From Bacteroidales bacterium (GTDB taxonomy: Bacteria > Bacteroidota > Bacteroidia > Bacteroidales > UBA932): a stretch of 64,000 bases of DNA. Below are positions 1-64,000 of the stretch, piece after piece. Under the pieces are notes generated by a model, which ran no database searches, had not been told where the DNA came from, and saw only the letters and a list, made by a program, of their open reading frames with translations. The first letter of the stretch is position 1, and each line of letters begins with the position of its first letter. The translations under genes were made by a program, and so were the position numbers. The DNA lies in NCBI GenBank assembly GCA_011620605.1, contig WOYW01000010.1, positions 1 through 64,000 of the forward strand, read 5' to 3'.

Positions 1-475
<475 letters not shown>

Positions 476-529
476 TGGAGCAAGTTTCGTTACGTGTTCT
501 GCTCTTTTCTTCCAATTTTTTTATTATTC

Positions 530-603
530 AGTCCCGTAGCTCAGTTGGTTAGAGCACTACACTGATAATGTAGGGGTCAGCGGTTCAACTCCGCTCGGGA
601 CTA
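530..603 (+). tRNA. tRNA-Ile (anticodon GAT)
   Basis: A 74-nt cloverleaf. The acceptor stem AGTCCCG pairs with CGGGACT, the D stem is GCTC/GAGC, and the anticodon stem CTACA/TGTAG encloses loop CTGATAA with anticodon GAT. The T stem is AGCGG/CCGCT. No CCA is encoded (ACT follows the discriminator A). It lies 55 bp after the 16S gene, the usual place for spacer tRNA-Ile in Bacteroidota rRNA operons. Confidence 0.96.
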
Positions 604-617
604 CTGCATAGCGCTAC

Positions 618-691
618 GGGGATATAGCTCAGTTGGCTAGAGCACCTGCTTTGCAAGCAGGGGGTCGTCGGTTCGACTCCGTCTATCTCCA
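618..691 (+). tRNA. tRNA-Ala (anticodon TGC)
   Basis: A 74-nt cloverleaf. The acceptor GGGGATA pairs with TATCTCC, the anticodon stem CCTGC/GCAGG encloses loop TTTGCAA with anticodon TGC, and the T loop is TTCGACT. The T stem GTCGG/CCGTC contains one T-T mismatch. No CCA is encoded. It lies 14 bp after tRNA-Ile as the second spacer tRNA. A 23S rRNA would normally follow, but a terminator follows instead. Confidence 0.95.
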
Positions 692-694
692 CAA

Positions 695-730
695 AAAGAA
701 ACACTTGTTTTCAGGTGTTTCTTTTTTTTT
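695..730 (+). terminator. Rho-independent terminator closing the 16S-tRNA-Ile-tRNA-Ala unit
   Basis: A 13-bp stem (AAAGAAACACTTG with CAGGTGTTTCTTT, one G-T pair) closes a TTTT loop and runs directly into a T tract ending at 730. It begins 3 bp after tRNA-Ala. It therefore ends the rRNA/tRNA transcript before any 23S gene and separates it from the sulfatase gene starting at 742. Confidence 0.85.
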
Positions 731-741
731 ACCTTTATGGT

Positions 742-2310
742 ATGAAAACCAAACAATTGCTGATACCATCTGGCGCAGCCATTGGTCTGTCGCTTGTACC
801 TATGCTGATATTATCCTGCAAACAGGATAAGCAAAACGACAACAAACCGGTAAACATTCTCTTTATTATGAGCGATGATCATTCCTATCAGACCATCAGC
901 GCTTACGGTCACGGGCTTAACAGTACTCCCAATATTGACAGGATCGCCCAGGAAGGAGTTCTCTTCACCAACAGTTTTGTGGCCAACTCCCTAAGCGGAC
1001 CCTCTCGTGCCTGTCTGCTGACCGGGAAACACAGTATTGCTAACGGATTCACAGATAACGGAACCATTTTTGACGGAGATCAGCTGACATTTCCAAAACT
1101 GTTGCAAAGGGCAGGTTACCAGACGGCTATAGTAGGTAAATGGCATCTTGGTTCGGAGCCGCAGGGTTTTGATTACTGGAACATTCTCATAGGACAGGGT
1201 CAGTATTATGCCCCAAGGTTTATTGACAACGGGGACACTACGGTTATTCAGGGCTATGCGACACAGATTACCGCGGATTTGACCATTAAGTGGCTGGAAG
1301 AGATCCGGGACAGGGAAAGACCTTTTATGTTGATGATGCACAACAAAGCTCCGCACAGGCCATGGCAGCCCGATATTCAGGATTTGGGAGCGTATGACAA
1401 TACGGATTTTCCCCTTCCCGCAAATTTTTATGATGATTACCGGGGACGTAAAGCGGCTGAATTACAGGAAATGAGCATTGCGGCAGATATGACCTTGGAC
1501 CGGGACCTGAAAATGGGTTTTGACTGGACAGCACGCATGTCCGAATCTGAACGTGAAGCCTGGAACACTTATTATGACAGTATCCGGGAAGAGTTTGACG
1601 CGTTACAACTATCGGGAAATGAACTTGCAGAATGGAAATACCAGCGCTATATGCGGGATTACCTGGGATGTATCAATTCCGTGGACCGTAACGTAGGACG
1701 TGTAATGGACTGGCTGGAAGCAAACGGTTTGCTTGAAAATACTATTGTCATATATACTTCTGACCAGGGGTTTTACATGGGTGAACACGGGTGGTTTGAT
1801 AAAAGATTTATGTATGAAGAATCTTTCCGGACGCCTCTATTGATAAGGATCCCAGAAGGATTACGGGGATCCTGTAGTCAATTGGTACAAAACATTGACC
1901 TGGCTCCCACATTCCTGGATATTGCCAATGTTCCTATACCTGATGATATGCACGGTATCTCCATGTTTCCACTTTTACAGGGCAAAAAATCCGGGAAACA
2001 CAGGGATGCCCTGTATTACCACTATCACGAATTCCCGGCCGAACACACGGTAAGGAAACATTACGGAATAAGGGATCAAAGATACAAACTCATACGGTTT
2101 TATGATGACGGTGCACCGACCGGTAACCGCAGGAGCATAAAAGATCATGAAAAAGCAAATATCCGCTTTAACGATTGGGAATTGTACGATCTGCAGGCAG
2201 ATCCCTCGGAAATGGATAATATATACGGCAAATCCGGGACCCGGAGAATAACACGGATCTTGAAACGTAAACTGGAAAAACTGCGTCAGCAGTACGGGGA
2301 ACTTCAATAA
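742..2310 (+). CDS. Ser-type sulfatase, predicted lipoprotein
   Basis: A 522-residue sulfatase of the alkaline-phosphatase superfamily that should hydrolyse a sulfate ester, probably on a glycan; the substrate cannot be read from sequence. The ATG at 742 gives a lipoprotein signal (LILSC, Cys26). The listed GTG at 715 lies inside the terminator stem and was rejected. The metal site begins at MSDDH. The signature SGPSRACLLTG (Ser85) is the Ser-type motif whose serine is converted to formylglycine by an anaerobic maturase. Later conserved motifs are KWHLG, HRPW, SDQGFYMGEHG and DKRFMYEESFRTP. The maturase gene follows after 10 bp, which supports the Ser-type assignment. No SusC/SusD genes or glycosidases lie beside it. 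Confidence 0.93.
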   Translation: MKTKQLLIPSGAAIGLSLVPMLILSCKQDKQNDNKPVNILFIMSDDHSYQTISAYGHGLNSTPNIDRIAQEGVLFTNSFVANSLSGPSRACLLTGKHSIANGFTDNGTIFDGDQLTFPKLLQRAGYQTAIVGKWHLGSEPQGFDYWNILIGQGQYYAPRFIDNGDTTVIQGYATQITADLTIKWLEEIRDRERPFMLMMHNKAPHRPWQPDIQDLGAYDNTDFPLPANFYDDYRGRKAAELQEMSIAADMTLDRDLKMGFDWTARMSESEREAWNTYYDSIREEFDALQLSGNELAEWKYQRYMRDYLGCINSVDRNVGRVMDWLEANGLLENTIVIYTSDQGFYMGEHGWFDKRFMYEESFRTPLLIRIPEGLRGSCSQLVQNIDLAPTFLDIANVPIPDDMHGISMFPLLQGKKSGKHRDALYYHYHEFPAEHTVRKHYGIRDQRYKLIRFYDDGAPTGNRRSIKDHEKANIRFNDWELYDLQADPSEMDNIYGKSGTRRITRILKRKLEKLRQQYGELQ

Positions 2311-2320
2311 ACCTGGTACA

Positions 2321-3532
2321 GTGATCAATAATACCCTGGAATCCATTCCTTTCAAATATGCACAGGAAGCATTTGGTCAAAGAGTGGTCGGAGTGATGAT
2401 CAAGCCTGTAGGGGCATTGTGTAACCTGGATTGCACGTATTGCTATTACCTGGACAAGAAAGATCTATACAATGGTAAAATTACCCGAATGGATATTCCA
2501 TTGCTGGAAAATTTTACCGAACAGTATATTGCTGCCAATCTTAAGGCGGATGAAATTTCCTTTTGCTGGCATGGCGGAGAACCGCTGCTGGCAGGATTGG
2601 ATTTTTTCAAACAGGCTGTTTCTCTTCAGAAAAAGCACAATCACGGCAAACAGATAAGCAATTCCCTGCAGACCAACGGCACGTTGATCAATCAAAAGTG
2701 GGTGGATTTTTTCAGGGAGAATAATTTTCTGGTTGGAGTTTCCATTGACGGTCCGTCGGCAATGCACGATGCCTTCAGGCGGGACAAACGCGGTCAGGGC
2801 ACGTTCTTACGTGTGTTGAAAGGCATTGAAATGATGTACAAAGGAGGAGTGCAATACAATACCCTTACTACCGTCAACAATGTGAACCAGGATCACGGCA
2901 GGGAAATTTATCATTTTTTGAAATCAATCGGCAGTTATCACATGCAATTTCTGCCCGTACTAGAATATGTAAAAAGCGTCATTGTACCCCCGGGCACCAC
3001 CGGATCATCCCGGGCTCCCTGGTCTGTATCGGCTGAAAAATACGGGCAATTCTTGTGCGATATATTTGATGTGTGGGTCACCGGTGATGTAGGGGTTCGG
3101 TTCCTGCCTTTTTTTGAAGCCGTTCTTGCCAATTACCTGGGAATATCTCCCGGAATATGTGCCTGGTGTGAAACATGCGGCAACAATGTAGTCCTGGAAT
3201 GGAAGGGGGATGTCTTCCTTTGTGATCATTTTGTATATCCGGAGTATAAGATCGGGAATATATCCGAAATGTCTTTTTCCCAAATGGCCGCTTCTGAAAA
3301 GCTGTTCCGGTTCGGGTTGGATAAAAGAAACCGGTTACCCCGTCAGTGTTTTCATTGTCCTTATTACAGGCTTTGCTACGGAGAATGTCCAAAACACCGA
3401 TTCCTAACCACCTCTGACGGCCAACCGGGTCTGAACGCTTTGTGTGAAGGGTATAAGACATTTTTTACCCATACGGAACCTTGGTTTAAAAAGATGGCCG
3501 AAAGTATGGAAAAGAATGGTTTACAACAGTAA
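2321..3532 (+). CDS. Anaerobic sulfatase-maturating enzyme (radical SAM/SPASM)
   Basis: A 403-residue radical-SAM enzyme expected to oxidise the active-site serine of the neighbouring sulfatase to formylglycine in the cytoplasm before export. The CNLDCTYC motif (Cys34, Cys38, Cys41) binds the catalytic Fe4S4 cluster. CWHGGEP and SLQTNG follow as in anSME and related enzymes. The C-terminal SPASM cysteines (CAWCETCGN, CDHF, CFHCPYYRLCYGECPKH) would hold two auxiliary clusters. The start is a GTG 10 bp after the sulfatase stop. No better start exists upstream of the radical-SAM core, so the pair is probably one transcript. The last 12 bp overlap the convergent gene. Confidence 0.92.
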   Translation: MINNTLESIPFKYAQEAFGQRVVGVMIKPVGALCNLDCTYCYYLDKKDLYNGKITRMDIPLLENFTEQYIAANLKADEISFCWHGGEPLLAGLDFFKQAVSLQKKHNHGKQISNSLQTNGTLINQKWVDFFRENNFLVGVSIDGPSAMHDAFRRDKRGQGTFLRVLKGIEMMYKGGVQYNTLTTVNNVNQDHGREIYHFLKSIGSYHMQFLPVLEYVKSVIVPPGTTGSSRAPWSVSAEKYGQFLCDIFDVWVTGDVGVRFLPFFEAVLANYLGISPGICAWCETCGNNVVLEWKGDVFLCDHFVYPEYKIGNISEMSFSQMAASEKLFRFGLDKRNRLPRQCFHCPYYRLCYGECPKHRFLTTSDGQPGLNALCEGYKTFFTHTEPWFKKMAESMEKNGLQQ

Positions 3533-4159
3533 CCGTTCTTCGGGAGAATAAAGAATTTTTTCCAAAAACGGCTGAAGAGCATCCCGGAAAATGTAAACCA
3601 TAAGAATGACCATCAGGATAATAACGAATATGGTCAGTAGAACCCATGGCCATTTCCTGTTTTTTTTCGGTGGGGTGGGCTTAACGACGGGTTCTTGAAC
3701 CGGGACATCAACGGTTTGAGCAGGCGGGTCCGAAAGTTCGCATATCACCCTGGACGGCATTGGCAGCGGACTTAATGAAAGAGGTACCAGTCCGAATCCG
3801 TTTGGATTTATCTGAACATTTTTGTCCATCACAAAAAAAACATCACCCTCCTTTGTCCTTCTGAGTTTTCCGAATCCTTCCAGGGTTACAGATCTTTCTT
3901 TGGACAATTTTTTGGAGATCTCTGACAACAATCCTTTCAGTTCGTCTTTGGAGTTGATTGCTTTTTCCAGCAGCCCGTCGTTCCATATCTCACTTTCTTT
4001 AAAAGATATACGTCTGCCGGGAGGCATCAGAACGTGCGAATCGTGTGTTAGTGTAGCCGGGGTTTCTTCAGCCATAAAGCTGCCCATATCGCCCAGCGAT
4101 ACCCTGTTATGTGTACTTAACAATTCTATGCAATGTAAGGCGAGAAGGGATGTATCCAT
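3521..4159 (-). CDS. HU-CCDC81-like membrane protein
   Basis: A 212-residue protein. Residues 1-130 resemble the two small HU-like domains of the bacterial HU-CCDC81 family: the first contains VSLGDMGSFMAEE, the second SVTLEGFGKLRRTKEGDVFF. A Pro-rich linker and one strongly hydrophobic helix (residues about 172-195, WPWVLLTIFVIILMVILMV) follow. Relatives often end in a periplasmic SPOR domain that binds denuded peptidoglycan. Here only about 15 residues follow the membrane segment, so that domain is absent. The function is not established; a link between the nucleoid and the envelope is speculation. It is convergent with the maturase, with a 12-bp overlap. Confidence 0.7.
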   Translation of the reverse strand: MDTSLLALHCIELLSTHNRVSLGDMGSFMAEETPATLTHDSHVLMPPGRRISFKESEIWNDGLLEKAINSKDELKGLLSEISKKLSKERSVTLEGFGKLRRTKEGDVFFVMDKNVQINPNGFGLVPLSLSPLPMPSRVICELSDPPAQTVDVPVQEPVVKPTPPKKNRKWPWVLLTIFVIILMVILMVYIFRDALQPFLEKILYSPEERLLL

Positions 4160-4194
4160 ATAATCAGCAAATTTATACTTTTTTTATAAAAGAT

Positions 4195-4226
4195 TTTGCT
4201 GGTTCAGGAAAATCCGTTTATATTTG
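4195..4226 (+). promoter_or_regulatory. Bacteroidota-type promoter of tRNA-Asn
   Basis: TTTG (4195-4198) and TATATTTG (4219-4226) are separated by 20 bp, close to the TTTG-N19-TAnnTTTG consensus of the Bacteroidota primary sigma factor. The tRNA starts 21 bp downstream. Confidence 0.65.
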
Positions 4227-4247
4227 CACTCCCGTTTGGAAAAAAAT

Positions 4248-4321
4248 TCCTCATTAGCTCAGTTGGTTAGAGCACCTGACTGTTAATCAGGGGGTCCAAG
4301 GTTCAAGTCCTTGATGAGGAG
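4248..4321 (+). tRNA. tRNA-Asn (anticodon GTT)
   Basis: A 74-nt cloverleaf. The acceptor TCCTCAT pairs with ATGAGGA, the D stem is GCTC/GAGC, and the anticodon loop CTGTTAA has anticodon GTT. The T arm is CAAGG TTCAAGT CCTTG. No CCA is encoded. It has its own promoter and terminator and lies directly upstream of an AT-rich ATPase gene. I saw no duplicated tRNA end downstream that would mark an attachment site. Confidence 0.96.
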
Positions 4322-4325
4322 CTAT

Positions 4326-4360
4326 AAAGCGGACAGTATTGATTGCTGTCCGCTTTTCGT
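4326..4360 (+). terminator. Terminator after tRNA-Asn
   Basis: An 11-bp perfect stem, AAAGCGGACAG with CTGTCCGCTTT, with a 9-nt loop and a short T run, located 4 bp after the tRNA. Confidence 0.75.
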
Positions 4361-4402
4361 TTGTGACTCTTAACGATTTGGATGCTCCATTGTTAAGCAG
4401 AA

Positions 4403-4441
4403 AAAGTTCACACATTTGTGGTCCACAAACTTGTGAACTTT
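4403..4441. promoter_or_regulatory. 39-bp near-perfect palindrome, probable operator
   Basis: The two 19-bp arms, AAAGTTCACACATTTGTGG and CCACAAACTTGTGAACTTT, flank a single central T at 4422; 17 of 19 positions pair. The right arm contains the TTG -33 element of the ATPase promoter, so a protein bound here would block or control transcription. A second, shorter inverted repeat (CTTAACGAT/ATTGTTAAG, 4369-4397, one mismatch) lies just upstream. The binding protein is unknown; autoregulation by the ATPase is possible but not shown. Confidence 0.75.
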
Positions 4442-4460
4442 AAGAGAATGATTATCTTTG
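4431..4460 (+). promoter_or_regulatory. Promoter of the ATPase gene
   Basis: TTG (4431-4433) and TATCTTTG (4453-4460) are separated by exactly 19 bp, matching the Bacteroidota promoter consensus. The ATG is at 4482. The -33 element lies inside the palindrome. Confidence 0.75.
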
Positions 4461-4481
4461 CACATAGTAAATCAGAGTGAT

Positions 4482-5615
4482 ATGGATAAACCTTTCGTAT
4501 ACGGAGCGACAGTTTCTGGTGATAATTTCACCGACAGAGTCAAAGAGACAAAACATATCTCAATGAACTTCAATGCAGGAATGAACACCATCTTGATAGC
4601 TCAAAGAAGACAGGGAAAGACTTCACTTATCAATAAGGTCAAGGACTACGTTAATTCTTCTGAAATCTATGTTATATCTTTGGATATATACGATTGCAGA
4701 AGTGAATATGACTTTTATGAAAGATTCGCTTCATCAATCATTAAAGCAACGGCAGGAAAGATTGAGCAAGTTTCCAGAGTAGTAGCAGATTTTCTTGGCC
4801 GGGTAACGCCAAAGATCAGCATCAGTCCTGATTTGTCCAGTGACTTTTCGCTATCATTGGGCATTTCACCCAAAAGTATAAATCCGGAAGATGTATTGAA
4901 TCTCCCCGAACGGATTGCTGATAAAAAAGGAATTCACATAGTAATATGCATAGACGAATTTCAACAAATAGGTGAATTTCCAGACTCTTTGACAGTACAG
5001 AAAAAAATGCGTTCTGCCTGGCAATTGCATAAGAATGTGTCATATTGTCTGTATGGCAGTAAAAAGCATTTAATGGAGAAGTTGTTCCAGAATAAAAGTA
5101 TGCCGTTTTTCCAATTTGGAGATATGATTTTCTTAGAAAGAATTTCAACTGTTGACTGGGTGAACTATATATGTTCCAGATTTAAAGCGTTCGATAAATC
5201 TATATCAAAAGAATATGCCCGTTATATATGTGAAAAAGTTGAGAATTATTCATCATACGTACAACAATATGCCTGGAATGTAATGGTGGAAGCAGGAGAT
5301 GTCGTTTCTGAAGAAGATTTAATTGAAGGATATAATGCATTAATAAAGCAAACATCAGCTCTGTTTCTGGCGCAGATCTCGAATCTGTCATCTTACCAAA
5401 TGAATTTTTTAAGAGCAATTTCTGCCGGAATACATTCTGGTTTCAGTTCACAGGGAATACTTGAAGACTACAGGCTTGGCACGAAATCCAATATTGCAAG
5501 ATTACAGATATCTTTGGTTGATAAAGAGCTGGTGGAGAAAATTGGCAAAGAATGCTTTTTTGCCGACCCGGTTTTGAAAGTCTGGTTCCAAAAAGAGTAT
5601 TGCAGATATTGTTAA
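4482..5615 (+). CDS. P-loop ATPase of the archaeal-ATPase (STAND-like) type
   Basis: A 377-residue ATPase of unknown role. Walker A is RRQGKTS (residues about 38-44), preceded by a typical NTILIAQ strand. Walker B is IVICIDEFQQ. The C-terminal 100 residues look helical and winged-helix-like. The ATG at 4482 is preferred over the listed start at 4458, which lies inside the -7 element. The gene is visibly AT-richer than its neighbours (AAA, GAA, ATA and TTT codons dominate), suggesting recent acquisition next to tRNA-Asn. It stands alone, with its own promoter and palindrome. Relatives occur in many copies in Bacteroidota and archaea; a defence or toxin-like role has been discussed for STAND proteins but cannot be inferred here. 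Confidence 0.72.
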   Translation: MDKPFVYGATVSGDNFTDRVKETKHISMNFNAGMNTILIAQRRQGKTSLINKVKDYVNSSEIYVISLDIYDCRSEYDFYERFASSIIKATAGKIEQVSRVVADFLGRVTPKISISPDLSSDFSLSLGISPKSINPEDVLNLPERIADKKGIHIVICIDEFQQIGEFPDSLTVQKKMRSAWQLHKNVSYCLYGSKKHLMEKLFQNKSMPFFQFGDMIFLERISTVDWVNYICSRFKAFDKSISKEYARYICEKVENYSSYVQQYAWNVMVEAGDVVSEEDLIEGYNALIKQTSALFLAQISNLSSYQMNFLRAISAGIHSGFSSQGILEDYRLGTKSNIARLQISLVDKELVEKIGKECFFADPVLKVWFQKEYCRYC

Positions 5616-5662
5616 AAGGTGTAAAATTATTGTCGAAAAAATAAAATAGTCTAAATATCGTT

Positions 5663-5983
5663 ATGATCGAGACTTGGAACCTTACCAAAAAATTTGGGAC
5701 GCTTACCGCCGTGGACAATCTGAATTTGTCCATTGCACGCGGTGAGTTGTTTACTTTGCTGGGACTGAACGGGGCCGGTAAGACCACGACCATTAAAATA
5801 CTTTCGTGTCTGATAAGGCCTTCCGGCGGGTTTGTAGGTATACCCCTGTCTGTGAAACTGGTCTACACATTCCTTTCATTTATTCCCTTCGTCCTTTTCT
5901 CCGGGTTTTTCGGAATATTTCCGGGAATAATATGCCGGGAAATGCAGGTAATGGCCGGGAGAAACATTAAAAAAAGACAGTGA
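5663..5983 (+). pseudogene. ABC transporter remnant: ATPase N-terminus fused to a membrane fragment
   Basis: The 106-codon ORF starts as a normal ABC ATPase ([12 protein letters not shown], Walker [13 protein letters not shown]) for about 56 residues. It then changes abruptly after LIRPSGG into a hydrophobic stretch ([21 protein letters not shown]) with a basic tail. The Q-loop, signature motif, Walker B and H-loop are all missing. The simplest reading is an in-frame deletion that joined the start of an ABC ATPase to the end of a downstream permease or fused exporter gene, with the junction near 5831. It cannot hydrolyse ATP as an ABC protein. A short functional membrane peptide is not excluded but unlikely. 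Confidence 0.75.
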
Positions 5984-6006
5984 TCTTTTTTCGCAGAAAA
6001 ATGAGA

Positions 6007-6564
6007 TCAGACAACAAATAAATGTTCCAATAAGATCTTCAGCCCAATAAGTATCAGAATAATACCTCCCGTAAGTTCTGCTTTTGAACTTAACCGGGAA
6101 CCGAACAGATGTCCCAGTTTAACACCCAGAAATGACATCACAAAAGTTACTGCGCCTATCAAAACTACTGCCGTTATGATATTGGTTTCCAAAAATCCCA
6201 GGGTGATCCCTGCCGCCAGGGCATCTATGCTTGTAGCCAAAGCCAGTATGAACATGGATCTTAACCCGAAAGAACAATCCTGTTGTTCTTTCTCTTTAAA
6301 GGATTCTACAACCATTCTGCCTCCTATGAACCCCAACAGAAGGAAGGCGATCCAGTGATCATAAGAAGCTATCAGGTGGTGAAACCGGACACCTGCCCAG
6401 TACCCTATCAAAGGCATAAGTGCCTGGAATACACCAAAGAAGAGACCTGCTTTCAGTGCATTTCCCCAATTCATACGGGATTGTGTCATTCCTTTACATA
6501 CAGATACTGCGAAAGCATCCATGGCCAGCCCTATGGCCATAAAGATCAGGCTCAGTGTTTCCAT
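6007..6564 (-). CDS. mntP: MntP-type manganese efflux pump
   Basis: A 185-residue inner-membrane protein with six predicted helices, matching the MntP (YebN) family in length and motifs. The first helix has GLAMDAFAVSVCKG and the fourth has ALATSIDALAAGITLGF, the two acidic membrane motifs needed for Mn2+ export in this family. It ends in the hydrophobic GGIILILIGLKILLEHL. The first 13 bp overlap the end of the TolB-like gene upstream on the same strand, so it may be the last gene of that transcript. No manganese riboswitch or MntR site was recognised. Confidence 0.9.
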   Translation of the reverse strand: METLSLIFMAIGLAMDAFAVSVCKGMTQSRMNWGNALKAGLFFGVFQALMPLIGYWAGVRFHHLIASYDHWIAFLLLGFIGGRMVVESFKEKEQQDCSFGLRSMFILALATSIDALAAGITLGFLETNIITAVVLIGAVTFVMSFLGVKLGHLFGSRLSSKAELTGGIILILIGLKILLEHLFVV

Positions 6565-7865
6565 TCTTGTGCTTTGATATGTTTTGCCCTGAAAATATCC
6601 TGCGGATAAAAAGAGATTATCCCTTTTACGAATTCAGGAAGGTTGTAAGATTGCATCAAATTCAGATCAGACCGGGGATCTTTCTGTGGAAGAGCAAACG
6701 GTTTGTTAAAAGTGCCCCTTTCGTTCATGTGTGCCAGGTTAAGGCGGGTGTATCGTCCATCATCCCTGCGTGAACTGAATACGACCCATTTGGAAGCAGA
6801 ACTCCAGCTGTGGTAGCTTTCCGTATCCGGACTGTTCAGGGCCGCCGTCGGTTCCGTCTTGCCAGTAGAAAGATCCATCAGCCACAGATCGGCATCATCA
6901 TGCCAAATGGTAAAATTCCCGTATGCAGACCCGGTAAACATCAGGGAACGGCCGTCGGGAGAAGGCCCTGGGAATGAAACCGACAGCCCTGCCGGATCGC
7001 TTAAAGGATACAATCTCTCCGCGGGAGGTGCCACTGTGTTGGTTCCCGGGTTGAGAGGAATACTGTACAGGGAGTAGCGGATATTGTCCAGGACAGAAAC
7101 GTGAGCAATATTGCGAAACGGTGCTGCCGTATAATATAGCGTTTGCCCGTCTGCAGAGAAAGCAGGGAATGTCTCCAGGACCGTGGAGTCACATAAGACG
7201 GGATGTATGTGCACTGCCTGCTTTTTGAGTTCGTAAATCACAATGTCCGACCAGGTGTCAAATACATCTATGACTTTTTCGGGGACGTTTTGAAACGATT
7301 GCAGAATGTTATTTACCGAGTAGGCTATGTGGCTCCCTGAAGGATGCCAGTGGGGATAGACACATGCCGAGACGGTTCCCGGAATTATTGTATCAATATG
7401 CGTAAGTTCTCCCTCCGAGCGAACCAGGGTGCCCCTGCCCGGGCCGCGCAAATGGAACTGAAACCTCTGCTGATCTGCCGCGGCAAAAGAATGGCAATTG
7501 ACGCAGGAATTGGTGATGAGCGTATTTTCGATAACCGCGGTTTCCCTGAAAGAAACCAGGCGGGATTGTTTACCGACAATGAGGGCTTTGACCGGGGATC
7601 CGTCTTTGGCCATAAAATTGAGCGGTGCAATGGTATGGGCGTATTGAGGGCCCAGGAACCCGGGCGAATTGTTGCCGCGCCTGATCTCCGAAAGCAAAAG
7701 GTTCAATTCTGTTTTTACGGAAGCATCTATGGTGACATCTTTGTAACGGGGTAAATTGTTGGGTTGCATTGTTTGCATCCAGGCAATCAGTTCCTGGTAA
7801 TGACGCGGCACAGGAGCTACTGCGGGAAAGAGGTTGTGTAGGGCTTCCGAATTTTTATGAAGCAT
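6552..7865 (-). CDS. TolB-like beta-propeller protein with CxxCH motif, N-terminus probably rearranged
   Basis: A 437-residue ORF. From about residue 75 it resembles the Bacteroidota TolB-like/PD40 proteins: TIAPLNF, then NSCVNCHSF (a CxxCH haem-type motif), then propeller repeats such as FPAFSADGQTLYYTA, SFPGPSPDGRSLMFT and YHSWSSASKWVVFSS. The first 70 residues contain no export signal and read like the C-terminal end of the upstream DUF6057 protein (VPRHYQELI). The stretch between IAPLNF and the CxxCH motif is much shorter than I expect for the family. A deletion that joined two adjacent genes fits best. The ORF starts at an ATG overlapping the DUF6057 stop (TGATG). Without a signal peptide the product would be mislocated, so it may be non-functional. 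Confidence 0.65.
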   Translation of the reverse strand: MLHKNSEALHNLFPAVAPVPRHYQELIAWMQTMQPNNLPRYKDVTIDASVKTELNLLLSEIRRGNNSPGFLGPQYAHTIAPLNFMAKDGSPVKALIVGKQSRLVSFRETAVIENTLITNSCVNCHSFAAADQQRFQFHLRGPGRGTLVRSEGELTHIDTIIPGTVSACVYPHWHPSGSHIAYSVNNILQSFQNVPEKVIDVFDTWSDIVIYELKKQAVHIHPVLCDSTVLETFPAFSADGQTLYYTAAPFRNIAHVSVLDNIRYSLYSIPLNPGTNTVAPPAERLYPLSDPAGLSVSFPGPSPDGRSLMFTGSAYGNFTIWHDDADLWLMDLSTGKTEPTAALNSPDTESYHSWSSASKWVVFSSRRDDGRYTRLNLAHMNERGTFNKPFALPQKDPRSDLNLMQSYNLPEFVKGIISFYPQDIFRAKHIKAQEWKH

Positions 7866-9094
7866 CAGGTATATAAAAAAAAATAATTCACCGCCATTTT
7901 ATTGTCGGGATGTTCGGTGATCATCCGGGCAAGCATATTGTCCAGGTTAGTGAAGTCAGAGGAAAAGTTACCGGTCGGCTGGTATTTACGCAAGGACCCG
8001 TAAAAAGGATGTGCACTGACCAGCTGCAGGTTGTGGGTTAAGGGCATGATCATTCGGGCGGGTTTTTTGTAGAACAACGTCTTATCCAACAGTCTTAAGT
8101 ATTTTTGAGCCACTGCCGTACGCCCTGCGATCAGATTCGTTTCCGCCATCTGTGCCAGCAGCAGGGCGTTTAACTGGCGGTCCGGGGCGGATTCCATGTA
8201 TTCATGAGACAAGCGCTGTGCTTCATTGATAAATCCCAGGTTAAACAGGGTCTCGGCAGAAAACAGTAAGCCCTCCCCGGTGTTGAAAATGGAAAGTGTC
8301 TGGGGACTCTGGGGAAAGGCAAACATACAATCTCCGGCCTGACCGGTTGCAGCCAGTGCCAGGTTCAACCCGTTGATGGTTAAAACATCCGCGGGCATCT
8401 TTTTGCGGGCCCGGGATATCACCTCATTCCAATGCCCTTTGTGAATGGAAAAATAACACCGCAATATATCTTCCCGGCCGGTATCGTGGATTCGCCAAAG
8501 AGAAAAGTATCCTGCCAGAAAAATAAAAAAGGATATCAGTACTGCAGATCGCGTTTTCCTGGCAGGGGGAAGGAATTTCAGGCATAGAATTACCAGAGCA
8601 AAAACAGCAGTTCCGCCCATGGTGTACCACAATAAAGGCAATGATATAAACCCCCATAACGCCCTAAACCCGGTATTGCGTATGTGCTTGTAAGCCAGTA
8701 CTGCCAGCAAAGCGGCAAGTAATGATACTAAACCGGTTATGGTATACTTAGTCAGGTCGGTTAACAGGCAGAGGTAGAAAAATGAAGGAATATATGATAG
8801 TCCGGAATGCTCCCGCGGTTTTTCAGATGCCACTTTTTGGACAAGGAACTGCAACGCCAGCAGCATGAAGGCTATGATCAGGGCACCCAGCCCGGGAAAA
8901 TGAAAAAACTGAACTATAAAACGGCTTAGGTAATTGGCCGTACCGCCGGGTTGCATGCACGTATCGGCCGCATAATCCCAGGTGAAGAGAAATAATTGCG
9001 TTCCCTCTGTAAACAAGAGGTGAAACTTCCCGAAAAAAGTAAAATAAATCCAAACAGACAGGAGGAAAAAGAGCTGTTGTATACGGGAACTCAT
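7865..9094 (-). CDS. DUF6057-family membrane protein, probably frameshifted at a T9 tract
   Basis: The N-terminal 250 residues contain about seven hydrophobic helices. A soluble TPR-like region follows (AETLFNLGFINEAQRLSHEYME, ALLLAQMAETNLIAGRTAVAQKYL). The pattern matches DUF6057, which in Bacteroidota usually sits next to a TolB-like gene, as here. The ORF stops right after a run of nine T (plus-strand A, 7875-7883). One extra T would carry the frame on as NYFFFIYLMLHKNSEAL into the next ORF, whose first residues look like the missing DUF6057 end. The protein is therefore probably truncated by a homopolymer indel, either a real mutation or a sequencing error. Function unknown. Confidence 0.7.
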   Translation of the reverse strand: MSSRIQQLFFLLSVWIYFTFFGKFHLLFTEGTQLFLFTWDYAADTCMQPGGTANYLSRFIVQFFHFPGLGALIIAFMLLALQFLVQKVASEKPREHSGLSYIPSFFYLCLLTDLTKYTITGLVSLLAALLAVLAYKHIRNTGFRALWGFISLPLLWYTMGGTAVFALVILCLKFLPPARKTRSAVLISFFIFLAGYFSLWRIHDTGREDILRCYFSIHKGHWNEVISRARKKMPADVLTINGLNLALAATGQAGDCMFAFPQSPQTLSIFNTGEGLLFSAETLFNLGFINEAQRLSHEYMESAPDRQLNALLLAQMAETNLIAGRTAVAQKYLRLLDKTLFYKKPARMIMPLTHNLQLVSAHPFYGSLRKYQPTGNFSSDFTNLDNMLARMITEHPDNKMAVNYFFLYT

Positions 9095-9102
9095 AAAATT
9101 CC

Positions 9103-9110
9103 TAACTTTG
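9103..9110 (+). promoter_or_regulatory. Putative -7 element of the asparaginase gene
   Basis: TAACTTTG lies 38 bp before the ATG at 9149. The nearest upstream TTG (9077-9079) is 23 bp away, longer than the preferred spacing. It is the only plausible site in the short divergent gap with DUF6057. Confidence 0.4.
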
Positions 9111-9148
9111 CTTTACCGGTAACAAATATAAATAATTTGAAGACGTTT

Positions 9149-10210
9149 ATGAAGAAATATATTCTCACAGTTCTTGGCATGCTGTGTCTTTCGCCTGTTT
9201 GGGGACAGGGACAGGTAACCAAACCGCGAATTACAATCATTGCAACGGGTGGGACCATTGCCGGCATAGCCGCTCCTCCTGCCGAAAACGCGTATACTCC
9301 GGCTCAATTGACTGTGGAAACTTTGATCAGGCAGGTTCCCCAAATCAATAACAAAGCTTCTGTAAAGGGTATTCAGTTGTGTAACATTGCCAGTCAGTAT
9401 ATGACCCCGCGAATTTGGATCCGGCTGGCCCGGGTAGTGGATTCGTTGTTTAGCGGTGATCATTGTGACGGAATAGTAGTGACTCACGGAACCGACACCA
9501 TGGAAGAAACTGCCTTCTTCCTGGACCTGGTCAATTCGCATGAAAATCCGGTGGTCTTTACAGGATCCATGAGACCGTCCAACAGTCCCGGAGCCGATGG
9601 TCCTGCAAATCTATACAACGCCGTTTGCCTGGCGGCAGATCGTGTAGCAGTTGGAAAAGGGGTGCTGGTGGTGATGAATGATCATATATTCTCAGCATCC
9701 GGGGTTACGAAAACCCATACAGTAAACCCACAGGCCTTTGAAAATCCGAATCGCGGGCCGATGGGTACCATCCGCGGGGGTATTGCTTCCCTTTACTATC
9801 CTTTGTGTGAAAAAAACGTAGTTGATGAAAGGTTTTCCATCAGGGAACTGGCCAATACAGATCTTCCCCGTGTTGACATCGTTTTGTCTTATGCCGGTGC
9901 AACTTCCCTGCTGTTTGATGCATTGGTTGAGAACGGAGCTGACGGTATTGTCATTGCCGGTGTCGGGCACGGGAATTACTCATATCAGATCGAAAACTCG
10001 GCAAAAAAGGCCGTTCAGAATGGGGTGGCTGTCGTACGGGCGACCAGGGTGCTGCAGGGCGGGGTTTCATCTGACACAGAGAATCCTTTTGAAGGACAGA
10101 TAGTCAGCAGATCGCTTTCTCCCCAGAAAGCAAGAATTCTGCTGATGCTTGCCTTGACCGTATCCCACGAACCTGACACAATACAGCGAATGTTTGATCA
10201 ATACCCCTGA
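9149..10210 (+). CDS. ansB: Type II L-asparaginase, exported
   Basis: A 353-residue enzyme hydrolysing L-asparagine to aspartate and ammonia, predicted periplasmic. The ATG at 9149 starts a clean signal peptide (MKKYILTVLGMLCLSPVWGQ); the listed start at 8996 would run back into the divergent gene. The first catalytic Thr is in IATGGTIAG and the second in VVTHGTDTMEETAFFL. FTGSMRPSNSPGADGPANLYNA matches the conserved core after it. The length is normal for the type II class. It is divergent from DUF6057 and convergent with DUF389, with 3 bp between stops. Confidence 0.93.
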   Translation: MKKYILTVLGMLCLSPVWGQGQVTKPRITIIATGGTIAGIAAPPAENAYTPAQLTVETLIRQVPQINNKASVKGIQLCNIASQYMTPRIWIRLARVVDSLFSGDHCDGIVVTHGTDTMEETAFFLDLVNSHENPVVFTGSMRPSNSPGADGPANLYNAVCLAADRVAVGKGVLVVMNDHIFSASGVTKTHTVNPQAFENPNRGPMGTIRGGIASLYYPLCEKNVVDERFSIRELANTDLPRVDIVLSYAGATSLLFDALVENGADGIVIAGVGHGNYSYQIENSAKKAVQNGVAVVRATRVLQGGVSSDTENPFEGQIVSRSLSPQKARILLMLALTVSHEPDTIQRMFDQYP

Positions 10211-10213
10211 ATA

Positions 10214-11569
10214 CTACTCGGCAATTAAACGCAGTTTTTGCGTGTCTATGCGGGTTTTCAGCCATTCCGACATCACCTGCAGTTGTTCCGCAGGCGGAAT
10301 GGAATCGAATTTCACTACGGCAATGGTCAGCGTGTCTTTTGCCTGATTGTCCATGGTAACATTAATTGCCTGTGAAATTGACAATTCACGTGCCAGAGGG
10401 TAGAGTACGTTCAATTCGTCTATCAACTCACTACTCAGGGCTTCGAAATACCGGTACCGGTCCAGGTTGGTGCTGAGCGTATCTATGATCTCCTGTTGAG
10501 CGCGTATACGTTCTTCGCTTTTTTCATAAAAATCTTCCAGTACGGAAGAACGTATGGCATTAAGGTCCACCCTTTCGTTACCTCCCTGTACCACGGTCAG
10601 CCGGCTGTTTGCCAGTCTTTGAAAGCGGTTCATCTGGCTGCGTGCAACCGACAGGGCGTCCTCCGGCACCTCCCGGCCTATGAGCATAACATCTATCGTT
10701 TTGTTCTTATAGGATATGTTGCGGCTTATGATCTGGGTGTCGGGGAATACCAAAGCTTTATCAATATACTGATTGGCTTCATTTTCGTAAATTGAGGAAC
10801 GGACAATGTCAAAGGTAAGTAACAATGCCGGGATCATGGTAATTATAACAATGGCAAGGATAGAACGCTTTACGGCTCTTTCCCGTTTTTTTTCACGAAA
10901 TACCTTATGTTCGTATCCTCTGATCCGTGTTCCGACGAATGTCGCGGACACGATGAAAACTGTATTTATGAAATACAAATAAAAAGCACCCAGGAAAAAG
11001 CGCATACTTCCCGTTGCGATCCCGAATCCGGCCGTACAAAGAGGAGGCATCAGGGCTGTCGCTATCGCAACACCGGGAATGACATTACCTTTGTCTTTGG
11101 TTGACAGGGCAATAAATCCGGCCAGACCCCCCATCAGGGCAATGAATACATCGTAAATTGTCGGTGATGTTCTGGCAAGTAATTCTGACTGGGGTTGATC
11201 AAACGGAGATAAAACAAAAAACAGGGCAGCTGTCAAAATGCTGATCAAGGTAGCTACAGCGTAACTTCTAAGGGATTTTTTTAGCAATTCCAGGTCGTTA
11301 ATACCCAGGGCCAGGCCCATCCCTATGAGTGGTCCCATCAGCGGGGAGATAAGCATGGCTCCAATGACAACTGCCGACGAGTTGATGTTCAGCCCAAGAG
11401 AAGCTATTAGTATGGCAAAGATCAGGATCCAGAGATTGGCGCCCTTAAATTCTACACCGCCCCGGATATTGGCGATGGTCTCCAGTTCGTTTTCTTTATC
11501 TCTTCTCAGGTAAAAATAATACCTGAGAAACCTGATAAAGGAAGGGTTGCGGCTTTCTTCGTTGTCCAT
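10214..11569 (-). CDS. DUF389-family membrane protein
   Basis: A 451-residue protein. Residues about 45-240 form the DUF389 core of about six helices with the Gly-rich sequences NINSSAVVIGAMLISPLMGPLIGMGLALG and GVAIATALMPPLCTAGFGIATG. About 200 soluble residues with a coiled-coil-like part follow (EKSEERIRAQQEIIDTLSTNLDRYRYFEAL). DUF389 proteins are conserved in Bacteroidota but have no settled function. It lies 20 bp after metG on the same strand and may be the last gene of the trpS-dnaG-metG transcript. Confidence 0.85.
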   Translation of the reverse strand: MDNEESRNPSFIRFLRYYFYLRRDKENELETIANIRGGVEFKGANLWILIFAILIASLGLNINSSAVVIGAMLISPLMGPLIGMGLALGINDLELLKKSLRSYAVATLISILTAALFFVLSPFDQPQSELLARTSPTIYDVFIALMGGLAGFIALSTKDKGNVIPGVAIATALMPPLCTAGFGIATGSMRFFLGAFYLYFINTVFIVSATFVGTRIRGYEHKVFREKKRERAVKRSILAIVIITMIPALLLTFDIVRSSIYENEANQYIDKALVFPDTQIISRNISYKNKTIDVMLIGREVPEDALSVARSQMNRFQRLANSRLTVVQGGNERVDLNAIRSSVLEDFYEKSEERIRAQQEIIDTLSTNLDRYRYFEALSSELIDELNVLYPLARELSISQAINVTMDNQAKDTLTIAVVKFDSIPPAEQLQVMSEWLKTRIDTQKLRLIAE

Positions 11570-11589
11570 ATGATAATTATGAAAGAAAA

Positions 11590-13614
11590 CTAACCTATAA
11601 CGGCTCCGTTACCGATCCCTTCCAGGGGAGCGACCAGGCGCATGGCACCGTCCGGCTCTTTGGCCATCAGGATCATTCCTTGAGATTCTATACCCCTGAT
11701 CTTCCTTGGTAACAGGTTGGCAAGTAAACAGATCTGCCGTCCCGTCATTTCTTCCGGCCGGTAATATTCTGCTATGCCGGATACGATCACTCGTTGGTCC
11801 AGTCCCGTATCAATGGTAAGCTTTAACAATTTGTCAGTCTTGGGCACCTTTTCTGCCTGCAGGACAGTTGCAACACGGATGTCCATTTTTGAAAAATCGT
11901 CTATTGTACATGAAGGCAATGCGGGAACAATTTCCTTTTTAACCGGTTTTTTCAATTTAGCCACCTGTGTTTCAACTTCCGCATCTTCAATTTTGCGGAA
12001 TAACAACACGGGTTCGTTCAAAGTATGTCCGGCCGCCAGGAGGTCTCTTTCACCGAAAGAGGACCAGGGCAATTGCTCCGGAATGTTCAGGATCTTTCTG
12101 AGTTTATCTGTTGTAAAAGGAAGGAACGGTTCCAGGGCTATGGTCAGGCAGGCACAGATCTGTAATGATATGTTCAGGATCGTACCAACGCGTTCCATGT
12201 CGGTTTTGGCCACTTTCCAGGGTTCTGTATCGGCCAGGTACTTGTTTCCCAGCCGGGCCAGGTTCATGGCTTCCTTAAGTGAGTCTCGGAAACGGTAATG
12301 TTCCAAATGATCTTCCAACGCTTTTTTGATCCCCGGAATCATCTCCGTTATTTCTGAATCAAATGCAGTCATTCTGGCTTTTTGAGGTACGGCCCCATTG
12401 AAATATTTGTGCGTTAGTACAACGGCCCTGTTTACAAAATTACCCAGGATGGCCACCAGTTCATTGTTGTTCCTGGCCTGAAATTCTTTCCACGTGAAAT
12501 CGTTGTCCTTTGTTTCAGGTGTGGTGGCACAAAGGGTATAACGCAGGACATCCTGCTGATCCGGGAATTCATCCAGGTATTCATGAAGCCAGACAGCCCA
12601 GTTACGTGAAGTGGAGATCTTCTCGCCTTCCAGGTTTAAAAATTCGTTGGCAGGAACGTTCTCGGGCAGGATATATCCTCCGTGGGCTTTGAGCATGGAA
12701 GGAAAAACAATGCAATGGAACACAATATTGTCTTTTCCTATGAAATGGACCATTTTGGTATCTTCGCTCTTCCACCATGTTTCCCAGGAGTCAGGATACA
12801 ACTCTATGGTGTTGGATATGTAACCAATAGGAGCATCAAACCATACATACAGGACTTTTCCTTCGGCCCCTTCAACGGGCACCGGAACGCCCCAGTCCAG
12901 GTCACGGCTGACCGCCCTTGGTTGCAACCCGTTGTCAAGCCACGATTTGCATTGTCCGTAAACATTGGGCTTCCATTCTTTATGATTTTCCAGTATCCAT
13001 TCCTTAAGCCAGGGTTCATATTGGTCCAGGGGCAAGTACCAGTGTTTGGTCTTTCGCTTTTCAGGAATGCTCCCGCTTATTGAGGAATGAGGGTTGATCA
13101 GTTCATCGGGAGACAAGGTGGATCCGCATTTCTCACACTGGTCGCCGTATGCCTCGGGATGTCCGCAGCGGGGACAGGTTCCCACTATATACCTGTCTGC
13201 CAGAAAGGCTTTGGCTTCCGGGTCGTAATATTGCTCCGTTTCTTTTTCTAAAAACTTTCCTTCGTCGTATAATTTTTTAAAAAACTCCGAAGCCGTTTTA
13301 TGGTGAATTTTTGAAGTCGTACGGGAATAGACATCGAATGAGATCCCCAGTCGCAGGAACGATTCTTTGATTAGTGTATGGTATTTATCCACAATATCCT
13401 GCGGTGTAATTCCCAGCTGTCTTGCTTTTATGGTAATGGGAACCCCGTGTTCATCCGAACCGCCCACAAAGCAGACATTACGTCCGCGAAGACGCATGTA
13501 CCTCGCATATATATCTGCCGGAACGTATACGCCGGCAAGGTGTCCAATGTGAATGGGGCCGTTGGCGTAAGGCAGGGCCGAAGTGATCAGGTAACGTTTG
13601 TATTCTTTCTGCAT
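11590..13614 (-). CDS. metG: Methionyl-tRNA synthetase with C-terminal tRNA-binding domain
   Basis: A 674-residue class I enzyme charging tRNA-Met. It starts [28 protein letters not shown], with the HIGH motif as HIGH. The zinc knuckle [18 protein letters not shown] belongs to the connective peptide. The KMSKS motif is present as KISTS in [13 protein letters not shown]. An anticodon-binding helical domain follows, and the last 110 residues ([26 protein letters not shown]) are a Trbp111-like tRNA-binding domain used in dimeric MetRS. The length is typical. It lies 21 bp after dnaG and 20 bp before DUF389. Confidence 0.97.
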
Positions 13615-13635
13615 AACGGTGTATCGGTTTTATTT

Positions 13636-15555
13636 TTAAAGTCGGTTCAATTCTTTGGCAAAAGAATTTCTCACATCCATCATGACCATAAGGTCTTTCA
13701 TGATCTTTTGAATTTTTTCTTCTTCTCCCAGCATTTGTGCCTGCTGTAGGTCACGTGTCAGTTGGGAACAGGTTCCGGAAACGATGTTCAGTTTGTAAAC
13801 CAGCACTGATTTAGTCACATGCTCTTTCAGCAGTGATTCTTCCAGGGGGAGGCTGTCCCTGAGAACTTTCAGGTTAATGGGATGGGGATTGTTCAACAGG
13901 TCCAGTATGTGTTGGGATATGTCAGGGTCCGAATGATTTATAAAATGTTTTCTGCGGGACATGTCGTCACCGCTGAGACCTTTGTATTCTTTGTATATCC
14001 GGGCATAAAAGGGATCCTGGAACTCGAGTTCATCCTCTGCCAATGCATTTTCAATATAATCAGACACGGAAACGTCATCCATGGAGGTCTGTCCGAATTT
14101 TATCAGGTAATACAGGATATCCTTTTCACACCGGCTCAGATCGTCCTTTCCGGGGGCAACAGGTTGCGCCTGCGATTCTTCTTCCGGAACCTGGACCGGC
14201 CTGATACCGGGCCTGGCGGAATAGCCTTCCTGTTCTTTTCTTTTTTTACGGATCCGGGTAACTTCACGTGTCAGTATCACTTCTTCAATATCCAGGTGAC
14301 GGCTGCATTCTTCAATATAGACCGTTCTGGTGATCGCGTCGGGCACAACGGCAATACTTGCGATGACCTCCCGGATCAGGGACGACCTTTTTAGGGGGTC
14401 TTTCATTTCCCCTGCCAGCAGCGCGATCTTGAAATGGATAAAGTCTGTCTCGTTAGTTTCAAGGAAATCAATCGTTTCACGGGCGTTGTGAGAACGGGCA
14501 TATGAATCCGGATCTTCCCCTTCCGGGAATCTTACCACTTTGACTTGTAATCCTTCTTCCAGCAGCATATCTATGCCTCTCAGGGATGCCTTGATCCCGG
14601 CATCGTCTCCGTCGTAAAGAACAGTTACCTGCTGGGTAAACCTTTTTATAAGACGTATCTGTTCTACTGTAAGGGAAGTCCCTGAAGAGGCCACTACATT
14701 CCGGATCCCTGCCTGGAAGAGTGAGATGACGTCTGTATATCCTTCTACCAAATAGCATTTTTGCAATTTGGATATGTGTTGCTTGGCAAAATAGATACCG
14801 TACATCGACCGGCTTTTGTTATATATCTCACTTTCGGGAGAATTCAGATACTTAGCTGTCTGTTTGTCGTTTCTCAGGGTCCTTCCGCCAAAACCTATGA
14901 TCCGGCCGCTAAGGGAATGAATGGGAAACATGACCCGATCCTGGAAACGATCATGCAATACTTCCGGTTTATTGTCCTGTGCAGGATAGTGTATGGACAG
15001 CCCGGTGGCTGTGAGCAGATCCTGTTTATATCCCGCCTCCAGAGCAGCCCGGGTGAACACATTTTTCCCCGGAGGAGCAAAACCCAGTTGAAACTGATGG
15101 ATAACGGCTTCTGTTAAACCCCGTTCCTGAAGGTAACTCAATCCTACGTCACGTCCGGTGGGTTCTTTCCACAGGTATTGGGAATAAAATTCCTGGGCGT
15201 ATCCGTTAACAACCATCATGCTGTCTCGTCTTAGCCGGGTTTCCGCCTCGCCGGGAGTTTCTTCCCTATCATGTATGGGAATGTTGAATTTATTACCCAG
15301 GAATTTCAATGCCTCCACGTAGGAAAGCTGTTCGTGTTCCATAATAAAACGGACAACGTTCCCCGCTTTTCCACATCCAAAACATTTGAATATTCCCTTG
15401 GACGGCGAAACAGTGAATGAGGGTGTTTTTTCATTGTGAAAAGGACAACAGGCAACGTAATTGGCCCCACGCCGTTTCAAATTGACGTATTCTCCTATTA
15501 CTGTCTCTATAGGAGCCACTTCCAATATACGTTCTATGGTGGCCTGATCTATCAT
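13636..15555 (-). CDS. dnaG: DNA primase DnaG
   Basis: A 639-residue replicative primase making RNA primers at the fork. The N-terminal CHC2 zinc ribbon is CCPFHNEKTPSFTVSPSKG with FKCFGCGKAGN, followed by the RNA-polymerase core. The TOPRIM domain has LVEGYTDVISL and VLYDGDDAG, the acidic metal-binding residues. The C-terminal 150 residues would be the DnaB-binding helical domain. The ATG overlaps the trpS stop by one base (TGATG), indicating translational coupling. The usual rpsU-dnaG-rpoD order is absent. Confidence 0.96.
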   Translation of the reverse strand: MIDQATIERILEVAPIETVIGEYVNLKRRGANYVACCPFHNEKTPSFTVSPSKGIFKCFGCGKAGNVVRFIMEHEQLSYVEALKFLGNKFNIPIHDREETPGEAETRLRRDSMMVVNGYAQEFYSQYLWKEPTGRDVGLSYLQERGLTEAVIHQFQLGFAPPGKNVFTRAALEAGYKQDLLTATGLSIHYPAQDNKPEVLHDRFQDRVMFPIHSLSGRIIGFGGRTLRNDKQTAKYLNSPESEIYNKSRSMYGIYFAKQHISKLQKCYLVEGYTDVISLFQAGIRNVVASSGTSLTVEQIRLIKRFTQQVTVLYDGDDAGIKASLRGIDMLLEEGLQVKVVRFPEGEDPDSYARSHNARETIDFLETNETDFIHFKIALLAGEMKDPLKRSSLIREVIASIAVVPDAITRTVYIEECSRHLDIEEVILTREVTRIRKKRKEQEGYSARPGIRPVQVPEEESQAQPVAPGKDDLSRCEKDILYYLIKFGQTSMDDVSVSDYIENALAEDELEFQDPFYARIYKEYKGLSGDDMSRRKHFINHSDPDISQHILDLLNNPHPINLKVLRDSLPLEESLLKEHVTKSVLVYKLNIVSGTCSQLTRDLQQAQMLGEEEKIQKIMKDLMVMMDVRNSFAKELNRL

Positions 15556-16544
15556 CAGAATGCTTTGAATCCTACTGCTTCACGAACCAGTGTCATAGTA
15601 GCCTGTGCTGATGCCCTTGCTTCTGCAGTCCCTTTTTCTATGACACACTTCAAATAAGCGTCGTCGTGATATATTTCTTCAATTTTTTCCTTTATGGGTA
15701 AAGTGTGTTTGCAGATATCGGCGGCAAGCTGTTTTTTCAGGTCTCCGTAACGGATCGTGCAGTTGTTGTATTGATCTTTGAAATATGCTACCGTCTGAGG
15801 TTCCGATACTACTGAAAGAATGGTGAACAGGTTGGCGATTTCCTGGCTCATGGGACTTCCGGGAGTTGTGGGACCGTTGTCGGTTACTGCCCGCATTACT
15901 TTTTTTGTGATTGTCTTTTGATCGTCAACCAGGTATATGCCGTTGCCTTCGCTTTTTCCCATTTTTCCCGATCCGTCCAACCCAGGGATCTTGACAAGGT
16001 TCCCTCCGAAGTTGTAGGCTTCCGGTTCCGGAAAGACGTTTGTATCGTATACTTTGTTGAATCTTCGTGCCAGCAGGCGGGTGATCTCCAGATGCTGTTC
16101 CTGGTCTTTCCCCACGGGGACCCAGTCGGCCCGGTGAATGAGTATATCGGCCGCCATCAGGACCGGGTAAGTTAACAGGCCTGCGTTAACATTCCGGGGG
16201 TTTTGCCTGACTTTGTCTTTAAACGATGCCGTACGCTCTAGTTCTCCTTTGTAGGTTAACATGTTTAACAGCACAAACAATTCACTGACCTCGGGAACAC
16301 TGCTTTGCACGAACAAAGTGGATTTTTCCGGATCCAGACCGGAAGCCAGGTACTCGGAAAGGATGATTCGGACATTGGAATGAAAATCATCCGGTTTGGG
16401 ATGCGTGGTCAGGGAATGCAGATCGGCAATAAAAAAGTAACATTTGGCCTGGTGCTGCAATTGGGTGAAATTCCGGAGTGCTCCAAAATAATTACCCAGG
16501 TGCAGATGGCCGGTGGAACGTATGCCGCTCAGAACTGTTTTCAT
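15555..16544 (-). CDS. trpS: Tryptophanyl-tRNA synthetase
   Basis: A 329-residue class I enzyme of normal length charging tRNA-Trp. MKTVLSGIRSTGHLHLGNYFGALRN contains the HIGH-type motif as HLGN. KMGKSEGNGIYL is the KMSKS loop, and LIHRADWVPVGKDQEQHLEI is the conserved Trp/ATP-site segment. It is the first gene of the trpS-dnaG-metG-DUF389 run; the 81-bp gap to aroA must hold the divergent promoters. No T-box or trp leader was seen. Confidence 0.96.
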   Translation of the reverse strand: MKTVLSGIRSTGHLHLGNYFGALRNFTQLQHQAKCYFFIADLHSLTTHPKPDDFHSNVRIILSEYLASGLDPEKSTLFVQSSVPEVSELFVLLNMLTYKGELERTASFKDKVRQNPRNVNAGLLTYPVLMAADILIHRADWVPVGKDQEQHLEITRLLARRFNKVYDTNVFPEPEAYNFGGNLVKIPGLDGSGKMGKSEGNGIYLVDDQKTITKKVMRAVTDNGPTTPGSPMSQEIANLFTILSVVSEPQTVAYFKDQYNNCTIRYGDLKKQLAADICKHTLPIKEKIEEIYHDDAYLKCVIEKGTAEARASAQATMTLVREAVGFKAF

Positions 16545-16599
16545 AAGGATGGGAGGTTCAAAATTCAGCTCACAAAGTTAGTCTTTTTTAGGTAAATGT

Positions 16600-16607
16600 T
16601 ATCTTTG
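16600..16607 (+). promoter_or_regulatory. Putative -7 element of the aroA-aroC operon
   Basis: TATCTTTG lies 18 bp before the aroA ATG. The -33 position has only TTA (16578-16580) at 19 bp spacing, so the promoter is partial. Confidence 0.5.
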
Positions 16608-16625
16608 TATATCTATACTTGAGAC

Positions 16626-17978
16626 ATGATTACAATATCAAAAGGTCGTTTGAAGGGAAAGGTCTCCTTGCCTCCGTCTAAAAGCATGAGTATAAGGGCG
16701 TTAGCCGCCATTTTCCTAGCCGGGCGGGAAACTTCCCTGAAAGGAGCCTGGCCAAAAGACGGGACTCAGGTTTGTGAAGACGTTCAGGCTGCATACCGGG
16801 TGGTACGCTCTGTGGGACCTCAGTTTGCAAAAGAAGATATCTGGCCGCATGCCGCTCCTCCCGGCAGGGACCATACCCGAAGGCAGCTGGATTGCGGGGA
16901 ATCGGCCCTGGCTTTGAGAATGTTTGCTCCCATTCTGGCCTTGTCCTCTTACATCTATTGTTTACGGGGCCGAACCACACTTATAACAAGACCCATAGAT
17001 TTTGTGATAGAAGGGTTGCGGGAACTCGGATGCTGGTGTGAAAGCCTGAACACCTTGCCCACCTTGTCTATCATGGAGAATTTAAAAGAAACGGGGCGGT
17101 GGGAGACACGGGATCAGTCACTCAGCCTATCCCGTCCCATATTATTGGTTCAAGGTCCTTTACGCGGAGGAAAATACAAAATCAACGCAGGGGGAAGTTC
17201 CCAGTTTTTGAGCGGGTTACTGATGGCTCTGCCCCTGGCTGAAAAAGATTCCATCCTGGAAGTGGAGCACCTGGCCAGTCAACCTTATATTGACCTGACA
17301 CTGGATGTTATGGAGTCCTTCGGAGTTCGGGCTACTCACGACAATTACAAAGTATTCCATATACCCGGCCGACAAACCTACCGGGCCAAAAAGATTGCCA
17401 TAGAAGGAGACTGGAGCGGAGGGGCTAACTTTATTGTAGGTGCGATACTGTTTGGAGATCTGAGGATCAGTCCCCTGTGGAAAAACAGTTTACAAGCCGA
17501 TAAGGCCATCCTGGAAGCCATAGGGAAAGCCGGCGGATCGTGGGCATGGGGAGCAGGCAGTCAATTGAAAGTCTATAAAACAGATAATTTGCATGGATTT
17601 GAATTTGATGCCAGTAAATGCCCCGACCTGTTTCCCCCGTTGGTGGCACTGGCCGTACATTGCAGCGGAACCACGAGCCTTCACGGAATTGACCGGCTGT
17701 TCCACAAGGAATCAAACCGTGCGCTGGCCTTACTGGAAGAATATTCAAAGGTAGGGGCCAATATCAAGCTGGAAGGCAACAATATGATCATACAAGGAGG
17801 GGTCTTGCCCGGGGGAGCTTCCATTTCTGCCCGGGGAGACAACCGCATAGCCATGTCGCTGGCAATTGCTGCCCTTGGTGCTGAAAAGCCCATTGAAATA
17901 GAGGGCAAGCACACAGTTTCAAAATCATTCCCCGATTTCTGGGTGGAATTGGAAAAAGTAACAAAACCTGTAGAATGA
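16626..17978 (+). CDS. aroA: 3-phosphoshikimate 1-carboxyvinyltransferase (EPSP synthase)
   Basis: A 450-residue enzyme of the shikimate pathway joining phosphoenolpyruvate to shikimate 3-phosphate. SLPPSKSMSIRALA is the N-terminal phosphate-binding motif. CGESALALRMFAPI corresponds to the GNAGTAMR segment, and GGSSQFLSGLLMALPL to the SSQF substrate loop. The catalytic Asp and Glu are present in KCPDLFPP and HKESNRAL, and GDNRIAMSLAIAA is the C-terminal motif. It is somewhat longer than the usual 410-430 residues and belongs to the Bacteroidota branch. It overlaps aroC by 4 bp (ATGA). Confidence 0.93.
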   Translation: MITISKGRLKGKVSLPPSKSMSIRALAAIFLAGRETSLKGAWPKDGTQVCEDVQAAYRVVRSVGPQFAKEDIWPHAAPPGRDHTRRQLDCGESALALRMFAPILALSSYIYCLRGRTTLITRPIDFVIEGLRELGCWCESLNTLPTLSIMENLKETGRWETRDQSLSLSRPILLVQGPLRGGKYKINAGGSSQFLSGLLMALPLAEKDSILEVEHLASQPYIDLTLDVMESFGVRATHDNYKVFHIPGRQTYRAKKIAIEGDWSGGANFIVGAILFGDLRISPLWKNSLQADKAILEAIGKAGGSWAWGAGSQLKVYKTDNLHGFEFDASKCPDLFPPLVALAVHCSGTTSLHGIDRLFHKESNRALALLEEYSKVGANIKLEGNNMIIQGGVLPGGASISARGDNRIAMSLAIAALGAEKPIEIEGKHTVSKSFPDFWVELEKVTKPVE

Positions 17979-18916
17979 ATGTTTTCGGTAAAAATTACAG
18001 AGTCGCTGTATTTGGTGAATCTCACGGACCCGAGGTAGGCGTGCTCATTGACGGAGTTCCCCCCGGGATCCTGTTGTCAGAGGCAGATTTCATGGAAGAC
18101 ATTGCCCGACGGAAAAGTGGGGCCACCGGAACTACAAAGCGCAGGGAACCCGACGAACCCGTCATAAAAAGCGGGGTGTACAGGAATTATACATCAGGAA
18201 GTCCTTTATGCATAGTGTTTATGAACCGGGACGCCCGTCCTCAGGAATACCTGCCTTACGACGAGATAGATTCTGCCGGAAAAATGCCATTCAGGCCCGG
18301 AACTGCCGATTATACCGGGGACGTTAAATATAAAGGATTTCAGGATCCGCGCGGGGGCGGACATTTTTCAGGTCGCCTGACATTGCCCCTGGTGGCAGCG
18401 GGCGTAGTGGCCAAAAAGATCCTGGCACGCAAATACAATTCCCTTATCATTAAAGCATATCTTTCACAGGTTGGTGGAATTCCCGTGATCAAGGACCGTC
18501 CTTTACCTGAAAAAGTAAATGCTATACTCAGGCAATCGGTTGATAAAGGAGACTCACTGGGTGCAGTCATTTCCTGCGAGGTAAACGGCCTTCCTGCAGG
18601 ATTGGGCAATCCTTTTTTTGATTCCCTGGAATCATTGCTATCCCATGCCGTTTTTGCCATACCGGGAATTAAAGGCATAACATTCGGCCTGGGCTTTGAC
18701 GAAACATTGCTCACAGGATCCCAGAATCCGCATATTGGAGGAATTGCCGGAGGCATCTCCAACGGGGATCAGGTATCTTTCCAGATAGCAGTAAAACCTA
18801 CTCCCACCGTGGGTAGCCGCGGTCGTCATGACGCCTGTTTTGCTTTAAGGGTACCGGTTGTGGCAGAAGCTGTTACGGCCATAGTACTGGCCGATCTGTC
18901 CATGACACCAGCCTGA
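17975..18916 (+). CDS. aroC: Chorismate synthase, short and divergent
   Basis: A 313-residue protein (most members have 350-370) converting EPSP to chorismate with reduced FMN. The first invariant His is present in FGESHG. The second motif, normally RPxHADYT, reads RPGTADYTG, so the second invariant His is Thr; the codon is ACT. GGGHFSGRLT replaces the common GGRSSARET, a variant I recall from a clostridial-type subfamily. IGGIAGGISNG, KPTPTV and GRHDACFALR are conserved. The 4-bp overlap with aroA supports the pathway role, but the changed His raises the question of activity. It ends directly against the recA stop with no spacer. Confidence 0.85.
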   Translation: MNVFGKNYRVAVFGESHGPEVGVLIDGVPPGILLSEADFMEDIARRKSGATGTTKRREPDEPVIKSGVYRNYTSGSPLCIVFMNRDARPQEYLPYDEIDSAGKMPFRPGTADYTGDVKYKGFQDPRGGGHFSGRLTLPLVAAGVVAKKILARKYNSLIIKAYLSQVGGIPVIKDRPLPEKVNAILRQSVDKGDSLGAVISCEVNGLPAGLGNPFFDSLESLLSHAVFAIPGIKGITFGLGFDETLLTGSQNPHIGGIAGGISNGDQVSFQIAVKPTPTVGSRGRHDACFALRVPVVAEAVTAIVLADLSMTPA

Positions 18917-19960
18917 TTAGAAACCTTGTTTTTGTTCCCGGAGTGCTTTCCGTACTTTTTCTTCTATCTCTTCCTTCAACTCGGGATTGTCTTTGAGCAT
19001 TTGCCTAACCGCATCGCGTCCCTGTCCTATCTTGGTATCGCCGTAACTGAACCAGGATCCGCTTTTCTTAATGATGTTCAGTTCAACTCCCAGGTCAATA
19101 ATCTCTCCGGTCAGAGATATGCCTTCCCCGAACATGATGTCAAACTCGGCTTTTTTAAACGGCGGAGCCATCTTGTTTTTGACCACTTTTACGCGCACGT
19201 GATTTCCGGTAGCATCTTCCCCGTCTTTAAGCTGGGTGGTACGACGTACATCAATCCGTATGGTAGCGTAAAATTTGAGTGCGTTTCCTCCTGTAGTCGT
19301 TTCCGGATTTCCGAACATAATGCCGATCTTTTCCCTTAACTGGTTGATAAATACACAGGTAGTGTTAGTCCGGCTAATGTTTGCCGTTAATTTCCTCAGG
19401 GCCTGCGACATGAGTCTTGCCTGGAGTCCCATTTTGGAGTCTCCCATTTCGCCTTCTATCTCCGCCTTGGGAGTCAATGCCGCAACGGAGTCTATGACTA
19501 CAATATCAATAGCTCCGGAGCGGATCAAATGATCTGCAACCTCAAGCGCCTGTTCTCCGTTGTCGGGTTGTGATATGAGCAGGGTGTCCACATTTACGCC
19601 CAATTGCTGTGCGTAATTGCGGTCAAAGGCATGCTCGGCATCAATAATGGCCGCTATCCCACCCAGTTTCTGGGCCTCGGCAATTGCGTGGATGGCTAAA
19701 GTGGTCTTCCCGCTTGACTCGGGTCCGTATATTTCCACAACGCGACCCCTGGGATAACCGCCTATTCCCAGTGCATAATCCAGACCGATAGATCCCGACG
19801 GGATCACCGATACATCCCACTTGGGCTGATCGCCCAGTTTCATAATAGTTCCTTTCCCGAAATCCTTTTCGATCTTATCCAGGGTTGCCTGGAGAGCTTT
19901 GAATTTTTCCGGGTTGACGGCTGCTCCTCCTTTTACTTCTTCTGCACTTACTTTTGCCAT
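18917..19960 (-). CDS. recA: Recombinase RecA
   Basis: A 347-residue strand-exchange protein and SOS coprotease. Walker A is GPESSGKTT, Walker B is [10 protein letters not shown], and the MAW-like start [22 protein letters not shown] and loop 2 region [15 protein letters not shown] are intact. The ATG at 19960 ([12 protein letters not shown]) is chosen over the listed start at 20008, which adds 16 residues crossing the promoter. It is convergent with aroC with zero spacing and divergent from rlmN-recX, so its inhibitor RecX is made from the opposite strand. No LexA box was recognised. Confidence 0.98.
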
Positions 19961-19985
19961 GATATTTTGATTAATGATTAGACAA

Positions 19986-19993
19986 CAAATATA
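19986..19993 (-). promoter_or_regulatory. Putative recA -7 element
   Basis: TATATTTG on the minus strand (plus-strand CAAATATA) lies 25 bp before the recA ATG. No matching -33 element was found at the expected spacing. Confidence 0.5.
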
Positions 19994-20015
19994 CAAATTC
20001 ACAGACAAAATACCC

Positions 20016-20023
20016 TATCTTTG
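20016..20023 (+). promoter_or_regulatory. Putative rlmN -7 element, 4 nt from the start codon
   Basis: TATCTTTG is followed by GAAAC and the rlmN ATG at 20028. If used, transcription would begin at or next to the start codon, giving a leaderless mRNA. No clear -33 element was found. Confidence 0.45.
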
Positions 20024-20027
20024 AAAC

Positions 20028-21053
20028 ATGAAAGAATGGTTGTTGGGAAAAAATCCCGATCAGTTACGGGAAGTTACGGATTCCTACGGATTGCCTTCTT
20101 TTTCGGCCGGACAAATTGCCCGGTGGATCTACCACAACAAGGTCAGGGACATAGGGGAAATGACCAACCTGCCCAAAGAGGCCAGGGAAAAGATCTCTGA
20201 AAAATACCAGGTAGGAGGATGGCTCCCGGCAGATGTACAGGAATCTGCTGACGGTACAAAAAAATACCTGTTTCCCACGGCAGCCGGTTCCCATACCGGA
20301 ATTGAAGCCGTGATGATCCCCGATGAAGACAGGACTACATTGTGTTTGTCTTCACAGGTGGGATGCCGCCTGGGCTGTGCTTTCTGCATGACGGCCCGGA
20401 TGGGGTTCCAGGGACAACTCAGTGCCGGGGAGATAGTAAGTCAGTACCTGAATGTCCAGGAAACCGGACTACTGACCAATGTGGTGTATATGGGCATGGG
20501 AGAGCCCCTGGACAACTGGAAAGAGGTATTACGTTCCCTGGAGATCTTTACCTCTTCCTGGGGGTTTGCATGGAGTCCGCGGCGCATAACAGTCTCAACA
20601 TCGGGTATCCTGCCCGTACTGGATGCGTTCATGGAAAAAACACAGGCGCACCTGGCCGTGAGTCTGCACAATCCATTTGATGCAGAACGCAGGCAGCTTA
20701 TGCCGGTACAAAAGGCTTATCCGGTCAGTAAAATAATCCGGAAACTGAGAGAGTATGATTTCAGCGGGCAACGCAGGCTGAGTTTTGAATACATTCTTTT
20801 TGACGGATGGAACGATACCCAAAGGCATGCAGCTGCCTTGCTGCAATTGTTGCGGGGAATGGATTGCCGGGTGAACCTGATACGTTTTCACCCAATTCCC
20901 GGCTTTTCCTTGAAGCCATCAAAAGAAGCGGCCGTCAATGTGTTTCTGACACGATTGAACAAAGCCGGCCTGGTTACTACAGTGAGGGCTTCCCGGGGAC
21001 GGGATATCCTGGCGGCGTGCGGCATGTTGAGCGTAAAGAAAAAAGATGAGTGA
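20028..21053 (+). CDS. rlmN: Dual-specificity 23S rRNA/tRNA adenine C2-methyltransferase RlmN
   Basis: A 341-residue radical-SAM methyltransferase acting on A2503 of 23S rRNA and A37 of some tRNAs. The cluster motif CRLGCAFC is followed by MTARMGFQG. YMGMGEPLDN, SPRRITVSTSG and AHLAVSLHNP are family motifs, and the C-terminal catalytic Cys is in LAACGML. The length is typical. recX follows with a 1-bp stop-start overlap, and recA is transcribed divergently from the 67-bp gap. Confidence 0.96.
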   Translation: MKEWLLGKNPDQLREVTDSYGLPSFSAGQIARWIYHNKVRDIGEMTNLPKEAREKISEKYQVGGWLPADVQESADGTKKYLFPTAAGSHTGIEAVMIPDEDRTTLCLSSQVGCRLGCAFCMTARMGFQGQLSAGEIVSQYLNVQETGLLTNVVYMGMGEPLDNWKEVLRSLEIFTSSWGFAWSPRRITVSTSGILPVLDAFMEKTQAHLAVSLHNPFDAERRQLMPVQKAYPVSKIIRKLREYDFSGQRRLSFEYILFDGWNDTQRHAAALLQLLRGMDCRVNLIRFHPIPGFSLKPSKEAAVNVFLTRLNKAGLVTTVRASRGRDILAACGMLSVKKKDE

Positions 21054-21517
21054 TGAAACGGGAAGAATTCAACAAGTATCTGGGAAGGATGCAGGCTTTG
21101 TGCAGCCGGAGCGAGAAATGCAGGGCAGATATCCAAAAAAAACTGCAACAGAAGGACATAACTTACAAAGATATTAATAATATTTTGCAGGCTTTGGAGA
21201 AAGAAGGATTCATTGACGAAGTGCGTTATACCAAGGCATATGTGCATGATAAAAGTCGGATGCAGGGGTGGGGACCGAGGAAGATCTCGGGTATGCTTAA
21301 GATGAAAGGGATCCGGCAAGAAATCATTGAAAGTGCTCTGATTCAGCTAGATGAGGAGTTGCTTATGACCAGGTTAAAGGATGCAATCAACAAGAAAGAC
21401 AAAACCATAAAGGAAACGGATCCGGTTAAGCGGCGTGCCAGACTGGTCCGGTTCGGTATAAGTAAGGGTTATAATTTCTGGCAGGTACTAAGGGTTTTGG
21501 AAATATTAAAAAGATGA
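21053..21517 (+). CDS. recX: RecA regulator RecX
   Basis: A 154-residue all-helical protein that modulates RecA filaments. It has the tandem three-helix repeats of RecX: CSRSEKCRADIQKKLQQK, then ALEKEGFIDEVRYTKAYVHDKSRMQGWGPRKISGMLKMKGI. The ATG at 21053 shares one base with the rlmN stop (TGATG); the listed GTG at 21050 only adds one residue. It sits on the far side of rlmN from recA, so the pair is close but not co-transcribed. Confidence 0.9.
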   Translation: MKREEFNKYLGRMQALCSRSEKCRADIQKKLQQKDITYKDINNILQALEKEGFIDEVRYTKAYVHDKSRMQGWGPRKISGMLKMKGIRQEIIESALIQLDEELLMTRLKDAINKKDKTIKETDPVKRRARLVRFGISKGYNFWQVLRVLEILKR

Positions 21518-21535
21518 AAACTAATCAAATATTTT

Positions 21536-21564
21536 TTGCATAATTGAAATTCTTGTTATATTTG
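21536..21564 (+). promoter_or_regulatory. Strong promoter of the 57-residue small protein gene
   Basis: TTG (21536-21538, within TTTTTTG) and TATATTTG (21557-21564) are separated by 18 bp. The small ORF begins 48 bp further on. This is one of the best promoter matches in the window. Confidence 0.7.
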
Positions 21565-21612
21565 TGCTTTAGAAATTAAGCCATTTAATTACTAAACTAA
21601 AATAATATTGTT

Positions 21613-21786
21613 ATGACAATTTTAGACATCACATTGCAGCCGATCTACAATCTTTTAGGCGAGATCTGGAATTTACTGTTTGGAAGTGCCGGAGCATGGG
21701 CAGATGACCTCTTTGTTGTTCTGAACCATATTTGGGACATTTTCCAGGGAATCTTTACATTTGTAATAACAGGCGGAGCAGCTTAA
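21613..21786 (+). CDS. Uncharacterised 57-residue hydrophobic/amphipathic small protein
   Basis: Not in the ORF track because it is shorter than 60 codons. The reading frame ATG-TAA gives a 57-residue protein starting MTILDITLQPIYNLLGEIWN and ending FVITGGAA. It is rich in Trp, Phe, Leu and Ile with few charged residues: four Asp, one Glu, one His, and no Lys or Arg. Two helices separated by GSAGAWAD are likely, and the second could lie in or along a membrane. A good promoter lies upstream and a terminator just downstream, so it is a single-gene unit. I do not recognise a family. It could be a membrane peptide, a secreted self-assembling peptide or a toxin-like peptide; the sequence does not decide. 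Confidence 0.7.
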   Translation: MTILDITLQPIYNLLGEIWNLLFGSAGAWADDLFVVLNHIWDIFQGIFTFVITGGAA

Positions 21787-21824
21787 ATTTTTCGCTAACA
21801 ATTACTGATCAGTACCTTAATAAC

Positions 21825-21855
21825 AAGGCTGTCTCGTACGAAGGCAGCTTTTTTT
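21825..21855 (+). terminator. Terminator of the small protein gene
   Basis: AAGGCTGTCT pairs imperfectly with AAGGCAGCTT around a CGTACG centre and is followed by seven T. It lies 38 bp after the small ORF and directly before the YgjP-type gene, whose ATG is at 21860. Confidence 0.65.
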
Positions 21856-21859
21856 GCTT

Positions 21860-22405
21860 ATGGGGAACTGTAAAGCAGGGGACATCGTCTTTACTTTAAA
21901 TAAAAGCACGCGAAGATCATTGGGAATTACAGTCAGGAAGGACGGGTCGGTTCACGTGAGGGCTCCTTTCTGGCTTAGTTCCAGCGAAGTGATACGCATG
22001 GTATCCTCAAAAGCTGCATGGATACAAGCCAGACAAAAAGCCCTTGAAAAAGAACCCGTGCTGCCATCCGGTAAAACTGAACTTAACCGGCTCAGGAAAG
22101 AAGCTATGTTAAAGTTTCTGGATATTGCCGCTCCATGGGTGGAACAGTTCAAAAAGAAGTACGGTGTCGAACCTAAAAAATGGACAGTCCGAACTATGAA
22201 CACACGTTGGGGAAGCTGTTCTTCGGCTACGGGAAGGATTACACTCAACACCAAATTGTATTATAAACCCGATGAATGCGTGGAATATGTAATCGTCCAC
22301 GAGTTGTGCCATCTGATCCATCCGGATCACGGAAAAGGCTTTTATGCCCTGCTGGAAAAAGAACTACCGGAGTGGAAGCGTAGGAGAAAGCAATTAAAAG
22401 CTTAA
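21860..22405 (+). CDS. YgjP/WLM-type zinc metallopeptidase
   Basis: A 181-residue M48-related metallopeptidase-like protein. The zinc motif HELCHLIHPDHGKGFY gives HExxH plus a downstream His. MNTRWGSCSSATGRITLNTKL is the conserved YgjP signature, and the N-terminal RRSLGITVRKDGSVHVRAP is also typical. The ATG at 21860 is taken because the listed TTG (21854) lies in the terminator T run. Biological substrates of this family are unknown. prfB follows after 12 bp and may be co-transcribed. Confidence 0.85.
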   Translation: MGNCKAGDIVFTLNKSTRRSLGITVRKDGSVHVRAPFWLSSSEVIRMVSSKAAWIQARQKALEKEPVLPSGKTELNRLRKEAMLKFLDIAAPWVEQFKKKYGVEPKKWTVRTMNTRWGSCSSATGRITLNTKLYYKPDECVEYVIVHELCHLIHPDHGKGFYALLEKELPEWKRRRKQLKA

Positions 22406-22417
22406 ATTTACAGTATT

Positions 22418-23504
22418 ATGATATATTCCGCAGATAATTATAAAAACCTGTTGCAACGCGGGCAACGGTTGAGGAGGTTTCTTTGAGGTAGAAACCCGTG
22501 AAAAAGAATGGCAGTCCCTGACCGAACGTTCTCAACAGCCCGATTTCTGGAACAATCCCAAAGAGGCGGAGGCGATCCTGAAAAAGCAGTCCGCCCTGAA
22601 AACCTCTCTGGATGCTTATTACCGCATCCGCGAAGGCCTGGAAGATCTGCAGGTGCTTGCCGAGTTGGAGGCATCGCAGGAGGAGCTGGACCGCCAGACA
22701 GACAAAGTGCTGGACTGGATCGAGCAGGAAGAGCTCAAAAGCATGCTTAGCTGCGAAGGAGATGACCTGGGGGCTTTGCTGAAGATCAATTCAGGTGCAG
22801 GAGGAACCGAAAGCAACGACTGGTCCGCCATGCTTATGCGAATGTATATCCGCTGGGGCGAAAGGAACGGGTACAAAGTCAGGGTGCACGACATCCTGGA
22901 AGGCGAGGAGGCGGGGATCAAATCCTGTACCCTGGAGTTCGAAGGAAAATATGCCTACGGGTATTTAAAAGCCGAGAACGGGGTTCACCGCCTTGTGCGC
23001 ATTTCGCCTTTCAATGCGCAAGGTAAACGCCAGACAACCTTTTCGTCTGTGTTCGTTTATCCTGCTGTGGATGATTCCATAGAGATAGAGATCAATCCTG
23101 CAGACCTGGAATGGGATACTTACCGCTCCAGCGGGGCAGGCGGCCAAAATGTAAATAAGGTAGAAACCGGTGTACGTGTACGACACCTGCCTACCGGGAT
23201 CGTTGTAGAAAACACGGAAACAAGAAGTCAGTTTGATAACCGGCAGAACGCCCTTCGTATTCTGAAGTCCCATTTGTATGAAATAGAACTTGAAAAACGA
23301 AGGGAAAAGGAATCGCAACTGGAAGGACAGAAGAAAAAGATCGAATGGGGATCCCAGATTCGTTCCTATACGCTTCATCCTTATAAAATGGTTAAAGACC
23401 ACAGGACAGGTTATGAAATGACAGACACCCAGGCCGTTTTGGATGGTGACCTGAACAGGTTCATTCACACCTATCTTCTGGGAGGTTCATCAAATGGCAC
23501 TTAA
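22418..23504 (+). CDS. prfB: Peptide chain release factor 2 (programmed +1 frameshift)
   Basis: RF2 recognises UGA and UAA stop codons. The ORF track lists only the part from 22653. The gene begins at ATG 22418 (MIYSADNYKNLLQRGQRLRRFL) and meets an in-frame TGA at 22484. Skipping T22484 continues in the frame EVETREKEWQSL through to 23504, giving about 361 residues, normal for RF2. The GGQ motif is SSGAGGQNVNKVETGVRV. The anticodon-like SPF tripeptide is in RISPFNAQGKRQ, which identifies RF2 and not RF1. The last 11 bp overlap the helicase gene. Coordinates are join(22418..22483,22485..23504). Confidence 0.95.
22471..22486 (+). promoter_or_regulatory. prfB autoregulatory frameshift site
   Basis: An internal Shine-Dalgarno-like AGGAGG (22472-22477) is followed by TTT CTT TGA. 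The slippery CTT (22481-22483) precedes the UGA stop (22484-22486). Low RF2 lets the ribosome slip +1 over the T, restoring the frame. The base after the stop is G, where the well-known E. coli site has C. Base pairing of AGGAGG with the CCTCC anti-SD of this genome's own 16S rRNA is complete. Confidence 0.92.
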
Positions 23505-26500
23505 GGTATACAAAGCTTCTGCCGGAACAGGGAAAACGTACCGTCTGACGTTGATGTACCTTTCCCTTGTGCTGGGTAATGCTGCGCGTTTTGACCCAAA
23601 TGCTTTTGCCGGAATATTAGCCGTAACCTTTACCAATAAAGCCACCGAAGAAATGAAAGCCAGGATCCTGGATACGCTGGAATCACTGGCCAAAGGGAAA
23701 GCTTCACGTTTTGCTGATGATCTTAGCCGGGAAACGGGGCTGTCTTTTGACACACTGGTTAGACGTGCCGGGCTGGTTCACCAAAATCTGCTGCACCGGT
23801 ATTCCGGTTTTTCCGTATCCACACTGGATGCCTTCTTTCAGAAAGTCCTCCGTTCTTTTATTTTGGAGGCCGGGCTTAGCACGGGTTATTCCGTAGATAC
23901 CGACACGGATTTTTTGCTGAAGAATACAGCTGGACAGATCGTGATGAAAATTCCCGAAGATGCTTCTTTAAGATCCTGGTTTGGGGAGTTGATCCGGGAT
24001 AAGGTTTCCAGGGCAGACAGGTGGGATGTCGTGGATCTTTTGAAACAGGTCGGTAAACAGGCTACACGCGAATCCTTCAGGGCAATGGGAGAAGCTTTTT
24101 CCAACAAGATCTCTGACAGGGAATTTCTGAAAGAATTCATGAAGCAAAATAATGCAATCATAGATTCTTACCAGCAAACCATGAAGCGTTTTGGGAAGAA
24201 AGCCCTTAAAATAATTGATGATCAGGGTTTTGTCACGTGGGATTTTCCCCATAAAAGGGGTTCGTTTGCCCGCTATTTTGAAAAGATCTCCGCATCACAT
24301 CCTTCAACCGACGCATTTATTCCGGGGGTACGCGTTCTGGAAGCAATGGATGGTAATGAATCAGTATGGTACAATACTAAATCCCCTGAAGGGCTTCAAA
24401 AGTTGCAAGCCTTACTCATGCCGGTATTGCAGGAAATTTCAGAACATCATTCCGCATACTTTAAAATTTACGTTACAGCACTTTGTGTCAGGGATCAATT
24501 GCCTCAAATGGGATTACTAGCCGATGTGATCACTACTATGCGCCGGATACAGGAAGAAAACAACACCCTGGATATAGGGGATTCCACATACATTCTCAAC
24601 AAGCTGGTAGGAGACGGGAATACGCCCTTTATTTATGAACGAATAGGTGCAAGTTACGTATCTTTTTTACTGGATGAATTCCAGGATACTTCATACCTGC
24701 AATGGCAGAACATGTATCCCCTTTTAATCAACGGGCTGGCTCAGGGAGCCGATTCCCTTGTTGTAGGAGACGTAAAACAATCCATATACAGATGGCGTAA
24801 CAGCGACTGGCGAATACTGGGTGAACAGATAACGGCAGACACCCTGCTTCAAAAACACGGTGTGGATCTGTATACATTGAAGACCAACTGGAGGAGCAAA
24901 AAAGAGATTGTAACATTTGTGAACGATCTCATAGAAAATGTGAAGAATTCACTCAATAGTATCATTGCCGCTAAGATCGACGACAGTGACGGATTGAACG
25001 GGGAAGAAAAGCATTATCTGGAAAACCTGCTGAACAATTCGTATGCTGACTTCAGGGAAACGGTGCCCGATATGGATAACAGGGAATCTTGCGGTTATGT
25101 TCAGATAAATACATTCAATGCAGAGGAAAGCAGCCGGGCAGAAGACAAAGCACTTAAGGCCTTAAAAGATGAGTTAATCGCTTTAATAGCAAGAGGATAT
25201 GCTCCTTCTGACATACTCATACTGGTTAGGTCAAAAGAAAATGCCCGTACCATAACGCATTATTTGCTGCAAAACGAAATGGAACACCCGGATGAAGCTG
25301 CAATGATGCCCCGGGTTATCTCCGAAGATGCTCTATACCTGTCTTCTTCTCCCCACGTGATCCTTGCCGTGGCCGTTTTAAAGTTAAGTCACTATCCACA
25401 GGATACCTGTAATGCGCAAACGGTTCTCAGACTGTCTGAAGACTATGGGAAAAAGGATATTTCAGAGGACAGTGATTTTCTGGAACGTCTGCGTTTTATG
25501 CCCCTGGCCGACGCCATGGAAGCCATTATTCAAAAAATGGAATGGACAAAATGCAGGGAAGCAATTCCTTATTTACAGGAATTGCACGATGCGTTGCTCC
25601 GGTTCTCCGGAAGGGACAGCGGAGGCGTTTATGCCTTTCTCAAATGGTGGGATGCCAGGGGCAAGGAAACAATGCTCACTGCAGATCCGCCAACAAATAC
25701 GGTCCGTTTACTGACTATACATAAGGCCAAAGGCCTTGAATCCCCTGTGGTGATCATTCCGTTTTGCGACTGGCCTCTGGATTCCAGGGCAGGAACATCC
25801 GTGTTGTGGACAAAAACTTCCGTGGAACCGTTCAACCTTTTGGAACAATTGCCCGTTGTTTATGACAACCGGCTGATGCATACCTATTTTGCGCCGGATT
25901 ATTACCTCGAATATTCACAAAGGATCCTGGATGCGCTGAATTTATTATATGTTGCGGTGACCAGGCCAAGGGACGAATTATATATTTTCCTGCCTTTTTC
26001 TGAAAAAAAATCACAAGACAATATTGCCAATCCTGTTCGTGAGGCACTTCCCTTCCAGACACACACCAATGATGAAATTCTGCGCTTCGGCGAACAGGCT
26101 CCCTTTATCCATAACCAAGGAAAGCCTTCCGGGGCTTACCGGTTGGAAGAATACCCTTCAGCCGCTTTTAGCGATAAATTAAAACTGGTATACCGTGAAG
26201 ACGCTTTTGAATATTCACCTTCAGATTCAATGCGCCAGTGGGGACTGGCACTTCATAAAGCAATGTCCCGTATAGAAACCATTGACCAGGTCGGACAGAT
26301 CTTACATGTGTTGGTGCAGGAAGGGGAACTGGCAGGTAACAGGGAAACAGCGGAACAGTTTACCCGTGCCATAGAAAAAACATTGTCAGATCCTGAAATA
26401 TCAGGATGGTTTGACGGATCATGGAAAGTAAGGAACGAGGCCTCTGTCCTGGGTCCTTTTGGTAAACTCCGACCGGACAGGGTCATGGAAAAAGAAGGCC

Positions 26501-26634
26501 GGACAGTGATCCTGGATTACAAATTCGGACAGCCCGATCCCGCACATGAACGACAGATGAAAAAATACGTGGAAGTTTTACAACGCATGGGTTATACTTC
26601 CGTTGAAGGGCACGTACTTTATATAGATCGTTAA
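23494..26634 (+). CDS. AddA/RecB-like UvrD-family helicase-nuclease
   Basis: A 1046-residue protein predicted to process double-strand DNA ends for RecA. Walker A is KASAGTGKTY (motif I) near the N-terminus; motif Ia is LAVTFTNKATEEM. Motif II is LLDEFQDTS, motif III VGDVKQSIYRWR, motif IV region LKTNWRSKKEIV, motif V TIHKAKGLESPVVIIP and motif VI YVAVTRPRDEL. The C-terminus carries a PD-(D/E)XK nuclease core (GKLRPDRVM, TVILDYKFGQ), as in AddA and RecB. The usual AddB partner is not beside it. The gene starts inside the last 11 bp of prfB and its end overlaps the convergent amidohydrolase by 4 bp. Confidence 0.9.
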   Translation: MALKVYKASAGTGKTYRLTLMYLSLVLGNAARFDPNAFAGILAVTFTNKATEEMKARILDTLESLAKGKASRFADDLSRETGLSFDTLVRRAGLVHQNLLHRYSGFSVSTLDAFFQKVLRSFILEAGLSTGYSVDTDTDFLLKNTAGQIVMKIPEDASLRSWFGELIRDKVSRADRWDVVDLLKQVGKQATRESFRAMGEAFSNKISDREFLKEFMKQNNAIIDSYQQTMKRFGKKALKIIDDQGFVTWDFPHKRGSFARYFEKISASHPSTDAFIPGVRVLEAMDGNESVWYNTKSPEGLQKLQALLMPVLQEISEHHSAYFKIYVTALCVRDQLPQMGLLADVITTMRRIQEENNTLDIGDSTYILNKLVGDGNTPFIYERIGASYVSFLLDEFQDTSYLQWQNMYPLLINGLAQGADSLVVGDVKQSIYRWRNSDWRILGEQITADTLLQKHGVDLYTLKTNWRSKKEIVTFVNDLIENVKNSLNSIIAAKIDDSDGLNGEEKHYLENLLNNSYADFRETVPDMDNRESCGYVQINTFNAEESSRAEDKALKALKDELIALIARGYAPSDILILVRSKENARTITHYLLQNEMEHPDEAAMMPRVISEDALYLSSSPHVILAVAVLKLSHYPQDTCNAQTVLRLSEDYGKKDISEDSDFLERLRFMPLADAMEAIIQKMEWTKCREAIPYLQELHDALLRFSGRDSGGVYAFLKWWDARGKETMLTADPPTNTVRLLTIHKAKGLESPVVIIPFCDWPLDSRAGTSVLWTKTSVEPFNLLEQLPVVYDNRLMHTYFAPDYYLEYSQRILDALNLLYVAVTRPRDELYIFLPFSEKKSQDNIANPVREALPFQTHTNDEILRFGEQAPFIHNQGKPSGAYRLEEYPSAAFSDKLKLVYREDAFEYSPSDSMRQWGLALHKAMSRIETIDQVGQILHVLVQEGELAGNRETAEQFTRAIEKTLSDPEISGWFDGSWKVRNEASVLGPFGKLRPDRVMEKEGRTVILDYKFGQPDPAHERQMKKYVEVLQRMGYTSVEGHVLYIDR

Positions 26635-28265
26635 AGGACCATTCCGGCAAGAGCTCCGGTGTGTCTGCCGTCTTGAAGGGTATGTTCCCCGTTTACCCAT
26701 ATATGATGGATGCCTTCAGGGAACCGGTGCGGATCTTCAAACGTGGCTTTATCAATAATTGTAGCCTGGTTGAATACCACGATATCTGCCCGGTATCCGG
26801 GAACCAGAAGTCCGCGGTCTTTCAATCCCAGCCTGGAAGCCGGTAAAGACGATACCTTTTTTATGGCTTGAGAAAAATCCATAAGCTTTCCGTCGCGGCA
26901 ATATTTTCCCAAAAAACGGGGAAATGTACCGTAGGACCGCGGATGTGGAATGGTCAGGGACAACGGGCCCCGGGGAGAGTAAACACTGCCATCGGAGGCC
27001 GGCATGGCTAGAGGATGTGAGAGAAACATCTTTACATTGTCTTCACTCATGGCAAAGGCAACAATATCAGGAGCAAGTCTTTCTTCTATCAGCAGATCAC
27101 GGATAAATTCCCATTCGGATTTGCCTGTGATCCGGGCGCATTCCTCCAGGTTTTTACCCATGTAAGCTTCTTTATTCTGGATTAAGGTACAAGAGGAAAT
27201 GACTACGTTTTGTGCTCCTCCCAAACGGGCAAAGCGCGATTCGGCATATTTACCGAACTCTGTTGCCATAGCTTTGTCCTTTAATCGTAAGATAATATCA
27301 TCTGTCGATCCCTGTCTGCCGTCTAACGGAATAAAGGTTGTCAAACCGGTGGAGAAAGCAATATAGGGATAACGGTCAAAAGCGACATCCAGTCCGTCGC
27401 GCCTGGCTTTTTCAATGAGCTCAAGCATGGCAGGACCCTTGTGCCAGTTGTTGGGGTTTTGGGCTTTCAAGTGTGATATTTGCAGCCGCACTCCTGCTTC
27501 AAACGACATGCCTATTGTCTCAGCAATCGCTTCTTCCACAAAGTCGTCTTCATTGCGCATATGTATGGCAAACAACCCATCGTGTCTGGCCACGACTTTT
27601 AAAAGTTCCACAAGTTCTTCCCTGGAAGCGTAAGCCCCCGGCGCATATTCCAGCCCGCACGAAAGACCTCGGCTTCCCTGTTCAAGCTGAATATCCAGCA
27701 ATTGTTTCATTGCTTCTACCTGGGAAGGTGTAGCCGGTGCATTCCATTCCCCTATGACTGCCGATCGTATGGATCCCTGACCGGTAAAAGAACAATAATT
27801 GATACCGATCTTGTTTTTTTGTAAAGTATCAAAAAACGAAGAAGCACTGTCATAAGGGCCGTCAGGAAACGGTGATCCTCCGCAATTGCCCCCTGCATCT
27901 GTTGTAATTCCCTGGTAGATTCGGCTATCCCCCTGGGGGCATTGAAGCAGTTTTGTGTCAGTATGTGTATGTATGTCTATGAAACCTGGACAGACGACCA
28001 TCCCTTTGGCATCAATCACACGATCGGCATAACTTCCCAGACGTCCCATTGCTGCAATTTTACCGTCCTTAATACCCACATCTCCACGAAAGGGGGCGGA
28101 TCCGTCTCCTGTATAAACAAGGCCGTTGGAAATGATTGTCTGAAAAGGTTGTGAAACACGCGTATGGGCAGATAATGTGTTCAGGCTGCCGGCCGAAGCC
28201 ACCAATCCGGTTCCAAGCAGCGCACTTTGTTTTAAAAACGTTCTACGGGAAATATTGGAGTTCAT
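26631..28265 (-). CDS. D-aminoacylase/N-acyl-D-amino-acid deacylase-type amidohydrolase, Tat signal
   Basis: A 544-residue metal-dependent amidohydrolase. The twin-arginine signal SRRTFLKQSALLGTGLVASAG predicts export of a folded enzyme. The metal motif is GFIDIHTHTD, with later ligands in LEYAPGAYA, FAIHMRNEDDF, LQISHLKAQNPN and the C-terminal Asp in AMSEDNV. The sequence pattern is that of D-aminoacylases and dihydroorotase-like relatives, which hydrolyse N-acyl-D-amino acids or similar amides; the actual substrate is unknown. The start overlaps the end of the second apbE gene by 23 bp, so all three genes are probably one transcript. Confidence 0.85.
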   Translation of the reverse strand: MNSNISRRTFLKQSALLGTGLVASAGSLNTLSAHTRVSQPFQTIISNGLVYTGDGSAPFRGDVGIKDGKIAAMGRLGSYADRVIDAKGMVVCPGFIDIHTHTDTKLLQCPQGDSRIYQGITTDAGGNCGGSPFPDGPYDSASSFFDTLQKNKIGINYCSFTGQGSIRSAVIGEWNAPATPSQVEAMKQLLDIQLEQGSRGLSCGLEYAPGAYASREELVELLKVVARHDGLFAIHMRNEDDFVEEAIAETIGMSFEAGVRLQISHLKAQNPNNWHKGPAMLELIEKARRDGLDVAFDRYPYIAFSTGLTTFIPLDGRQGSTDDIILRLKDKAMATEFGKYAESRFARLGGAQNVVISSCTLIQNKEAYMGKNLEECARITGKSEWEFIRDLLIEERLAPDIVAFAMSEDNVKMFLSHPLAMPASDGSVYSPRGPLSLTIPHPRSYGTFPRFLGKYCRDGKLMDFSQAIKKVSSLPASRLGLKDRGLLVPGYRADIVVFNQATIIDKATFEDPHRFPEGIHHIWVNGEHTLQDGRHTGALAGMVL

Positions 28266-29247
28266 GACGGGGTGTTATGTTAGAAGTTGCGTATTTTTTT
28301 ATCTGTTCTTCCTGATAATAATATAAGATCGCCTGAATATTACTTTGCGATTCAATAAACTGAATACTTCTTTCCAGTCCCATAGAGTAAAAAGCCATGC
28401 TGTATGTAGCTGCTTCAAGGCAATTTGAAGCGATTACCATGGTGCTGATAAGAGGATCTTCAAGAGGATACCCGGTACGCGAATTGAACAGTGTATTTAC
28501 GATTTTCCCTTCCCGTGTTTTGAAATTTTTCAGACTGCCCGATATGGCCATGGCCTTGTCCAAGAGATAGATCACGTCGGTCGAAACATCATCAATAATA
28601 ATGCGCCACGGGGTACCTGAAGGATTCAGTCCTTTGCAAGACACTACTTTGCCGACTTCTATTATATAGTTGGAGATGTCCTGATTGTCCAGCATAGTGG
28701 CAAGCAGGTCAACGGCATAACCGATCCCTATAGTGTTAAGATTTAATTGTATCCTGGGATCTTCCTTGATAACCTTCCCCTCATCAAGGTGAACTTTCCA
28801 TAATCCTGTATATTCAAGAACCCGGGCAATGTCATGCGCTGTAACGTTTTGATGATTGCTCATGTTGTACCCCCATAGATCCTGCAATGGTTTGGTGGTG
28901 GTATTCAGATAAGCTCCTGTTCTTTCGGCAACCTCCTTTGCTTTTGTCAAAACGGTCCTAAAAACGGAATCAGTCGTAAAATCCTTGTTGCTGTTGACAT
29001 TGTTGATAACAGAAGATTTGTGATACAGAGAAAGCGATCTGTCGATCATCTGTGCCTGGCGACGTGCCGCTCTTCTTACGTCAGACTCAAAAGACCAGGG
29101 AGCATATGAGGGAACCTGGTAAACAATTTTGTAGGAATACCCCATTACTACTCCGTTTACCGTTTTAAATTTGCCGGCGGGCGAACAACCGTTCAAAGCC
29201 AATATAAAGCCGGGGAGAAAAAGTGTAATCAATAATATTTGTTTCAT
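28243..29247 (-). CDS. ApbE-like lipoprotein lacking metal and catalytic residues
   Basis: A 334-residue lipoprotein (LALNGC, Cys21) with ApbE architecture, paralogous to the next gene upstream. Compared with that copy, the HIIDPRTG motif is TLFNSRTG, the metal-binding DAYATA motif is ATYSMA, EIGGE is EVGKV and IAKGF is IGIGY. These changes remove the Mg2+ ligands and the catalytic Asp known from FAD:protein FMN transferases. It is probably a pseudoenzyme that has kept the fold, for example as a binding partner. It overlaps the upstream apbE by 4 bp (ATGA) and the amidohydrolase by 23 bp. Confidence 0.8.
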   Translation of the reverse strand: MKQILLITLFLPGFILALNGCSPAGKFKTVNGVVMGYSYKIVYQVPSYAPWSFESDVRRAARRQAQMIDRSLSLYHKSSVINNVNSNKDFTTDSVFRTVLTKAKEVAERTGAYLNTTTKPLQDLWGYNMSNHQNVTAHDIARVLEYTGLWKVHLDEGKVIKEDPRIQLNLNTIGIGYAVDLLATMLDNQDISNYIIEVGKVVSCKGLNPSGTPWRIIIDDVSTDVIYLLDKAMAISGSLKNFKTREGKIVNTLFNSRTGYPLEDPLISTMVIASNCLEAATYSMAFYSMGLERSIQFIESQSNIQAILYYYQEEQIKKYATSNITPRHELQYFP

Positions 29248-30260
29248 AAGCCGGTTTGGATATTATTGGTGGTGAAAGTTTTAAAAACCCCGTGATCATC
29301 ATATATGAGAAAAGCCCCCAATGTGGGATTCTTTTCCAGAAAAGATTTACTGGATTCAAGTCCCATAACCATAAATGCAGTAGCGTAAGCATCGGAGCTC
29401 ATGCAGTCATCTGCAATGACTGTTGCACTTAACAGATGGTGCGTAACGGGAGTCCCTGTCCGGGGATCAATAATATGTGCGTATTTCTTTCCGTTCTCAA
29501 TATAATAATTCCTGTAATTGCCGGAAGTGGCCAATGCCTGATCGGTTAATTTGATAACTACTTCAATACTTTGGCCGGGATAAATATTACCGTCTCTTGG
29601 ACTGTCTATCCCAATTCTCCAGGGTTTCCGGTCGGGATTTAATCCTTTGCAAACTATTTCACCCCCGATCTCTACCAGCAAGTCCGTGATTCCTAGTGCG
29701 GTCAGTTCCAAGGCTATCAGGTCACAGGCAAACCCCTTTGCGATGGCATTCATACTCAAACGGCATCGGGGATCTTTCTTAAATAATTGAGTTCCTTCCA
29801 TGTGGAATTTATCCATTCCGGTAAAATTCTTAATTTCTTCCAGATCTCCCTTTTTAAGTGAATCTCTTTTTTCGGTGCCGAATCCCCAATAATCAAAAAA
29901 AGGTGCAGCAGATATGTCAAAAGCGCCATCTGTATGAGCCGCTATATCCTGTGATCTTTCAAAGACGATCCTGAATAAGCTGTCCGTCCGGCTGGTTAAA
30001 TTATCATTCAGTTGACTAATTAAGGAATGATTGTTGTATATAGAGAAGGAATGGTTAACCTTATCCAGGCATTGTCCCGTTATCCTGCTTACCAGGGAAG
30101 AAAAGTCAGAAGAAGCCACCGAAGGGGTCCTGTAGGTAACAGAGTAAGTAGTTCCCAAAGCGCTTCCCTGTAACTTGACATATTCTTCCAAAGGATTGCA
30201 CCGTAATAAAACGAATGCCATCAAAAACAGAACAACTAAAGGAAATGGTTTTTTAATCAT
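29244..30260 (-). CDS. apbE: FAD:protein FMN transferase ApbE, lipoprotein
   Basis: A 338-residue lipoprotein (LLRC, Cys21) that should transfer FMN from FAD to a Thr in exported flavoproteins such as RnfG/NqrC subunits. Key motifs are intact: LGTTYSV, FDISAAPFFDYWGF, NAIAKGFACD, VEIGGEI, ATSGNYRNYY, YAHIIDPRTGTP and SDAYATAFMVMG. No obvious target protein with a D-x-T/S-G-A-T flavinylation motif was seen in the window. It is first in the apbE-apbE2-amidohydrolase run. Confidence 0.93.
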   Translation of the reverse strand: MIKKPFPLVVLFLMAFVLLRCNPLEEYVKLQGSALGTTYSVTYRTPSVASSDFSSLVSRITGQCLDKVNHSFSIYNNHSLISQLNDNLTSRTDSLFRIVFERSQDIAAHTDGAFDISAAPFFDYWGFGTEKRDSLKKGDLEEIKNFTGMDKFHMEGTQLFKKDPRCRLSMNAIAKGFACDLIALELTALGITDLLVEIGGEIVCKGLNPDRKPWRIGIDSPRDGNIYPGQSIEVVIKLTDQALATSGNYRNYYIENGKKYAHIIDPRTGTPVTHHLLSATVIADDCMSSDAYATAFMVMGLESSKSFLEKNPTLGAFLIYDDHGVFKTFTTNNIQTGL

Positions 30261-30265
30261 AGAGA

Positions 30266-30273
30266 CAAAGCTA
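30266..30273 (-). promoter_or_regulatory. Putative -7 element of the apbE operon
   Basis: Minus-strand TAGCTTTG lies 5 bp before the apbE ATG. No -33 match was found. This is another case of a -7 element very close to the start codon. Confidence 0.35.
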
Positions 30274-30287
30274 CAAATTTTTTTACC

Positions 30288-30295
30288 TACATTTG
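30288..30295 (+). promoter_or_regulatory. Putative -7 element of the FISUMP lipoprotein operon
   Basis: TACATTTG lies 15 bp before the ATG at 30311, in the short divergent gap with apbE. No clear -33 element was found. Confidence 0.45.
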
Positions 30296-30310
30296 CAGAT
30301 TATAATTGAT

Positions 30311-31363
30311 ATGGTTAGGAAAAGCACATTATTGCCCATTTTATTGGCCCTGGTATCTGTGATGCTTGTAACGAGCTGTAAGAAAGATGATCCCGAGACT
30401 TTATATATGTCAGGTACCCTGACATTCGATTTGCCCCAATATTGCTTCCCGGGTGAAACGTTTCAGGTTGAAGCCGCAGGTATAACAAGGCCTAAAGGGG
30501 ATTCTGTAGTTTTTATTTTTCAGGGAGAGCATTTCATTCCCGATTCCATAGTGGCCGGTTCTGTCGCTATAACGGTCCCGGATAGCCTGGGGACTTATAC
30601 ACTTACCCTGACTGCCCAGGCGGAAGGGTATGCCAATAGTGTTACAAGCCGCAATACAACAGTTATTCACAATGTTTTCTCTGTTATGGCAGATGGTTTT
30701 AAACCGTCCTCAGATTCCATAATCGACCCCAGGGATAACCATGTTTATTATTACAAGCGTTTTGGCAGCCTGGACTGGTTTATTCAGAACCTGAACTGGA
30801 ACGGTGCAGGTCTAACCTATGACAATGTGTCTGCCCTGGGCTATATGTTTGGAGGACTCTACACATGGAACCAGGCAATGTCGGGAGAAAACACACCTGA
30901 CACCCCCCCGTCTCCCGCGTCCGGTGTTAGTGCCGGCCCGCAGGGTGTGTGTCCTCCGGGATGGAGGGTGCCTACAGCCGAGGATTGGGCCCATCTGGCT
31001 TCTTCAGTTACGGGGACAAACATAGGGTTTCTTGATCCCTGGAACGAATTGGGTGAAATATTCGCCGTTGATGCAAAAGTCAATGGGAATAAACTTTGGA
31101 AATACCATCCCGATAACGAAAAGACAAATACTACAGGATGGAACGCATTGCCGGCCGGTTATGCCGTATTGTCCGGGGAAAGTTTTTCCGGAAAAGGACA
31201 GACCACTTTTTGGTGGTCAGCTGCGGCGGACGGGAACCAGGGTTATTACCGGCTTATACATTATGCCGTAAACAGGTTTTCCTGTGCTACGGCAGATAAA
31301 TCTGCGGTTTATGCATCTGTAAGATGTGTTCGTATATCCGGGGAGAATTCCTTAACTGATTAA
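30311..31363 (+). CDS. FISUMP-domain lipoprotein
   Basis: A 350-residue surface or periplasmic lipoprotein (MLVTSCKKD, Cys23). The ATG at 30311 is chosen because it gives the signal peptide directly; the listed start at 30293 lies in the -7 element. Residues about 30-130 look like one immunoglobulin-like beta domain. The C-terminal half carries the Fibrobacter major-paralogue (FISUMP) signature: GSLDWFIQNLNWNG, MFGGLYTWNQAM, CPPGWRVPTAEDWAHL and SVRCVRI. The family is common in Bacteroidota and of unknown function. Two TPM genes follow after 3 bp. Confidence 0.85.
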   Translation: MVRKSTLLPILLALVSVMLVTSCKKDDPETLYMSGTLTFDLPQYCFPGETFQVEAAGITRPKGDSVVFIFQGEHFIPDSIVAGSVAITVPDSLGTYTLTLTAQAEGYANSVTSRNTTVIHNVFSVMADGFKPSSDSIIDPRDNHVYYYKRFGSLDWFIQNLNWNGAGLTYDNVSALGYMFGGLYTWNQAMSGENTPDTPPSPASGVSAGPQGVCPPGWRVPTAEDWAHLASSVTGTNIGFLDPWNELGEIFAVDAKVNGNKLWKYHPDNEKTNTTGWNALPAGYAVLSGESFSGKGQTTFWWSAAADGNQGYYRLIHYAVNRFSCATADKSAVYASVRCVRISGENSLTD

Positions 31364-31366
31364 CTG

Positions 31367-31798
31367 ATGGTAAAATTGTTCTCATCTCAGGAAAAAAAAC
31401 GAATTGTTGCTGCCATAACCGAGGCGGAGCTAAAAACTTCCGGGGAGATTAGGGTTCATATAGAAAGTTACTGCCCCTCTTCTTCACTGGACAGGGCCAT
31501 CTTTGTGTTCAATCAATTGAAAATGTATAAAACAAAAGAACGCAATTCAGTTCTGATCTATTTGGCAACCGAATCACGGAAATTTTCAATACTGGGTGAT
31601 ACCGGGATCAATGCAGTAGTTCCTGAAGGGTTTTGGGAATCTGTAAAAGAGATCATGCAGGATTCTTTCAAATCGGGAAATTTTGCTGATGGAATATGTG
31701 CGGTTGTAGAAGAGATAGGGGAAAAGCTGGCTGAGTTTTTTCCATACCGGCAGGACGATACTGATGAATTACCCAATGACATTTCTTTTGGAGCATGA
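31367..31798 (+). CDS. TPM-domain protein (short)
   Basis: A 143-residue single TPM domain without signal peptide or membrane segment. ITEAELKTSGEIRVHIES is the conserved N-terminal strand-helix, and NSVLIYLATESRKFSILGDTGIN the core with the conserved Asp. TPM proteins are linked to photosystem II repair in plants and of uncertain role in bacteria. In Bacteroidota this short form is usually followed by a longer TPM protein, as here, but the customary LemA gene in front is missing; the FISUMP lipoprotein takes its place. Confidence 0.85.
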   Translation: MVKLFSSQEKKRIVAAITEAELKTSGEIRVHIESYCPSSSLDRAIFVFNQLKMYKTKERNSVLIYLATESRKFSILGDTGINAVVPEGFWESVKEIMQDSFKSGNFADGICAVVEEIGEKLAEFFPYRQDDTDELPNDISFGA

Positions 31799-32625
31799 AA
31801 AAGATCAGCTTGATATTTTTAACGGGTATTATTCTTGCGACTGCTTACCAGCCGCTCATATCACAGGTACCTGAACGTCCTTCAGAACAGCGTCTGGTCA
31901 ATGATTTTGCAGGGTTGTTCTCTGCTCAGGAGAGAGAATTACTGGAGTCTGACCTGGTTCATTTTGATGATTCCACTTCCAATCAGATCTGCGTGGTCAC
32001 GGTAAAAGACCTGAGGGGGGAGGAAATAAACATGGCCGCTTATAAAATACTTGCTGAATGGGGTGTGGGGACGGCACAAAACAATAACGGGGTAGTATTG
32101 CTTGTGGAACACGATCCCTCAAAAAGCGGAGGACAGGTAGCCATATCGGTAGGATACGGACTTGAAGGGGTACTTACGGATGCCCTGTCAAAACGCATCA
32201 TAACAAATGATATGATCCCCTCGTTCAGAAAAAACCATTATTACGACGGAATTAAAGCAGGTGTTACCTCAATAATGGCCGTGGCTATGGGTGAGTATAA
32301 TACGGCCAGGGAAGAAGGAGACGATACCCCTGCCGGTATTATAGTTGTTCTTACCTTAATCTTTATACTGTTCTTTTTTGTGCTTATCATATCTTTTGCC
32401 AACAAACGCAAAGGCCCTACCAACCTGGGGGGCAATAACAGAAAAGGTCCGAGCATCCTGGAACTGATGATTTTGGCTAATTTACTGGGAGGAAGAACCC
32501 GGGGTATGGGCGGGTTCGGAAGCGGCGGTTTTGGGGGATTCGGCGGAGGCAGTTTTGGCGGTGGTGGTTTTGGCGGATTTGGCGGAGGCCTTGGTGGCGG
32601 AGGCGGAGCTTCCGGAAGCTGGTAA
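31795..32625 (+). CDS. TPM-domain membrane protein with Gly-rich tail
   Basis: A 276-residue protein. It has a signal peptide (residues 1-24), a periplasmic TPM domain (RLVNDFAGLFSAQERELLE, GVLTDALSKRIITNDMIPSFRKN), one membrane helix (IIVVLTLIFILFFFVLIISF) and a C-terminal tail of GGFGGFGGGSFGGGG repeats ending in GASGSW. This layout is typical of TPM proteins. The ATG overlaps the short TPM stop by 4 bp. The final 144 bp overlap the convergent phoH gene, and the Gly repeats explain why no stop codon arises on the other strand. Confidence 0.88.
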   Translation: MKKISLIFLTGIILATAYQPLISQVPERPSEQRLVNDFAGLFSAQERELLESDLVHFDDSTSNQICVVTVKDLRGEEINMAAYKILAEWGVGTAQNNNGVVLLVEHDPSKSGGQVAISVGYGLEGVLTDALSKRIITNDMIPSFRKNHYYDGIKAGVTSIMAVAMGEYNTAREEGDDTPAGIIVVLTLIFILFFFVLIISFANKRKGPTNLGGNNRKGPSILELMILANLLGGRTRGMGGFGSGGFGGFGGGSFGGGGFGGFGGGLGGGGGASGSW

Positions 32626-33561
32626 ATCACTGAAAGCAGCTACGATTTTCTTTACAAGCGGATGTCGAATAATATCTCCTGAATCAAAACGGACAAAAGC
32701 AATTCCTTTAATATTTATTAATAATTCCATACAACGGGCCAAACCGCTGTCGCTTTTTCGTACAAGATCTATCTGACTTGTATCTCCTGTGACAATAAAT
32801 TTTGCATTCCTGCCCATACGGGTAAGAAACATTTTAAGTTGTGACAGACTGGTATTCTGTGCTTCGTCCAGAATAACACAAGCGTTGTCCAATGTCCTTC
32901 CTCTCATGTAAGCAAGTGGGGCTATCTGCACAGTTCCTTCTTCCATGAGTGATTCCAGTTTTTTCCCCGGGATCATATCCCGTAGGGCATCATAAAGAGG
33001 CTGAAGGTACGGATCCAGCTTTTCTTTCATGTCTCCCGGTAAAAATCCCAGTTGTTCCCCGGCCTCAACGGCAGGCCGGGTTAAAATAATTTTCCTGACT
33101 TCCTTGTTTTTCCAGGCACGGACTGCCAGAGCGATTGCGGTATATGTTTTTCCCGTCCCTGCAGGGCCCTCGGCAAAGATCAAATCATTTTCATCGTAGG
33201 CTTTTACCAGAACTTCCTGGTTAGCCGTGCGTGCTTTTATCAAACTGCCGTTATTGCCATATACCAGAATATTATCGGCTTGCAGATAGTTCTCATGGTC
33301 AGGCTGAACGGCTCCCCGGAGTATGGCCGTTATGCTATCTTTTGAAAGATGATGTCTTTTTTCATAAAGGCTTACCAGGCAATCCAGTTTCTCTTCAAAA
33401 CGGTCAATGATTTCCGGAGGACCCTGTACTTTAATTTGTTCTCCCCGTGCAATAATCCTCAATTGGGGAAAAGCGTCTTGCAGAAGAGGTAACAGGAGGC
33501 TGTCGGGACCATACAGAACTGCCGGATGGATGGTTTCCAAAATAAAGGTTTTTTCGTTCAT
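32482..33561 (-). CDS. PhoH-family ATPase with low-complexity C-terminal extension
   Basis: A 359-residue protein. The N-terminal half contains a KH-like segment (RIIARGEQIKVQGPPEIID) and the PhoH P-loop domain with FAEGPAGTGKTYTA, LTRPAVEAGEQLGFLPGD, VILDEAQNTS and KFIVTGDTSQIDL. The normal family end is near HPLVKKIVAAFSD. Beyond it are about 45 residues of Ala/Ser/Thr/Lys repeats (KASAKSAKTTTAKTAS) read antisense to the TPM Gly-rich tail. The start MNEKTFILETIHP matches the family, although it lies 131 bp inside the end of the capA ORF. PhoH proteins are linked to RNA metabolism and phosphate stress; the exact role is open. Confidence 0.85.
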   Translation of the reverse strand: MNEKTFILETIHPAVLYGPDSLLLPLLQDAFPQLRIIARGEQIKVQGPPEIIDRFEEKLDCLVSLYEKRHHLSKDSITAILRGAVQPDHENYLQADNILVYGNNGSLIKARTANQEVLVKAYDENDLIFAEGPAGTGKTYTAIALAVRAWKNKEVRKIILTRPAVEAGEQLGFLPGDMKEKLDPYLQPLYDALRDMIPGKKLESLMEEGTVQIAPLAYMRGRTLDNACVILDEAQNTSLSQLKMFLTRMGRNAKFIVTGDTSQIDLVRKSDSGLARCMELLINIKGIAFVRFDSGDIIRHPLVKKIVAAFSDLPASGSSASATKASAKSAKTTTAKTASAESPKTAASEPAHTPGSSSQ

Positions 33562-34651
33562 ACGTAGGATTTCGTCTGCGTTCGTATATGCCGGGAGAAG
33601 TTTCCCGCATAAAGTTACGAAGTGTTTTAATTGTTTTATTTATTATAAGCGTATCGGATGAGATTTTTTGATGATCAAGGTATATGCGAGGATCAGAAAC
33701 AGGCAGGACCATATATGTTTTTTTCCCGTCTGTTTCAGGTCTCCAGCACCAGATCCATTCATACCAGGGAATATCGATTCTGGGACCTTCTTTGGTTAGA
33801 GATATGCCAAAGGAAAGGATCATGCCCGTTCTTGTATGAGGATCGGGCTGGTTGGAAATGAAATTTCCCAGGGAATAGGCCGCCAGAAATACAATTTTAC
33901 CTTTTTTGTCTTTCCTGATCTCAATACTTTGGGGGACGTGGGGGTGTGATCCCACTACTGCGGTAACCCCTGCCCGGTAAAGCCAGTCTGAAAGAAATTT
34001 TTGATATTGGGAGGGATATATCCGGTATTCCCGGCCCCAATGCATGCAACATATAATGCTGTGTGCCCCGTTTTCCCGAACTTCCTTTATGTGTTGTTTT
34101 ATAAGATTGGTATCTATCCGGTTGACGGCTACACTTCCTTCCCAGATCATCCGGTTACTGTTATAAGTGTAGTTCAGTACGGCCACTTTTACTCCTTTTT
34201 TCTCCAGCATGATCCAGGCCGGCCGGGTCCCGCAGTGTTTCACTCCCAGTGAATCATACAATGCTATTGTTCTGAGCGCCCCGGTTACGCCTTTGTCAAA
34301 AATGTGGTTGTTGGCAGTCAGGAAAACATTGACACCGGCCCGTCGGATTGCCTGGGCCAGTTCGTTGGGAGAAGAGAAGGACGGATAACCTGAATAGGGG
34401 GGGCCGTTAAATGTAGTTTCCATGTTGACACCGACAAAGTGGGCGTCAGTGAACCTGTCTTTTACATAAACGAAACAGGAATCGTAAAGATAAGTTCCGT
34501 CGTCCTGAAGAGCCGAGCGTATTTGGGATCCGTGCTGCATGAGATCTCCGGCAAAACAAAACCTGACGGCCTCAGCCTCCTGAGAATAAAGCCATTCGGG
34601 AAAGATGAACAAGGCTCCTGACAGAAGCAAAACGAGCGAATATTTTTTCAT
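33431..34651 (-). CDS. CapA-family metallophosphatase-like protein, probably read-through C-terminus
   Basis: A 406-residue exported protein (signal peptide residues 1-23) of the PGA_cap/CapA family, related to poly-gamma-glutamate synthesis proteins. Motifs are FCFAGDLMQHGSQ, VNMETT, LTANNHIFDKG, CCMHWGREY and VVGSHPHVPQ, the metal-site signature of the family. It reads normally to about residue 363. The last 43 residues (ERKNLYFGNHPSGSS...) are in a different frame over phoH and look non-native, suggesting the original stop was lost or shifted. The 131-bp same-strand overlap with phoH is unusual. Confidence 0.83.
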   Translation of the reverse strand: MKKYSLVLLLSGALFIFPEWLYSQEAEAVRFCFAGDLMQHGSQIRSALQDDGTYLYDSCFVYVKDRFTDAHFVGVNMETTFNGPPYSGYPSFSSPNELAQAIRRAGVNVFLTANNHIFDKGVTGALRTIALYDSLGVKHCGTRPAWIMLEKKGVKVAVLNYTYNSNRMIWEGSVAVNRIDTNLIKQHIKEVRENGAHSIICCMHWGREYRIYPSQYQKFLSDWLYRAGVTAVVGSHPHVPQSIEIRKDKKGKIVFLAAYSLGNFISNQPDPHTRTGMILSFGISLTKEGPRIDIPWYEWIWCWRPETDGKKTYMVLPVSDPRIYLDHQKISSDTLIINKTIKTLRNFMRETSPGIYERRRNPTYERKNLYFGNHPSGSSVWSRQPPVTSSARRFSPIEDYCTGRTN

Positions 34652-34701
34652 AAAGCAAAATGCAAGTTACCCCTTTTTTTACAGATCCCGTTTTTTTGAT
34701 G

Positions 34702-34709
34702 TATATTTG
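34702..34709 (+). promoter_or_regulatory. Putative -7 element of the SPOR lipoprotein-gcvT operon
   Basis: TATATTTG lies 29 bp before the ATG at 34739. The region before it is T-rich without a well-placed TTTG. Confidence 0.5.
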
Positions 34710-34738
34710 TGAACCATAAACTATCTAATCTATTTATT

Positions 34739-35215
34739 ATGAAGAAAATATTCCCGTTGCTAATAGGAGTCATGCTACTGGGCAGTATGAATTCCTGCGA
34801 TTGGATACGTGCCAGATTAGGCATGCCTACATCTGAAGAACTTCAACAAAAACAGGAGCAGATCATAAAAGATTCCCTGGAGAAAGTTGTCAGGGAACAG
34901 GAAGCAGCCCGTCTTGAACAAATTCGTCTGGATTCAATGGCAAAGGTAGAAGCGCAAAAGTCCACACTCCTGAGATATCACGTGGTACTGGGAAGTTTCA
35001 TTATGGACAACAATGCCGACAGAATGATGCGGAAGTTACCCGAATTAGGATACGAACCCGTCCGGATTCAATTTAAAAACGGTTATTCCGTAATTTCTGC
35101 TTATCAGACGAATTCCTTACCCGATGCCTATAATACGATGTATAAAATGTTTTCTCTGGACATCACGCCTTATGATGTCTGGGTGTATGATACGAATCAA
35201 AACCTTCATTTCTGA
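34739..35215 (+). CDS. SPOR-domain lipoprotein
   Basis: A 158-residue lipoprotein (GSMNSCDW, Cys20). A charged helical linker (ELQQKQEQIIKDSLEKVVREQEAARLEQIRLDSMAK) is followed by a C-terminal SPOR domain (RYHVVLGSFIMDNNADRMMRKL, PVRIQFKNGYSVISAYQT). SPOR domains bind septal peptidoglycan lacking stem peptides. The ATG at 34739 gives the signal peptide; the listed start at 34709 lies in the -7 element. It lies 3 bp before gcvT. Confidence 0.88.
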   Translation: MKKIFPLLIGVMLLGSMNSCDWIRARLGMPTSEELQQKQEQIIKDSLEKVVREQEAARLEQIRLDSMAKVEAQKSTLLRYHVVLGSFIMDNNADRMMRKLPELGYEPVRIQFKNGYSVISAYQTNSLPDAYNTMYKMFSLDITPYDVWVYDTNQNLHF

Positions 35216-35218
35216 TCT

Positions 35219-36328
35219 ATGAAAAAAACTGCTTTTACCCGGTTCCACGAAGAGCTGGGTGCCAAAATGGTGCCTTTTGCGGGATATACTATGCCCATTG
35301 AATATCAGGGTATTAATGCCGAACACATTCATGTACGGGAAAATGCCGGCGTGTTTGATGTCAGCCATATGGGGGAATTTTGGGTAAAAGGACCAGATGC
35401 CCTGAATTTTATTCAGTACGTTACTTCCAACGATGCTTCCTTATTACAGGACGGGAAAGTGCAATATACCTGTTTTCCAAGTGGCCGGGGGGGTATTGTG
35501 GATGATCTTCTGGTGTACCGTATTGATACCCAAACATATTTACTGGTAGTTAATGCGGCAAATATACAGAAGGATTGGGACCATTTATGTAAGTATGCAC
35601 CCCAGTTTCATATTACTCCCGGTAAAGAGCTGTACAACGCCTCTGATGAAATATGCCAGCTGGCCGTACAGGGTCCCAATGCAATGGAAATTGTGCAAAA
35701 GATCTGTGATTGTGATATCATGGACATGGAATACTATACTTTTCGCAAATGTACCGTAGCAGGTATACCCCTGGCTATACTTTCCATAACCGGATATACA
35801 GGAGCGGGAGGATGTGAAATTTACGTGCCCAACAGCGATGGAGAAAAACTCTGGAAAGCATTGTTTGAGGCAGGCAATCCGTACGGGCTTGTGCCGATCG
35901 GACTGGGTGCAAGGGATACGTTACGGCTTGAAATGGGATTCTGTCTTTACGGTAATGATATAGATGAAAATACTTCTCCTTTAGAGGCAGGGCTGGGATG
36001 GATCACGAAATTTTCGGAAGCGAAAGGTGATTTTATTGACAAAACATTTTTGTTGGAACAAAAGGCCAGGGGAGTCTCTCGTAAGTTAGTGGGATTCAAA
36101 ATGGTAGACAGAGGAGTACCACGTCACGGATATTCTGTTTGTACCTCTGACGGAACAAAGATCGGAGTTGTAACTTCGGGTAATATGTCACCCATGCTTA
36201 AGATTGGCATAGGAATGGCATACATAGAACCGGACTATGCAAAGCCGGAAACGGAATTATTTATAAATGTAAGGGATCGCCTTTTAAAGGCCGTAGTAGT
36301 CCGCCCTCCGTTTTATAAAAAACAATGA
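35219..36328 (+). CDS. gcvT: Glycine cleavage system T protein (aminomethyltransferase)
   Basis: A 369-residue tetrahydrofolate-dependent enzyme that takes the aminomethyl group from lipoylated Gcv[31 protein letters not shown] and [16 protein letters not shown] are folate-binding N-domain motifs. [14 protein letters not shown] and [22 protein letters not shown] are the central motifs, and [18 protein letters not shown] the C-terminal domain. Full length. gcvH and gcvP are not in the window. The M28 gene overlaps by 4 bp. Confidence 0.96.
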
Positions 36329-37608
36329 GAATTCTCTTTTCATTAATCCTTTGGGTCCTGAGTCTTGTAGTAGTACAGGCTCAGGATTCTTTTGAAAAAG
36401 CACTTCGTACCCACGTAGAAGAATTAACCTCAGACTCATTGAAGGGACGAAAAGCAGGGACAAAAGGCGAGTCAGAGGCAGCCCAGTACATTTCCCGTTC
36501 TTTCAGTGAAAACGGGCTTGAATTGTTATATCCCCGGGGATTCCAGGATTTTTCTTATATAGACCAAAAGACCAAAGACACTTTATTTTCACAAAACGTG
36601 GTGGCTGTCATTCCCGGCTACGATCCCAAATTGAGGGAGGAATATATTGTAATAGGTGCCCATTACGATAACCTGGGGACCTATACCATGCATGTTAACG
36701 GCAGGGATTCCCTTTGCATTTATCCCGGAGCCGATGCCAATGCATCAGGAGTTGCCGCCTTGATTGAACTTGCTTCTGCGGCACAGGGACAGTTTTTTAT
36801 GTACAAAAGAAGTCTTTTGTTTGTCGCCTTTGGGGCAGGGGAACAAGGAGCCATGGGAGCGTGGTATTTTGTTAACCGGGCTTTTCCCGCATCTTCAGTC
36901 AAAATGATGATCAACCTGGACCGGGTTGGTAGATCTTCCACCGACAATGTGCCAATGGCTTTTTGCGGACAACCTCATTATGAACTGGAACATTTATTAA
37001 AGCGCTTGACCCACAGTCCGTTCCTTCCTGATGTACAGGTATATGGGACGGATTATTTTCCTTCAGATCACCAGGCATTTATGGAACAGGACATACCTGT
37101 CTGCTTGTTTACCACAGGCCTGCATCCATATCATCAAACCCTCCGGGACACACCCGATCAACTGGATTACAATGCCATGGATGCTTTTTGTCAGTATATT
37201 TCGCTGTTTATTTCCGAAGTGGCCAATGATCCCGGAGAGATATACATGAAAGAAGAAGCATTAAACCCGACGGGAGATGATCCGGTTTATTCCTATTCAG
37301 ATGTGGATATCCCCCCCAGATTTTTAAATTCAGATTTGCAGTCGTTTATGGACAGATGGGTATACAAATACTTGAAATACCCTTTAGAGGCAGTGAAACA
37401 GGGCATTATGGGCAGAGTAATGGTGTCATTCGTAATTGAAAAGGATGGAGAAGTAACACATGTAAAGGTAATACGTTCTGTAGATCCCTTACTGGACGAT
37501 GAAGCTGTACACGTTATAGGAGCTTCTCCAAAATGGAAAGCCGGAGAAAAGAACGGTGAAAAAGTCAGGGTGCAGATTACAATACCTGTATTTTTTGAAT
37601 TGGAATGA
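36325..37608 (+). CDS. M28 peptidase-like protein fused to a TonB C-terminal domain
   Basis: A 427-residue exported protein (signal peptide residues 1-20). Residues about 25-300 are an M28 zinc-aminopeptidase fold. The zinc ligands are kept: His in GAHYDN, Asp in PGADANASG, Glu in GEQGAMG, Asp in INLDRVGR and His in SDHQAF. However, the catalytic Glu that normally precedes the ligand Glu (AEEQGLLGS type) is Gly here (AGEQGAMGA). The last 90 residues form a TonB C-terminal domain ([37 protein letters not shown]), which in Bacteroidota is often attached to diverse exported proteins. It may bind peptides without cleaving them. The ATG overlaps the gcvT stop by 4 bp. Confidence 0.85.
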
Positions 37609-37620
37609 ACCCGTTGATCT

Positions 37621-38526
37621 TTATGTTTTCAACACTTCAAAACCTGCTCCGTAGACTCCGGTTACACTCCCCATGGAGATGAAGGCTTCTTTGTCAATTT
37701 CCTTGACAATTTTTGCGATGGCTTTTGATTCCGTTCTTCTGACAATTACCAGCAAAACCTTTTGTTCGGAACGTGTGTACCATCCCTGGGAGGTGATCAC
37801 GGTTACACCACGGTGCAGATCCTTCGAGATCCTGTCTGCGATCTCCTGGTATTTTTGTGAAAAAATGAAATACTGGATGGACCGCTTTGCTCCCGATAAA
37901 ATCGTATCTACGGTATAACTGGACAATCCAATGATAAGATACCCGTATAGAACCACGGCTAATTTCAATCCTATGGTGGGTTCCTGGGAAACGAAGAATG
38001 CTGAACCAATGATCACAAGGTCACACGACAGCATGATCCTTCCAGGGGAGATGTTTCTGTATTTACCTATGATCTGTGCCAGAATGTCTGTGCCCCCGGT
38101 ACTACCTCCCTGGGAAATAACCGTCCCTACGCCAAATCCTGAAATAGCCGCACCAAGTAACGAAGATATGAGTTTCCCGTTGTCAAGTGCCATTGCCTGG
38201 ATCAGGTCTGCAGGAATGATTTCCGGCATTACCTGAAAGGCTATGGAGATCATAATTACTCCGTATATGGTTTTGATCCCGAATTTCCACCCTATGGTTT
38301 TAAGTCCTGCTATGATCAAGACCACATTGAATGCCAGGAAGGATACGCTAATGGGAAGTCCGGTTGCGTAAAAGATCAATGTGGAAACTCCAGTAACTCC
38401 TCCGCCCACCAGGTGGTTGGGTACCAAAAACGTGGTCCATGCGGCAACATAAATAAGCAGTCCCAGGGTAATGAGCAGGTATTCCTTCATCACCGGAACA
38501 ATATTACGTAAAGAAAAATTTTTCAT
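37621..38526 (-). CDS. YitT-family membrane protein (DUF161 + DUF2179)
   Basis: A 301-residue protein. It has five or six hydrophobic helices ([54 protein letters not shown]) followed by a cytoplasmic DUF2179 domain ([28 protein letters not shown]) of ACT/ferredoxin-like fold. The family is widespread with no proven function. The ATG overlaps the leuS stop by 4 bp. Confidence 0.9.
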
Positions 38527-41288
38527 ACCACAATGTTTATAATTTTGCCGGGCACTACTATAATTTTTTTGATGGATTTTCCTTCAGTGTATTTTAGCGT
38601 TCTTTCATCTCCCTGGATCAGCTTTTCAATTTCTTCTTTTTTTAACGTCAGATCCATGGATCTTTTAAAACGCAATTTACCATTAAACGAAACTGGGTAC
38701 TCATAGAAATTCTCTTTCGTGAATTCGGGATCGAAAACAGGAAAATTCGCATTGGCTACTGATGGTATACGGCCCAGTTGAGCCCAAAGTTCTTCGGCAA
38801 TGTGAGGAGCGTAAGGTGAGATCAATACGACCAGGGGTTCCAGAATGTCTTTTTTGTGACAATCCAGATCTGTCAGTTTGTTGACACTGATCATAAAGGC
38901 ACTAATAGTCGTGTTGAATGAAAAATGCTCTATATCTTCTTCCACTTTGTGGATGAGATTATGCAGGATCTTTAGTTCTTTAGCATCCGGTTTTTCATTG
39001 GAGACAATGTTACTGCCATTGTTGTCAAAAAATAATCGCCAGAACTTTTTCAGGAACCTGTGGACTCCGTCTATTCCGTTGGTATCCCATGGTTTGGATT
39101 GTTCCAGGGGACCCAGGAACATTTCATACATACGTAATGTGTCGGCGCCGTATTGAGCACATATTGTATCTGGATTCACTACATTGAACATGGATTTGCT
39201 CATTTTTTCTATGCCCCAGCCACATATGTAAGTCCCTTCTTCCAGAATGAATTCTGCGTTTTTATATTCAGGGTTCCATGCCCTGAAAGCTTCCGTATCC
39301 AGCCGGTCGTTCTGTACCAGGTTAACGTCCACATGGATCTCGGTAGTTTCGTAGTTGTCTTTTAGATTCAGTGATACGAAAGTATTGGTGTTTTTTATAC
39401 GGTAAACAAAATTGGAACGTCCCTGAATCATACCCTGGTTTACCAGTTTTTTAAAGGGTTCGTCTTTGCAAACAAATCCCAGGTCGTAAAGAAATTTGTT
39501 CCAAAACCGGGAATAGATCAAATGGCCGGTCGCATGTTCGGTTCCCCCGATATAAAGATCCACGTCCTGCCAGTAATGATTTGCCTGCTCAGAGACCAAA
39601 CATTCGGTATTCCATGGGTCCATGTATCTTAGATAGTATGCAGAACTGCCTGCAAAACCGGGCATGGTGCTTTTTTCCAGAGGGTATCCTTCGTAGGTCC
39701 AGTTTTTGGCATTGGCCAGAGGCGGTTCTCCGTTACTGGAAGGCTTGAAAGAATACAACCCGGGTAATTTCAGAGGTAACGATGTTTCCGGCAGGGGTCG
39801 AGGGATCTCGTTTTGATAATAGATAGGGAATGGTTCTCCCCAGTAACGTTGACGTGAGAAAATCGCATCGCGCAAACGATAATTAATTTTTCGATGACCC
39901 AATTTTCGCCTTTCAACTTCTTCTATGGCAGCCGGAATAGCCTCCTGAACAGACAAGCCGTTTAAGAAACCGGAGTTGCACATAACACCTTCTTTTGCAT
40001 CAAAACTCCCCATGCTGACATCACAGCCTTCAATAAGCGGAACAATGGGAAGATCGTAAGTTTTTGCGAATATATAGTCACGGCTGTCATGAGCAGGAAC
40101 GGCCATAATGGCTCCTGTCCCGTATCCGGCCAGGACGTATTCACTGATCCAAAACGGGATCTGATTGCCGGTGAAAGGATTCAGGGCGTATGAACCGGTA
40201 AAAACGCCTGTTACCCGGTGCGTCTGGGTCATACGTTCCCTTTCTGTTTTTGTCTTTACATAGTCCAGGTATTCCTGTACTTGTTTTTTTCGCTCAGGTA
40301 CTGTCAGTTTTTCAACCCAATCACTTTCCGGTGCAAGTACCATAAAAGTAACACCAAAAATTGTGTCGGCGCGTGTTGTAAAAACTGTCATTGAAAATGT
40401 ATCGCTTCCGTTGGATACGCTAAACTCCATCTCTGCCCCTTCCGATTTGCCGATCCAATTGCGCTGCATCTCTTTTAGTGAATCAGACCAGGCAAGATCT
40501 TCCAATCCTTCCAGGAGTCTTTCTGCATAAGCGGAAACGCGCAATTGCCATTGTTTCATTTTCTTTTGTACCACAGGATACCCGCCACGGACAGATACAC
40601 CTTCTTTGACCTCATCATTTGCCAGCACAGTCCCCAGTGCGGGACACCAATTTACCGATGTTTCTCCCAGATAGGCAATGCGGTAGCACATAAGTACATC
40701 TTCCTTTTCTTTTTCAGTAAAACTTTTCCATTCTTCTGCTGAAAATAAGTCCGGACAATGATGCGCTGCTTTGATCTTGCTGTTTCCATGGCGTTCGAAT
40801 TCCTTTATTAGGTTTTCAACGGGCTCTGCTTTCCCGGAATCTGTATTGTACCAATGATGGAACATTTTCAGAAAAGCCCATTGTGTCCACTTATAATATG
40901 AAGGATCACAGGTACATATTTCTCTTTCCCAGTCATAAGAAAAACCCAGTTTATCCAGTTGTTCCCTGTATCTTTTGATATTGTTGGCCGTTGTTTGTTC
41001 AGGAGGTTGTCCTGTCTGGATGGCATACTGTTCTGTCGGTAACCCAAACGCATCATATCCCATAGGATGTAACACATTGAATCCCTTTAATCTTTTAAAG
41101 CGGGAATAGATGTCGCTGGCAATGTATCCCAGCGGGTGCCCAACATGCAGACCTGCACCTGATGGATAAGGAAACATGTCAAGAACGTAAAATTTTGGTT
41201 TAGAAGGCTCAATGTCAACCTTAAAAGTTTTGTGGGAGGACCAGAATGATTGCCATTTTTTTTCTATCTCAAAAAAATTGTACTCCAT
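38523..41288 (-). CDS. leuS: Leucyl-tRNA synthetase
   Basis: A 921-residue class I enzyme charging tRNA-Leu. HIGH motif as HVGH in [16 protein letters not shown]. The CP1 editing domain has [20 protein letters not shown] and [15 protein letters not shown], including the Asp and Thr-rich editing pocket. KMSKS is intact in [11 protein letters not shown], and the C-terminal domain ends in [15 protein letters not shown]. The ATG at 41288 ([13 protein letters not shown]) fits the family; the listed start at 41339 adds 17 residues across the promoter. Confidence 0.97.
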
Positions 41289-41312
41289 TTTTTGTATGGT
41301 TTTGTGAAGCCA

Positions 41313-41320
41313 CAAAGGTA
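41313..41320 (-). promoter_or_regulatory. Putative leuS -7 element
   Basis: Minus-strand TACCTTTG lies 24 bp before the leuS ATG. The remaining 240 bp to the AraC gene are AT-rich. I see only weak inverted repeats in them (GACAATTTTGTGGACAAT near 41445-41462) and no T-box-like leader. Confidence 0.45.
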
Positions 41321-41559
41321 ATAAAACCTTTATCAACACAGAAGGCGTATAATAGTGAAAAACGCTTGTCGGTGTTGAATTTCATGAAAAAAAGTAAAAA
41401 AATATATTAGATAAATTACAATAATTCAGGTGTTTAATAAATCAGACAATTTTGTGGACAATTATTAACAAACTGTCAAAGGAAAAAGCTTTGATTTTAA
41501 AAAAAATCATCAGTAATTTCGGCTACACATAAACATATATATAACAATTAATTATCCTA

Positions 41560-42684
41560 ATGGCAAATTTTGTTTTAAATTTAGCAGCAGGTGTAATCTA
41601 TTCTACTGCTGCCGTGTTGTTGTTTATCAAGGCCAGAATGAAAGCAGCTCTTTATTCTTTTCCAACTAATCCGGTCAAGGTACTTATTGGTGCGTTCGCT
41701 GCATTGGGAACAATTTATTTACTCAGAATAATCCTTGCTTACGTAGGTTTTGAAATTCTGAGCGAGACTTTACGGGAAGATTACTTCCTGCGTATTTCCC
41801 TTACCTGTTTACCTGTCTGTTGTATTGCGTTTACTTCCATTTCTTCCAAGATCCGAAGGATGTTACTTGTAAGGACCCAGTTACTGGGTTTTTCTGTTCT
41901 GTTTGTATTATTTACCCTAATTTCTTTATGGCATTCCGATCAGAGAACCATGCACATATTGTTTTCAGGAATATTGCACACATTATGCATTTCTTTCCTT
42001 TCCATGGGATTTATGATCTTTTTCGCATTGAAAAAAATACTTACGGTCCCCAAAAAGATACGGCCCAGGGAGATCAATTCCTATAAATATTTAATAGGGA
42101 GCTTAGCTGTATTTTCCCTGGTGTCTTACCTGTGTGTAATGTTTGACTATTTTTTACCGGCCCGGTTGTTTTTCATCAGTAGCATTCCGCTTCATATTCT
42201 GTTTCTGGATACCATCATTATGAAAGATACGGAGCTTCTTTACGGGGGTAAATGGGTTGAAGATACCCAGATTGTTGACAGCAAAGTATGGATGGAACTG
42301 GAAGAAGCAAATAACAAAGTGAACAGTCTTTACAAAGAAATATATGAGCGGATAAAAAAATATCTGGAAGTGGAAAAAAGCTACAGATATTCTTCAATTA
42401 CCCGCGAAGAACTGGCAGCAGCTATAGGTACCAACGTCACCTATATAACCAGAGCCTTAAATGAGTATGCCGGTATGAATTTTAAACAATTTATCAATTC
42501 TTACCGTGTTAAACATGCCCAGGAGTATTATAAATCACATCCGGACGCACGCCTTATCGAATTATGCAACGAATGCGGATTCCAGTCTCTTACGGCACTA
42601 AACCTTGCCTTTCGTACCAACTTGGGAATGACGCCGGGGGAATGGTGCAGAATGCAACCCGGACACAAACAGATAAGAGGATAA
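41560..42684 (+). CDS. Membrane-anchored AraC-family transcription regulator
   Basis: A 374-residue protein with about six hydrophobic helices in residues 1-230 and no recognisable ligand domain. A short coiled-coil (WMELEEANNKVNSLYKEIYERIKKYLE) is followed by an AraC double helix-turn-helix (REELAAAIGTNVTYITRALNEYAGMNFKQFINSYRVKHAQEYY; ELCNECGFQSLTALNLAFRTNLGMTPGEW). This resembles the Bacteroidota type with an N-terminal multi-helix sensor. It probably senses a membrane or small-molecule signal. A second AraC-type gene follows after 6 bp. Confidence 0.88.
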   Translation: MANFVLNLAAGVIYSTAAVLLFIKARMKAALYSFPTNPVKVLIGAFAALGTIYLLRIILAYVGFEILSETLREDYFLRISLTCLPVCCIAFTSISSKIRRMLLVRTQLLGFSVLFVLFTLISLWHSDQRTMHILFSGILHTLCISFLSMGFMIFFALKKILTVPKKIRPREINSYKYLIGSLAVFSLVSYLCVMFDYFLPARLFFISSIPLHILFLDTIIMKDTELLYGGKWVEDTQIVDSKVWMELEEANNKVNSLYKEIYERIKKYLEVEKSYRYSSITREELAAAIGTNVTYITRALNEYAGMNFKQFINSYRVKHAQEYYKSHPDARLIELCNECGFQSLTALNLAFRTNLGMTPGEWCRMQPGHKQIRG

Positions 42685-42690
42685 TAAGGC

Positions 42691-43164
42691 ATGAGATTAG
42701 TCAGGAAAACAATTAACAATATGACCCTGTTTCTGAAAGGCTGGACACTAACAGATCCCAAAATATTCGTTAAAAAGGATGCCGCTTATCCGGAAAGTGC
42801 TGACGATATTGTGGTGTCTTTGAATAAAAAGATGGTGAAAGAAGCTTATTATAAAGATTCCAATTTGACCATTGATTCCCTTTGCCGTAAAACGAATACA
42901 AATCGCTCCTATCTGTCACGCTCCATTCACCGTTTATACGGCACGAATTTTTGTGATTGGGTAAATGTGTTCCGTGTTAACGAAGCGAAAAAACTGATTG
43001 AAAAGACGACAGAAGATTATTTGGATCTTGAAGATCTGGCTGTCCAGTGCGGATTTAATTCAGTGCGTTCTTTTTCTCGGGTTTTTAAAGCAAGGGAATC
43101 CTGCACACCCAAACAATACTTCAGGAAGAAAGTGAGAAAAAGGTATCAGACGAAGAATTTATAA
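42691..43164 (+). CDS. Short AraC-family regulator without sensor domain
   Basis: A 157-residue protein consisting of a short N-terminal region and an AraC DNA-binding domain (LTIDSLCRKTNTNRSYLSRSIHRLYGTNFCDWVNVFRVNEAKKLI; LEDLAVQCGFNSVRSFSRVFKARESCTPKQYF). It has no membrane helices, so it could be a truncated relative of the preceding gene that lost its sensor half, or a stand-alone partner. The 6-bp spacing implies co-expression. The last 19 bp overlap trkA on the opposite strand. Confidence 0.82.
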   Translation: MRLVRKTINNMTLFLKGWTLTDPKIFVKKDAAYPESADDIVVSLNKKMVKEAYYKDSNLTIDSLCRKTNTNRSYLSRSIHRLYGTNFCDWVNVFRVNEAKKLIEKTTEDYLDLEDLAVQCGFNSVRSFSRVFKARESCTPKQYFRKKVRKRYQTKNL

Positions 43165-44498
43165 ATGGTTTGTAAGGCAGAGGGGAGGGACAAAACGACA
43201 ACCCTGTCGTAAGGTTTGATCTCTGTATCTCCACGGACTATCAGGCTGCTGTTTCCCCTGGTAATGCCTCCAATTATGGCATCTCTGGGAAATTCCAGGT
43301 CTTTGACCTTTTTCTGGGTTACGGGACTTCTGGGTTTGGCGATAAATTCCATTACTTCGGCATCCGATCCGTTGAGACATTTCATGGAAGGTACATCTCC
43401 GGTCATGGTGAACCGGAAGATACGGCTTGCTGTGATCAGCTTTTTATTAATGGTAGCGTCGACTCCCACGCTTTCAGCCAGTTTTATATAATCCAGGTTT
43501 TCAACCTGGGCAATGGTCTTTTTCACGCCCGCTCTCTTTGCAGCCATGCAGGAAAGAATGTTTGCCTCGGCACTGGAGGTAACGGCAACGAAGGCATCCA
43601 TCTTGGGCAGGTCCTCTTCCAGGAGAAGATCTGTATTACGTGCATCCCCGTTAATGATCAGCGAACGGGGAAGTGATACGGTCAGCTCCTGGCAGCGGTT
43701 GCTGTCCAGTTCCACCACGCGGACTTTTTCAATTCTTGTTTCCATGCTGTGGGCAACCATCTCACCTACCCGTCCGCCTCCCATGATCATCAGATTGTGA
43801 ACCATAACATTTTCTTTTCCGCTGAGTGCCATGGCAGCGTGAGCTGCCTCTCTTTTGGTGATAACAAATACTAGATCCGCGATCTGAAAAACAGTGTCTT
43901 TGCGTGGAATTATGGTATTGCCTTCCCTTGCGATGGCTACTGCCCGGAAAGGAATGTCTCCCCCGTGTTCCTCTGCCACCTGTTTCATGCTTTTGTTAAC
44001 GATGGAAGAACTCTCGGTAAGTTTAAGGACAATGAGCTGCAGCCGGCCTCCGGAAAAATCCAGAAATTCGGAAGTCCCGGACTGTTTCAAAAGATCCAGG
44101 ATTTCCTGGGCGGCGATTTTTTCAGGATAAAACAGCAGGTCAATTCCCAGGTCGGTAAAAATGACCCTGTTCTCGTTCTTTAGATATTCATTATTATTGA
44201 TACGTGCTGTTACACGTTTGGCTCCCAATTGTTTGGCAAGCAGAGCAGATACAATATTGACGTCCTGTTCATCGGCAGGGCTGACAGAAATAAAAAGGTC
44301 ACAGTGGCTGACACCCGCTTTTTCCAGTGTCGAGATAGAAGTTACTATACCCGATATAGGAACAACATCAGACGTTTCCGCTATCTGATTCAACCGCGCT
44401 TCATTTTTGTCAATGATTGTGATCTGATGATTTTCATCAGATAGCATTTTGGCCAAATGAAAACCTACTTCTCCTGCTCCTGCAATTATAATATTCAT
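43146..44498 (-). CDS. trkA: Trk potassium uptake regulatory subunit TrkA
   Basis: A 450-residue cytoplasmic protein with two RCK/TrkA_N-TrkA_C repeats that gates the TrkH/TrkG potassium channel in response to nucleotides. The first Rossmann motif is IIAGAGEVGFHLAKML, the second LMIMGGGRVGEMVAHSM. TrkA_C segments follow each. The length is normal for the doubled form. The channel subunit is not in the window. It lies 9 bp after the DUF2795 gene. Confidence 0.94.
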   Translation of the reverse strand: MNIIIAGAGEVGFHLAKMLSDENHQITIIDKNEARLNQIAETSDVVPISGIVTSISTLEKAGVSHCDLFISVSPADEQDVNIVSALLAKQLGAKRVTARINNNEYLKNENRVIFTDLGIDLLFYPEKIAAQEILDLLKQSGTSEFLDFSGGRLQLIVLKLTESSSIVNKSMKQVAEEHGGDIPFRAVAIAREGNTIIPRKDTVFQIADLVFVITKREAAHAAMALSGKENVMVHNLMIMGGGRVGEMVAHSMETRIEKVRVVELDSNRCQELTVSLPRSLIINGDARNTDLLLEEDLPKMDAFVAVTSSAEANILSCMAAKRAGVKKTIAQVENLDYIKLAESVGVDATINKKLITASRIFRFTMTGDVPSMKCLNGSDAEVMEFIAKPRSPVTQKKVKDLEFPRDAIIGGITRGNSSLIVRGDTEIKPYDRVVVLSLPSALQTIYKFFV

Positions 44499-44507
44499 TT
44501 CAAGAAA

Positions 44508-44729
44508 TTAATATTCGTCTTCGTTGAAGAAAAAATCTTCCTTGCTAGGGTAATCCGGCCAGATGTCCTCGATACTGTCGTATACTTCGCCATCATCTTC
44601 CAGATCAGCCAGGTTTTCTATTACTTCCAACGGAGCGCCCGAGCGTGCGGCATAATCAATGAGTTCCTCCTTGGTAGCAGGCCAGGGAGCGTCTTCCAGT
44701 TTTGATGCCAATTCAAGTGTCCAGTACAT
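44508..44729 (-). CDS. DUF2795 small acidic protein
   Basis: A 73-residue acidic protein starting MYWTLELASKLEDAPWPATKEELIDYAARSGAPLEVIENL and ending in a very acidic tail (DFFFNEDEY). This length and sequence match the DUF2795 family of Bacteroidota; the listed 103-codon form starts too far upstream, inside the neighbouring gene. The function is unknown. It has its own promoter inside the end of the adenosyltransferase gene. Confidence 0.88.
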   Translation of the reverse strand: MYWTLELASKLEDAPWPATKEELIDYAARSGAPLEVIENLADLEDDGEVYDSIEDIWPDYPSKEDFFFNEDEY

Positions 44730-44755
44730 TGATGCAAGGTTTAAAAAAAAGTGCC

Positions 44756-44785
44756 CAAAGTTATATAAAAAAGTCTTCTTTACAA
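44756..44785 (-). promoter_or_regulatory. Promoter of the DUF2795-trkA unit
   Basis: Minus-strand TTG (44783-44785) and TAACTTTG (44756-44763) are exactly 19 bp apart, matching consensus. It lies across the 3' end of the adenosyltransferase gene, 27 bp before the DUF2795 ATG. Confidence 0.7.
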
Positions 44786-45315
44786 CCTGTCCTGACAGTA
44801 ATAAATCGCGCAAGGACAAAAAGATAGTCCGAAAGACGGTTTATGTACTTCAGCATAGGGGCGGTGACAATATCCGTGCCAAGAGATACCATCAGGCGTT
44901 CTGTTTCACGGCATACCGTGCGGGATATGTGGACCTGAGATGCCAGGGGAGGAGTGTTAGGAAGGATAAATGACTGAAGAGCAGGAATTTGTGATTGCAC
45001 TTTGTCAATAGCGCGTTCCAGGAACAGTATGGATTCATCATAATTATAAGGGGACAGATCTTTTCGTTTTGCCCCGGCCAGGCAACCGGCCAGGTGCATC
45101 AGATCTACCTGAATTTTCCGCAGAGATGATTCAATATATTTGTGTGAGGATGATTCTTTTAAAAGTTCGGTCTGGCTTCTTAGGAGTCCTATCCAGCTTA
45201 TCAATTCGTCGGTTTTTCCGTAAGCCGCCACTCGCGGGTCCGTTTTGGGAACCCGGCTTCCGTCGGCTAAGAATGTCATTCCCTGATCGCCGGTTCCTGT
45301 ATAGATTTTGTTCAT
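44761..45315 (-). CDS. PduO-type corrinoid adenosyltransferase
   Basis: A 184-residue enzyme transferring adenosyl from ATP to cob(I)alamin. [17 protein letters not shown] is the ATP-binding N-terminal loop, [16 protein letters not shown] the conserved core, and [11 protein letters not shown] with [14 protein letters not shown] the corrinoid/ATP site. The length is normal. No cobalamin riboswitch was recognised. The 4-bp overlap with the ABC ATPase upstream suggests co-transcription. Confidence 0.93.
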
Positions 45316-46025
45316 GAATCAGTCAACTCGGGATTTGTGTTCAGTTCATCACTTTCAACAAGACCGTCCCGAAGTCGGACAACCCGCCGTGCGTAGCGTG
45401 CAATATCTTCCTCGTGCGTAACGACAATTATGGTGTTTCCTCTTTTATATACCTGTTCAAAAAGGGACATGATATCCAGTGAAGTTTTGGAGTCCAGGTT
45501 TCCTGTAGGTTCGTCAGCCAGAATGATTGAAGGGTTATTGACCATGGCACGTGCAACGGCCACTCTTTGTTTCTGTCCACCGGATAATTCATTTGGTTTG
45601 TGATCCATCCTGTCTCCAAGGTCAACATTGATCAAAGCCTTTTTGGCTTCGTCTTCCCTTTCATGTTTTGGCATTCCCGCATATATTAATGGCAGAGCCA
45701 CATTGTTCAGGGCATCATATCTTGGAAGCAGGTTAAAAGATTGAAAAACAAAACCAATTTCCTTATTTCTCACTTCAGCCAGCTGATCGTCCTTCATTTG
45801 GCTGACATCGGTGTTGTTCAGAATATAGGAGCCTTCAGTAGGTGTGTCCAGGCAGCCCAAAAGGTTCATGAGCGTTGACTTCCCAGAGCCCGAAGGTCCC
45901 ATAATGGCTACATATTCATTCTTATTTATCACAAGGTCTACGCCGTTTAACGCACGAACTTCCTGATTCCCCACTTTATAGATCTTTTTGATCCCTTTGA
46001 TATTGATAAGTGTTTCTTTTTCCAT
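45312..46025 (-). CDS. ABC transporter ATP-binding protein (LolD/MacB type), no adjacent permease
   Basis: A 237-residue complete ABC ATPase. Walker A is [13 protein letters not shown]-loop [22 protein letters not shown], signature [14 protein letters not shown], Walker [13 protein letters not shown]-loop VVTHEEDIA. The sequence is of the LolD/MacB group that drives lipoprotein sorting or efflux with FtsX-like permeases. None is adjacent, so the partner must be elsewhere. Confidence 0.92.
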
Positions 46026-46132
46026 AGCTGCGAATGTACAAAAAATTATGATTGACCGATTGTGTTGTTTTTCCTTTTGACTGGCAAGAGTCGGTAAAGT
46101 TTAAGAGACCCCTGCAGATCGCATTTTTTTTG

Positions 46133-46140
46133 TAATTTTG
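46133..46140 (+). promoter_or_regulatory. Putative folE -7 element
   Basis: TAATTTTG lies 23 bp before the folE ATG, in the 138-bp divergent gap with the ABC ATPase. No clear -33 element was found. Confidence 0.45.
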
Positions 46141-46163
46141 CCAATCAACATTTCTCAGATACC

Positions 46164-46751
46164 ATGTCATACAGCAACAACGATCTTTACACACCGGAAA
46201 CGACACAAGAACTTGCCGAACATTATAAAGAAATTTTAAAATTGCTTGGGGAGGACCCGGAAAGGGAAGGTCTTGAAAAAACCCCGTTACGGGTGGCCAA
46301 AGCCATGCAGTTCCTGACAAAGGGTTACCTGGAAGACCCCGCTGCTATTCTGAATTCTGCAAGATTTCGCGAAGAATACCAACAAATGGTACTTGTCAGG
46401 GATATTGAGATGTATTCTATGTGCGAACATCATATGCTTCCCTTTTACGGGAAAGCCCATGTGGCTTACATCCCCAACGGGTTTATTGCCGGTATAAGTA
46501 AATTAACACGTGTAGTTGATACATTTGCCAGGAGGTTCCAGGTCCAGGAACGTCTGACTGTGCAGATAAGGGATTGTATCCAACAAACGCTTAACCCAAT
46601 GGGAGTGGCCGTAGTTATTGAAGCAGAACATATGTGTATGCAGATAAGGGGCGTTCAGAAACAACATTCAAGAATGGTTACTTCTGCTTTTACGGGTACG
46701 TTTCTGAAAGACGTTCGTACGCGCGAAGAATTCATGCATTTACTTCACTGA
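46164..46751 (+). CDS. folE: GTP cyclohydrolase I
   Basis: A 195-residue enzyme converting GTP to dihydroneopterin triphosphate for folate synthesis. The zinc ligands are in [20 protein letters not shown] and in [35 protein letters not shown] is the pterin-binding core. Full length. Its last 20 bp overlap the convergent cca gene. Confidence 0.96.
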
Positions 46752-48135
46752 TACCCAGTTCCCGGGCTCTTTCCAGCATAAGCTGCCTGGCTTCTTCCAG
46801 GTTGTTGCCGATCTTGCCGTCCAGAATGGCCTCTTTAATATAATCTTTTATAAGGCCAACTTCACGGCACGGAGGTAACCCGAATGTCTTCATGATCATC
46901 TCACCCGATATGGGGGGCTGAAAATTCCTTATAGCGTCTTTTTCTTCCACCCGTGCCATCTTTTTACTAACCTGTTCAAAATTTTCAAGGTGCCTTCTGA
47001 CAGTCCGGGGGTTCTTGGAGGTAATATCTGCCCGGCAAAGCAGCATCAGATCATCAAGGTCTTCTCCCGCTTCAAATAAAAGCCGTCGAACGCCCGAGTC
47101 ACTTACTTCATTTACCAGGGCGACAGGACGTAAATGCAGCTGGACGAGCTTTTGTACGTAACGCATTTCTTCTCCCAGGGGCAAACGGAGTTTCCTGAAT
47201 ATGCCCGGGATCATTTTACTGCCTATAAAATCATGACCGTGAAAGGTCCACCCCAATTCTTTGTCAAAATGTTTGGTAGACGGTTTTCCCACATCATGGA
47301 GCAAGGCCGCCCATCGTAACCAGATATTGTCACTTTCCGAGGCAACATTGTCCAGAACTTCCATAGTGTGACTGAAGTTTTCCTTATGACCTCTGCCTTC
47401 CATGGTTTCCACTCCTTTTAATGATGCGATCTGAGGCAAGAGCAGGGACAGAAGTCCGCTCTTTTCCAAAAGTATAAATCCTTTGGATGGTTTGGGTGCT
47501 GCCATGATCTTTTGCAATTCCACGGTAATTCTTTCCTGGGATACAATGTGGATCCGGGATGCATTTCTGACGATGGAAGCAAAAGAATCACTTTCTATTG
47601 AAAAATCCAGTTGTGCGGCAAAACGGATGGCTCTGAGCATTCTTAAAGGATCATCGCTGAATGTTGTATCGGGATCCAGCGGAGTTCTGATGATCTTTCG
47701 CTTAAGGTCATCCATCCCGTTAAACGGATCGGTCAGGGTTCCGTAATCTTCCCGGGCAAGACTCAGTGCCATGGCATTGATCGTAAAATCACGTCTTTTC
47801 TGATCGTCTTCCAGGGTGCCGTTTTCCACAATGGGTTTACGGGAGTCGGAACGGTATGATTCTTTTCTTGCCCCTACAAATTCAATTTCCATGCCTTTGT
47901 AGCACATCATGGCCGTTCCGAACTTTTTAAACAGGGTGACACGCGCTTTTAAAATGGATCCTACGGCTGAAGCAACCTCCATACCGTTCCCTTCTACTAC
48001 TATATCAATGTCTGTACATGATCGTTTAAGGAAAAAATCACGTACATAACCCCCTATTACATAGGATTTTACATTTATTAAGGCTGCCTGTTCAGCCACT
48101 ATACGGAATATCTTTGATTGTAAAGGCGCTTTCAT
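46732..48135 (-). CDS. cca: CCA tRNA nucleotidyltransferase/poly(A) polymerase-like with HD domain
   Basis: A 467-residue enzyme adding or repairing the 3' CCA of tRNAs. [27 protein letters not shown] contains the G-S/G-D-x-D nucleotidyltransferase motif. [13 protein letters not shown] and [20 protein letters not shown] are family motifs. The HD domain ([16 protein letters not shown]) follows. The ATG at 48135 is used; the listed start adds 42 residues overlapping the next gene. It fits with the three tRNA genes here, none of which encodes CCA. Confidence 0.94.
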
Positions 48136-48145
48136 TGGAAAAAAA

Positions 48146-48553
48146 TTACAGGAGCTCTTCAAAAGAAGGGATCTCCCCGAGTTGTTTGTAGGTCCCTTCT
48201 TTCGGGTCAAATCTCCAAAAGTATGTCCGGCTCCCGTTACTGACAAGCAAACAGGGAGCAAGGATCTGCACGTTGTATCTTCGAAGCTGCTCTACCGTTT
48301 TTTCATCAACAGGGATGCCTGGGGCTTTAAACTCGGCAATCAACAATGGTTTTCCGTTCCTGTCATGCACCACAAGATCAGCACGGCAGTTCGCCTCCAG
48401 GTAATGCACAGGGTATTCGCAGGTCATTAAATGCAAAGGATACCCTCCCACTATATGCAAATAACGTATCATTTCTTGGCGTACTTCTTCTTCAGGTGTT
48501 TTTTCCACCCATTTTTTTCTTACGCTGCAATATATGACCGAGGGACCGTTCAT
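48146..48553 (-). CDS. HsdR_N-like PD-(D/E)XK domain protein
   Basis: A 135-residue protein resembling the N-terminal nuclease domain of type I restriction subunit R. RADLVVHDRNGKPLLIAEFKAPG supplies the D-x(n)-E-x-K catalytic residues. No helicase, HsdM or HsdS lies nearby, and the same small protein is commonly found divergent from holA in Bacteroidota, so it is a conserved stand-alone gene and not the remnant of a restriction system. Function unknown. The cca gene follows after 10 bp. Confidence 0.83.
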   Translation of the reverse strand: MNGPSVIYCSVRKKWVEKTPEEEVRQEMIRYLHIVGGYPLHLMTCEYPVHYLEANCRADLVVHDRNGKPLLIAEFKAPGIPVDEKTVEQLRRYNVQILAPCLLVSNGSRTYFWRFDPKEGTYKQLGEIPSFEELL

Positions 48554-48557
48554 GGTA

Positions 48558-48565
48558 CAAAGATA
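48558..48565 (-). promoter_or_regulatory. Putative -7 element of the HsdR_N-like gene, 4 nt from the start codon
   Basis: Minus-strand TATCTTTG is followed by TACC and the ATG at 48553. The layout predicts a leaderless transcript. No -33 match was found. Confidence 0.45.
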
Positions 48566-48594
48566 TAAAAAGTACGGCCTTCATTAAATTTATG

Positions 48595-48602
48595 TAATTT
48601 TG
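48595..48602 (+). promoter_or_regulatory. Putative holA -7 element, 4 nt from the start codon
   Basis: TAATTTTG is followed by TCGT and the holA ATG at 48607. This mirrors the divergent element at 48558-48565. Confidence 0.45.
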
Positions 48603-48606
48603 TCGT

Positions 48607-49650
48607 ATGGCAAAAACCACTGCAAAAGATTCGTTGTCTGTCTACAGGGAGATCATGAAAGAACTGAAAGCCGGGGAATTCAAACCGTGTTACCTGCTAA
48701 TGGGAGAAGAACCCTATTATGTAGACCAAATAGCTTCTTACATTGCCGAAAATGCCCTGAAGGAAGAAGAAAAAGCTTTTAACCAGATGGTCCTTTACGC
48801 TCAGGATGTTACCCCCGCAATGATTGTGGACAACGCCCGCAGGTATCCCGTAATGGCTCCCAGGCAGGTGATCATTGTAAAGGAAGCGCAACAACTCAAA
48901 GGCCTGGACCTGTTGGCCTCTTATTTCAGAAATATAAATCCTTCCTGTGTCCTTGTACTTTGTTTTATGGGCAAATCGGCTGACAAAAGGACCGAGTTCT
49001 GGAAATCGGCCGCCAAACATTGCCGGATCCTGGAATCGGTACCCCTGAGGGATTACGAAATACCGGATTGGATTACCTCCTATCTTAAGGAGAAAGGCAC
49101 GAGCATTGAACCCCAGGCTGCTCGTCTGCTGGCAGATTTCCTTGGGACCGACCTTCACCGGATTGTCATGGAACTGGACAAGCTTTTTATACTCCTTCCT
49201 CAGGGGACATGGGCCGTTACCACCGACATGGTGGAAAAATCGGTTGGTATCAACAGGGAATTCTCTCCCTTCGCTTTGTTCAAACACATTACAGACGGAG
49301 ATTTTGCAAAAGTTCAGCCCATAGCAGAATACTTTGCGGATAATGAAAAGAAGTTTCCGTTGGTAATGATCATAAGTCTTTTTTATACACAACTTTCACG
49401 GATATTAAAACTGCATTCGCTTCGGATGGAAAACCCCGGATCATCACCGGATAAACTGAGAGAGCTTATGGGATTGAACTATTATTTTTTCCGTGAAACC
49501 ATGCAGGCTTCCCGGTATTTTACCTTTCAACGGACTATCAGGGCCGTGGATCTGTTATGTACTTATGATAGTCTGTACAAATCTTCAGACAGGGGAGAAG
49601 CCGGTGACGGCGAACTCCTTATGGAGATGATCTGTAAAATGATGGCCTGA
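48607..49650 (+). CDS. holA: DNA polymerase III delta subunit
   Basis: A 347-residue clamp-loader subunit that opens the beta clamp. CYLLMGEEPYYVDQIASYIAENAL is the conserved N-terminus. VIIVKEAQQLKGLDLLASYFRN and KSADKRTEFWKS belong to the ATPase-like domain without a P-loop, as usual for delta. The C-terminal collar is in FALFKHITDGDFAKVQPI and FPLVMIISLFYTQLSRILKL. The length is typical. It ends 12 bp before the convergent alr gene. Confidence 0.92.
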   Translation: MAKTTAKDSLSVYREIMKELKAGEFKPCYLLMGEEPYYVDQIASYIAENALKEEEKAFNQMVLYAQDVTPAMIVDNARRYPVMAPRQVIIVKEAQQLKGLDLLASYFRNINPSCVLVLCFMGKSADKRTEFWKSAAKHCRILESVPLRDYEIPDWITSYLKEKGTSIEPQAARLLADFLGTDLHRIVMELDKLFILLPQGTWAVTTDMVEKSVGINREFSPFALFKHITDGDFAKVQPIAEYFADNEKKFPLVMIISLFYTQLSRILKLHSLRMENPGSSPDKLRELMGLNYYFFRETMQASRYFTFQRTIRAVDLLCTYDSLYKSSDRGEAGDGELLMEMICKMMA

Positions 49651-49662
49651 AGACCGGCGTGA

Positions 49663-50769
49663 TCAAAAAGTGTAGATACGCGGAACCCTGTATGCAACGG
49701 ATGTGAGGATCTCGTATGGGATCGTCCCAAGGATGTCTGCCAGTTCAAAGATGGTGGGATCGTCTCCGAGAACTGTTACCATATCGCCCGGTTTGACATC
49801 AATTCCCGTCACATCCAGCATGCACATATCCATGCAAACATTTCCGATAGTGGGAGCCCGGTGACCCTTTACGGAAAATGACGCTTTTCCGTTACTCAGA
49901 TGCCTGTTAACCCCATCGGCATAACCTATGGCCAGGGTGGCAATACGGGTGTCGGGTGCCGTCACTTTCCCGGCCCTGGAGTACCCTACGGTTTCTCCCG
50001 GTTGGACTGTTTTAACCTGCAAAACAGGGGCTTTTAAATAAGCGGTAGGTTTTAGCCTGTTTTTGTCTACATACGACATGCCGTACAGACCTATTCCAAG
50101 ACGGGCCATGTCAAATTGTGCTTCAGGAGCAAAACGTTCTATTCCCGCAGAATTCAGCAAATGCCTCATAGGTTTGTAATCCAGATGACTCATCAGCATG
50201 TGGGACAGAGATTCAAAACGAGCGATCTGTTTTCTGGTAAAGTCATCGTGCTTTTCTTCGCCGGAGGCTGCTAAATGTGAAAAAACAGAAGCGATCCTGA
50301 TTGATCCGGTTCCCGGCAGTTTTTCAATTATAGACTGAATGTCTTCTTCTTCGGCACCTAAACGGTGCATACCGGTATCCAGCTTAATATGAATGGGATA
50401 GTCCTTTTGTTTCATGGCCACGGCTTCTTGCATAAACCGTTCAAAGGCTTCCGGACAGGGAAGACTAGGTTCTAGACGGTTTCGTATCATAAGCGGATAA
50501 TGCTCCATGCCGCCTGAAAGTACAATGATGGGAAGCTTAATACCGGCTTCTCTAATGGCCACTCCTTCACCCGGAAAAGCAACAGCCAGGTAATCTACAC
50601 CATTATCTTCCAGAATACGGGAAAACTCACCAATACCGTGACCGTATCCGTAGGCTTTGACAAGAACCAGCAATTTTGTGGTTTCACGTAAAAAAGAGCG
50701 GAAATACCTTAGATTGTGCCTTATGTTGGGGACACTGATCTCCAGATGTGTATATTTATTTTTGTTCAT
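49663..50769 (-). CDS. alr: Alanine racemase, stand-alone
   Basis: A 368-residue PLP enzyme interconverting L- and D-alanine for peptidoglycan. [12 protein letters not shown] carries the PLP lysine. [30 protein letters not shown] and [14 protein letters not shown] supply the remaining barrel and C-domain motifs, including the Tyr of the active site. Many Bacteroidota encode alr fused behind murF; here it is a separate gene. The ATG lies 14 bp inside the end of tdk. Confidence 0.95.
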
Positions 50770-51328
50770 CTTTCACTTGATTGAAACAATGCCTGCATAA
50801 AGGTTCGTAAACATCTTTTTCACCCAGTTCCACCAGGCGCGTACTCTTGCTCAGGCGGTGAGAATGATGTGCAGGATCCCCGCACCTGACGCATATGGCA
50901 TGTACTTTGGTTATATGTTCCGCTACTGCCATAAGATTGGGCATGGGGCCAAAAGGATTGCCCTGAAAATCCATATCCAGACCCGCTACTATGACGCGGA
51001 TGCCGTTGTTGGCCAGTAATTGGCACACACGTACCAGGTTCACGTCAAAAAACTGAGCTTCGTCAATGGCCACCACATCTACGTTGTTGGCCAGCAACAG
51101 AATGTTTTCTGCCGAGTCAACCGGGGTGGACGGGATGGAATGGCTGTCGTGCGAAACGACTTCTTCTTCTGAATACCTTACATCAACCCGGGGTTTGAAG
51201 ATCTCAACCCTTTGATTGGCAAATTTGGCCCTTTTGAGCCTCCGGATGAGTTCTTCGGTTTTCCCCGAGAACATGGACCCGCAAATGACTTCTATCCTTC
51301 CGTTCCGCTTTTGATTTTCCAGAAACAT
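50756..51328 (-). CDS. tdk: Thymidine kinase (type II)
   Basis: A 190-residue enzyme phosphorylating thymidine. The P-loop is [15 protein letters not shown], the Walker B-like DEAQFFD is present, and the lasso/zinc region has [14 protein letters not shown] with CRHCF. Length as expected. It lies 11 bp after the metallophosphatase gene and overlaps alr by 14 bp. Confidence 0.95.
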
Positions 51329-51339
51329 ATACTATCCGG

Positions 51340-52149
51340 TTAAAAGGTAATATCAATATGTCCGGCATATACTCCGTAAGCCCCGGTTTGCACAATAACT
51401 ACCCGGTTGCCGTCTGCGGATGTTCTATAAACGGGTTCTTCCAAAAAGGTATGGGAATGACCTCCTATGATCAAATGGATATTCCTGGAATGTGTTGCCA
51501 GTTCCAGGTCGTTTTGAAAACCCTGATGGGTAAGGCATATAATGAGGTCACATCCTTTTCTTTTTAATCTGGCTGCCAGTTTGTTGGCTGTTGATACAGG
51601 ATCTTTGTAGATCATTTTTTCCAAAACCGCGTTGGATGTCAGTCCGTTCAGATCTATGGTCAGACCAATCACGCCTATCTTTTTCCCGTTAACCCGGAAT
51701 ATTGCATAAGGTTTAACAAGTTTTCTGAGAGGTTTGTATAGAATTGTATAATTGGCACATAAAGTAAGGTAGTTTGCCTGTTTTATTCTTGTGACCAGAT
51801 CTTCCAGCCCGTTATCGAATTCATGGTTCCCCAGGACAGTTGCATCCAGGCCCAGAGCATTCATGGTCTCCACTTCTACTTTTCCTCCAAAGAGATTAAA
51901 GTAAGGGGTTCCCTGATTGTAATCCCCTGCATCCAGGAACAAAATATCTGAGTGTTCTTTCCGGGTTTCCTCAAGGTATCCGGAAAGGCTAAGGATCCCG
52001 GCGCTACCGGCATTTCTTCCTGAACGAAAAGGTTCTATCTGGCTGTGAATGTCATTAGTATGCACAATAACAAGATCTTGTGCCTTGGCATAAAACGGCA
52101 TTGCGATAAGCAGCAGGATCGGCAGCCTGGTTGACAAAGTTTTTTTCAT
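51340..52149 (-). CDS. 5'-nucleotidase/UshA-like metallophosphatase domain, exported
   Basis: A 269-residue protein with signal peptide (residues 1-23, cleavage near AKAQ). The metal motifs are VHTNDIHSQIEPF, FLDAGDYNQGTPY, VLGNHEFDNG, ICLTHQG and IIGGHSHTF. It corresponds to only the N-terminal catalytic domain of UshA. The C-terminal substrate domain is encoded by the overlapping gene immediately upstream (4-bp overlap), a split arrangement typical of Bacteroidota. It probably dephosphorylates extracellular nucleotides or UDP-sugars. Confidence 0.92.
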   Translation of the reverse strand: MKKTLSTRLPILLLIAMPFYAKAQDLVIVHTNDIHSQIEPFRSGRNAGSAGILSLSGYLEETRKEHSDILFLDAGDYNQGTPYFNLFGGKVEVETMNALGLDATVLGNHEFDNGLEDLVTRIKQANYLTLCANYTILYKPLRKLVKPYAIFRVNGKKIGVIGLTIDLNGLTSNAVLEKMIYKDPVSTANKLAARLKRKGCDLIICLTHQGFQNDLELATHSRNIHLIIGGHSHTFLEEPVYRTSADGNRVVIVQTGAYGVYAGHIDITF

Positions 52150-52922
52150 TTCTCTTCCGGGTTATTGATTACTACACGGCCATCTGTTTTGGCTGGAATG
52201 GGCTCGCCGTTTTTGGTAAATACGTCAATGTATTTCAAAATTACATCGCGAAGTGTCAGGCCGGAATAATCAACACCCAGATTGTTTTTCATAAGTGACA
52301 TCCGGTCTCCTCCCTGAAGCAGAAAATCAATGGTAGCTATGCGGTAGACTCTTTCCTCTTCCAGGGGTTTCCCGTTTATCAGCAATTGCGTGACCTTGTG
52401 GTTATCAACTTTCAAGGTCACTCCAGATAAAACTTCTACGCGACGTGCCGCAAACGTTTCAAATAATTCTCTGACCCGGCTGCCTTTCATACTTACCAGA
52501 ACAAGAGAATTTTCAAAAGGGAAAGCCGAGTATACATAGTAAAGTGCCAGATTCCCTTTTGGGAACGAACTCCTAATGCCTCCAAAATTGGTAAGGGCAA
52601 AATCAACATTTTCAAGCCCGTAATGCCTGCGTGCAATGGCCAGTAAAGCATCTCCCGCCAGGTTGGATAAAGGACTTTCCGGGTAATATGACCTCATCTC
52701 ACTGGTGGTATATCCCACAACCTGGTTCATTTTGTTGTTCAGTTCGGGAGAATAGGTGTCAATGATGTTCCGTATGGCAGGAGACGCTTTGCTTTGGTAA
52801 ACATCGGTATCCATCAGCACACGGTATGCTTTGATGGTCTGGGCCCGGGAAGACACCGTTCCCGAGGTGAGCAGTAAAAGGAAGAAAGCGCAGTATTTCA
52901 GGCGTTTTTGTATCGCATCCAT
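52146..52922 (-). CDS. 5'-nucleotidase C-terminal domain protein, exported
   Basis: A 258-residue protein carrying the UshA C-terminal domain: NLAGDALLAIARRHYG, DFALTNFGGIRSSFPKG, YSAFPFENSLVLVSMKG and YRIATIDFLLQGGD. The start is uncertain. The ATG at 52922 gives MDAIQKRLKYCAFFLLLLTSGTVSSRAQ, a good signal peptide; starts at 52928 and 52940 are possible. The much longer listed ORF reads through the permease in another frame and was rejected. It overlaps the permease gene by 25 bp. Confidence 0.88.
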   Translation of the reverse strand: MDAIQKRLKYCAFFLLLLTSGTVSSRAQTIKAYRVLMDTDVYQSKASPAIRNIIDTYSPELNNKMNQVVGYTTSEMRSYYPESPLSNLAGDALLAIARRHYGLENVDFALTNFGGIRSSFPKGNLALYYVYSAFPFENSLVLVSMKGSRVRELFETFAARRVEVLSGVTLKVDNHKVTQLLINGKPLEEERVYRIATIDFLLQGGDRMSLMKNNLGVDYSGLTLRDVILKYIDVFTKNGEPIPAKTDGRVVINNPEEK

Positions 52923-54241
52923 TTCCATAATTCTTTCCATGTTACTTTCTTTCCGTACATCAAAATGCCCACCCGGTATATTTTGGCTGAAAAATGCACT
53001 ACTGCAATGAAAGTCAAAAACAACAGCCCGAGAGAAACCAGTAATTGCCACAAAGGAACTCCTCCAAAGGGAAGACGGGCCAGCATAACCATAGGTGAAG
53101 TGAATGGTATGATAGAAGCCCAAACAGACAGCGAACTATCAGGATACTGGAAGGTATGCATCATGATGAACAATCCAAGGATAAGGGGAATAGTAATAGG
53201 TAGCTGAAATTGCTGGGTGTCAGTTTCGGCATCGGAGACAGACCCGACAGCGGCGAACATAGACGCATACATAAAGTATCCTCCTATAAAATACAGGCAG
53301 AAGCTCAGCAGGAATTTCCCGAAATCTATTTGTGAAAGGGTACTTGCTATGCCGGTCAGCACGCCGTTACCTGTATCGAATGAGGCAATGGTCCCGGCCA
53401 GACCGCCCTGCATCTGTGGAGCAGATCCGGCCATATCGACAATGGCTCCCGAGCCCACAATAGTCATAACGACAAACAAGATGATGGCTGTAAGCAGGAT
53501 CCAGAGAAAGAACTGAAGTAAGGCAACAAGGGCAATACCCACGATCTTCCCAAGCATCAACTCCACGGGTTTAACCGATGAAATGATAACCTCAACAATC
53601 CGGTTCGTTTTTTCCTCAATAACTCCCCGTATTACCATGGATCCATACATGAATATAAACATGTAGATCAAAAAGCTGCTTAAATACGAAATGGCCATGT
53701 ATACTTCCGTAATAGTTTCTTTTTCATCTCCGGTTTCTGTCCAGGTAAGAGATTTTACGGGGATATCGGTGTGAATATCTTCCATAATTTCCTTTAACCG
53801 GGGAATGTTGTAAGATTCCAGCCTTTGTTGTTCAATCTCATAACTGATCTGCCGGGAAACATACCTTTGAATATCCTTATCAATGGAGCCGGTACTGTAC
53901 ATCCGTACTTCCACCGAGTTCCCTTCCACCGGTTCTATCACGCAAAGAGCATGGAGGTTACGTGTGTCAAAATCTTTTTTGTAGTCTTCAGGATCCCCTT
54001 CCCTGCGAAAGGAAAAGTGGGTGTACTCCTGGTCTTCCAGAACCTTTTCTCCAATGCCCGTAGGATCAATGACCTCAATGTTTTTTTCATTGTTGTCTTT
54101 CAGCGTGGTCATCAGGGTCGGGATGGTAATAAGGGCTGCCATCAGCAGAGGCGTCAGGAAAGTGATAATAAGAAATGATTTTTTTCTGACACGGATAGCG
54201 AATTCTCTTCTGACAATAAGATTTATCTTTTTGATATTCAT
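52898..54241 (-). CDS. ABC-2 type exporter permease (NatB-like)
   Basis: A 447-residue membrane protein. One helix near the N-terminus (SFLIITFLTPLLMAALITIP) is followed by a large extracytoplasmic region and about five C-terminal helices. VIRGVIEEKTNRIVEVIISSVKPVELMLGKIVG is the typical coupling-helix segment of ABC-2 exporters. It pairs with the ATPase upstream (4-bp overlap). The substrate is unknown; NatAB homologues export Na+ or drugs. Confidence 0.9.
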   Translation of the reverse strand: MNIKKINLIVRREFAIRVRKKSFLIITFLTPLLMAALITIPTLMTTLKDNNEKNIEVIDPTGIGEKVLEDQEYTHFSFRREGDPEDYKKDFDTRNLHALCVIEPVEGNSVEVRMYSTGSIDKDIQRYVSRQISYEIEQQRLESYNIPRLKEIMEDIHTDIPVKSLTWTETGDEKETITEVYMAISYLSSFLIYMFIFMYGSMVIRGVIEEKTNRIVEVIISSVKPVELMLGKIVGIALVALLQFFLWILLTAIILFVVMTIVGSGAIVDMAGSAPQMQGGLAGTIASFDTGNGVLTGIASTLSQIDFGKFLLSFCLYFIGGYFMYASMFAAVGSVSDAETDTQQFQLPITIPLILGLFIMMHTFQYPDSSLSVWASIIPFTSPMVMLARLPFGGVPLWQLLVSLGLLFLTFIAVVHFSAKIYRVGILMYGKKVTWKELWKWMRYKNA

Positions 54242-55167
54242 TGCCTTTCCTCCTTTTGCGTTACCAGTTTAATAAATATGTCGTGCATACGGGGTATGAT
54301 TTCGTTCATTCCCACGATATTGATGTGCGGTATGAGTGATTCCAGCAGATCGTTGGTGTTGTGCCCGTCCTTCATTTCCACTGTCATCTGGTAAGAACCG
54401 TCTTTTTTTCCTTGTGAGGTAATGGAAAAAGGAGCTTTGTCAAATTTGGAAGGATCCAGAGGATCTGAGGCGCGGTAAAGGATCTCCATACGGTTATCCC
54501 CGTGTACACGCCGTATGTCGCTAACCCGACCCGTGACTATTAAACGGGCATTATCTATCAGGGCTATCTGGTCACATAATTCTTCTACCGATTCCATATT
54601 ATGCGTAGACAGTATAACGGATGTTCCGTTCTCTTTCAAACGGATAATTTCATTACGGATAAGATCCACATTAATGGGATCAAATCCGCTGAAAGGCTCA
54701 TCCAGGATCAGCAGTTTCGGATCATGCATTACGGTGGTTACAAACTGAACTTTTTGGGCCATCCCTTTGGATAACTCGGTGATCTTTTTGTTCCACCAGG
54801 CCTGAATGCCGAATCTTATGAACCAGGATTTAAGACTGGAAAGAGCCTGGGCATGGGACATGCCTTTCAGTTTTGCCAGGTACATGGCCTGATCGCCGAT
54901 TTTCATTTTTTTGTATAATCCTCTTTCTTCGGGAAGATATCCTATGCGAAAGACGTCGTTCGCTGCCAAAGGATGATTGTCAAAAAATATGCTGCCTTCA
55001 TCGGGAGCAGTGATTTGATTGACAATCCTCAAAAGGGTGGTTTTGCCGGCTCCGTTGGGTCCCAGTAACCCGAAAATTATTCCTTCGGGAACATCAATGC
55101 TGACATTATCCAATGCCAGATGACCGTCAAAGCGCTTAACCACATTGTTAGTTACCAGTATACTCAT
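54238..55167 (-). CDS. ABC exporter ATPase (NatA-like)
   Basis: A 309-residue ATPase. Walker A is LLGPNGAGKTTLL, Q-loop-region IGYLPEERGLYKKMKIGDQ, signature ELSKGMAQKVQF (a divergent LSGGQ typical of this group), Walker B LILDEPFSGFDP, H-loop ILSTHNMESVEEL. The C-terminal 90 residues are the regulatory extension found in NatA-like proteins. It forms a complete exporter with the permease. Confidence 0.93.
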   Translation of the reverse strand: MSILVTNNVVKRFDGHLALDNVSIDVPEGIIFGLLGPNGAGKTTLLRIVNQITAPDEGSIFFDNHPLAANDVFRIGYLPEERGLYKKMKIGDQAMYLAKLKGMSHAQALSSLKSWFIRFGIQAWWNKKITELSKGMAQKVQFVTTVMHDPKLLILDEPFSGFDPINVDLIRNEIIRLKENGTSVILSTHNMESVEELCDQIALIDNARLIVTGRVSDIRRVHGDNRMEILYRASDPLDPSKFDKAPFSITSQGKKDGSYQMTVEMKDGHNTNDLLESLIPHINIVGMNEIIPRMHDIFIKLVTQKEERQ

Positions 55168-55224
55168 AGACTTACAATAGGGGTTTGAAATAAACTATCC
55201 GGCAAATATAACAAAAAACAAAGC

Positions 55225-55899
55225 TCAATAAAGATACCAGCCAATTTTAGCGGCCTGTTCTTTGGTGAATATACTATCGCGGAGCAGGTTGGTCACAGTA
55301 CATGAATCAGGATTTGTCGTTTCTCTGTATCTGATTATACACCGTGCCAAATACCTGCCAATATAAATGTGAGATGCAAGTTGATCCTCGGTTACTGTTT
55401 TCAGATCCATTTTTCTGATAAAAGTAGTATCCGCAAAAACATCATCATAAAAACCTTTCAGCCGTTCGCGGTCCATCCCGTATACCTCCAGGAGTTGTTC
55501 AGGGACGGCAAATCCGCCGAGTTTATCACGGTATTCCAGGATCTTAACGGCGTAATACGGCCCGATACCGTATAATTTGACCAATTCTGCGCTGTCAGCG
55601 GTATTGAGTTCAATTTTCAGGGGCACAAAAGGGTTGTATGTATCAAGCCCCTGATTGCTCTTATTACCTGTTTTTGCCCCGGGTAGGTTTGAGCGGGCAG
55701 CTTTTTTTATGGTATCTTCTTTTATATGGGATTCCGTGAAAGTCCTGCAATATTCCTGGAACGGACTGGATGCCTGCCATATTTGTTTATACCCGAAAGA
55801 TGACCATCTACCGGGGAAAACCCTGAGTGAAAATAAAACCAAAATGCAGGCTATACCTGAAGCATGAATGGTGTAATGATGTCTGTTACCCCATTTCAT
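55225..55899 (-). CDS. Helix-hairpin-helix (ComEA-like) protein
   Basis: A 224-residue protein with an N-terminal hydrophobic helix (HASGIACILVLFSLRVF). Two ComEA-type helix-hairpin-helix units follow: ELNTADSAELVKLYGIGPYYAVKILEYRDKLGGF and DLKTVTEDQLASHIYIGRYLARCIIRYRE. It is probably envelope-bound DNA-binding protein, possibly involved in DNA uptake. Its start overlaps the rsmI end by 14 bp. Confidence 0.85.
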   Translation of the reverse strand: MKWGNRHHYTIHASGIACILVLFSLRVFPGRWSSFGYKQIWQASSPFQEYCRTFTESHIKEDTIKKAARSNLPGAKTGNKSNQGLDTYNPFVPLKIELNTADSAELVKLYGIGPYYAVKILEYRDKLGGFAVPEQLLEVYGMDRERLKGFYDDVFADTTFIRKMDLKTVTEDQLASHIYIGRYLARCIIRYRETTNPDSCTVTNLLRDSIFTKEQAAKIGWYLY

Positions 55900-56578
55900 T
55901 TTCTTTCCCTTTTCCTTTCAGCACAATTACTATCTCTCCTCTGGGAGTGTTTTTTCTGAACCAATCAGATACATAAGCGAGTTTTCCCCGGACTGTTTCT
56001 TCATGAATCTTGCTGATCTCCCTGCTCACGGAAACTTCTCTCTCCGGCCCGAGTGTAGCTGCCAGTTCTTCCAGTGTTTTGAGCAACCGGAAAGGGGATT
56101 CATACAGAATAATGGTGCGGGTTTCCGTTTTATAAGATTCCATTCGGGTCCGTCTGCCTTTTTTCACAGGCAGAAATCCTTCAAAACAAAACCGGTCCAA
56201 AGGGAACCCGCTGTTAACCAGAGCCGGGATCAGGGCTGTGGCACCAGGCAGGCATTCCACCTCAATACCTGAAGCCAGGCAATCTCTGATCAGCAAATAA
56301 CCGGGATCGGATATGCCCGGAGTCCCTGCGTCACTGATCAGGGCCGCGCGGATCCCGTCCTGAATTTTGCGTACCACCGAGGCAACCTGTTTGTGTTCGT
56401 TATATTTATGAAACGATTCCATAGGGGTTCCGATGCCGTATTTTTTTAGCAGAATACTGCTTGTACGCGTGTCTTCTGCCAGGATCAGGTCGGCTTCTTT
56501 CAGCACGTTCAGTGCTCGTGTGGTAATATCTTCCAGGTTCCCAATGGGTGTTGGTACTATGATGAGTTTAGAACACAT
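55886..56578 (-). CDS. rsmI: 16S rRNA (cytidine1402-2'-O)-methyltransferase
   Basis: A 230-residue SAM-dependent tetrapyrrole-methylase-fold enzyme methylating C1402 in the decoding centre. LIIVPTPIGNLEDITTRALNVLKEADLILAEDTRTS and ALISDAGTPGISDPGYLLI are diagnostic. CLPGATALIPALVNSGFP and ILYESPFRLLKTLEEL complete the core. The C-terminal helical extension of E. coli RsmI is short, as usual in Bacteroidota. Confidence 0.95.
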   Translation of the reverse strand: MCSKLIIVPTPIGNLEDITTRALNVLKEADLILAEDTRTSSILLKKYGIGTPMESFHKYNEHKQVASVVRKIQDGIRAALISDAGTPGISDPGYLLIRDCLASGIEVECLPGATALIPALVNSGFPLDRFCFEGFLPVKKGRRTRMESYKTETRTIILYESPFRLLKTLEELAATLGPEREVSVSREISKIHEETVRGKLAYVSDWFRKNTPRGEIVIVLKGKGKENEMG

Positions 56579-57044
56579 CTTCCAGCTGTGTAAGAAATTT
56601 TTGTACGGCGGGAGATGATAATTCCCAGTGGGGAAAATGTTCTGCCAGGTAAGCTTCGGCTTCCTGTATAGTCTTTGAGTTCTGAATTACGTTCAGTGTC
56701 TTGTCATAAAGATCACGGTCTTGTGAAAACAGCATTTTCTCATATAGAAACCTGTCGTTCAGGGGGATGATCTCTTTCAAAGGCCTGCCGTTCTTTGATC
56801 TGGCCAGGGAATCGGCAAGGGTGGGGCGTTGGGCAAATCCGGAAAACAAATCGCCTATCGTTTCGGGAAGAGGGGGTGTTTCTTCCTGGATCTCAGGGCC
56901 GGGTCCCGGCTCAGGTTCCGGTTGCGAATCAAGTTCAAATACCTGTTCGTCCGGTTGGTCAACAGCTGGCTTGTGTAATGCTTCTATCTTTTGCTCCAGC
57001 AAGTACAGCAGTTCTTTGATTTCGTTATATTCCTTTGAGTTCAC
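56568..57044 (-). CDS. Conserved hypothetical protein with Glu/Pro linker
   Basis: A 158-residue protein I cannot name. An N-terminal helix (EYNEIKELLYLLEQKIEAL) with coiled-coil character is followed by a Glu/Pro/Gly-rich linker (SQPEPEPGPGPEIQEETPP). The C-terminal globular part (IGDLFSGFAQRPTLADSLARS, EIIPLNDRFLYEKMLFSQDRDLYDKTL) is of a type often next to rsmI or tdk in Bacteroidota. No signal peptide or membrane helix. It overlaps rsmI by 11 bp. Confidence 0.75.
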   Translation of the reverse strand: MNSKEYNEIKELLYLLEQKIEALHKPAVDQPDEQVFELDSQPEPEPGPGPEIQEETPPLPETIGDLFSGFAQRPTLADSLARSKNGRPLKEIIPLNDRFLYEKMLFSQDRDLYDKTLNVIQNSKTIQEAEAYLAEHFPHWELSSPAVQKFLTQLEDVF

Positions 57045-57068
57045 ATTTCAAAGTTACGTATTTAATGC

Positions 57069-57779
57069 TTATTGAGGAATAAAACGGTAGACAATTTCTC
57101 CGTGTTGAATGGTAGGCGCTTCCTCAGAGGCCGTAAAGCGGCTTTGTTTTGCGGCACGCAGGGCAAATTTCTGCAAACACCTGTCCTGGGAAGAGAAATC
57201 GTCCACTATAGCTGCTTTTTGTACATATCCTTTCCGGTTTACATAAATGGCTACTGTAACGTCACCACCTCCAATGCATTTGTATACCGGGATGGGCAGG
57301 CTCATGGCTTTTCGTCCTTCTATCCTGTATTCCAGCACAGCCGGTCCGGTATAGGGTTTCGAATTTTTATCTTCTGCTTTATCTGGTTGAGTGGTAAAGT
57401 TTTCCTGACCACCTTCTTCCTCTATGGCTTCCCGGGCGGCATCCAGACGTTTTTGGAGCTCTTCGGCTTCTTCGTAAACACGCGAAGGATCTTCATGCCG
57501 GTCATCCTTTAGATTTTGATTTCGCTGTGTCGCATCTACTGCAACGTTCCTGGTTTGTTGTTCTATGCCGGAGATAAGGTCTTCCAATTCCGCGCTTAAC
57601 TGGGCCCTCATCTGTTCCCTTTTCAGTTCCGCTTCCAGTTCCTCCTGTTGCGTAAAGTCCAGAACAAAAGAGGATTCTTTTTGCATAAGAGAGCCGATCT
57701 GGTAAGACAAAAAAACAATCAGTGCAACCAGATGTACGATCACCGTAAGATAGAGTCCTGTTTTTGTTTCTTTTTTCAT
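57069..57779 (-). CDS. TonB-family energy transducer
   Basis: A 236-residue protein. One N-terminal membrane helix (LTVIVHLVALIVFLSYQIGSL) leads into a long charged helical region (QEELEAELKREQMRAQLSAELEDL) that spans the periplasm. The TonB C-terminal domain (PVYKCIGGGDVTVAIYVNRKGYVQKAAIV, LRAAKQSRFTAS) would contact outer-membrane receptors. The ATG at 57779 (MKKETKTG) is more likely than the listed start three codons upstream. ExbB/ExbD genes are not nearby. Confidence 0.83.
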   Translation of the reverse strand: MKKETKTGLYLTVIVHLVALIVFLSYQIGSLMQKESSFVLDFTQQEELEAELKREQMRAQLSAELEDLISGIEQQTRNVAVDATQRNQNLKDDRHEDPSRVYEEAEELQKRLDAAREAIEEEGGQENFTTQPDKAEDKNSKPYTGPAVLEYRIEGRKAMSLPIPVYKCIGGGDVTVAIYVNRKGYVQKAAIVDDFSSQDRCLQKFALRAAKQSRFTASEEAPTIQHGEIVYRFIPQ

Positions 57780-57791
57780 TGCGAACAAAGC

Positions 57792-58406
57792 TTACCTGGT
57801 TAACAGGGCCTGTTCAATGGTAGATATCAGCATATTAATGGCCACCGCATTGTGTCCGCCCTGTGGTACTATAATATCGGCATAGCGTTTTGTGGGTTCA
57901 ATAAATTGAAGGTGCATGGGCTTTACGGTTTTTTCGTAACGTTCCAATACTTTATTTACTGACCGGCCTCTTTCCACAATATCCCTGGATATAACTCTTG
58001 ATAAACGGTCATCGGGATCTGCATCCACAAAAATTTTCATATCCAGGCAGTCTCTCAAGGGGGGATCGGTAAAGATAAGGATCCCTTCCACAATTATGAT
58101 CTGTGTGGGTTCAATGTGTTTTGTTTCCCGGGACCGGGTACATGTTATATAGGAATACATGGGTTGTTCTATAGGATTCCCGGCTTTGAGCTGCAGTAAG
58201 TGTTTAACCATTAGCTCCCAATCAATAGATTCCGGGTGGTCGAAATTCAATTCCTGTCTCTTTTCCAATGGCAGGTGCGAATTATCTTTGTAATAGGAAT
58301 CCTGGGGGATCACAATGATTTTTTTCTGATCCAGATTTTCCAGGATTTTATTTACAACTGTTGTTTTACCGGAACCGGTACCACCGGCTATACCAATTAC
58401 CAACAT
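57792..58406 (-). CDS. udk: Uridine kinase
   Basis: A 204-residue enzyme phosphorylating uridine and cytidine. The P-loop is GIAGGTGSGKTTVVNKIL. QDSYYKDNSHLP, NFDHPESIDWELM and IIVEGILIFTDPPLRD are family motifs. Full length. It lies 1 bp after asnS and 12 bp before tonB. Confidence 0.96.
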   Translation of the reverse strand: MLVIGIAGGTGSGKTTVVNKILENLDQKKIIVIPQDSYYKDNSHLPLEKRQELNFDHPESIDWELMVKHLLQLKAGNPIEQPMYSYITCTRSRETKHIEPTQIIIVEGILIFTDPPLRDCLDMKIFVDADPDDRLSRVISRDIVERGRSVNKVLERYEKTVKPMHLQFIEPTKRYADIIVPQGGHNAVAINMLISTIEQALLTR

Positions 58407-58407
58407 A

Positions 58408-59799
58408 TTAAAATTCAGCAGATTTTGGGGTTCGGGGAAAAGGAATCACATCACGGATATTTGTCATTCCCGTAATAAAGAGGAGCAAGCGTTCAAAACC
58501 CAGGCCGAATCCGGAATGCGGAGCAGTTCCAAAGCGCCTTGTGTCCAAATACCAATCCAGGCCTTCTTCCGACATATTCATATAGACGATCCTTCTGCGG
58601 AGCGTTTCCAGATTTTCTTCGCGCTGGGATCCTCCTATGATCTCTCCTATCTTGGGGAAAAGAATGTCCATGGCACGTACGGTTTTCCCGTCCGTGTTCT
58701 CTTTCATATAAAAAGCCTTGATCTCTTTGGGATAGTCTGTTAATATGACAGGATGTTTAAAATGCTTTTCGACCAGGTATCTTTCATGTTCACTCTGCAG
58801 GTCCACACCCCAGGATACGGGGTATTCAAAAGACTGACCGCTGGCAGTCAGAATTTCAATACCTTCTGTATAGGTAAGACGTACAAATTCTGTGTTGCAA
58901 ACACCTTCCAGCCTGTTGATCAGATCTTTGTCTATCATATTGTTGAGAAAGGCTATATCGTCAGCACAATTATCCAGGGCATACCTGACCAGGTATTTGA
59001 TAAAGTCTTCGGCCAGGTCCATATTGTCATTAATGTCGTAAAAGGCCATTTCAGGCTCTATCATCCAGAACTCGGCAAGATGCCTTGGGGTGTTGCTGTT
59101 CTCTGCCCTGAAAGTAGGACCGAAAGTATAAACTTCGCCAAGAGCCATCGCACCCAGTTCTCCTTCCAGTTGCCCGCTGACGGTCAGACTTGTCTGACGT
59201 CCGAAAAAATCCCGTGTATAATCAATGGTGTTGTCTTTGGATCTGGGCGGGTAGTTCAGATCCAGGGTAGTAACCTGGAACATGGCTCCGGCTCCTTCAC
59301 AGTCAGAAGCGGTAATGATGGGTGTATGCAGGTACACAAAGCCATTGTCGTTAAAATATTTGTGTATGGCATATGCCAAGGCATGACGTATGCGGAAAAT
59401 ACAACCGAATGTATTGGTCCTGGGTCTGAGGTGCGCTATTTCCCTGAGGAATTCCATGCTGTGACCCTTTTTCTGTAAAGGATAAACGGCAGGATCGGCG
59501 ATTCCGTAAATTTCTATTTCAGAGGCCTTGATCTCTACAGACTGCTGTGTCCCGATCGATGGAACAAGTTCTCCTTTTACACGTATGCAGGCTCCGGTAG
59601 TGACGGGTCGCAGCTGTTCTTCCGTGAAAACATTCATATCACATACAATTTGAACGTTGTGGATCGTAGATCCGTCATTCAGTGCAATGAAAGCGATATT
59701 TTTATTGCCCCGTTTGGTACGTACCCAGCCTTTTACCTGCACGGTCACTCCGGCCTGCATTTTCAGAAGGTCAATAATTCTGGTGCGTGATTTTATCAT
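58408..59799 (-). CDS. asnS: Asparaginyl-tRNA synthetase
   Basis: A 463-residue class IIb enzyme charging tRNA-Asn, whose tRNA gene is also in this window. The N-terminal OB-fold anticodon domain contains [25 protein letters not shown]. Motif 2 is [28 protein letters not shown], and motif 3 is [29 protein letters not shown], ending as expected for AsnRS. Direct charging makes the tRNA-dependent amidation route unnecessary. Confidence 0.96.
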
Positions 59800-59804
59800 G
59801 GCTG

Positions 59805-61199
59805 TTAATATCTGTAGTAGTCCGGTTTGTAAGGACCTTCAACGGAAAATCCTATGTATTCGGCTTGTTTTTGTGTCATTCGTGTAAGTTTGACGCCAAG
59901 GTAATCCAGGTGAAGACGTGCCACTTCTTCGTCCAGCTTTTTGGGTAGTTGATATACTCCCAGTTCGTGCTGAGTGTTCCAGAGACTTATTTGTGCCAGA
60001 ACCTGGTTGGAGAAAGAATTACTCATCACGAATGATGAATGTCCGGTGGCACATCCCAGATTTACCAGTCGTCCTTCAGCCAGGAGAATGATGGAATGAC
60101 CGTCGGGGAAAGTAAATTTGTCCACCTGGGGCTTAATATTGTCCTTTTTTATGCCCGGGTAATTCAGAAGGGCATCTACCTGTATTTCATTGTCAAAGTG
60201 ACCAATGTTGCAGACTATGCAATGATCTCTCATTTTTTCCATATGTTCCAGGCAGATCACATCGCAGTTTCCGGTAGCAGTTACAAAGATCCTGGCTTCT
60301 TTCAGGCAATCTTCCAGGGTTCGTACTTCAAAGCCCTCAATGGATGCCTGAAGTGCACAGATGGGGTCAATTTCTGTGACCAGAACCCGGGCTCCGTATG
60401 AGCGCAGACTCCGGGCACATCCTTTACCTACATCCCCGTACCCGCAAACTACCACCACTTTTCCGGCTATCATTACATCAGTTGCCCGTTTTATGCCGTC
60501 GGCAAGTGATTCGTGGCATCCGTAGAGGTTGTCGAATTTTGATTTGGTAACGGAATCATTGACATTAATTGCCGGAAAAAGAAGTTCTCCTTTGTCAAAC
60601 ATTTGGTATAACCTGTGAACTCCGGTTGTTGTTTCTTCACTGACCCCTTTCATGCCTTCTGCCATACGAGTCCACATACCGGGTCTTTCTTTGAGCGTTT
60701 TGCGTAATAGTGCTGCAATTACTTTTTCTTCTGTTCTTCCGTTCATGTCATCAAGTGTGAAACTGTCTTTTTCTGCCAATACGCCTTTATGTACCAATAG
60801 TGTGGCATCACCGCCATCATCTACTATCATATGAGGGCCTGGTGCGTTGGGAAACGACAATGCCTGCAGGGTACTCCACCAGTATTCCTCCAACGTTTCA
60901 CCTTTCCATGCAAATACAGGAGTACCTGCTTCTACAATAGCAGCTGCTGCATGATCCTGTGTTGAAAAAATATTACAGGAAGCCCACCTTACGTCTGCTC
61001 CGAGCACTTTTAATGTTTCAATAAGGACGGCTGTTTGAACGGTCATATGGAGACTTCCGGTGATCCGTGCTCCCTGCAGGGGCTTCCGGTCACCGTACCG
61101 CTTACGAAGGGCCATAAGTCCGGGCATTTCCCGCTCGGCCAGCTCAATTTCCTTCCTTCCGAATGCAGCAAGTCCGGGATCTTTAATTTTGTAGTCCAT
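59805..61199 (-). CDS. ahcY: S-adenosylhomocysteine hydrolase
   Basis: A 464-residue NAD-dependent enzyme splitting S-adenosylhomocysteine into adenosine and homocysteine, recycling the product of methylases such as RsmI and Rlm[30 protein letters not shown] and [19 protein letters not shown] are active-site motifs. [17 protein letters not shown] is the NAD Rossmann motif, and the C-terminal KPDYYRY is the dimer tail. The ATG at 61199 ([11 protein letters not shown]) fits better than the listed start at 61214, which is in the -7 region. Confidence 0.97.
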
Positions 61200-61211
61200 C
61201 TCTTTTTTTTG

Positions 61212-61219
61212 CAAAGGTA
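61212..61219 (-). promoter_or_regulatory. Putative ahcY -7 element
   Basis: Minus-strand TACCTTTG lies 12 bp before the ahcY ATG. No SAH or SAM riboswitch fits in the 41-bp gap to the LytTR gene. Confidence 0.4.
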
Positions 61220-61240
61220 AGCAAAAAACGAAATCAGGTC

Positions 61241-62023
61241 TTAAAACCGTAATGTTTCCTTTAGCGTTTTGTATCCTGTAGCGCTTATCCGGATGGATTC
61301 CCCATTTGTTAGAATAATATATTGTTGTTCTCCGTAACGTTCAATACGGCTAATCCTGGAAACGTTTACAATAAATGAGCGATGGATCCGGACAAACTGC
61401 ATGGGAGAAAGCGTTTCCTGAAGATGTTTCATGGTCTCTTCTTTAAGCCATTTTCCTTCTTTGGTTACAAGAGAAACGTAATCTCCGTCGGCTTGTATGA
61501 ACAGGAGATCTTCGGTGGGAATAACCTTTATTCCGTTGCCTGATCTTACCAGAATCTTATCGGGATATTCACGCACTGGTTGTGCATGTGAAATTGGATG
61601 TGGTTCTGGTGAAACAGTTTGCCCCTGTGTTTTTTGCGTTCTTTTCCACATCAAAAAAATAACACAAAGCAAAATAGTTATAAAAATACGCAGAGGAATG
61701 GTCTGTGAATAGAGTAAGAACTGTTCCTGAGAAAGGTAAAAGTACATAAACAATACCGGCAAACCGCCAACACCGGAGCAAAAAATCACACTTTGCACAT
61801 ACACCGGCATACCATACGAGTGCATTTTTAAGGTGAAAAAACCAATAAAAGTAAAGCAACAAGCCAGGACAAAAGCATCGGTAAGAAGGTCAGGCCAGGT
61901 GAAGGCCACAATGGATCCGGCCAGATAAGCAACTATGAACGAGGTCACAACGACCACGCTCACGTATACTGCCAGTCTGTATTTACCTGATTTCTCCACC
62001 TCCAAAGACACATTCTGCTTCAA
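61241..62023 (-). CDS. Membrane-bound LytTR-type regulator
   Basis: A 260-residue protein. Four hydrophobic helices (residues about 15-135) replace the usual receiver domain. The C-terminal LytTR DNA-binding domain has [68 protein letters not shown] and [17 protein letters not shown]. There is no histidine kinase nearby, so it probably senses its signal through the membrane part or through the LiaF-like neighbour, with which it overlaps by 41 bp. Confidence 0.9.
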
Positions 62024-62777
62024 TGATCAATCTGGCACTGTTGTCAACACCTGAAACTACAGGACGTTTATCCTTAAATGAACCAAAAACATTTTCGGAT
62101 CTGATCTCTACATTCCATTCCGGAGGTATGTGTAAAGTAGTTCCTCCGAATACTGAAGAGATCTTCAAAAAAGAGACGCCTTCCTGTAAAGTCGTTTTTC
62201 TAAGATCCAGCGTGACACCTCCGAAAACACTTTCAATGGATCCGCCCCTGAATTCAGGCTCCAGAAATACATTGTCGGCTCCGCTAAAGACCATGGAATA
62301 GTTGACATAACCGTTGTCAAACCGGGTGTATTCTCCGGCATGGGTCCGGTGGAGATGATGCCTGAAAGGAGGTTCGGAAAGACCGCCTTTTCTGGATCTT
62401 GTAAAGATCAGGATACCCACTGCAACCAGGGCCAGAGGCCACAGGTTTCCCCAATTGAACCTGGCAAACCATTCCATTCCCGGAAAAAGATCCAAAGCTC
62501 CGATCCGGGGCAACAGGAAAACGGTTCCAATTATAAGTAATATTACACCCTGTGTGCTCTGTTTTCGTGCAAAAGAAATAATCCCGATCACAATGAGAAG
62601 CATCTGCCAGGAAAGCAGAATGCGGCGAACTCCGTATGGGATCCACCCCGCATTGGAAAAGATCAGAATGATGCCTACGCAGACGAACACCAATCCAATA
62701 AAAACACCTCCGGAAGCATGGTTCCGGCGTTCCGGTTTTCTCTGAACTTCATGTTCCTGGTTGTCTAAGATTTCCAT
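61983..62777 (-). CDS. LiaF-like membrane protein (DUF5668 + LiaF C-terminal domain)
   Basis: A 264-residue protein. About four N-terminal helices (GVFIGLVFVCVGIILIFSNAGWIPYGV; WQMLLIVIGIISF; LWPLALVAVGILIF) form the LiaI/LiaF-like membrane part. The C-terminal beta domain ([59 protein letters not shown]) has the repeated VFGG motifs of the cell-wall stress protein LiaF. In Firmicutes LiaF restrains a stress kinase; here it may modulate the LytTR protein encoded by the overlapping gene. Confidence 0.87.
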   Translation of the reverse strand: MEILDNQEHEVQRKPERRNHASGGVFIGLVFVCVGIILIFSNAGWIPYGVRRILLSWQMLLIVIGIISFARKQSTQGVILLIIGTVFLLPRIGALDLFPGMEWFARFNWGNLWPLALVAVGILIFTRSRKGGLSEPPFRHHLHRTHAGEYTRFDNGYVNYSMVFSGADNVFLEPEFRGGSIESVFGGVTLDLRKTTLQEGVSFLKISSVFGGTTLHIPPEWNVEIRSENVFGSFKDKRPVVSGVDNSARLIIEAECVFGGGEIR

Positions 62778-62809
62778 AATTTCAAAAATTCAAATAATTA
62801 GATATGCCG

Positions 62810-62840
62810 CAAAAGTAATGGCAGATCCCTCTCAATACAA
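62810..62840 (-). promoter_or_regulatory. Promoter of the LiaF-like/LytTR unit
   Basis: Minus-strand TTG (62838-62840) and TACTTTTG (62810-62817) are 20 bp apart. The LiaF-like ATG is 32 bp downstream. Confidence 0.55.
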
Positions 62841-62893
62841 TAGGACATCGGCGAGCGCAGGGAATAAACCCGATGAATAAATGGCCGGGCTCG

Positions 62894-64000
62894 TTAAAAT
62901 GAGATTCCCATAGCTTCACAGATCTTTTTGGGAATGTCCGTGTTGTCCATTCGTCCCATGAAAAGATGACTGTTGACTCCCATGGCATAAACAGGTACGG
63001 GTATTCCGGTATGGGCTAAAGTCGTCCAGCCGATCCTGGCTCTGCGGTTTATATCCCTGACCATTTCCGCGGTTTTGTAGTCGCGGGATTGTCTCAGCTT
63101 ATCTTTGGATGCGGTTTGTTCATCCAGCTGATCAAAATGCATAACATATTGGCTTTCCCATCCGAGTGACATGCCACCGGTTTCATGATCTGCGGTAACT
63201 ATTATCAGAGTTTCTTTTGGATGTTTCACGGCAAAATCGATGGCAACCTCTACGGCCTGGTGCAGGTCCAGGGTTTCCAGAATAGATGCTTTTCCGTCAT
63301 TGGAATGACATGCCCAGTCAATAAGTCCACTCTCGCTCATCAGGAAAAACCCTTTTTCGTTATCCAGGAATTCAACTGCAGCCCTTATGATATCGCTGTG
63401 GGTCATATCACCTTCCTGACGGTCAATGGCATAAGGGAGGGATCCCAGATAATCTCTTCCCTTATCCTGCAATAAAACAATCTTATTTGAATCCTTCATT
63501 GTATCAAAATCATCCATGCCGTAAGCAATGGTGTAACCGGCTTCTTCTATAAGTTTGATCACAGATGTCTGGTCTTTTTCACTTCCTTCGGGTTGAAGAA
63601 AGCCCCCACCGCCGAAAAAGTCAAAACCGGTCTCGGGTAACTGGGTTGCTATGGTATAATAATCATTTCTTGAAACTGCATTGGCATAAAAAGCACCTGG
63701 AGTTGCGTGATCCAAAGTTACGGTTGATGATACCCCTACTTTGTAGCCGGCTTCTTTGATTTTGTAAGTAATGGCTTTAAGTGCGGCAGAATCGGGAGTA
63801 ATACCCAGCATGCCGTTGTTGGTCTTTGTTCCCGTAGCCAGAGCCGTTCCGGCAGCCGAAGAACAGGTAATAATATTACTGGCGCTGTATGTTGTTATGG
63901 TACCCAATACGGGAAATTGAGTGAAATTCAATGCCTGTAACCCGATCTCTCCTTCTTTGTCTGCCCTGTATGCTTCAGTTGCAGCAACCTGTGCAAGTCC
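62894..64000 (-). CDS. Alkaline phosphatase, N-terminus beyond the window
   Basis: The frame is open to the window edge, so the listed start at 63931 (a TTG) is internal. The readable part is 368 residues, beginning GLAQVAATEAYRAD, which follows the usual metal motif. NFTQFPVLGTITTYSASN and TCSSAAGTALATGTKTNNG contain the nucleophilic Ser, preceded by Cys where E. coli PhoA has Asp. GVSSTVTLDHATPGAFYA, SESGLIDWACHSND, IIVTADHETGGMSLG and LAHTGIPVPVYAMG supply the zinc and magnesium ligands. It is a periplasmic-type phosphomonoesterase; the signal peptide would be in the missing part. Confidence 0.92.
   Translation of the reverse strand, partial: GLAQVAATEAYRADKEGEIGLQALNFTQFPVLGTITTYSASNIITCSSAAGTALATGTKTNNGMLGITPDSAALKAITYKIKEAGYKVGVSSTVTLDHATPGAFYANAVSRNDYYTIATQLPETGFDFFGGGGFLQPEGSEKDQTSVIKLIEEAGYTIAYGMDDFDTMKDSNKIVLLQDKGRDYLGSLPYAIDRQEGDMTHSDIIRAAVEFLDNEKGFFLMSESGLIDWACHSNDGKASILETLDLHQAVEVAIDFAVKHPKETLIIVTADHETGGMSLGWESQYVMHFDQLDEQTASKDKLRQSRDYKTAEMVRDINRRARIGWTTLAHTGIPVPVYAMGVNSHLFMGRMDNTDIPKKICEAMGISF

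Follow-up and report, generated by a model that had tools for sequence, protein, structure and literature searches.

On the evidence of comparative sequence analysis, the interval between recX and a ygjP-type gene holds a genuine, unannotated gene for a small protein, with a promoter and a terminator of its own (Table 1). In the window (the whole 64,000-nt stretch of Bacteroidales DNA that was analysed) the frame opens with ATG at 21613 and closes with TAA at 21784–21786; product: 57 aa, 0 Lys/Arg, 3 Trp, net charge −5. The order along the + strand from recX to ygjP is TTTG, an 18-base spacer, TATATTTG, leader, the 57-codon frame with its TAA, and hairpin/T-run. The length of 57 codons is not significant by itself, many longer chance frames being listed in the window; the gene was accepted as real because it is conserved, not because of the length of its ORF. 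The original prediction of a complete small gene missed by the ORF track at this place was confirmed: the 57-aa frame was found as described, and it belongs to a set of 11 syntenic orthologues.

Table 1: Features of the small-protein locus (positions in the window)
Feature	Position	Strand	Evidence
recX, upstream neighbour	21053–21517	+	Pfam RecX_HTH2, E 5.1e-15
Sigma-ABfr-type promoter: TTTG 21535–21538, N18, TATATTTG 21557–21564	21535–21564	+	pattern scan, 11/11 loci
A/T-rich unstructured leader block CATTTAATTACTAAACTAAAATA	21582–21604	+	DNA alignment; no consensus structure
Small gene, 57 aa, MTILDITLQPIYNLLGEIWNLLFGSAGAWADDLFVVLNHIWDIFQGIFTFVITGGAA	21613–21786	+	ORF; 11 orthologues; purifying selection; AF2
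Perfect 10-bp palindrome ACTGATCAGT in 3' UTR, between stop codon and terminator	21804–21813	+	DNA alignment
Intrinsic terminator, 10-bp stem and T-run	21825–21855	+	terminator scan; consensus fold
ygjP-type metallopeptidase-domain gene	21860–22405	+	Pfam PF01863, E 1.4e-45

Distribution and synteny

A first search of 60 relatives gave six strong matches at the same site, all within the genus, along with weaker ones; two of the latter (G007 and G009) were shown by position to be orthologues, and a ygjP search followed by direct inspection gave two more (G008 and G010), so that 11 syntenic loci were obtained including that of the window. Every genome of the genus that yielded the recX–ygjP locus (11/11) has the small gene; the order promoter–leader–sORF–terminator–ygjP is kept in each, and the gene is single-copy at a constant chromosomal site in every genome that has it. 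Two draft assemblies (G003 and G012) gave no small gene; their silence is uninformative, since they also gave no RlmN and no strong YgjP match. A match in G012 (L008) was discarded, as it lay within an aminotransferase-like gene of 398 aa.

The genes around the small gene are rlmN, recX, ygjP and prfB (RlmN, RecX and the YgjP-like protein confirmed by Pfam), and no partner except ygjP and recX is consistently adjacent across the loci. The prfB gene (window 22418–23504) starts with ATG at 22418 and has an in-frame TGA directly after CTT (CTTTGA; slippery site 22481–22486); we take this to be the programmed +1 frameshift usual for RF2, and an ordinary case.

A profile search of 300 genomes of the family returned 11 true members, all in one genus, and three weak matches elsewhere (E 0.002–0.008). 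The best of these three (L065) is a chance frame, with no separate small gene at that place; the remaining two fall inside long open frames (201–303 aa), one of them interrupted by a stop. The small protein was not found in the viral contigs, phages and plasmids searched; it gave no family match at the curated cut-off or with a significant E-value in Pfam, NCBIfam and PHROGs, and no match among PDB sequences. A fold search of the PDB, for which a two-helix model of 57 residues is a weak probe, gave no match at E up to 10. Named public records that carry the gene are metagenome-assembled Bacteroidales/Rikenellaceae (DTU002, UBA1374, UBA5226, ADurb bins, Bact_09). The best reading of these comparisons is that the family is genus-restricted; it appears to be undescribed in the libraries searched, and its kind, small hydrophobic bacterial proteins, is already known.

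Selection on the reading frame

Between subclades the small protein diverges faster than its neighbours (27–35% identity to the window copy versus 44–55% for RecX and YgjP), and despite this the gene keeps its position, length and pattern. Divergence at codon positions 1/2/3 within the main clade was 0.27/0.17/0.49, third positions carrying 581 of 1104 differences; dN/dS was 0.14–0.48 wherever dS was unsaturated. Of the changes that separate the closest pair (G000/G011; dN/dS 0.15), 12 are synonymous and 8 non-synonymous, and indels within the frame are multiples of three. The third-position excess, the dN/dS values and the in-frame indels, with the terminator as the sole conserved RNA structure, show that the protein itself is selected. 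Conservation of the frame and synonymous bias in relatives had been named beforehand as a check; the frame is kept in all 11 loci, within the dN/dS range given, and neither of the two outcomes that would have counted against the gene (a frame lost in close relatives, or an RNA signal with frame-independent substitutions) was observed.

The same data bear on a regulatory RNA in which the ORF would be merely incidental. Such an RNA would suit a predicted transcript of ~290 nt that has both a promoter and a terminator to itself and whose 5' block is strongly conserved; substitutions, however, follow the reading frame instead of being independent of it, as an RNA signal had been expected to show, and folding the alignment of the orthologous loci gave no conserved structure besides the terminator. 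Rfam returned one sub-threshold snoRNA match on the opposite strand, judged spurious. The codon-position and dN/dS results bring this explanation close to refutation, and we regard it as scarcely credible. Transcripts with sORFs or sRNAs that have their own start site and terminator are known from Bacteroidales (PMC7366714) and resemble the present locus in predicted architecture and promoter type; here the frame is supported by evolution, whereas the transcript is predicted from sequence alone.

Expression signals and the link to ygjP

The promoter reads TTTG-N18-TATATTTG or TTTG-N18-TATCTTTG with identical spacing in 11/11 genomes, and its −7 box stands 56–58 nt 5' of the ATG. It fits TTTG-N18-TAnnTTTG; the consensus of the primary sigma factor of Bacteroidetes (sigma-ABfr) is TTTG around −33 and TAnnTTTG at −7 (PMC7366714). 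Across the window the sigma-ABfr pattern was found 4 times (1.6 expected), so a single occurrence is unremarkable, and the weight of the promoter comes from its conservation at a fixed place. A sigma-70 scan scored it 9/12; 6 such sites were found in the stretch against 2.9 expected (sd 1.9), little above chance. The near-consensus promoter of the original prediction is accordingly present and conserved, but its type is sigma-ABfr, not sigma-70.

The leader contains an invariant CCATTTA and, just 5' of the start, a TAACT(A/T)AAA(A/T)A-like block; the 3' part of CATTTAATTACTAAACTAAAATA resembles an initiation element, TAACTWAAAWA-N5-9-ATG, that is also found before rpsP. The TAACTWAAAWA block is not over-represented overall in four congeneric genomes; among 30 occurrences examined as loci, ~12 (two of them the small gene) sit 5–9 nt before an ATG. 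In three genomes it precedes rpsP, identified from its sequence as the gene of ribosomal protein S16, and in the genome of the window it precedes the gene of a ferritin-like protein; matches to the long-leader pattern in other genera lay in or near unrelated genes and were set aside. In Flavobacterium johnsoniae, which belongs to a phylum without Shine-Dalgarno sites, initiation is promoted by adenines near −11 to −14 (PMC6847099). An efficient region for initiating translation is the best reading of the leader, and this lends indirect support to good expression. Codon usage of the small gene (statistics drawn from the window plus one ribosomal cluster) does not separate average from ribosomal-protein-like use; the high expression proposed earlier is supported indirectly, by the element shared with rpsP.

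Two side observations were made as well. A second small, Trp-rich hydrophobic protein of 43–45 aa was found via the leader motif in 13/13 genomes of the genus; the copy in the genome of the window reads MTILTAEPHWIWKVFAIAGPLMCLIGNLWLGWGFELISYLVGLIL. Sites: L111 1492–1626 (own genome, C3 near 87840) and L087/L109 (G010:C5:99161–99289). After it come additional hydrophobic frames of very short length, giving the look of a cluster of tiny membrane proteins. An inverted pair of TAACTTAAAAA, exactly 323 bases apart, occurs in three species (G000:C17:8671/8994, G005:C7:2777/3100 and G010:C16:302819/303142); on one side of the G005 pair, the motif stands ahead of a protein of 150 aa that begins MRKITIL (L107).

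The terminator following the small gene was borne out as a 10-pair hairpin and T-run in 11/11 loci; all 10 pairs are kept in each, and at one of them both sides have changed in a compensatory way. The palindrome ACTGATCAGT has a counterpart of different sequence, TCAGCGCTGA, near the corresponding position in a second subclade; the loop would be too small for a good hairpin. The ATG of ygjP lies a few nt beyond the T-run in 11/11 genomes, and no conserved promoter was found between the small gene and ygjP in the 11 loci; a further promoter-like match that lies within the ORF in G000 and G006 is not conserved. Since the ygjP ATG directly follows the T-run and no promoter of ygjP itself is conserved, the gene probably owes its expression to read-through of the terminator. 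The stand-alone design suggested at the outset therefore holds as regards the gene's own promoter and terminator, but not as regards ygjP, which begins right past that terminator.

This arrangement could also be that of a leader/attenuator, in which the sORF and terminator control ygjP, read-through is decided by a factor or by ribosomes occupying the sORF, and the peptide is secondary. The position of ygjP and the conserved palindrome before the terminator would fit, as would the long 5' UTRs of B. thetaiotaomicron with sORFs reminiscent of leader peptides (PMC7366714); a short ORF and terminator before a gene lacking another conserved promoter are likewise shared with known leader peptides. 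The present peptide, however, has 51–59 aa conserved along its length, with purifying selection over most of it, beyond the needs of a leader peptide; there is no run of a regulatory amino acid or of regulatory codons, and the alignment fold shows no alternative antiterminator structure. We therefore consider attenuation unlikely, while giving it some weight. Somewhat less weight still is given to the proposal that the peptide is a substrate, anchor or inhibitor of the YgjP-type protein, from an undescribed, genus-restricted family of acidic helical-hairpin membrane proteins whose expression is tied to ygjP by obligatory terminator read-through.

Protein properties and proposed function

The 11 members have 51–59 residues, net charge −1 to −7, 2–5 Trp, 9–16 aromatics and no Cys; GRAVY 0.34–1.02. 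Lys and Arg are absent from 6/11 members and number 1–3 in the remainder; the absence of Lys/Arg noted at first is true of the window copy but is not a family property. Invariant residues: M1, W29, F48 and F50; near-invariant: L15, W19, F23, A30 and F44. AF2 gave two helices for the window protein (3–23 and 28–54; mean pLDDT 77) and again two for a divergent member (mean pLDDT 70); confidence was moderate (pTM 0.48 and 0.38; alignment of 11 sequences). The acidic, aromatic, two-helix protein originally described is in agreement with these data, the charge being negative in all members and the helices resting on models of that confidence.

The helical hydrophobic moment was 0.43–0.69 (helix 2) and 0.30–0.49 (helix 1), and Wimley–White octanol sums favour partition into the membrane. 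The usual Kyte–Doolittle threshold for a transmembrane segment is 1.6; the highest 19-mer value was 1.57, lower still in most orthologues, and because this maximum falls just under the threshold a peripheral protein or soluble oligomer is possible. The predicted properties are most economically read as those of a helical hairpin located in or on the inner membrane; the membrane association implied by the earlier suggestion of a structural or signalling membrane peptide is thus plausible.

The account that we favour as a whole, and hold to be somewhat more probable than not, is a real gene with partial read-through into ygjP, encoding an acidic amphipathic membrane hairpin of accessory or regulatory role. 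The small gene would be transcribed from its own promoter, with the terminator partly read through into ygjP; the acidic product of 51–59 residues would fold into two amphipathic helices via a short Gly/Ala-Trp turn, and the hairpin would insert in or rest on the cytoplasmic membrane. Aromatic and aliphatic faces may touch lipid or a partner membrane protein, and the narrow polar stripe of helix 2 (N38, D42, Q45, T49) could serve helix–helix contact. In the membrane the product may be a small subunit with an accessory or regulatory task, this role and the level of translation being conjectural. Small hydrophobic membrane proteins such as MgrB (47 aa; PMC8404706) are similar in having fewer than 60 residues, in being hydrophobic and often unannotated, and in that the protein is selected; the present protein differs in having two helices, amphipathic and acidic, where those have a single transmembrane one, and no sequence similarity to any of the families searched was found.

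An acidic product with two amphipathic helices and no evident signal peptide might also be secreted, as a PSM-like peptide or leaderless bacteriocin (surfactant, aggregate or antimicrobial), and the rapid divergence between subclades would be in keeping with this. Small amphipathic proteins beside a lipase gene of S. aureus were found to be PSM-like (e.g., LspU; PMC12607899); small size, an amphipathic helix, the lack of an evident signal peptide and a position directly upstream of another gene are common to both. Such peptides are known from Staphylococcus, however, and here no detectable sequence relation was found, no export or immunity gene is linked among the adjacent rlmN, recX, ygjP and prfB, and the single copy at a constant chromosomal site, with nothing in the mobile and viral sequences searched, also weighs against secretion, which we judge improbable.

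The short, hydrophobic product, its amphipathic helices and polar stripe would likewise suit the toxin of a type I toxin–antitoxin pair; that reading is very improbable, given an acidic and not cationic product, a fixed single-copy chromosomal site, no match among the families scanned, and a minus strand without a promoter of the sigma-ABfr type (the type scanned) in 11/11 loci.

By itself the small gene overturns nothing known. It is a clean example of a missed gene from uncultured Bacteroidales, with promoter, leader, frame and terminator all conserved, and a good candidate for direct testing; its fixed coupling to ygjP provides the first hypothesis for the function of the small protein.
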